Of a DNA stretch of 34,328 bases, positions 1 to 34,328 are shown piece by piece (positions within the stretch are counted from its first letter, which is position 1; each line of letters opens with the position of its first letter). Below the pieces are notes generated by a model. The model worked only from the letters and a program-made list of their open reading frames with translations, was not told the DNA's origin and did not search any database. Position numbers and translations under genes: made by a program. Source of the DNA: an uncultured Bacteroidota bacterium (GTDB taxonomy: Bacteria > Bacteroidota > Bacteroidia > Flavobacteriales > Flavobacteriaceae); NCBI GenBank assembly GCA_902606525.1, contig CACLGW010000011.1:1-34328 (forward strand). The letters run 5' to 3'.

Positions 1-755
1 ATGTTTTTTTTCTTAGCTTCAGGACTTTCCCATCTCATATAATCACCATAATCGTGATTCCCTAATACTGAATAGACACCGTATTTTGCATTAATCTTTT
101 TAAAAGTTTCTATCCAAGGAATTATCTCGTCAGCTTTATTATTAACAAGATCTCCTGTAAAAAAGACTACGTCAGATCCTTGGGTATTTACTAGGTCTAC
201 TCCATATTGGACTTTTTTTGCGTTGTCAAAACTTCCACTATGAATGTCAGAAATTTGAGTGATTTTAAATCCTTCAAAAGCCTCGGGTAAGTCGTCATAT
301 TCCAATTCATAAGAGAGTACTTTAAAATTATATTTACCTCTGAACATACCATACAATAGTGAGGCAAATGGAATTGCTGCTATTCCTAGTGCAATTTGAG
401 AAATTAGCTTTCTGCGCTGAGGTAGGAATTCGTTTTGATCAGGCGTCTTGGTGAAATATGAATAAATCCCTTGGGGTATTCTGAATATATCCTCCCCCAA
501 TAAAAGGATTGTAACCAAAATTTGGAAAACAAATAGAGTTATAAAAAATCCGATAGCATACATTAGTCTTGGCTCATTAGTTGTTGATCGTTCCAATATC
601 ATTGTATGAAACAACAAATTTCCAATAACCATTATAACGAATAGGAAACAAGCAAAAAGTATCCAACGATTGGAAGTTAAGGTTTTAATTGCCTGATAAC
701 TATACCATTGAAATAATAAGAAAAATAAAATGGTGACGACCCATCTCATGCTCAT
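1..755 (-). CDS. Metallophosphoesterase with N-terminal transmembrane segments (YkuE-like), 3' end truncated by window start
   Basis: Not in ORF track because it runs off the window. Reverse-strand reading from ATG at 755 gives MSMRWVVTILFFLLFQW..., then ..ITQISDIHSGSFD.., ..VVFFTGDLVNNKADE.., ..VLGNHDYGDY..: calcineurin-like phosphoesterase motifs. Confidence 0.85.
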   Translation of the reverse strand, partial: MSMRWVVTILFFLLFQWYSYQAIKTLTSNRWILFACFLFVIMVIGNLLFHTMILERSTTNEPRLMYAIGFFITLFVFQILVTILLLGEDIFRIPQGIYSYFTKTPDQNEFLPQRRKLISQIALGIAAIPFASLLYGMFRGKYNFKVLSYELEYDDLPEAFEGFKITQISDIHSGSFDNAKKVQYGVDLVNTQGSDVVFFTGDLVNNKADEIIPWIETFKKINAKYGVYSVLGNHDYGDYMRWESPEAKKKN

Positions 756-799
756 TTTTTTGGCAAAGGTAATGAGATATATAGATATATAATTAAAAA

Positions 800-2119
800 C
801 TAGCCACCGATATCTTGGGCAATGCTTAGGGCTTTTCCATCGGAGAGACTTGCAATAAAACAACTAGAGTTTAGTAGTGTTTCATAAAGGGTTTCTCCTA
901 TCATTGGGGTACCCTCTGGAACAAGTGAAAGGATCAAATTATCATGGATGTTTTCTTTTCCCTCGAATCTTCTTACTGAGGCTTCTGTGTAGCAACTAAG
1001 TAAAGATGAAATTGCCCGGTGGCCAACAACTTCCTTTTGTATTACTTCCTTTGATTGATAAATATTTTTTACACTTAAATTAATTATGTCTTCAATTTGT
1101 GCCTTGTATTTACTTTTTTCTAAAAGACTAAATTTAAATGTTCCTGCTAGTATGTCTTCCTCATTGTCAATGAAAATCTTAACTGCATCTTGAATTAAGC
1201 TATTTATAGCTAAAGCTCTCAAATAACTCAATCTTTGTGGCTTGAAGGCCAGCTCTCCATACTTTTTGGTATCAATTTGATCCCTAACTAAGTTGATTAA
1301 ATACTCTAAAGCATAGTCCTCAGAAATCCAACCTAAATTAATGCCATCTTCAAAATCAATTATCGTGTAGCAAATATCATCTGCTGCCTCTACTAGATAA
1401 GTAAGGGGATGTCTTAAAACCTTCCCGTTTTTTACAAGTGATAGTTCTTGAGCAACTTCACTAAAAAAAGATTTTTGGGCTTGAAAATACCCGTATTTTT
1501 TGTCAGCCACGTGGGATGTTGGCTTAATAGGTAAACTTGCTTTAGGATATTTTACAAAGGCACCGAGGGTAGCATAACTGAGTCTTAAACCTCCTGGAGT
1601 TCCTTGACGAGATTCTGCTAAAATTTTTAACCCGTTTGCATTACCCTCAAAATCACATAAGTCTTGATATTGCTCTGAGGTTAGTTTAGACTTATATATT
1701 GCCCCACCTCCAGATTTGAAAAAATGACCAATAGCTTTCTCACCACTATGACCAAAAGGGGGATTACCTATATCATGTGCTAGTGATGCAGCAGCTGTAA
1801 TGGCTCCAAAATCATTAGCTTGATACCCCATAGAGGCATCTAGATGAGGATGTTTATCTAAAATAGCTCGACCTGCCATTCTGCCAATACTTCTACCTAC
1901 CACGGATACTTCTAAACTGTGAGTAAGACGCGTGTGAACAAAATCTGTTTTGGAAAATGGAATAACTTGTGTTTTGTCTTGAAGACTTCTAAAGGCATTT
2001 GAAAATACAATTCTATCATAGTCTACTTCAAAACCTAAACGAAGGTCATTTTGTTCTTTTCTTAAGCGTTTACTTGTGTCACCAAAACGTTTCAAAGATA
2101 ATAATGCTTCCCAATTCAT
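800..2119 (-). CDS. dgt: Deoxyguanosinetriphosphate triphosphohydrolase (dGTPase), HD superfamily
   Basis: RIVFSNAFRSLQDKTQV, HTRLTHSLEVSVVGRSIG, SLAHDIGNPPFGHSGEKAI: classic dGTPase HD motifs. Confidence 0.93.
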   Translation of the reverse strand: MNWEALLSLKRFGDTSKRLRKEQNDLRLGFEVDYDRIVFSNAFRSLQDKTQVIPFSKTDFVHTRLTHSLEVSVVGRSIGRMAGRAILDKHPHLDASMGYQANDFGAITAAASLAHDIGNPPFGHSGEKAIGHFFKSGGGAIYKSKLTSEQYQDLCDFEGNANGLKILAESRQGTPGGLRLSYATLGAFVKYPKASLPIKPTSHVADKKYGYFQAQKSFFSEVAQELSLVKNGKVLRHPLTYLVEAADDICYTIIDFEDGINLGWISEDYALEYLINLVRDQIDTKKYGELAFKPQRLSYLRALAINSLIQDAVKIFIDNEEDILAGTFKFSLLEKSKYKAQIEDIINLSVKNIYQSKEVIQKEVVGHRAISSLLSCYTEASVRRFEGKENIHDNLILSLVPEGTPMIGETLYETLLNSSCFIASLSDGKALSIAQDIGG

Positions 2120-2154
2120 AATTTAAAGTTACCAATCTAAGTTCTAATGTTAAG

Positions 2155-2174
2155 ATAAGTTTATCAAAACTTAT
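2155..2174. repeat. Perfect inverted repeat ATAAGTTT-ATCA-AAACTTAT
   Basis: 8-bp arms, 4-nt spacer, in the divergent intergenic region between dgt and the lipoprotein gene. Confidence 0.5.
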
Positions 2175-2288
2175 ATCAGTTAATATTTTAATAAAAAATA
2201 TACCTGGAAGTTTAACTTTTACATAAAGTTTCTTTGTGCATTTGAAGATAATTTTAATTTAAAATAAAACCACATAATATTTATTAAA

Positions 2289-3614
2289 ATGAAAAAAATC
2301 AAATTTATACCTAGCTTACTTTTTCTCTTAGTCATCACCTTAGGCTGCTCTTCAGACGATGATCCTGTAGTTGAATATGTAACAGTAGTTGAGACTGTTA
2401 CCGAAACTATTACCCAAACAAACACCGTGACAGTTGATCCTTATGCAGATTCAACCCTTGAAGGAAATATAGTTGAAGATACTACTTTAGATGCATCCAA
2501 AATTTGGCTATTAAAGGGGCGTGTAGCTGTTACAGATGGTGTCACTTTAACCATTCCCGCTGGAACAATTATTAAAGCTGCATCTGGAAGTGGTGCTGAT
2601 GCATCAACTCTTATTGTGGCAAGAGGGGGTAAAATGATTGCAGATGGGACCTCGGAAGCTCCTATTATAATGACCTCTGAATCTGATAATATTGAGGTAG
2701 GAGGAACTTACCCAGCTAGTGGTCCTGCTCTAGGTGTAGATACTAGAGGGCTATGGGGTGGACTTTTGATCTTAGGTAAAGCACCTAGTTCTTTTAAAAA
2801 TGATGTTGTAGAAGTTCAAATAGAGGGAATTCCAACATCAGATATTAATGGCCTTTACGGAGGTACTGATCCATCTGACGATTCCGGCTCATTTCAATAT
2901 ATTTCAATTCGTCATGGTGGTGCTGAAATTGGAGAGGGTAATGAAATTAATGGTTTAACTCTAGGTGGTGTTGGAACTGGAACTACAATAAATCATATCG
3001 AAGTTGTTGCAAATGTTGATGACGGAATTGAGTTTTTTGGGGGAACAGTTGACGCATCAAATTTACTAGTCTGGGGACAAGGGGATGATGCAATTGATAT
3101 CGATCAAGCATATTCTGGAACAATCGATGGAGCTTTAGTTGTTTTAACAGCTGCCTCAGACCATGGATTTGAAATTGATGGCCCTGAGGGTTCTGCTCCA
3201 GGAAGATTCACACTCAAAAATGCAACTGTAATTGGAGCAACTGATGATTGTGAGGCAGAAGGTGTTGATGGTGAAATGGCAGACTTTAGAAAAGGAGCTA
3301 CAGGAGATCTTCAAAATATTCTTTTTAAAGATTTTTCTGGTGGTAAAGATGTTGAGCTAGATGCATCTGCTGATGCTGCAACTTATACTGCTGGAACTCT
3401 AACTTTTTTGAATATAGATATTTTACATCCTCTTGATGATAGTGGTGCTGTTTGTTCTGATGTTGAAACTTTAGATAAAATTTTTGACGATAAAGCTGAT
3501 GAGAGCACTTTCGAAGCAGATGCTTCCTCTTTTGCTGAAGTAGTTACCACTCAACAGTCTGGAAATGGACTCGAAGATGAATCAATTTTTCCATGGACCT
3601 TTTATAAAAGATAG
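2289..3614 (+). CDS. Surface-type lipoprotein, acidic, probable parallel beta-helix
   Basis: Lipobox LVITLGC followed by CSSDDD (flavobacterial surface-lipoprotein-like acidic export signal), V/T-rich linker, then G/D/I/V-rich repetitive body (GTIIKA.., GGKMIADGTSEAPIIMTS, NHIEVVANVDDGIEFFGGTV). Confidence 0.75.
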   Translation: MKKIKFIPSLLFLLVITLGCSSDDDPVVEYVTVVETVTETITQTNTVTVDPYADSTLEGNIVEDTTLDASKIWLLKGRVAVTDGVTLTIPAGTIIKAASGSGADASTLIVARGGKMIADGTSEAPIIMTSESDNIEVGGTYPASGPALGVDTRGLWGGLLILGKAPSSFKNDVVEVQIEGIPTSDINGLYGGTDPSDDSGSFQYISIRHGGAEIGEGNEINGLTLGGVGTGTTINHIEVVANVDDGIEFFGGTVDASNLLVWGQGDDAIDIDQAYSGTIDGALVVLTAASDHGFEIDGPEGSAPGRFTLKNATVIGATDDCEAEGVDGEMADFRKGATGDLQNILFKDFSGGKDVELDASADAATYTAGTLTFLNIDILHPLDDSGAVCSDVETLDKIFDDKADESTFEADASSFAEVVTTQQSGNGLEDESIFPWTFYKR

Positions 3615-3636
3615 TTATTAACACAAATATTTTATT

Positions 3637-3670
3637 AAATAGTCTGACCCTTTGGTTGGACTATTTTTTT
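3637..3670 (+). terminator. Rho-independent terminator-like hairpin between lipoprotein and TBDT genes
   Basis: AAATAGTC-TG-ACC-CTTT-GGT-TG-GACTATTT followed by TTTT: 8-bp perfect outer stem plus 3-bp inner stem and T-run. Confidence 0.65.
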
Positions 3671-3699
3671 ATTTAATATTTTTAAAAATATATAGTTTA

Positions 3700-6537
3700 A
3701 TGAAATACAGACTAAATTATTTAATCGTTCTCTTTATAGTAGTTGTTTTTAAATCGTTTAGTCAGTATGGAATTACTGGAACCTTAATTGATGGTGACTT
3801 TAACGAGCCTCTTCCCTTTGCCAATGTTTTAGTTAAAGAAACTGGAGATGGAGTTACTTCTGATTTTGATGGTAAGTACAACTTAGATTTACCTGCAGGT
3901 AACTACACTTTAGTTTTTTCATTTGTCGGTTATGAAACTAAAGAAATTACAAATGTTAATGTAGGTAATGACCAATATACCATAATCGATATTGTATTAA
4001 ATTCTGTTGCTCAAGGCCTTGAAGAAGTAATTGTAACTGTTGATGCTAGAAGAAATACAGAGTCTTCTGTTTTAGAAATTCAAAGAAAGTCAGCGAGTTT
4101 ATTAGATGGAATTTCAGCTCAAGCTTTTAGAAAAATTGGAGCTAACGATATTGCAAGTGCTGTGAAAAGGGTTCCTGGAGTTTCAGTTCAAGGAGGAAAA
4201 TATGTTTATGTGAGAGGTCTTGGAGACCGATACTCAAAATCCATTCTTAACGGAGTGGACATTCCAGGTTTAGATCCTGACCGAAATACGATTCAAATGG
4301 ATTTATTCCCAACCAATATGCTGTCCAATGTATTAGTCATTAAGTCTGCAAGAGCTGATTTACCAGCTGATTTTACAGGTGGTGTGATTGATATAATCAC
4401 AAAGGACTTCCCCACAAATGAAGAATTTTCTGTCTCAATAAGTACTTCGTTTAATCCAGACATGCATTTTAAAAATAGCTACTTATCTTATGAGGGAGGA
4501 AGAACCGATTTTTTGGGCTACGATGATGGAATAAGGAAAAATAAAATTAATAATTCATTTTTGGGAAATGCATATGATCCAAGATTAAACTCATCAGATT
4601 CTGGACTAACTACCATAAATCTAATATCTAATCAATTTAGTCCTCAAATGGCTCCCGATGACGATACTAGTGGTCTGAATTATAGTTTAGGGATATCATA
4701 TGGCAACCAGTTTAACTTTGAAAATGGACATTCATTTGGATTTTTAGGGTCACTTTCTTACAGGAGAGAGCAAAGTATTTATGAAAATACAGAAGATAAT
4801 ATTTTCAATTTTAGTCCTATCAGAAGTGATTTGAATTTTGAAGAAAATAGACTTCAAACTGGAACTATAGGTGGAGAAAATATTATTGCAAGTGGCTTGT
4901 TCGGGATAACTTATAAAACAACTAATTCAAAATTTAAATTTAATGCTCTACATATCCAAAATGGAGAAAGTACTTCTGGTAGATTTAGACAGCTAACCCG
5001 CTTTTCAGACTTTGTTGATTTTAATAAGTTTAATCTGGAATATAATGAAAGAGCAATTACCAATGGAATTCTTTCTGGACTTCATAATCTTAAGAATGCT
5101 AATTTAAAAGTAGAATGGACAATTTCTGCAACCCAAGCCAAAGTTCATGACAAAGATGTTAGAAATACAACTTTTCAAGATGAGGAAGGCGTATTTAGTT
5201 TTCAAGAGAATACAGAGCCTAAGCGAATTTGGAGAACCCTAGATGAAGATAATTTTATTGGCAAATTAGATCTAACAAAACGTTTTAAATTTTTAAAAGA
5301 AGACGCTGTTTTAAAGTTCGGTTTATACAGTACTTTAAAAGAGAGGGATTTTTCGATTGCTCAATATTCTGTTAGCAGCAACTTCACCTCTGAGCGTGAT
5401 TGGGCAAATTATGGAGGTGATCCCAATCAACTATTTAATCCTTTAAATCTTATTTCACCGACAAATGACAGAGGAACATATATAAATCCTCAAACTACTA
5501 TTAGACAAGATGCAAATATTTTTAATGCGCGTCAACAGAATTTAGCGGGATATGTTTCCAACGAATTTAACATTACACCTAAACTAAAATCAATTATTGG
5601 ATTCCGATTCGAAAATTATCAGGTGTTCTATACAGGTGAGAATAGCCAACTTGGACAAGTTTTTAATGACCAGAAGATCATTAATGAAAACAATCTATTC
5701 CCATCATCAAATTTTATATTTAATCTTAAAGAAAATAAAAATATACGCTTTGCTTATTCCTTGACCACGGCAAGACCTAGTTTCAAAGAAGCTTCTATTG
5801 CAGAAATCTACGACCCCCTATCTAATTTATTCTTTATTGGAAATATAGATATCAAACCCTCCTATATTGACAACTTTGACCTTCGATACGAAGCATTTGG
5901 AGAAGATGCTCAACTTTTCGCAGCAAGTTTATTTTATAAAAGCCTCACCGATCCCATTGAGATTGGATTTGTAGCAGCCTCTACATCTAATTATAAGCCA
6001 TTAAATCTTGAAAACGCTAATGTATTTGGTGTTGAATTAGAATTGAGAAAAAAAATTACTGATTGGATACCTGGTTTGAGAAATCTTAATTTAAATTTTA
6101 ATGGATCCTACATTATATCTGATGAAAAATACAGCGAAGACGAACTTAAATTAAGAACATTAGGACTAAGAGAAGGAGAAACACTAGGAACTTCAAGACA
6201 ATTACAAGGTCAATCACCTTACCTTATAAATACTGGGATTGACTACAATCAAACTGAAAAAGGTATTCAAGCTGGGCTCTACTATAATGTTCAAGGCAAG
6301 ACCTTAGAGGTAGTTGGAGATGGCTTTTATCCTGATGTATATACAATGCCTTTTCAAAGTCTTAATTTTAACTTAATTAAACAATTCAAAAATAATACTA
6401 GTTTAACCTTGAGGGTTAACAATATTTTAGATGATGAAAGAGAAAGCTTATTTGAGGGTTATGGAGGAATAACCGAGTATTTTAGATTAAGACATATTGG
6501 GAGAACCTTTTCCCTAGGCTACTCTATTAAATTTTAA
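3700..6537 (+). CDS. TonB-dependent receptor with N-terminal carboxypeptidase-regulatory-like domain
   Basis: Signal peptide MKYRLNYLIVLFIVVVFKSFSQ, ITGTLIDGDFNEPLPFANVLVKETGDGVTSDFDGKYNLDLPAG, plug NDIASAVKRVPGVSVQGGKYVYVRGLGDRYSKSILNGVDIPG, C-terminal barrel ending GYSIKF. The ORF-track start (3652, TTG) lies inside the hairpin loop; ATG 3700 is preferred. Confidence 0.88.
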   Translation: MKYRLNYLIVLFIVVVFKSFSQYGITGTLIDGDFNEPLPFANVLVKETGDGVTSDFDGKYNLDLPAGNYTLVFSFVGYETKEITNVNVGNDQYTIIDIVLNSVAQGLEEVIVTVDARRNTESSVLEIQRKSASLLDGISAQAFRKIGANDIASAVKRVPGVSVQGGKYVYVRGLGDRYSKSILNGVDIPGLDPDRNTIQMDLFPTNMLSNVLVIKSARADLPADFTGGVIDIITKDFPTNEEFSVSISTSFNPDMHFKNSYLSYEGGRTDFLGYDDGIRKNKINNSFLGNAYDPRLNSSDSGLTTINLISNQFSPQMAPDDDTSGLNYSLGISYGNQFNFENGHSFGFLGSLSYRREQSIYENTEDNIFNFSPIRSDLNFEENRLQTGTIGGENIIASGLFGITYKTTNSKFKFNALHIQNGESTSGRFRQLTRFSDFVDFNKFNLEYNERAITNGILSGLHNLKNANLKVEWTISATQAKVHDKDVRNTTFQDEEGVFSFQENTEPKRIWRTLDEDNFIGKLDLTKRFKFLKEDAVLKFGLYSTLKERDFSIAQYSVSSNFTSERDWANYGGDPNQLFNPLNLISPTNDRGTYINPQTTIRQDANIFNARQQNLAGYVSNEFNITPKLKSIIGFRFENYQVFYTGENSQLGQVFNDQKIINENNLFPSSNFIFNLKENKNIRFAYSLTTARPSFKEASIAEIYDPLSNLFFIGNIDIKPSYIDNFDLRYEAFGEDAQLFAASLFYKSLTDPIEIGFVAASTSNYKPLNLENANVFGVELELRKKITDWIPGLRNLNLNFNGSYIISDEKYSEDELKLRTLGLREGETLGTSRQLQGQSPYLINTGIDYNQTEKGIQAGLYYNVQGKTLEVVGDGFYPDVYTMPFQSLNFNLIKQFKNNTSLTLRVNNILDDERESLFEGYGGITEYFRLRHIGRTFSLGYSIKF

Positions 6538-6553
6538 TAACTTCATTTGCTAA

Positions 6554-8821
6554 ATGGAGAACCCTTATTTATATATAGTTATCCTGCTCAGCATATTGGC
6601 TGTAGGTGATTTAATTGTTGGGGTGAGTAATGATGCTGTAAACTTTTTAAATTCAGCTATTGGTTCCAAAGTATTCTCATTTAGAAACATCATGATTTTT
6701 GCAAGCGTTGGTATTATGTTTGGAGCTGTGTCCTCAAGCGGAATGATGGAGGTTGCCAGAAAAGGAATATTTAATCCTAGTGAATTTTATTTTGATGAAA
6801 TCATATTCATTTTTATGGCAGTTATGATGACCGATATCCTTTTATTGGATTTTTTCAATACACTTGGTCTGCCCACTTCCACAACAGTATCAATTGTTTT
6901 CGAATTACTTGGGGCGGCAGTAGTAATGGCGGTGCTTAAAATTATTGAATCAAATCAATTACTCTCCGATTTAGGTAATTATATTAATACTGAAAAAGCT
7001 ACTCAAATCATTTTAGGTATTTTACTTTCTGTGTTTATTGCATTTACAATTGGTGCTATAATTCAATGGATTTCAAGAATTATTTTCAGCTTCGAATTTG
7101 AAAAAAAATCTATTTGGCTTAATGGCTTGTTTGGTGGTATAGCATTAGCTGCAATATTTAATTTTATTTTAATTAAAGGGATTAAAGGAACACCTTATTC
7201 AAACATGGAACTTGAGCTACTTAGTGGGCAAACTATCAACAGTTTCATTGAAAATAATATTTTGACTGTTCAACTTTTCAGTTTTATTTTTTGGTACTTG
7301 TGCTCCTATTTGATGATTTCCCTTCTAAAATGGGATATTTATAAAGTTATTATTGGAGTAGGAACTTTTGCTTTGGCTTTAGCTTTTGCAGGAAATGATT
7401 TAGTTAATTTCATTGGGGTCCCTATTGCTGCTTTTCAATCCTATGAAGCATGGGTGAGTTCTGGTGTTGGAGCTGAAAGTTTTAACATGACCTTATTAAG
7501 TGAACGGGTTCCAACCCCCACCATTTTCTTATTCATATCAGGAATGATTATGATTTTAACTCTTTGGTTTTCCTCTAAAGCAAAAAAAGTAGTAAAAACG
7601 TCTTTAGATTTATCAAATCAATATGATACAAAAGAACGTTTTGAACCAAACTTTCTCTCTAGAGGTTTGGTCCGTTTTTTTATTTATATCAATGCTCAAA
7701 TAAAAAAAGTAATTCCAGAACGTTATTTCTTAACAATAGATAATTCTTTTAAGCGAATTCCAATATCTAAAAATCAAAGTATTTCTAATAGTCCTGAATT
7801 TGACAAACTCAGAGCAAGTATCAACCTTATAGTTGCAGCTGTATTGATTTCATTGGCTACTTCTTTAAAGCTTCCTTTGTCGACTACTTATGTGACCTTT
7901 ATGGTTACCATGGGAACTTCATTGGCTGATCGTGCCTGGAGTTCTGATAGTGCTGTTTATCGTGTATCAGGTGTTTTAAATGTAATTGCAGGATGGTTTT
8001 TAACTGCCGTTAGTGCTTTTACAGTTGGAGGGATCATAGTATATCTTCTTTATATCGGAGGAGTTCAAGTTGTAGCTATCATCATGTTTATTATTCTTTT
8101 AATTATAGGAAAGAATTATTTAAGTCATAAAAAACAAAATAAAGAAGCTATAAAAGAAGAACAAGCTCTTATTATAGAAAGTAACTCGTATCAAGGTGTT
8201 ATCGATGAAACAGGAGCGACCATTGAGGTTGTATTGAAAAAAAGTTTTAAAATATATCAATTATTAATTTCGGGGCTTTCTAAAAATGAAATTCAAGATT
8301 TGGAAAAAGCGAAAAAAAATGCTAAAAAACTCTCCAAACAGATTGATGTCCTCAAAGATGACCTTTTTTACTTTATTCGAAACTTAGAAGAAAGTTCAGT
8401 CTCAGCTAGTACATTTTATATTGAGTTGTTGAGTTATATTCATGATTTATCAGAGGATGTAAGCTATCTGACAAAAATTAGCCATAATCATGTGAATAAT
8501 AATCATAGAAAACTTGCTTTCACACAGATTAAAGAATTGATGTTAATAGAGGATACAATTAAAACGATATTTAAAGAAGGTACAGAAGCCTTTAGTTCAA
8601 CAAAAGATATTTCTGAATTTGAAGATGTCTTACTTGAAAAAAATAACGCATTTAATGTTATTGAATCCAAAATTAATACTCAAATTGAACGTACTCGAGG
8701 AGATGAATCTAGTGCAAAAAATACAACCCTATATTTTAACTTTTTGATACGTACAAAGGATATGATAACGCATAAGTTTGAGTTAGTTGAAAAATATTAT
8801 GGAGTTGTTAGTAAGCTTTAA
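6554..8821 (+). CDS. PiT-family inorganic phosphate transporter with C-terminal PhoU-like (DUF47-type) helical domain
   Basis: GVSNDAVNFLNSAIGSKV and GNDLVNFIGVPIAA repeats, LPTSTTVSIVFELLGAA / LPLSTTYVTFMVTMGTSLA, then a ~220-aa helical tail typical of PhoU-like fusions. Confidence 0.85.
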   Translation: MENPYLYIVILLSILAVGDLIVGVSNDAVNFLNSAIGSKVFSFRNIMIFASVGIMFGAVSSSGMMEVARKGIFNPSEFYFDEIIFIFMAVMMTDILLLDFFNTLGLPTSTTVSIVFELLGAAVVMAVLKIIESNQLLSDLGNYINTEKATQIILGILLSVFIAFTIGAIIQWISRIIFSFEFEKKSIWLNGLFGGIALAAIFNFILIKGIKGTPYSNMELELLSGQTINSFIENNILTVQLFSFIFWYLCSYLMISLLKWDIYKVIIGVGTFALALAFAGNDLVNFIGVPIAAFQSYEAWVSSGVGAESFNMTLLSERVPTPTIFLFISGMIMILTLWFSSKAKKVVKTSLDLSNQYDTKERFEPNFLSRGLVRFFIYINAQIKKVIPERYFLTIDNSFKRIPISKNQSISNSPEFDKLRASINLIVAAVLISLATSLKLPLSTTYVTFMVTMGTSLADRAWSSDSAVYRVSGVLNVIAGWFLTAVSAFTVGGIIVYLLYIGGVQVVAIIMFIILLIIGKNYLSHKKQNKEAIKEEQALIIESNSYQGVIDETGATIEVVLKKSFKIYQLLISGLSKNEIQDLEKAKKNAKKLSKQIDVLKDDLFYFIRNLEESSVSASTFYIELLSYIHDLSEDVSYLTKISHNHVNNNHRKLAFTQIKELMLIEDTIKTIFKEGTEAFSSTKDISEFEDVLLEKNNAFNVIESKINTQIERTRGDESSAKNTTLYFNFLIRTKDMITHKFELVEKYYGVVSKL

Positions 8822-8824
8822 CTA

Positions 8825-9184
8825 CTAGTCATCTTTGGAAGCCAGTGACTCAACTTTATCCCATTTAGTTGCGCTTTGGACAATGTTATCCTTATAGTCG
8901 ACTTCGATAAGTATTCCCTCGTTCCAAAAAAACCAACGATCTGTTTTTTTCCCTTTGTCATAAACACCCTTGGAGAGTTTAATCCCCTGAGAGTTATAGC
9001 TCATCCAAATACCATGATTTTTTCCATCTAAAAAATATCCCGTTTGAGAAAGTATACCATTATCATGATATTCTTCAAACTTGATTATTTCTCCCTGTTG
9101 AGTAAGGATTCTTTTTGGTTTTTTGTCTTGGCCCAAAGATGATCCAAAAGTGAAGAAAATTATATAAATGAAATATTTTTTCAT
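8825..9184 (-). CDS. Small secreted MORN-like / YwqK-type repeat protein
   Basis: Signal peptide MKKYFIYIIFFTFGSSLGQ then YHDNGILSQTGYFLDGKNHGIWMSYNSQGIKLSKGVYDKGKKTDRWFFWNEG. Start ATG at 9184 preferred over 9199. Confidence 0.7.
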   Translation of the reverse strand: MKKYFIYIIFFTFGSSLGQDKKPKRILTQQGEIIKFEEYHDNGILSQTGYFLDGKNHGIWMSYNSQGIKLSKGVYDKGKKTDRWFFWNEGILIEVDYKDNIVQSATKWDKVESLASKDD

Positions 9185-9214
9185 GGTTATATTTCGCATT
9201 TGTTAATACGAATA

Positions 9215-9269
9215 TAACATTTAATTTCAATTCACGTAACATTTACATAACATTAATTTAACATAAAGG
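9215..9269. promoter_or_regulatory. 11-bp-phased direct-repeat tract (TAACAT x4) upstream of the MORN gene
   Basis: TAACAT at 9215, 9237, 9248 and 9259: intervals 22, 11, 11. The skipped register (9226) reads TTCAAT. Confidence 0.55.
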
Positions 9270-9337
9270 CTTAAGTTGTTGATTTTAAATTAAATAAAAA
9301 AACCTAAAAAGGGCTTTGTATGTTATTGAACCTATAT

Positions 9338-11773
9338 TTAAGATCCACACATCAAACAGTCATCATCCTCACTTTCTTTTGCCTGTGAGAGCATTTGTTT
9401 TAACTCCTCTGGTGACAGAGTTTCTACTGGCAAAGAAGTTGATTCTGATTTTGACGAAGTAACTGCCACAGCTTTTGCTGCTGATTCTATTTCGGGAGCC
9501 TTTGCCTTGTTATCGAGAGTAAATTTAATAGCATCAACTGCAGATTTTGTTCTCAGATAATACATCCCAGTTTTGAGACCAGATTTCCATCCGTAAAAAT
9601 GCATGGAGGTTAATTTTGCCATTGTCGCACCTTCCATGAATAAATTTAGAGATTGAGATTGATCAATAAAATATCCACGGTGACGGGACATGTCTATGAT
9701 ATCTTTCATACTCATTTCCCAAACAGTGCGATACAGCTCTTTAATGTCATCTGGAATATTATCAATATTTTGAATCGATCCATTGTTACGCATCAATTCC
9801 TGCTTCATATCTTCATTCCACAAACCTCTTTCAACAAGATCCTCTAACAAATGCTTGTTAACCACAATAAATTCTCCAGAGAGTACTCGCCTTGTATAAA
9901 TATTAGATGTATATGGCTCAAAGCATTCGTTGTTTCCAAGAATCTGAGAAGTACTCGCCGTAGGCATAGGTGCCACTAAAAGTGAGTTTCGAACCCCATG
10001 CTTTTTAACAGTTTTTCGAAGTGCTAGCCAGTCCCAACGCCCACTAAGTTCTTTATCTTTTATGCCCCAAAGGTTATGTTGGAATTCACCTTCTGACATA
10101 GGTGATCCTTTGTATGTTTCGTATGGGCCTTCTTTTTTTGCTTCTTCTGCTGATGCAGTAACTGCAGCAAAGTAAAGCGTTTCAAAAATATCTTGGTTTA
10201 ACTCTTTAGCTTTTTCAGAAGTAAAAGGCAAGCGTAACATAATAAAAGTATCTGCTAAACCTTGAACACCTAAACCAATTGGACGATGTCTAAAATTTGA
10301 GTTTTCAGCTTCCTTAACTGGATAGTAGTTACGGTCAATGACACGGTTGAGATTTTTAGTTACTCTAACGGTAACATCAAAAAGAGATTGGTGATCAAAC
10401 TCTCCGTCTTTTATAAACATTGGTAAAGCAATTGATGCCAAGTTACATACGGCAATTTCGTCAGCTGAAGTGTATTCTAGGATTTCTGTACACAAGTTAG
10501 ATGAACGTATAGTTCCTAAATTTTTTTGGTTTGACTTTCGATTTGCTGAATCCTTATAAAGCATGTATGGTGTGCCTGTCTCAATTTGTGACTCTAATAT
10601 TTTCTCCCAAAGATCTCTAGCTTTAATGGTTTTTCTACCTCGACCCTCCGATTCATATTTGAGGTATAACTGGTCAAACTCATCACCATGAACATTATAA
10701 AGATCAGGACACTCATTGGGACACATTAAAGTCCATTCAGCATTTTCTTCTACACGTTTCATAAAAAGATCTGGAGTCCACATTGCATAAAACAAATCAC
10801 GGGCGCGCATTTCTTCTTTTCCATGATTCTTTTTTAATTCCAAAAAGTCAAATATATCAGCGTGCCATGGCTCTACATAAATAGCAAATGAACCTTTTCT
10901 TTTCCCCCCACCTTGGTCTACATAACGAGCTGTATCGTTAAAGACTCGTAACATTGGCACAATACCATTTGAGGTACCGTTTGTTCCGGCAATGTAGGAG
11001 CCCGTAGCTCTAATATTGTGAATAGATAATCCAATTCCCCCAGCAGACTGAGAAATTTTTGCGGTTTGTTTTAAAGTATCATAAATCCCATCTATACTAT
11101 CATCCTTCATAGTCAAAAGGAAACATGAGGACATTTGTGGCTTAGGAGTACCTGAGTTAAAGAGTGTTGGAGTAGCATGAGTGAAATATCGCTTAGACAT
11201 CAACTCATAAGTTTCTAATGCTGATTCAATATCATTTAAATGAATACCAATAGAAACTCGCATCAGCATATGTTGAGGTCTCTCAACGATTTTTCCATTA
11301 AGTTTCAAGAGATAAGAACGTTCTAATGTTTTAAATCCAAAGAAATCATATCCAAAATCACGATTATAAATTATACTTGAGTCTAATTTATTTGCATTCT
11401 TTTTAATTATTTTGTATACCTCATCAGAGAGTAGAGGAGCTTCTTTTCCAGTACGTGTATTGACATAAGTATACAAGTCTTTCATGGTTTCAGAAAAAGA
11501 TTTTTTTGTGTTTTTATGTAAGTTGGAAACTGAGATTCGTGCTGCTAGCTTTGCATAGTCAGGGTGAGTTGTAGTCATAGTAGCTGCAATCTCAGCAGCA
11601 AGATTATCCAATTCAGAAGTAGTTACACCGTCATACAGCCCTTCAATCACACGCATTGCTACACGTACAGGATCAACAAGAGGGTTAAGACCATAATTCA
11701 GCTTACGAATTCGGGCTGTGATTTTATCGAACATGATTGGCTCTTTTCGGCCATCTCTTTTAACTACGAACAT
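9338..11773 (-). CDS. nrdA: Ribonucleoside-diphosphate reductase alpha subunit, class Ia
   Basis: N-terminal ATP cone ([27 protein letters not shown]), [69 protein letters not shown]-terminal CLMCGS. Confidence 0.97.
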
Positions 11774-11808
11774 TTTTTACACTTTAAATTTTACACTAAA
11801 TATCTTTA

Positions 11809-11822
11809 CGCTCCCAGGAGCG
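11809..11822. repeat. GC-rich perfect inverted repeat CGCTCC-CA-GGAGCG between nrdB and nrdA
   Basis: 6-bp perfect arms; strong GC contrast to AT-rich surroundings. Confidence 0.6.
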
Positions 11823-11852
11823 GACGAGAAAGTTTAAAAAAGTAATTAGGAA

Positions 11853-12830
11853 TTAGAAGTCAGCATCAAAGCTGATTTTCTCTTCACTATTTTCATTATT
11901 TAATACACCCGCTTTTTGGTATTCACCAACACGCTTCTCAAAGAAGTTCGTTTTTCCTTGTAAGGAAATCATGTCCATAAAATCAAATGGATTACCTACG
12001 TTGAATTCTTTTTCAAGTCCTAACTCCACCAATAGACGATCCGTAACAAATTCTAGGTACTGAGTCATCAGTTTTGAATTCATGCCTATTAAACTGATAG
12101 GGAGAGATTCAGTAATAAATTCACGCTCAATATTAAGTGCATCTAATAAGATTTCTTTAATTCTAGCTGGTGGTACTTTATTTACTAAGTGGTGATTGTG
12201 GAGGTGTACTGCAAAATCACAATGAACGCCTTCATCTCTAGAAATTAATTCGTTAGAGAATGTTAGCCCGGGCATTAAACCACGTTTTTTTAACCAAAAA
12301 ATAGAGCAAAATGCACCTGAAAAAAATATTCCTTCCACAGCTGCAAAAGCAATAAGACGTTCGGCAAAGGAATCAGAATCTATCCATTTTAAAGCCCAAT
12401 CTGCTTTCTTTTTGATAGCAGGAAAAACCTCAATGGCTTTAAAAAGTGTGTCTTTTTCAACATCGTCTTTAACGTAGGTATCAATTAATAAAGAATATGT
12501 TTCAGAATGAATATTTTCCATCATGATTTGAAAACCATAAAAGAATTTAGCTTCGGAATATTGGACCTCGTTGACAAAGTTTTCAGCTAAATTTTCATTT
12601 ACAATACCATCAGAAGCAGCAAAAAAAGCAAGAATATGTTTGATGAAATATTTCTCGTCTTTGTTAAGCTTAGTATTCCAATCTGAAAGATCCTGATGTA
12701 AATCAATTTCTTCTGCAGTCCAAAAACTAGCCTCCATTTTCTTGTACCATTCCCAAATGTCGTGGTGTTGGATTGGGAAGATTACAAAACGATTTTCATT
12801 TTCTTGAAGGATTGGTTCTACTGCTGCCAT
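11853..12830 (-). CDS. nrdB: Ribonucleoside-diphosphate reductase beta subunit, class Ia (tyrosyl-radical type)
   Basis: [14 protein letters not shown] (E..H...Y metal/tyrosyl radical site), [27 protein letters not shown]. Confidence 0.96.
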
Positions 12831-12912
12831 TTTAATTTTTTTATTAGTTTAAAAGTTTATTGATTTATGTTTAACAAAGATTCTAAATTGTAAGCAGAAT
12901 TGAAAGGGCAAC

Positions 12913-12921
12913 TTTTCCACA
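12913..12921 (+). promoter_or_regulatory. DnaA-box-like 9-mer TTTTCCACA upstream of nrdB
   Basis: Matches relaxed consensus TTWTNCACA; ~90 bp upstream of the nrdB start. Confidence 0.35.
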
Positions 12922-13004
12922 ATGGAGCCTAGTTTTTAACAAAAACCGTTTTTTTAATTTTTTTTTGATAAAAAGACGGAAATGCAAGTATCTGTTTAAC
13001 AATA

Positions 13005-13031
13005 GGTTGCGATTTTAATATCTTGGCAACC
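13005..13031. repeat. Inverted repeat GGTTGC-N15-GCAACC between DUF3109 gene and nrdB
   Basis: Perfect 6-bp arms with an internal GAT/ATC pairing; no T-run following on the minus strand. Confidence 0.4.
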
Positions 13032-13051
13032 CCTAAAAACACTACAAAATC

Positions 13052-13618
13052 TTAATAACTCTTTTTCGCATGTTTTGTTAATTCAAAATACCACTGCTCT
13101 CCAAATTTTCGAATAAGAGCTTTCTTTACAAATATATAAACGGGTGTTTTTAAAGACTCACCCAGAGAACATGCATCTGAACAAATTGACCAACTATGAT
13201 AATTTACAGCTATCATCTTTTCATAATTTTGTACCCTGACTGGGTATAAATGACATGAAATAGGTTTTTGGAAGTCTATAACACCAGCGTTATGTGCTTT
13301 TTCAATTCCACAAGAAGCAATCCCGGAAGAGGAAAATACAGTGTAGGCACATTCTTTACCATCGACAAGCGGGGTTTCTAGATCTCCATCCAAACCTTTT
13401 ACATGGACTCCTTGGTTTTCAATTGCTTTTGTCCCTTTTTGATTTAGAAAGGGTTTGATTTTTGAATAATTTTTTTCAAGAAAAGAAACTTCACCCTTTT
13501 CTAGTGGAGCTCCAGCCTCTCCAGCAACGCAACATTCGCCTTTACATTTGGCTATATTACAAACAAACTCCTCTGAGATCAAATCATCAGACACAATTGT
13601 ATTTTGTATTGATATCAA
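13052..13618 (-). CDS. DUF3109 family cysteine-rich protein (putative metal-binding)
   Basis: FVCNIAKCKGECCVAGEAGAPL, CAYTVFSSSGIASCGIEKAHNAG, KPISCHLYPVR: DUF3109 cysteine pattern. Confidence 0.8.
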   Translation of the reverse strand: MISIQNTIVSDDLISEEFVCNIAKCKGECCVAGEAGAPLEKGEVSFLEKNYSKIKPFLNQKGTKAIENQGVHVKGLDGDLETPLVDGKECAYTVFSSSGIASCGIEKAHNAGVIDFQKPISCHLYPVRVQNYEKMIAVNYHSWSICSDACSLGESLKTPVYIFVKKALIRKFGEQWYFELTKHAKKSY

Positions 13619-13639
13619 TTGATTTTTTTGTAAAAATAG

Positions 13640-13653
13640 ACATTTTAAAATGT
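13640..13653. repeat. 14-bp perfect palindrome ACATTTTAAAATGT
   Basis: Lies in the divergent intergenic region of the DUF3109 gene and the small ORF. Confidence 0.4.
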
Positions 13654-13741
13654 AGAATTAAAAGAATGAGATTAGATTTGCAAAAAAATATATGGCGTTA
13701 AATATTTCGGAAAAAATCATCTAACTCTAATCTTTAAACTT

Positions 13742-13939
13742 ATGAAAATAATACTTCCAATTCTGATTATCATTTCCATTAGCATTTGCATATTTAACTT
13801 ATTTCAAATTGAATGGGATAATCCACTAATTGGGAAAAGCAGTGTCGCAGTAATCGGAGTTTTAGCTTCAGCAAGCTCATTTTTATTATTAGTCATCCTT
13901 TTAATTTCAAAAAAAATAGCTCAAAAGCTCAAAAAATAA
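13742..13939 (+). CDS. Small (65 aa) two-helix membrane protein, unknown function
   Basis: MKIILPILIIISISICIFNLF..GKSSVAVIGVLASASSFLLLVILLISKKIAQKLKK: two hydrophobic segments and a Lys-rich tail; intergenic rather than antisense to another gene. Confidence 0.6.
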   Translation: MKIILPILIIISISICIFNLFQIEWDNPLIGKSSVAVIGVLASASSFLLLVILLISKKIAQKLKK

Positions 13940-13940
13940 T

Positions 13941-15530
13941 TTAATGGCTTTTAATTTCTTGAAGAGCCCTCAAAATAAATGGATCATTTTGATTAATAAT
14001 ACGTATGTAAGTATTCTCATTAAAAAGTTGAAGTGCAATAAATGCTTTAATATAATTTAATATTTCATTTTCATTTTCCGAATTTATCTGTATTGGAAGG
14101 TTATATTCTTTACAAAAAGTTTTAAAAGCTTCTATAAATTCTTTCTTGTAAGGCAACTCTTTATTGAAAAATCTGGGTGCGTTCGAGAAGTCATATTTTT
14201 TATAATTCTTATCAAGCTCTCTAAAAACAAAAAGGTCAACCAAGTTGGAACTTAACAAATATTGACTCCATCTTGCATATGAGCTATTATTAGTAGATAT
14301 ATATATATCAGGTGTAATACCTCCACCTCCATAAACAATTCTTCCCTTTGGAGTTTTAAAAATCAACTCATTTTCAACGAGTGTATTTTTTTTATTTTCA
14401 TTGGTTTTTATTTTTTCACGTTCTTTAGCTTCAGCATAATATTCTAATCGGCTAGAGGAATCATATGGCCTTTGAATGGATCTACCTGTAGGGGTATAGT
14501 AACGCGCAGTAGTAAGTCGGATTTGGTCTCCTTCTCCCAAAGGCATTTGCCGCTGGACTAAACCTTTTCCAAAAGTACGACGCCCCATAATCAGACCACG
14601 ATCGTTATCTTGAATTGCTCCAGCAATTACTTCACTTGCAGATGCTGAGTCCTCATCTACCAAAATATATAGTCTTCCAGATTCAAATAATCCTTCAGGT
14701 GTAGAAACTGTTCGTTCCCTTTTACCATTATTCCCTTCAACTATTACAATTGCCCTTTTAGCTTCAAGAAAATCGTCTGCAATTTGTTTTGCTGGAAGTA
14801 AATAACCTCCTGGATTTCCTCTTAGATCTATGATTAAATTTTTAAGCTCTTCAACCTTTAAATCAATTATTGCTTCTCTAAATTCAGAATAAGTAGTTTG
14901 AGAAAAACGATTGATTTTGATATATCCCGTATTTCTCTCAATCATATAGGATGCGTTAATACTTGGGAGTGGAACTGGTCCCCTGATAATATCAAAATTA
15001 TATATTGAGTCTTGCTTTTTTCTATAAACAGTTAACCTAACTGGAGTAGAAGAATTTCCTTTCAATCTAGAAATGACCTGTTCGTTTTTTAATCTTCTAG
15101 AAAATAGGGTATCTTGGTCTGCCATTAAAATTCGATCACCAGACTTTAGGCCTGCTTTTTTACTTGGCCCTCCTTCTAAAACACGGCTAACAGCTATAGT
15201 GTCCTCCAACATGCGGAATTGCACTCCAATTCCTTCAAAATTCCCCTGCATACTTTCAGAAAGAGACTCACTTTGAATTGCAGGAATGTATATCGAATGT
15301 GGATCCAGCTCATCTACAATATTCTCAATTACTTCTCTTACAAGACTATCTGCATTAATCTCATCTACATAGTCATTTGTCAAATAAGTAATTAGGCGAT
15401 TCAACTTATTTATACTTGGGTGACTAGAATTTGTAGCTGAAATTTTTAAATCATTTTGGGTTCCAAATAAATAGCCTATTGACAGAGAAAGTAAAACAAT
15501 AAGAATCAAAAAAACGGTATTTCTTTTCAC
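13941..15530 (-). CDS. S41 family C-terminal processing peptidase with PDZ domain
   Basis: PDZ GGPSKKAGLKSGDRILMADQD, NLIIDLRGNPGGYL, LVDEDSASASEVIAGAIQDNDRGLIMGRRTFGKGLVQ (Ser/Lys catalytic motifs). Confidence 0.93.
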   Translation of the reverse strand: MKRNTVFLILIVLLSLSIGYLFGTQNDLKISATNSSHPSINKLNRLITYLTNDYVDEINADSLVREVIENIVDELDPHSIYIPAIQSESLSESMQGNFEGIGVQFRMLEDTIAVSRVLEGGPSKKAGLKSGDRILMADQDTLFSRRLKNEQVISRLKGNSSTPVRLTVYRKKQDSIYNFDIIRGPVPLPSINASYMIERNTGYIKINRFSQTTYSEFREAIIDLKVEELKNLIIDLRGNPGGYLLPAKQIADDFLEAKRAIVIVEGNNGKRERTVSTPEGLFESGRLYILVDEDSASASEVIAGAIQDNDRGLIMGRRTFGKGLVQRQMPLGEGDQIRLTTARYYTPTGRSIQRPYDSSSRLEYYAEAKEREKIKTNENKKNTLVENELIFKTPKGRIVYGGGGITPDIYISTNNSSYARWSQYLLSSNLVDLFVFRELDKNYKKYDFSNAPRFFNKELPYKKEFIEAFKTFCKEYNLPIQINSENENEILNYIKAFIALQLFNENTYIRIINQNDPFILRALQEIKSH

Positions 15531-15543
15531 AAGTAATATTATG

Positions 15544-15972
15544 TTATTCAGGAATGTAAGTTAAAGATACTCCTGCTCTCTTTAAAAAATCTAGCCCCGT
15601 CGTATCTTTATACTCCTTACTGTAAACCACTCTTATAAGACCCGACTGATGTATTAGCTTACTACACTCCTTACAAGGAGATAATGTTATATATAGAGTT
15701 GCTCCTTTACAAGATTGTGTTGAGGCAGCGACCTTTAAAATGGCATTTGCCTCAGCATGTAATACATACCATTTGGTAAAGTGCTCTTCGTCTTCACAAA
15801 TGTTTTCAAAACCTGAAGGTGTTCCGTTATACCCATCTGAAATTATCATTCGATCTTTAACAATCAGTGCTCCTACTTTTTTTCTTTTGCAATAGGAAAG
15901 CTGACCCCAAGTTTTGGCCATCTTTAAATAGGATTTATCGAGCTTTTCTTGTTTATTTTTTACCATTGACAC
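15544..15972 (-). CDS. dCMP deaminase family protein
   Basis: ISDGYNGTPSGFENICED, VLHAEANAIL, TLYITLSPCKECSKLI: zinc deaminase HAE and PCxxC motifs. Confidence 0.92.
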   Translation of the reverse strand: MSMVKNKQEKLDKSYLKMAKTWGQLSYCKRKKVGALIVKDRMIISDGYNGTPSGFENICEDEEHFTKWYVLHAEANAILKVAASTQSCKGATLYITLSPCKECSKLIHQSGLIRVVYSKEYKDTTGLDFLKRAGVSLTYIPE

Positions 15973-16000
15973 GAAGATAGCATTTAGGATTTATCTAATT

Positions 16001-16579
16001 TTAAATTCTCTCAAAAATCATTGATATTGCCTGTGATAAAATCAGTGCACCTACTAAAAGTTCCCAACGGTCTTTGGATTGATTAAAAGCTTTTATAACA
16101 ATTAAGGTGATTAAAAGTACTACAATCACTATTGCAATTTGGGCAAACTCCACTCCAATCGCAAATGAAAATAATGAAGAGCTTACATCATCCTCTGGAA
16201 TTAACATTTTGAAATATCGACCAAAACCTAAACCGTGAATAACACCGAATAAAACTGTTATAAATGGAAAAAAATAATTCTTATTAATTATACGATTGTG
16301 TTGTTTTGGAAAAAATAGAATTATTGCATTTAATGCTATTGTAATTGGAATTAGCAATTCAATCCAATAAGATGAAACAGGTACTTCAAAATAAAAATTC
16401 CCTATCAAGGACAGCGTATGACCTATTGTAAATAATGTTACCCACCATATAAGTTTTCTGCCTTGTTTAAAGGTAAATGGCATTGCCAATGTAATTATAA
16501 AATAAAAATGGTCTAGACCCTCCCAGTCTATTACATGCCAAAATCCAAGTTTTATATAAAACCAAATTATATCTATCAT
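16001..16579 (-). CDS. HupE/UreJ family membrane protein
   Basis: Polytopic; [50 protein letters not shown]: HupE/UreJ_2-like histidine motifs. Confidence 0.8.
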
Positions 16580-17298
16580 ATTCCCCTTTCTTTTTGGATT
16601 GCTTCATACGCTTTTTGTACTTCTTGAAATTTTTCTTGTGCTCCTTTTATTAATGCAGGATCCTTAGACTGAAGTTTATCTGGATGATATTTCTTCGCCA
16701 TTTCTCTGTAAGCCTTTTTAATTTCTGCAGATGTGGCACTTGAAGAAATCTCCAAAATTTTATATGCACTTTCAGTATCTTTTATAAACATGGCCTTTAT
16801 ACTTTCAAAATCAGCAGAACGAATCCCAAACCCTTCAGCAATTTGACTGATCTTACTAAGCTCTGATTGAGAAACAGTACCATCCGCTATACCAACTCCA
16901 AAAAGGAAATGAATGACTTGCAAGCGAGTTTCGTAGGGTGTTTTTTCAACAAAAATTTTTGTTAAATCAGGAATACTTTGAGCTTCTTTTTTTATTTGTT
17001 GATTAAAAGTTTCAAAAATTTTTGAAGCACTCTCTCTACCATAGTTAGTTAGAAAAAAATTTCTAACAAACTGAAGTTCCTGGTGCTTGACTTCACCATC
17101 TGCCTTAATCACAATTGCAGAAAGAGCCAAAAGATTGAGCTGTAAGGTTCCGGGTTTAGTAGTTGAAAATTGATTTTTAAAAATAGAACGGGGTCCAACT
17201 TCCAGACGGTCTATCATACCACCAATAAAAAAACCCAATAATGCTCCTGGAAATCTCAATAAATAATATCCCAGGAATGCGGCAATCCACTTTATCAT
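16576..17298 (-). CDS. TerB domain plus C-terminal J domain, membrane-anchored (DjlA-like architecture)
   Basis: N-terminal hydrophobic [30 protein letters not shown], TerB-like [21 protein letters not shown] domain [35 protein letters not shown] at 17298 chosen over 17349. Confidence 0.85.
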
Positions 17299-17392
17299 AT
17301 TTTGTAAATTATTTTTATACAAATTTGCCAAATAAAATTGGCCCTGCAAAACCAGAGGGATGCCATTAATTCATATATTTGAAAAAAAAAAT

Positions 17393-17803
17393 ATGTATCC
17401 TGCTGAATTAGTAAAACCAATGCGTGAAGAGTTAACCAATATCGGATTTAATGAATTGTTAACTTCGGAAGACGTATCTAATGCTCTTGCAAAACCAGGA
17501 ACCACACTTGTGGTTGTAAATTCAATTTGTGGATGTGCTGCTGCTAATGCTAGACCTGGTGTTAGCTATGCTTTAAAAAATGAAAAAAAACCTAATAATT
17601 TAGTTACCGTTTTTGCTGGTGTTGATACTGAAGCTACAAAAAGTGCCAGAGACATGATGGTTCCTTTCCCTCCTTCTTCTCCAAGTATTGCTTTATTTAA
17701 AGATGGTGAGTTAGTTCATATGATTGAACGACATCATATTGAAGGACGTCCAGCTGAACTTATTGCAGAAAATCTAAAAGGAGCATTTAACGATCACTGC
17801 TAA
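17393..17803 (+). CDS. Bacilliredoxin, BrxA/BrxB (YphP/YqiW) family
   Basis: MYPAELVKPMREELTNIGF, VVVNSICGCAAANARPG (CGC active-site motif). Upstream start at 17360 also possible. Confidence 0.9.
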   Translation: MYPAELVKPMREELTNIGFNELLTSEDVSNALAKPGTTLVVVNSICGCAAANARPGVSYALKNEKKPNNLVTVFAGVDTEATKSARDMMVPFPPSSPSIALFKDGELVHMIERHHIEGRPAELIAENLKGAFNDHC

Positions 17804-17845
17804 TTTAAGAAAGTTAATTTTTAAAAAGTTCGAGGATTTGTTAAT

Positions 17846-17866
17846 ATAAAATTTAAACGATTTTAT
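17846..17866. terminator. AT-only hairpin between convergent genes, possible weak bidirectional terminator
   Basis: ATAAAAT-TTAAACG-ATTTTAT between bacilliredoxin and histidine kinase stops. Confidence 0.3.
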
Positions 17867-17889
17867 TTAACTAATCATTAAAATTATTA

Positions 17890-19359
17890 TTATTCCTTTT
17901 CAGGAAGCACAATGGTAAATGTAGTCCCTTTTTTAATCTTGGAAACGCATTTGATTGTTCCCTTATGTGACTCAACAATATTTTTAACAATTCCAAGTCC
18001 AAGTCCCATGCCTGAGTTTTTAGTGGTAAATTTAGGTTCAAAAATTTTTTCTTTATTTTCAATTGATATGCCATTTCCATTATCCATAATCGAAAGGATG
18101 ATTTGATTTGGTTCTGAGAAAAGTTGAACACCTATTCGTGGTATTTTGCTTTTTGGAACAGATTGTAGAGCATTTTGAACTAAATTGGTGATAACTCTAA
18201 CCCACTGCGTTCGGTCTAGTTTATAATATATATGGGCCTTATTAGAGGAAAAAAAAATGTGTTTATGATGAAAAATATTTACCGCCATTTGAGTTAATTC
18301 TACCAGGTCGCAATCCTTCATATTAGGCTTTGGTAGTGTAGCAAAATCTGAAAAGGCACTGGCTACTTCACTCATAGTGTCAATTTGCTGTATTAGAAGA
18401 TTTGAGAAATCATTAACTTTCCTTTGAATATCAGGATCATTGGGGTCATAACGATTCATAAAACTTTGAATGGTTAAACGCATAGGTGTAAGTGGATTTT
18501 TTATTTCGTGTGCTACCTGTCGAGCCATCTCTTGCCAGGCTTGTTCTCGTTCTGTTTTAGCTAATTTTTCTGCACTATCTCTCAGATCATCTACCATTTT
18601 ATTATACGATTGAACCAAACTATCAATTTCGCGTGTAGCATTTTTTAAATGTATTTTCTCATTCTTTTTTTCCAAACGCATCTTACTCATGCTGATCTTA
18701 ATTGTTTCTAAAGAACGTGTAACATATTTGGATAAAAAATAGGCTATCAAAATGACACCAGCTAAAAGTAAAATATATATCTGGTATAAATTCTCGATAA
18801 ATGTATTTAACTCGTTTTCGGAAAAAGAAACATCTTCAAAATAGGGATAAAATAAGATAGCATAAGGTTTACTAAATCGATCATTTAATATCTTATATGA
18901 TGCATGGAATTTGTCAATATCTGATTTATAATGTTCAACATAACTTCCCCCTTGTGATTGTTTTATTTTATCTAATAAAGATTTACTAAGTTTATAATTA
19001 TTCGCCACCACTTCGAGGGGGGAGTGATAAATAAAAATTGGATTGCCTTCAAGTTTAAATAAAGAAAACTGAACGTTATGAATTTTATTTATTTTTTCAA
19101 AATCAGAAGTGAACTCCTCCCAAACCTTAACAGGTTTGTTCATAAGATCATGTTTTTCAGCTAAATACTCTATATGAGTCTGAATCTGAAATTCTTTTCT
19201 TGCCAAACGCCCCAAATGATAATTCTCACGTTGGGATTCATATTGAATAGTAGTTGTCCCTAAAATCAATAATCCTGCTATGGCCAACATACCAATCATA
19301 ACCATAAAAAGACGAGTTCTAAATGAAATTCTTTTAGGAATTTTGAATCTTTTGATCAT
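17890..19359 (-). CDS. Membrane sensor histidine kinase (two TM, HAMP-like linker, HisKA, HATPase; NtrY-like core)
   Basis: H-box QVAHEIKNPLTPMRLTIQSFMNR, N-box RVITNLVQNALQS, G-boxes DNGNGI and GMGLGLGIVKNIVESHKG. Confidence 0.92.
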   Translation of the reverse strand: MIKRFKIPKRISFRTRLFMVMIGMLAIAGLLILGTTTIQYESQRENYHLGRLARKEFQIQTHIEYLAEKHDLMNKPVKVWEEFTSDFEKINKIHNVQFSLFKLEGNPIFIYHSPLEVVANNYKLSKSLLDKIKQSQGGSYVEHYKSDIDKFHASYKILNDRFSKPYAILFYPYFEDVSFSENELNTFIENLYQIYILLLAGVILIAYFLSKYVTRSLETIKISMSKMRLEKKNEKIHLKNATREIDSLVQSYNKMVDDLRDSAEKLAKTEREQAWQEMARQVAHEIKNPLTPMRLTIQSFMNRYDPNDPDIQRKVNDFSNLLIQQIDTMSEVASAFSDFATLPKPNMKDCDLVELTQMAVNIFHHKHIFFSSNKAHIYYKLDRTQWVRVITNLVQNALQSVPKSKIPRIGVQLFSEPNQIILSIMDNGNGISIENKEKIFEPKFTTKNSGMGLGLGIVKNIVESHKGTIKCVSKIKKGTTFTIVLPEKE

Positions 19360-19892
19360 ATATTCTTTCTAGTTTTTTTATAAAGCCTTATTCCTAAAAC
19401 TAGAACTGCCGCCAAGCCTAAGATACCCAAAAGTACTCCAATCCAGTTAAGACTATCTTTTAAGATGGCTAAAAATACTATCGCAAAAAGTAATAATGTA
19501 GCACCTTCGTTCCAAATTCTCATAAATATTTCACTATAGTCAATCCTGTCTTGCTGAAGTTTTAAGAAAATTAGATGAGTTTTCAAATGATAAACGATTA
19601 AAAGTGCAACAAAAGTAAGCTTAAGATGCATCCAACTTTGAAAAAGCCATGAGGGCATTAGCAACAAGAGCCAAATGGCAAATATTATAGCTAAAATGGC
19701 TGAAGGCCATGTTATGATGTACCATAACCTCCGAGACATGATTTTTAGTTGAGGTATTAATATATCTGATTCTTGTTTTTCCTTTTTAGAGGCTTCTATA
19801 TGATAGATGAATAGCCTTGGAATGTAGAACAATCCAGCAAACCAAGTAATTACAAAAATCAGATGTAAGGCTTTGATATAATTATAATACAA
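19356..19892 (-). CDS. hemJ: HemJ-type protoporphyrinogen oxidase (CopD/UPF0093 family)
   Basis: MYYNYIKALHLIFVITWFAGLFYIPRLFIYHIEA..LSRRLWYIITWPSA-type motifs; MHLKLTFVALLIVYH. Confidence 0.82.
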   Translation of the reverse strand: MYYNYIKALHLIFVITWFAGLFYIPRLFIYHIEASKKEKQESDILIPQLKIMSRRLWYIITWPSAILAIIFAIWLLLLMPSWLFQSWMHLKLTFVALLIVYHLKTHLIFLKLQQDRIDYSEIFMRIWNEGATLLLFAIVFLAILKDSLNWIGVLLGILGLAAVLVLGIRLYKKTRKNI

Positions 19893-19898
19893 TTTGGT

Positions 19899-22800
19899 TT
19901 ATTTTAATGTTAAGTAATCTAAATCTAATTTTGAAAATTCTTTATTAAAAGTTTCTAAATCTTCCGTAATAAGCTTTTTATAGTTTTCCAAGTGCTCATT
20001 AATTTTGGTTGTAAGGATTTTACGCATCACTTCATCTTGATCTGTTGGAGGAAAATCGTTCATAGTTACCAATTCATTTAAATAACCTAATTTATTTGTT
20101 AACTTTATTGGAAAATTCAAGGGGTCTTGATTACTCCTATTTTGGGTTTGGTATAATGCTTTTTCAATCTCAGTTAAAAAATCAATAAGTTCTTTAGATT
20201 TTTCATAAAGTGTAATTACTTCCTCCTTTTCCTTGTAGCTTTTTTGAAAATCTTGTAGCTTTTTACGAATGATTCGAATATTTTCAATTGCCATATGTGC
20301 CTTATCGGCAGTTGCGTTTGTTTGGTTAACGAAATTAAACTGGCGTCTCATATCTTCTAATGTTGCTTCAGAACGAGGATCTGGAAGTATTTCAAAAGAC
20401 TGCTCTTTAGTATCCCCATTTTTAATAAGAGTTACCTTGTAACTCCCAGGTACAGCTTTTGCTCCTAAAAATGAGACACTCCAAAAAATCATACCTTCTA
20501 GTATTTTTGCTCCTTTATAACGTGTATCCCAGACGAAGGTATTTCCCCCCTGTTTTACATCTAATTTATTTTCTTTATCAACAGAACTGAATTTTTTTAT
20601 TAAAGACCCATCTTTTTCTTTAAAATACAATAATAAAGTATCTTTTTTAGCATCATAATCTTTTAAATTAAAATTTATAACTACACCATTTGGAAGATTT
20701 GTCCCCTGAGTGAGTGATGGACTTTTAAGGGTCCCCCCTATAGTTCGATAACTATTTTTTGGTTTAAAAAGATTAATCGGTTGGTAAGCAGTTTTTGAAC
20801 CAATTTGATGGAGAACTGTCAAATCATCTAAAGCCCATAGACTTCGCCCTTGAGTAGCAACAATCAAACTATTTTCTTTTATAACTAAATCTGTTATTGG
20901 AACAATTGGGAGGTTTAACTGAAATGAATTCCATGAGTTTCCATCATCAAAAGAAATATACATACCCGTTTCCGTTCCAACGTAAAGCAACCCTTTTTTG
21001 TTTGGATCAGCACGAAGAACCCGAGTAAAATGTTCAGAAGAAATCCCTGCGGTAATAATACTCCAAGTTTTTCCATAATCGAGAGTTCTATAGAGATAAG
21101 GTCTAAAATCTCCTTTTTTGTATAAAGTTCCAGCAACATAACAAATTGCTGGGTCAAATGGCGAAGGTTCAATACTATTAATCATTAACCATTTTGGCAT
21201 TACAGGTGGTGTTATATTTTCCCAATTCTTGCCTCCATCATGAGTTAAATGTAATAAACCATCATCACTTCCTACCCAAATTAGTCCCTCTTTTAAGGGA
21301 GATTCGTTTGCTGCAAAAATGGTACAATAATATTCTACTCCAGTATTGTCCTGTGTGATAGGACCTCCTGAAGATTTTAATTTTTCAGGATCATTTCGTG
21401 TTAAATCTGGACTAATAACCTTCCAGCTTTGTCCTTCATTTTCTGAAACATGAACATGATTTGAAAATGTATATAATTTTTTTGGGTCGTGTTTGCTAAA
21501 ATGTATTGGGAAGTTCCATTGAAAACGATATTTCATTCCTTCTGCTCCATATCCCATAGGATTATCTGGCCATACATTTATCCCCCGTACTGTATTTTTA
21601 TTATGGTTGACCCTAGTTAAAAAACCGCCGTAGCTACCGCCATAAACGATATCGTTATTATTTGGATCTACGGCAATATGAGCTGATTCTCCGCCTGCAG
21701 TCTCTTCCCAGTCTGATTCTGAAATGCCATTTCCTGAAGAACGGTAGTTTATTCTTAATGTAGAATTATCCTGTTGAGCGACATATATACGAAATGGGAA
21801 AGAGTTGTCTGTTGTTACTCTATAAAATTGTGCTGTTGGTTGGTTGTGATATGTACTCCATGTTAAGCCTGCGTTAAAAGAAACTTGAGCACCACCATCG
21901 TCTGCTATTATCATTCTTTGGTTATCTTCGGGTGCAATCCATAAATCATGATGGTCTCCATGATTTGCATCATTACTTGTAAAGGTTTTTCCACCATCTT
22001 TTGACTTATGATATGATACATTCATAACGTAAACAATGTCCTCATCTTGAGTATCAGCATAAATTTTTGAGTAATACCAAGCACGTTGGCGCAAAGCTCT
22101 ACTATCGTTAATATGACTCCAAGTGATTCCTCCATCATCTGAACGGTAGACTCCACCTTCATCCTTATTTTCAACAATGGCCCAAACTCGCTGAGAATTT
22201 ACTGGTGATACAGTCACGCCAATAATTCCCAAAATCCCCTTAGCAAAACCTTGGTTATCACTAATTTCGGTCCAATTTTTTCCCTCGTCTGTACTTTTCC
22301 AGAGTGCTGAACCTTCACCTCCACTGTTTAAACTGTAAGGAGTTCTATTTAAACGCCAGGTAGAAGCATAAAGTATTCTAGGATTAGAGGGATCTATTAC
22401 CAACTCCACTACTCCTGAATGTTGGTTTGAAAAAAGTATTCTTTCCCAATTTTTTCCACCATCAATACTTTTGTAAACTCCGCGCTCAGGGGTAGGTTTA
22501 TATATATTTCCTAAAACTGCTGCATACAGGATATCTGGGTTTTTGGGATTTATCACAATTCGAGGAATATGTCGTGACTTTGGTAAACCAGAAAAAGTCC
22601 ATGATTTGCCAGCATTAACAGTTTTCCATATTCCGTAACCAGATGAAACGTTCCCCCTTACTGTTACTTCTCCACCTCCAACATATATAACATTAGGGTC
22701 GCTTTTTGAAACTGAAACAGATCCAATACTTCCCCCGAAATATCCATCTGATATATTTTCATAGGTTGTACCACCATCTTCAGTTTTCCATACACCTCCT

Positions 22801-23039
22801 CCTGCAGATCCAAAATAATATAGATCTGGTTTACCAGGAACCCCAGTTACAGCGGAAGAGCGTCCACCTCTAAATGGTCCAATTGAACGATACTTCAAAG
22901 ACTCATATATACTTTCAGGATAGCTAACAATATTTTTTTTGCTTGGTCTTTTGGATTGAGAATTTATAGATTGAAATACGATTAAAAATACTATAGAAGC
23001 ATTTAACAAGAGTCTTCTGCAAAGAATTATAGATTTCAT
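19899..23039 (-). CDS. Secreted VPS10/BNR-type beta-propeller protein (sialidase-like fold, function unknown)
   Basis: Signal peptide; repeats such as GVWKTEDGGTTYENISDGYFGG, GIWKTVNAGKSWTFSG, GVYKSIDGGKNWERI, ALWKSTDEGKNWTEI, GVYRSDDGGITWSHI. Confidence 0.85.
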   Translation of the reverse strand: MKSIILCRRLLLNASIVFLIVFQSINSQSKRPSKKNIVSYPESIYESLKYRSIGPFRGGRSSAVTGVPGKPDLYYFGSAGGGVWKTEDGGTTYENISDGYFGGSIGSVSVSKSDPNVIYVGGGEVTVRGNVSSGYGIWKTVNAGKSWTFSGLPKSRHIPRIVINPKNPDILYAAVLGNIYKPTPERGVYKSIDGGKNWERILFSNQHSGVVELVIDPSNPRILYASTWRLNRTPYSLNSGGEGSALWKSTDEGKNWTEISDNQGFAKGILGIIGVTVSPVNSQRVWAIVENKDEGGVYRSDDGGITWSHINDSRALRQRAWYYSKIYADTQDEDIVYVMNVSYHKSKDGGKTFTSNDANHGDHHDLWIAPEDNQRMIIADDGGAQVSFNAGLTWSTYHNQPTAQFYRVTTDNSFPFRIYVAQQDNSTLRINYRSSGNGISESDWEETAGGESAHIAVDPNNNDIVYGGSYGGFLTRVNHNKNTVRGINVWPDNPMGYGAEGMKYRFQWNFPIHFSKHDPKKLYTFSNHVHVSENEGQSWKVISPDLTRNDPEKLKSSGGPITQDNTGVEYYCTIFAANESPLKEGLIWVGSDDGLLHLTHDGGKNWENITPPVMPKWLMINSIEPSPFDPAICYVAGTLYKKGDFRPYLYRTLDYGKTWSIITAGISSEHFTRVLRADPNKKGLLYVGTETGMYISFDDGNSWNSFQLNLPIVPITDLVIKENSLIVATQGRSLWALDDLTVLHQIGSKTAYQPINLFKPKNSYRTIGGTLKSPSLTQGTNLPNGVVINFNLKDYDAKKDTLLLYFKEKDGSLIKKFSSVDKENKLDVKQGGNTFVWDTRYKGAKILEGMIFWSVSFLGAKAVPGSYKVTLIKNGDTKEQSFEILPDPRSEATLEDMRRQFNFVNQTNATADKAHMAIENIRIIRKKLQDFQKSYKEKEEVITLYEKSKELIDFLTEIEKALYQTQNRSNQDPLNFPIKLTNKLGYLNELVTMNDFPPTDQDEVMRKILTTKINEHLENYKKLITEDLETFNKEFSKLDLDYLTLK

Positions 23040-23120
23040 AATTTGTTTTTTCAGTGAAAATAAAAGTATAAAAATAAATTGTATGTAAGATTTGAAAGTT
23101 ATCAGTTAAATCTGGGCTTT

Positions 23121-24461
23121 TTATGTTAATTCTTTCCTAACAGCACGATTTAAAAAATAAGCTGTGACAAGGGTGGATAATAAATCTGACAAAGGAAAAG
23201 CCATCCAAACACCAATTAAACCATAATATTTTGGTAATGTAAAGAGAAGTGGGATAAAAAAGAGTCCCTGACGACTTAATGTAAGTAACAAAGCAGGTAA
23301 TGCTTTACCAATGGCTTGAAAATATGCTGAACCAATAAGTTGTATACCAATTATAGGCAAAGCCATAAAAACATATCGTAAAGCAATAGGAGTGTCAATG
23401 CAAACTTTTACTTCATTAGAAAATATCCCTGGAATAAAATTAGAAAAAATAAAAATTAGGATAAAGACAAGACTTGCTAAAATACTAGCGTATAGTATAG
23501 AAATATTTATCACCTTTCTTACTCTTTGCCAATTCTTAGCCCCATAATTGAAGCCTGCAATAGGAAGAAATCCCTGAGTTATTCCAAAAATGGGAAAAGT
23601 AGCAAACATCAACATTCTACTTATAATTGCATATACCGTAATTGAAGCTTCGCCTCCATATGAAAATAAAATATTATTTACTAATAATACAGTAAGACTG
23701 ACCATTGCTTGTCGCAACAGGGTAACTGACCCTAAAGACGAAATCTCTTTTACTATTCCAAATTGGATTTTAAATGCACTAAGATTTGGTATCAGAGAAG
23801 ATCTTCGAGAAATAAAAAAATATAATATGTAAGACACACATACTGCGTAAGAAAGTGTTGTTGCCCAGGCGGCACCCATCATCCCCCAATCAAAAATTTT
23901 TATAAAAATATAGTCTAACAATAAATTAGAAACTGAAGGTAAAAGCATCGCATACATAGCATCTTTTGGTTTCCCTTCAGCACGAATTGTGTTATTGGCC
24001 ATCATACATAAAGCAAGGACTGGAACACCATATAAAACTATTACATAATAGGTTTTTGCTAAATCAAATAAATTTCCTTTTCCTCCAAATAATATTATAA
24101 TTTGATCAACGAAAGCTAATCCAAAGATTACGAAAACACAAGTAAGGGTAAGTGTTAATGTAACTTGGTTGCCAAAGGTCTGAGTTGCTTTCAGTATATT
24201 TTTGTCTCCTAAACTTCTTGAAATAATTGAGGCTCCTCCAATACCAATCGCCATTCCCAAAGCCGCAATAAAAAATGAAACCGGCAAAACAACATTAATT
24301 GCAGCGATAGCATTAGATCCAATCCACTGTCCTACAAAAATAGTATCAATTAGTATATTCAGTGACATTACTAAAATCCCAATAGAAGCAGGAATAGCTT
24401 GCTGGATAAGTAATTTTGGTATGGGTAGTATTCCTAAGAGTTCCGTTGAAGGGTTTTTCAT
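23121..24461 (-). CDS. MATE family efflux transporter
   Basis: Polytopic; PASIGILVMSLNILIDTIFVGQWIGSNAIAAINVVLPVSFF; GIGGASIISRSLG; PIAGFNYGAKNWQRVRKV. Confidence 0.92.
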   Translation of the reverse strand: MKNPSTELLGILPIPKLLIQQAIPASIGILVMSLNILIDTIFVGQWIGSNAIAAINVVLPVSFFIAALGMAIGIGGASIISRSLGDKNILKATQTFGNQVTLTLTLTCVFVIFGLAFVDQIIILFGGKGNLFDLAKTYYVIVLYGVPVLALCMMANNTIRAEGKPKDAMYAMLLPSVSNLLLDYIFIKIFDWGMMGAAWATTLSYAVCVSYILYFFISRRSSLIPNLSAFKIQFGIVKEISSLGSVTLLRQAMVSLTVLLVNNILFSYGGEASITVYAIISRMLMFATFPIFGITQGFLPIAGFNYGAKNWQRVRKVINISILYASILASLVFILIFIFSNFIPGIFSNEVKVCIDTPIALRYVFMALPIIGIQLIGSAYFQAIGKALPALLLTLSRQGLFFIPLLFTLPKYYGLIGVWMAFPLSDLLSTLVTAYFLNRAVRKELT

Positions 24462-25489
24462 TTAGCACTTTGATTAAGTGCCCATTCATCAATCCACCGA
24501 CTAAGAACATTGACCCATTCATCTCGGTCATTAATACAAGGAATTACATGTAAAGTTTTTCCCCCGTTTTCTTCAAAATCTTCCGCAGCTTCCATACCAA
24601 TTTCCTCTAATGTCTCCAAACAATCTGAGACAAAAGCTGGAGTGGCAATAGCTAATTCCAGAGTTCCATTTTTTGCAAATTTTTCAACTGTTTTGTCTGT
24701 GTAGGGTTTTAGCCATGATCCTAAAATTGAAACTCTGGATTGGAAACTCGTCGAAAAAGTTCCTTGTTTTAATTCAAGATATTCAGCTACTTTTATAGAA
24801 GTCATCTCACATTGATGACGATAACAAAATTCATGAGCTGGTGAATCTTCAAAACAGCATTTTCCATCCATTTTACAATGAGAATTTGTTATATCTGATT
24901 TTCTAATATGACGCTCCGGTACTCCGTGATATGAAAACAATAGATGTTCCCAATTCTTGCCCTGAAGTTCTTCTTGAATAGAATTACCTAAAACCCTAAT
25001 ATAATCAGGATGATTGTAAAAAGAAGGTAATGAGGTGAGTTGCATTTCAGGAAAAAATTCTTTTTGAAGTTTGTTTGCTAGAACTAAAATAGTTTCTGTT
25101 GTGGCCATTGCAAATTGGGGGTATAAAGGAATAATCAATACATCCGTAACTCCAAGATGTTTTAAATTTTCCATACCTTGTTTAATGGACGGATTCCCGT
25201 ATCTCATGGCCAACTCTAAAGGAGGTGAAATTTTTTTCTGAATTTTTTGTTGTAATCTTTTTGAGATAACTATTAATGGTGATCCTTCATTCCACCAAAT
25301 TTTCTTGTACGCTTTAGCTGACTTTTTTGGACGAGTTTTTAAAATAATTCCTTTTACCAGGAATGTTCTAAACCACTTGGGTAAATCAATCACCCTTTCA
25401 TCCATTAAGAATTCATCCAAATAATCTCTTACGTCGTTTGTGTCAGTACTATCTGGCGAACCTAGATTGACTAATAAAACTCCTTTCAT
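24458..25489 (-). CDS. hemH: Ferrochelatase
   Basis: MKGVLLVNLGSPDSTDTNDVRDYLDEFLMDERVID, MRYGNPSI, IIPLYPQFAMATT, LLFSYHGVPERHI. Start at 25489 (MKG) preferred over 25495. Confidence 0.96.
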   Translation of the reverse strand: MKGVLLVNLGSPDSTDTNDVRDYLDEFLMDERVIDLPKWFRTFLVKGIILKTRPKKSAKAYKKIWWNEGSPLIVISKRLQQKIQKKISPPLELAMRYGNPSIKQGMENLKHLGVTDVLIIPLYPQFAMATTETILVLANKLQKEFFPEMQLTSLPSFYNHPDYIRVLGNSIQEELQGKNWEHLLFSYHGVPERHIRKSDITNSHCKMDGKCCFEDSPAHEFCYRHQCEMTSIKVAEYLELKQGTFSTSFQSRVSILGSWLKPYTDKTVEKFAKNGTLELAIATPAFVSDCLETLEEIGMEAAEDFEENGGKTLHVIPCINDRDEWVNVLSRWIDEWALNQSAK

Positions 25490-25499
25490 GCACAATTTT

Positions 25500-26381
25500 T
25501 TACGAAGATACTGAACCTAAATATTTCTTTGGAGTAGTTCCATATTTCTTTTTAAAAGCGGCTATGAAATGGCTTCCTGTGCTATATCCTAGCCTTAGGC
25601 CAACTTCATTTACGTTATACTTTTGAGAATCTAGCATTCTACGGGCCTCATTCATTTTGTGATCCAGCAAATATGAAAATACTGTATCACCATAAAGCTG
25701 TTTAAAACCATCTTTTAATTTTTTTAGTGATAAACCAATTTCAATTGCTAACTGCTCTAATGATGGCGGATCGGTCATTCGTTCTAAAATTATTTTCTTT
25801 GCATTTCTTATTTTTTGAACATTCTCCTCGTCCACAAGAAAGGGACACTGTTCAATGGATGGATCTTCATTTTTGTTAAAATAAAGACTTAAAAGTTCAT
25901 AAACCTTTCCTTTGAAATATAACGATTTCATGCTATCGTGTACTTTAGCTTGTAGAATTTGACTTAATACAACAGCAATGGGAGAGGAAAAGGGAAGATT
26001 ATCGTAATACTTTCTTGTTTTATTCTCCGGACTCAAAAATGAAATATGATCAGCATCTGAAGAAAACAGTGAATGAAATTTCGTGATAGAAATCAAAACA
26101 CTTACCATCCATGTATCAGAAGATAATTCCACATCTATGGGTAAAGCTTTTTGAGGATTATAAAGCAACATAGAATGGTCCTCTCTTACTTGAAAGGTAT
26201 AATTACCATCATTAAATATGAAATTTGTTTGCCCTTTTAAGCAAAAATGAAATTGTATAACATCTTGATTTACAGGATATTCTTTCTTTAATACTTCCTC
26301 GCTATCATTTTTTAATCTTAAAACAAAAAGACCAGTTTCAACTTCTGTTTCAAAAAATGAACTTATATCGTTATTTTTCAT
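25500..26381 (-). CDS. AraC family transcriptional regulator
   Basis: C-terminal double HTH: PSLEQLAIEIGLSLKKLKDGFKQLYGDTVFSYLLDHKMNEARRMLDSQKYNVNEVGLRLGYSTGSHFIAAFKKKYGTTPKKY. Confidence 0.93.
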   Translation of the reverse strand: MKNNDISSFFETEVETGLFVLRLKNDSEEVLKKEYPVNQDVIQFHFCLKGQTNFIFNDGNYTFQVREDHSMLLYNPQKALPIDVELSSDTWMVSVLISITKFHSLFSSDADHISFLSPENKTRKYYDNLPFSSPIAVVLSQILQAKVHDSMKSLYFKGKVYELLSLYFNKNEDPSIEQCPFLVDEENVQKIRNAKKIILERMTDPPSLEQLAIEIGLSLKKLKDGFKQLYGDTVFSYLLDHKMNEARRMLDSQKYNVNEVGLRLGYSTGSHFIAAFKKKYGTTPKKYLGSVSS

Positions 26382-26473
26382 AAGAAAAATTTTATTAAAA
26401 ATAATTAAAACCTTTCTAAAACAATACGAAAATAGGGATTTATATAATTGTAAAGAAAAAATAGTTTTATACC

Positions 26474-26512
26474 TTTTTAGTTATTTATAAACTTTTTAGC
26501 GTTATTTTTTAG
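26474..26512. repeat. Three TTTTTAG repeats in the hem divergent intergenic region
   Basis: TTTTTAG at 26474-26480, 26493-26499, 26506-26512; first two lie in longer CTTTTTAG-(CG)-TTATTT similarity, 19 bp apart. Confidence 0.4.
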
Positions 26513-26530
26513 CCTATCCCTAACTTATTT

Positions 26531-27796
26531 TTGTCTACAAAAATTGGAAATAAATCTTTGAAAAAAGCACACCATTTCTTTGCAATAGGACTTAGCTTCA
26601 AAACTGCAAACATTGACCTAAGGGGAGAGTTTAGTCTTAATGATTCAATGCAGCATGCTCTATTTTTAGATGCTAAAGAAAATAATTTACAAGACTTAAT
26701 TATTATAAATACTTGTAACAGAACTGAACTATATGCTTGGGCTAAAAATGCTGAAATTCTGACAAATTTACTTTGCAAGCATTCGGGTGGAAAAAAAAAT
26801 ATTTTTGAAAGAATAGGATATTGCTATAAAGATGATGAAGGAATAAACCACCTCTTTCGAGTTGGAACTGGACTCGAAAGTCAAATTTTAGGTGATTTTG
26901 AAATAATTAGTCAGATAAAGCAAGGTTTTTATAGATCAAAAAAAATGGGACTAGCTCAAGGGTATCTTGAACGTTTAACAAATGCTGTAATTCAGGCAAG
27001 TAAAAGGATAAAAACTGAAACTGAAATATCAAGCGGAGCTACATCGGTTGCCTATGCATCTGTTCAATATATTCTAAAAAATATTGAAGATATTTCTAGC
27101 AAGAATATATTACTTTTTGGAACAGGTAAAATTGGTACGAATACTTGTGAAAATCTTGTTAAACATACAAAAAATGATCACATTACCTTAATCAACAGGA
27201 CCCAAGCCCGAGCTGAAAAGATAGCTGGAAAATTTCCAGTTATTGTTAAACCATATGGTGAATTAACTTCTTTAATTCATGATGCCGATGTCCTTGTTGT
27301 GGCAACTGGAGCCCAAAAGCCTACAATTTCTGAGGATCTTATTCATAAAACTAAGCCTTTACTTATTCTTGATCTTTCCATCCCCAGAAATGTTTCTTCG
27401 AAAGTTAATAATCTTAAAAATATAAAAGTAGTCCATCTAGATGAACTTTCTCAAATTACTGATGCAACTTTTGAAAAACGTAAAAAATATATACCAAAGG
27501 CTGAAATTATAATTGAGGAAGTAAAAGCTGAATTTTTAATTTGGCTCAAGCATCGAAAATATATCCCAGCTTTAAATGCATTCAAAAAAAAGATTACAGT
27601 CTCTAAAAAAGAGGAAGAACAAGTCACCCAATATTTGAATAACTGCTTTGGTTATCAAAAAAAACAACAAATTGCTCAAAAAATTACTGGACAAATTGCT
27701 GCATATCTAAGAGAAAATCCTCAATGTGCCGAAGAAACAATCGAACTTATTGAAGATGTTTTTCAACTTACGTCTGAGAAATCCTATCAAAGATGA
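26531..27796 (+). CDS. hemA: Glutamyl-tRNA reductase (TTG start)
   Basis: HHFFAIGLSFKTANIDLRGEFSL, IIINTCNRTELYA, VGTGLESQILGDFEIISQIK, NILLFGTGKIGTNTCENL. Confidence 0.95.
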   Translation: MSTKIGNKSLKKAHHFFAIGLSFKTANIDLRGEFSLNDSMQHALFLDAKENNLQDLIIINTCNRTELYAWAKNAEILTNLLCKHSGGKKNIFERIGYCYKDDEGINHLFRVGTGLESQILGDFEIISQIKQGFYRSKKMGLAQGYLERLTNAVIQASKRIKTETEISSGATSVAYASVQYILKNIEDISSKNILLFGTGKIGTNTCENLVKHTKNDHITLINRTQARAEKIAGKFPVIVKPYGELTSLIHDADVLVVATGAQKPTISEDLIHKTKPLLILDLSIPRNVSSKVNNLKNIKVVHLDELSQITDATFEKRKKYIPKAEIIIEEVKAEFLIWLKHRKYIPALNAFKKKITVSKKEEEQVTQYLNNCFGYQKKQQIAQKITGQIAAYLRENPQCAEETIELIEDVFQLTSEKSYQR

Positions 27797-28698
27797 TCCG
27801 AATTGGAACCCGAAAAAGCGCATTAGCTCTGTGGCAAGCAAATTACGTAAAGGATCAATTAGAGAAAAAAGGACAATCATGTATTTTAGTTACTATTGAA
27901 AGTAGTGGAGATCAAAATTTATTAAAGCCCCTTTATGCAATGGGTATACAAGGGATTTTCACTAAAGCTTTAGATCATGCTCTTTTAAACAATGATATCG
28001 ACATAGCTGTTCATAGTCTAAAAGATGTACCAACTTTATTAGCAAAGGGAATTAAAATATCTGCTTATCTTAAAAGAGGAGCTGCAAATGATATTATGGT
28101 TTATCAAAAAAAATTTATCAATTGGGAAAAAAATAATCTCATTGGAACAGGTAGCCTCAGGCGCAAAGCGCAATGGTTAAGGAAATATCCATATCATATT
28201 ACTGAAAATCTTAGAGGCAACCTACAAAAAAGACTTGACAAACTTAGTAAATCAAAATGGGGTGGAGCTATTTTTGCTCAAGCTGGTTTAGAACGCATAA
28301 ATCTTTTGAAAAATAAATTTGAAGTCTTAGACTGGATGATTCCGGCTCCTGGACAAGGCACTATTTGTGTTGCAAGTTTAGAAAAAAATAAAGTTCTAGG
28401 AGAAACAGTTAAACCCTTAAATTGTATTGATACTCAATTATGTTCTGAAATTGAAAGAACCTTCCTTAATAAATTAGAGGGTGGTTGTACAGCCCCTATA
28501 GGTGCTCATGCTTTTATAAAAGAAGAGGAGATTAACTTTCATGGAGGACTTTTTTCATTGGATGGAGCAAAAGCTATTTTTTACAAAACAAAAGTAAATA
28601 TAAATAAAGCAGAAGGGCTTGGTAGAAAAGCTGCATCTCAAATCTTAAGAAAGGGTGGATATGAATTGATGTTAGAAATAAAAAAACTGATGAAATGA
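27793..28698 (+). CDS. hemC: Hydroxymethylbilane synthase
   Basis: MIRIGTRKSALALWQANYVKD, IDIAVHSLKDVPT, GTGSLRRKAQW, LNKLEGGCTAPIGAHA (cofactor Cys). Confidence 0.97.
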   Translation: MIRIGTRKSALALWQANYVKDQLEKKGQSCILVTIESSGDQNLLKPLYAMGIQGIFTKALDHALLNNDIDIAVHSLKDVPTLLAKGIKISAYLKRGAANDIMVYQKKFINWEKNNLIGTGSLRRKAQWLRKYPYHITENLRGNLQKRLDKLSKSKWGGAIFAQAGLERINLLKNKFEVLDWMIPAPGQGTICVASLEKNKVLGETVKPLNCIDTQLCSEIERTFLNKLEGGCTAPIGAHAFIKEEEINFHGGLFSLDGAKAIFYKTKVNINKAEGLGRKAASQILRKGGYELMLEIKKLMK

Positions 28699-29372
28699 GA
28701 TTACTTGCGACAAAATTATTAAGCACAAATTTTAAAGAAGCCTTGATAAAAAATGGTATAACTTTGATCGAATTTCCACTAATAAAAATAAACCCAATTG
28801 AGGTGTATAACCACAATGTTCAGTCTAATTTAATTTTTACCAGTCAAAATGCTGTGAAAATTGCTTTTGAATCTGATAAGATCAAATTGAAGATAAGAGG
28901 AAAGAAATATTTTTGTGTTGGTGAAAAAACAAAAGCTATTTTGGAAGAAATGGGCCAAAAAGTAATTAAAATGAAAGAAAATGCTAGAGACTTAGCTAAT
29001 TTCCTAGCAGAGGAATACAATAGCCACTCATTTTCTTTTTTTTGTGGGAAACGAAGAAGGACTGAAATTGAGTCTTTATTCATGAAAAACAATAAAGTTT
29101 TACAAATTCATGAGCTCTACGATACAATATTTACTTCCAAATCTTTTAAAACAGAATTTGATGGGATTATATTTTTTAGCCCTTCAGCAGTTTTAAGTTT
29201 TTTTACTAAAAATTCATGGTCAAATTACACTCATGGCTTTTGTATCGGCCCAACTACTGGTGAAACTTTAAGTAACTTCACAACAAATTATAGTCTGGCT
29301 AAACATCCAAACGAAAATGAACTCTTACTATCAATAAACAAATATTATAGTCGGTTTTATGCTAAAAAATGA
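28695..29372 (+). CDS. hemD: Uroporphyrinogen-III synthase
   Basis: Position between hemC and hem[60 protein letters not shown]. Confidence 0.85.
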
Positions 29373-30381
29373 TCTGTTTTTAAAAGCCCTTAGGGGAGAA
29401 ACCGTAAGTCGTCCCCCAGTATGGATGATGCGACAAGCAGGAAGATATTTACCTGACTTTATGGTTCTTAAACGTAAATACGACTTCTTTACTCGTTGCC
29501 AAACACCTGATCTTGCAACTAAAATCACAATAATGCCTATCGATCAAATAAGCCCTGATGCTGCTATTTTATTTAGTGACATATTGGTAGTTCTTCAAGC
29601 AATGCAAATACCAGTTGAAATGAGAGATGGATTTGGCCCTTGGATTCCAAACCCAATTAGATCTCAAAAAGATTTAGACCAAGTGATAATTCCCGATATT
29701 AATGAACACTTGGGATATGTAATGGATGCTATTAAATTGACCAAAATTGAACTAAATGAAAGTGTTCCCCTGATTGGATTTGCTGGTTCTCCATGGACTT
29801 TATTGTGCTATGCAGTTCAAGGTCAAGGTTCAAAAAACTTTGAAAAAGCAAAAGGTTTCTGTTTTAGTCAGCCAGAAGCTGCCCATGATTTACTTCAAAA
29901 AATAACAGATACTACGATATTATACCTAAAAGAGAAAATTATATCTGGGGTTAATGCAGTTCAAATTTTTGACTCGTGGGGAGGCTTGCTTTCTCCAGAA
30001 GATTACAATATTTTTTCTTGGCCTTATATACAACAAATCATTACCGCATTGAAAGATGAGATCCCAGTAATTGTATTTGGGAAAGGTTGTTGGTTTGCTT
30101 TAAACGAAATGGGTAAGTCTGGAGCTTCAGCCATAGGTGTAGATTGGACATGTTCCGCTAGAAATGCACGTTATCTCTCTGGGGGACAAGTTACCTTGCA
30201 AGGGAACTTTGACCCTTCACGTTTGCTATTACCTATTCCAAAAATTACTGAAGCAGTTTATAAAATGATAAATGAATTTGGAAAAGATCGCTACATAGTA
30301 AATTTAGGCCATGGTATACTACCCAATATTCCTGTTGATCATGCCAAAGCATTTGTGGATGCAGTAAAATCTTATTATTAA
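29359..30381 (+). CDS. hemE: Uroporphyrinogen decarboxylase
   Basis: [59 protein letters not shown]. Confidence 0.97.
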
Positions 30382-31283
30382 TGAAAGATTTATTTTATAA
30401 TTATATTAAGTCTTTGCAAGATAAAGTGACAAAAGAATTTGAATCTATTGATGGAAAAGCAATCTTTAAGGAAGACTTATGGGAAAGAATCGAAGGGGGA
30501 GGCGGAAGGACTAGAATCATTGAAAATGGCAACGTGATTGAAAAAGGAGGGGTCAATATTTCGTCTGTCCATGGAGAACTTCCTAAAAGTATGCAAGATT
30601 ATTTTAAGGTAGGGAAAGTTGATTTTTTCGCATGTGGTTTAAGCCTAGTAATTCATCCTCTAAATCCAATGGCTCCAACTGTGCATGCAAATTGGCGCTA
30701 TTTTGAAATGTACAATAAAGAAGGTGGAATTTTAAAACAGTGGTTTGGAGGAGGATTGGACTTAACACCTTTTTATCTTTTTGAAGAAGATGTAAAATAT
30801 TTTCACCAAACTTGTAAGGCCATATGTGATAAGCATAATTCTAAATATTATTTAACTTTTAAACGAAATTGCGATGCTTATTTTTTCAATAAGCATCGAA
30901 ATGAAGCAAGAGGCGTGGGTGGTATTTTTTTTGATTATTTGAAAAAGGATGACACCTCCAGCTTGAAAGATCACTATAAATTTGTAACTGGATTAGGTGA
31001 CTCCTTTTTAAATGCCTACACCCCATTATTAAAAAAACGAAAAGATATAAAATATACTGCCGCAAATAAAATCTGGCAGGAAGTAAGGAGAGGACGTTAT
31101 GTTGAATTTAATCTTATTCAAGACAAAGGAACCCTTTTTGGGTTACAAACAAATGGAAGAATTGAAAGTATATTAATGAGCTTACCACCTAAAGTCCAAT
31201 GGAAATACAACTATCACCCTGAACCAAATACGGAGGAAGCACGTCTTTTAAAAGTTTTAAAATTTCCTATAGACTGGGTTTAA
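30381..31283 (+). CDS. hemF: Oxygen-dependent coproporphyrinogen III oxidase
   Basis: WERIEGGGGRTRIIENGNVIEKGGVNISSVHG, HPLNPMAPTVHANWRYFE, WFGGGLDLTPFYLFEED, GRYVEFNLIQDKGTLFGL. Confidence 0.97.
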   Translation: MKDLFYNYIKSLQDKVTKEFESIDGKAIFKEDLWERIEGGGGRTRIIENGNVIEKGGVNISSVHGELPKSMQDYFKVGKVDFFACGLSLVIHPLNPMAPTVHANWRYFEMYNKEGGILKQWFGGGLDLTPFYLFEEDVKYFHQTCKAICDKHNSKYYLTFKRNCDAYFFNKHRNEARGVGGIFFDYLKKDDTSSLKDHYKFVTGLGDSFLNAYTPLLKKRKDIKYTAANKIWQEVRRGRYVEFNLIQDKGTLFGLQTNGRIESILMSLPPKVQWKYNYHPEPNTEEARLLKVLKFPIDWV

Positions 31284-31344
31284 AATTATCGTACATGAAT
31301 GAAAACATAATATTTTGTATTTTACTTACTAATCTAGCTTTGCT

Positions 31345-32640
31345 ATGAATACCCTATACATCTTATTTACATTGCCCTTATTAATTATTTTCTCCTATTT
31401 GTTTGACGCCTTTTCTAGAAAAACAAAATTTCCTTCTGTAATTTTATTAATGACAACGGGTATTATATTTCGTTTTTTTATTTCATTTACAGGGTCCAAT
31501 GACTTTGCATTTTTAGATAATTTAATCCCCGTGTTAGGTACAATTGGTTTAATATTAATTGTTCTAGAAGGAGCTATTGAACTTGATATCAATCGTGCAA
31601 AATTACCAATTATTTTGAAAGGTTTTTTAGCAGCATTTGTAATACTTATTGCCAACATTTTTGTTTTGCAATGGGTCTTTGAAAATATTTTTGGAATTCA
31701 AAATACCATTGCTATTTTATTTGCAATACCCCTTTCAATTATAAGTAGTGCCGTTGCTATTCCATCTGCAGAAAATATGATAAATAAAGACAGAGAATTT
31801 ATAGTCTATGAATCTACATTTTCTGATATTTTGGGAATTATGATATTTAATTATGCATTAAGACAATTTGAATCTAATCAAGCTCTTGTGGGAGTAGAGC
31901 CTTTTGTTTCTCTTGTATTACAGATATTTGGAGTAATTATAATCTCATTACTTATTACCTATGTCTTATTTAGACTAATGCAAAAAATTGATCATAAAAT
32001 TAAATTTTTTTTAATCCTTTCACTGCTAATATTAGTTTATGCTTTTGGAAAACTATTCCATCTTCCTGCTTTAGTAACCATTTTTATTTTTGGAATCTTT
32101 ATGAGTAATGTCAAAAGCTTACTCCCTGGTTTTTTAAGAAGATATCTTGATTTGGATGCTACAGAAAAAGAAATTCACGAGTTTCATATCCTAACTGCTG
32201 AATCCACTTTTTTAGTTAGGACTTTTTTCTTTTTATTCTTTGGTTTTTCAATTCAAATCTCAGAATTTATGAGCCCCATTCCTCTTTTTTATGGCTTGCT
32301 AATATTTCTTATTATTTTTATTATACGCTATTTATATTTTACAACTACTAATTTAAAAATAAAACCTAGTCCACTTGTATATATGTCTCCTAGAGGTCTG
32401 ATTAGTATACTATTATTTATTCAATTAAAAGATGTTGACTTTATCAATTTAAATCAAACCCCAATTGATGAACGTGTATTACTAATTGTTATATTAATTT
32501 CAATGCTAGTAATGCTTTTGAGTACTATAAAAAAAGAAAAAGTCAATGAAGAAACGGAAATTAATGACGAGGAATCACTTTCTGTAGAAATGGATATCAA
32601 TATTCCTCCATCATCAAGTGAAGAAACCAAAAACTTATAA
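31345..32640 (+). CDS. CPA1-type cation:proton antiporter
   Basis: Polytopic; FDAFSRKTKFPSVILLMTTGIIF, IGLILIVLEGAIELD, IISSAVAIPSAENMINKDREFIVYESTFSDILGIMIFN. Confidence 0.82.
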   Translation: MNTLYILFTLPLLIIFSYLFDAFSRKTKFPSVILLMTTGIIFRFFISFTGSNDFAFLDNLIPVLGTIGLILIVLEGAIELDINRAKLPIILKGFLAAFVILIANIFVLQWVFENIFGIQNTIAILFAIPLSIISSAVAIPSAENMINKDREFIVYESTFSDILGIMIFNYALRQFESNQALVGVEPFVSLVLQIFGVIIISLLITYVLFRLMQKIDHKIKFFLILSLLILVYAFGKLFHLPALVTIFIFGIFMSNVKSLLPGFLRRYLDLDATEKEIHEFHILTAESTFLVRTFFFLFFGFSIQISEFMSPIPLFYGLLIFLIIFIIRYLYFTTTNLKIKPSPLVYMSPRGLISILLFIQLKDVDFINLNQTPIDERVLLIVILISMLVMLLSTIKKEKVNEETEINDEESLSVEMDINIPPSSSEETKNL

Positions 32641-32649
32641 AAAAATACT

Positions 32650-33621
32650 ATGTATCCCATTCAACGAAATCGAAGATTAAGATGTAATGAAACTATAAGG
32701 GCCTTATTAAGAGAACATAGCTTAAGTCCGGACGACTTTATAGTTCCATTGTTTATAATTGATGGCAAACAAGAAAAAGAAAAAATACATTCTATGCCGG
32801 GTTATTTTAGGATGAGTACTGACGTGCTCTCATCACATGTTAAAGTTCTTTGGTCTTTAGGCTTAAAATCAGTCTTGCTTTTTGTAAAAATTCCTGATGC
32901 ATTGAAGGATAATAAAGGAACTGAAGCGATAAATCCTGACGGATTAATGCAACGTGCAATTAAGACCATAAAAAATGCTGTTCCAAATATGATAGTAATG
33001 ACCGATGTAGCACTAGATCCCTATTCTTCTTTTGGACATGATGGAATTGTTGAAGAAGGAAAAATTTTAAACGACCCAACAGTAAATGTCCTCTCAAAAA
33101 TGGCTTTATCTCACGCCCAAGCAGGAGCAGATGTTATCGCTCCTAGTGATATGATGGATGGCAGAATTCTAAAAATCCGGCAGCATCTAGAAGAAGAGAG
33201 TTTTACAGATACTATAATTATGAGCTACAGTGCTAAATATGCTTCTAATTTTTATGGCCCTTTTAGAGACGCATTGAGTTCTGCTCCTGGTTTTGGAGAT
33301 AAAAAGACCTATCAAATGGACTTTAAAAACAGAAAAGAAGCATTAATTGAAACAAGACGTGATATAGAGGAAGGAGCAGATATTATAATGGTAAAACCGG
33401 GATTAGCATATTTGGACATAATTCGAGATTTGAAAAATAATGTTGATGCTCCTGTTGCAGCATACCAGGTAAGTGGAGAATATGCGATGTTGAAAGCAGC
33501 TGCTAAAAAAGGATGGTTAGATCATGATAAAATTATGATTGAACAACTCTTTAGTTTTAAACGTGCAGGAGCTTCAATTATAGCAACTTACTTTGCAGAA
33601 GAAGCTGTAAAACTTATCTAG
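32650..33621 (+). CDS. hemB: Porphobilinogen synthase (delta-aminolevulinate dehydratase)
   Basis: RRLRCNETIRALLREHSLSPDDFIVPLFIIDG, MTDVALDPYSSFGHDGIV, GADVIAPSDMMDGRI, SYSAKYASNFYGPFRDA, GADIIMVKPGLAYLD. Confidence 0.97.
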   Translation: MYPIQRNRRLRCNETIRALLREHSLSPDDFIVPLFIIDGKQEKEKIHSMPGYFRMSTDVLSSHVKVLWSLGLKSVLLFVKIPDALKDNKGTEAINPDGLMQRAIKTIKNAVPNMIVMTDVALDPYSSFGHDGIVEEGKILNDPTVNVLSKMALSHAQAGADVIAPSDMMDGRILKIRQHLEEESFTDTIIMSYSAKYASNFYGPFRDALSSAPGFGDKKTYQMDFKNRKEALIETRRDIEEGADIIMVKPGLAYLDIIRDLKNNVDAPVAAYQVSGEYAMLKAAAKKGWLDHDKIMIEQLFSFKRAGASIIATYFAEEAVKLI

Positions 33622-33626
33622 TAAAC

Positions 33627-34328
33627 TTAGCGTTCTGGATTATAAGGCTTTAAATCAATTGTAGAAGAATATCCCGATATAATTTCAGCAACTAATTTTC
33701 CTGTAGCGGGACCTAAACTCCATCCCATCATCGAATGTCCAGTTGCCAAGACAAGATTCTCCAATGATGAGTGTCTCCCAATAAAAGGTAATCCATCTGG
33801 TGAAAGTGGCCTTAATCCACTTTTAACTTGATCAATCGAAGATTTAGGAATTGTTAACCCTGGATAATAATTTCTCGCTGCTTTGGCAATAGATAGTACT
33901 CTCTTATGATTTATTCGGTGATTAATTCCCGAAAGTTCCAGAGTCCCGCCAAATCTGGTAAATCCCTCCATAGGAGTCACAGCAACTTTAGATTCTAATA
34001 AGATTGCAGGAATTTTAATTCCTGTTTTTTGATTAACATTTATCCTGTAACCTTTCCCCGCCTGAACAGATAGGTATATCCCTAGCTTCTTTAAAACAAG
34101 TTCTGACCAAGCGCCAGTAGCTAAAACAAAATCATCTGCTTTAAATGCACCATTGTTTGTATGTAACTCTAGGATTTGACTTCCTTTTTTTTTAAAATGA
34201 CTAACTTCAGTTTCCAAAATAAATTTAACACCCTTAGACAGTAAATGCTTCTTTAAGTTACTCATAAATAAATCAGGTGTGGTATGAGCATCACTTTTAT
34301 ACATGAATGCTCCAGCAATATCCATTGG
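33627..34328 (-). CDS. FAD-dependent (D-amino-acid dehydrogenase/glycine-oxidase-like) oxidoreductase, 5' end truncated by window end
   Basis: DDFVLATGAWSELVLKKLGI, VTPMEGFTRFGGTLELSG, SGLRPLSPDGLPFIGRHSSLENLVLATGHSMMGWSLGPATGKLVAEIISG: DAO-family C-terminal half. Confidence 0.88.
   Translation of the reverse strand, partial: PMDIAGAFMYKSDAHTTPDLFMSNLKKHLLSKGVKFILETEVSHFKKKGSQILELHTNNGAFKADDFVLATGAWSELVLKKLGIYLSVQAGKGYRINVNQKTGIKIPAILLESKVAVTPMEGFTRFGGTLELSGINHRINHKRVLSIAKAARNYYPGLTIPKSSIDQVKSGLRPLSPDGLPFIGRHSSLENLVLATGHSMMGWSLGPATGKLVAEIISGYSSTIDLKPYNPER

Follow-up and report, generated by a model that had tools for sequence, protein, structure and literature searches.

A conserved tandem-repeat operator upstream of a MORN-like gene in Flavobacteriaceae: a probable Pho-type site for a PhoB-like regulator

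In the window, the whole 34,328-nucleotide stretch of DNA that was analysed, the hexamer TAACAT occurs at 9215, 9237, 9248 and 9259 upstream of a gene for a small secreted MORN-like protein, with all four copies on one 11-bp register, just as the initial annotation had read them. Judged by their conservation among relatives, the repeats are a real control site and three of the hexamers (9237, 9248 and 9259) form its operator. The operator is conserved, it keeps a fixed distance from the core promoter, and it recurs computationally at phoB1, which encodes a PhoB-like regulator of the OmpR family, and at phosphate genes. We consider it likely that the operator is a Pho-type tandem site for phoB1 and that the MORN-like gene belongs to a phosphate-acquisition regulon. 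Binding by phoB1, phosphate as the signal and activation as the outcome are the parts of this reading that we infer.

An operator at a fixed distance from the promoter

The operator's target, the MORN-like gene (8825..9184, 119 aa, with an in-frame alternative start at 9199), lies on the minus strand, so the repeat reads ATGTTA in the gene's own direction. Its upstream neighbour in the genus is nrdA, the ribonucleotide reductase large subunit gene (9338..11773, minus strand, named by inspection). On the coding strand the layout is ATGTTA-N5-ATGTTA-N5-ATGTTA, followed by 20 bp and then by TATATTCG (9209..9216, minus strand), which has the form TAnnTTTG in relatives and which we take to be the flavobacterial -7 consensus. 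Half-site 1, the upstream-most, is placed at 9259..9264, half-site 2 at 9248..9253 and half-site 3 at 9237..9242, all on the minus strand. The first two are assigned on their retention in aligned orthologous promoters and on the near-maximal information of their G; the third ends 20 bp upstream of TAnnTTTG. The hexamer at 9215-9220 was rejected as a functional half-site: it overlaps the -7 element and is unconserved, relatives retaining at this position only TTA as part of TTAnnTTTG. The four-hexamer tract proposed initially is thus narrowed to three conserved half-sites. The skipped slot of the same register at 9226 reads TTCAAT and does not match. It is probably a degenerate fourth repeat (9226..9231, minus strand, ATTGAA), since the wider family has a weaker fourth half-site with the consensus ATGTAA there; this assignment joins the matrix consensus to the sequence of the window.

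The region is very AT-rich, and one might suppose that the repeats arose by chance in such DNA, or that they produce a phased curvature with no specific protein involved. We find this hardly credible. Among 3000 versions of the window generated by a second-order Markov model, none contained the exact triple TAACAT-N5-TAACAT-N5-TAACAT. Exact TAACAT pairs were observed twice in the window against 0.008 expected under the second-order model, and with up to three mismatches allowed there were 3 matches against 0.18 expected. The chance or curvature reading is refuted by conservation: the sequence itself is kept from genus to genus, and the G of half-sites 1 and 2 hardly varies.

Close relatives of the MORN-like gene were found in a first pass in 15 genomes of the genus, that of the window included. 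In their upstream regions the three half-sites and the -7 element are kept while the surrounding sequence drifts. Many genomes of the window's own genus do not carry the gene. Searched with a sequence-only profile built from 18 sites, 15 congeneric genomes gave a single strong match apiece. All 15 carry the MORN gene, and the remaining congeneric genomes gave no match stronger than E 5e-4. Because several MORN carriers had themselves contributed sites, this result shows consistency only; the independent tests follow. When 84,980 genomes were scanned for the architecture as an exact pattern, with the spacer free from 17 to 23, 17 matches were obtained, all in Bacteroidota, and the spacer was 20 in 15 of them and 19 in 2. 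A MORN-like gene adjoins 13 of these 17 matches, 11 of which are directly upstream of it; in the other two the box fronts, on the opposite strand, the gene order MORN, PhoB-like regulator, TonB receptor. At E 0.001 or better, the profile matched 194 of 301 Flavobacteriaceae genomes. Of the 29 top-scoring loci from genomes other than the window's (L118-L146), all but one precede a MORN gene, in varied neighbourhoods and synteny. A matrix was built from 63 distinct sites; information in it is near-maximal at the G of both half-site 1 and half-site 2, and the weaker fourth half-site appears. The distance from half-site 3 to the -7 element is 20 bp in 63 of 68 sites and 19 bp in 5; this count allowed spacers of 19-21 only, and the genome-wide pattern (17-23) agreed with it. 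The position of the operator relative to the core promoter is therefore fixed.

These data bear on what the initial annotation had put at stake. It had named loss of the repeats upstream of orthologues, and a frequency no higher than base composition would give, as outcomes that would tell against it; the repeats are conserved there, and in MORN promoters they are far commoner than composition predicts. Its proposal of an OmpR/PhoB-type operator gains support from the conserved 11-bp tandem of three exact direct repeats and from the fixed promoter spacing.

The MORN assignment of the target was examined in sequence and in a modelled structure. The window protein matches PF07661 (MORN_2) weakly, with E 0.0089, below the cut-off. 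Its AlphaFold2 model has eight beta-strands (mean pLDDT 86.9) and, among solved folds, comes closest to the MORN-containing SET7/9 (E 0.0015), with T. brucei MORN1 also among the nearest solved relatives, none of them below E 0.001. Taking the motifs together with the predicted beta-meander fold, we count it as a MORN-repeat protein despite the weak sequence match. The N-terminus is signal-peptide-like, and we guess that the protein acts in the periplasm or at the surface when phosphate is low.

The operator was also seen before other genes. In Roseivirga (L043, L051 and L057) the full architecture precedes a secreted 286-aa protein with no Pfam match. A second apparent target is a small protein of about 90-105 aa, MKNEDKYCILSVKYSI-like and with no NCBIfam match, at L147, L149, L150, L152, L155, L158 and L163, often near rsmG-like or sodB-like genes.

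The candidate regulator

Proteins with an OmpR-type DNA-binding domain number one or two per genome in the genus, with three in one genome and none in another. They are of two kinds, a PhoB-like protein encoded beside a PhoR/PnpS-like kinase, and RprY. The gene of the former, phoB1, is present in 97 of 101 genomes of the family; a search of the window's own assembly, 57% complete, did not reveal it. Among NCBIfam models phoB1 matches PhoB of Bacteroides and TIGR02154 best, in each case below the equivalog cut-off, and the best families for the adjacent kinase are PnpS/PhoR, below the PhoR equivalog cut-offs. The recognition helix of phoB1, DRTIDVHIRKLRE, is close to that of E. coli PhoB, DRTVDVHIRRLRK, in solved DNA complexes.

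The regulators were compared with a two-half-site matrix trained only on MORN promoters, a match being a score of 8 or more. The box was found in phoB1 promoters of 24 of 30 family genomes, against 0.7 in shuffles, and in rprX promoters of 0 of 29 (0.3 in shuffles). Unselected DNA of the same genomes contained 8 matches in 234 kb, or 0.006 per promoter-sized stretch. The box at phoB1, its rarity in unselected DNA and the PhoB-like helix together point to autoregulation of phoB1 and to its product as the protein that binds upstream of the MORN-like gene. We thus name phoB1 as the predicted binder of the MORN operator.

It is quite improbable that the operator is instead bound by RprY, the other OmpR-type regulator of the genus. 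RprX/RprY are found nearly everywhere in the family, the second-best TAACAT triple of the window's genome stands before rprX, and a TTAACAT-N4-TTAGCAT-like pair is conserved upstream of rprX in much of the genus. This pair made RprY a promising candidate within the genus, and the family-wide test failed: the MORN-trained matrix that recognises most phoB1 promoters recognises none at rprX, where the family has a different, GTTAAGGTTAGGTTAAACG-like repeat.

The second-best triple is located at G000:C2:48305-48332 (L002), about 100 bp upstream of rprX. Upstream of rprX at L290-L318 there is a distinct conserved element, TTTTAACATTTTTGTTAAGGTTAGGTTAAACG or TTTTGTTAACATTTGGTTAAATG, which suggests an autoregulatory site of RprY.

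Boxes at phosphate genes and a candidate small RNA

The window holds a second box, AATGTTAAGATAAGTTTAT (2146..2164, plus strand, score 10.4), the only match of 8 or more in its 34 kb besides the MORN operator. It lies between dgt (800..2119, minus strand), a dGTPase-like gene named by inspection that marks the cluster boundary, and three plus-strand genes. The first (2289..3614) encodes a lipoprotein placed by gene order (PhoBR-TBDT-FII cluster) in the FII class of F. johnsoniae and, from this context, a presumed counterpart of Fjoh_0546. The second (3652..6537, start perhaps 3700) encodes a TonB-dependent receptor with PF13715 and PF07715, its F. johnsoniae counterpart being Fjoh_0545. The third (6554..8821) encodes a PiT phosphate transporter (PF01384, E 4.8e-29) and converges on the MORN gene; its long C-terminal extension is presumably DUF47/PhoU-like. 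Across the family the dgt-divergent intergenic region has a box in 13 of 28 genomes, against 0.4 in shuffles. The MORN box is 4.7-13.4 kb from dgt in 39 of 56 genomes, farther in 9 and on a different contig in 8.

A Porin_O_P gene lies divergently next to the MORN gene in many Flavobacteriaceae; in pst-bearing genomes this porin usually heads the order porin-pstS-pstC-pstA, as it does at most pstS loci. Porin promoters carry the box in 13 of 16 genomes, against 0.03 in shuffles. This box is in reverse orientation, has two half-sites and ends 12 bp before TTTGC, inside the core promoter, and it is found in the porin-pst genomes themselves (L260, L261 and L262). A Pho box should stand at phoB and pst promoters, and at phoB1 and the porin it does so in most genomes. 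At L260-L265, matches of 10 or more other than those at MORN precede porin, pstS, PiT or lipoprotein genes by some 40-100 bp or fall between the TonB receptor and dgt; the match density there is no genome-wide estimate because the loci were chosen around the cluster. Two outlying lineages place MORN in a cluster with a phoB-like gene. In L047, phoR1, phoB1 and PiT run divergently from MORN and the box lies in the gap, and in L044 and L045 MORN, a PhoB-like regulator and a TonB receptor stand in line, joined in L044 by the lipoprotein.

The suggestion that the repeats are the local form of a Bacteroidota Pho-like box gains support from these occurrences at phoB1, Porin_O_P and other promoters of the phosphate cluster. 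For the MORN gene, membership of a phosphate or an envelope-stress regulon had been suggested. The phosphate half is favoured by the boxes of the cluster, with PhoX-like genes lacking one, and envelope stress has gained no separate support.

Several observations count against the phosphate reading. PhoX-like promoters, tried as a positive control, had no convincing box in a small mixed sample with few true PhoX, most matches being other DUF839-type proteins, and L231 alone scored above its shuffles; PhoX-like genes are among the most strongly low-phosphate-induced in F. johnsoniae. The small second-target protein (about 92 aa) has no evident phosphate link. The sub-cut-off scores of phoB1 and its kinase, the lack of the MORN gene in many congeneric genomes and that of phoB1 in the window's incomplete assembly weigh on the same side. 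In F. johnsoniae, OprP (Fjoh_0542) is uninduced at low phosphate (PMC8115612). In favour of the phosphate reading, phoB is induced there at low phosphate, and induction is strong for the FII lipoprotein Fjoh_0546 (FC 9.91) and for Fjoh_0545, the TonB receptor beside PhoBR (FC 8.02) (PMC8115612). Also in favour, in Riemerella deletion of a PhoP/PhoR-like system that is said to be conserved family-wide changes pstS (PMC5399024). There pstS goes up in the mutant, not down, which counts against our preferred explanation, this PhoP/PhoR-like system being a possible orthologue of that of phoB1 (PMC5399024).

It could accordingly be argued that the PhoB-like regulator binds the operator and senses another cue, such as the state of the envelope or internal phosphate, with MORN a general stress gene beside phosphate genes. 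The regulator and kinase scores below the PhoB and PhoR equivalog cut-offs are consistent with this, as are the boxless PhoX-like promoters and the second target gene, and the Riemerella authors question whether their own system senses phosphate (PMC5399024). We nevertheless regard another signal as unlikely, for the box recurs at pst, PiT and low-phosphate TonB-receptor genes, and phoB1 is physically clustered with PiT and MORN.

By eye only, phased TTAAC/TTTACA repeats seem to stand before TTTCTTTGC in TonB-receptor or lipoprotein promoters divergent from dgt at L326, L328, L331, L334, L338, L340 and L344-L347. They are possibly a B. subtilis-like variant of the box. Likewise by eye, TonB-receptor and small-RNA promoters could be read as TTAACA-type, and we build no claim on that.

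This small RNA is a conserved candidate in the MORN-porin intergenic region of relatives (L198-L216; for example L201, on the porin strand). Its parts are a promoter, a transcript carrying TTAGTTTTTGTCGACT and an intrinsic terminator. Beyond the terminator comes the leader of the Porin_O_P(-pst) messenger, in which the complementary CGACAAAAACTAA stands only a few bases ahead of the start codon; the predicted pairing is 13 nt long. The seed TTAGTTTTTGTCGACT has a complementary target downstream in 37 of its 38 occurrences in the sampled loci, the number of distinct loci being somewhat smaller than 38 because a few are opposite-strand reads or duplicate loci. The seed does not occur in the window. 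An Rfam search of the MORN-porin intergenic region and of the window returned nothing at gathering score, and nothing relevant on a flavobacterial porin small RNA was found in the open-access literature.

Proposed mechanism and comparison with known systems

In the mechanism that we propose, phoB1, encoded with a PhoR-like kinase and carried by nearly every Flavobacteriaceae genome, would bind as subunits arranged head-to-tail on one face of the DNA, one for each 11-bp half-site (A)ATGTTA. Their footprint would extend over about -31 to -64 and would reach from just upstream into the -33 region of the MORN promoter, and the fixed 20 bp to the -7 element would be the geometry of an activator touching the sigma factor. 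The predicted regulon comprises MORN, phoB1 as its own target, and the Porin_O_P-pst, PiT and lipoprotein/TonB-receptor genes nearby. At the porin, a reverse-oriented box within the core promoter, 12 bp before TTTG, could mean repression. E. coli PhoB activates or represses according to the position of its site, and activation requires strict spacing (PMC10294691). By analogy, MORN would be activated, and porin and PiT may be repressed.

The same facts leave some room for repression of MORN itself, with half-sites over the -33 region excluding polymerase until relieved under some condition. Half-site 3 overlaps the -33 position, the opposite-orientation box in the porin core promoter suggests that the regulator may repress, and E. 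coli PhoB can act either way (PMC10294691). Simple repression needs no exact spacing, whereas the 20 bp kept across genera suits contact between an activator and polymerase; we give repression of MORN a rather low probability. Activation of MORN by phoB1 can be extended, tentatively, into an undescribed Pho-type code in which ATGTTA, in two orientations and fixed geometries, might activate MORN and phoB1 and repress Porin_O_P-pst and PiT, with the neighbouring antisense small RNA as a second means of controlling the porin-pst messenger. This fuller scheme is a possibility that we hold with much less confidence than the Pho-type site itself.

With a half-site, a spacing and a candidate regulator defined, the phosphate regulon of the whole family becomes computable and open to test, in a phylum whose members are major phosphate scavengers in sea and soil. 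The gene for the secreted MORN protein, which many genera keep together with its operator, becomes a likely phosphate-response gene, and the candidate antisense RNA beside porin-pst would bring regulation by RNA into phosphate uptake in the phylum.

Among described systems, the RprY regulons of Bacteroidota share an OmpR-family regulator present in the same genomes; they differ in that no RprY operator motif was found in the one RprY paper searched and in that the MORN-type box is missing at rprX of the family. The PHO regulon of F. johnsoniae has in common with ours an OprP-type porin, PhoR, PhoB, a TonB receptor and an FII lipoprotein, whereas in the accessible part of that report no binding motif is found and the MORN-like gene is not in Table 1 (PMC8115612). 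We found no description of a Bacteroidota Pho box in the open-access literature.

The likeness to the E. coli Pho box is closer. In both, direct repeats recur every 11 bp with TGTnA as their core on the coding strand, lie just upstream of the -35/-33 region and overlap it, and keep a strict distance to the core promoter. In both the regulator gene carries the box, and the recognition helices are nearly identical. The E. coli half-site has the consensus TGTCA, whereas the flavobacterial one is TGTTA; the flavobacterial operator has three to four half-sites and the E. coli box two; and the flavobacterial promoter is of the TAnnTTTG type, with the box missing at the PhoX-like genes sampled. The B. 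subtilis PhoP box is built of TTAACA-like repeats at 11-bp spacing. It resembles the operator in its TTAACAT on the opposite strand, its spacing, its multiple half-sites and its PhoB/PhoP-type regulator. Compared with activated B. subtilis promoters, the MORN repeats run in the opposite orientation, whereas the porin boxes are B. subtilis-like.
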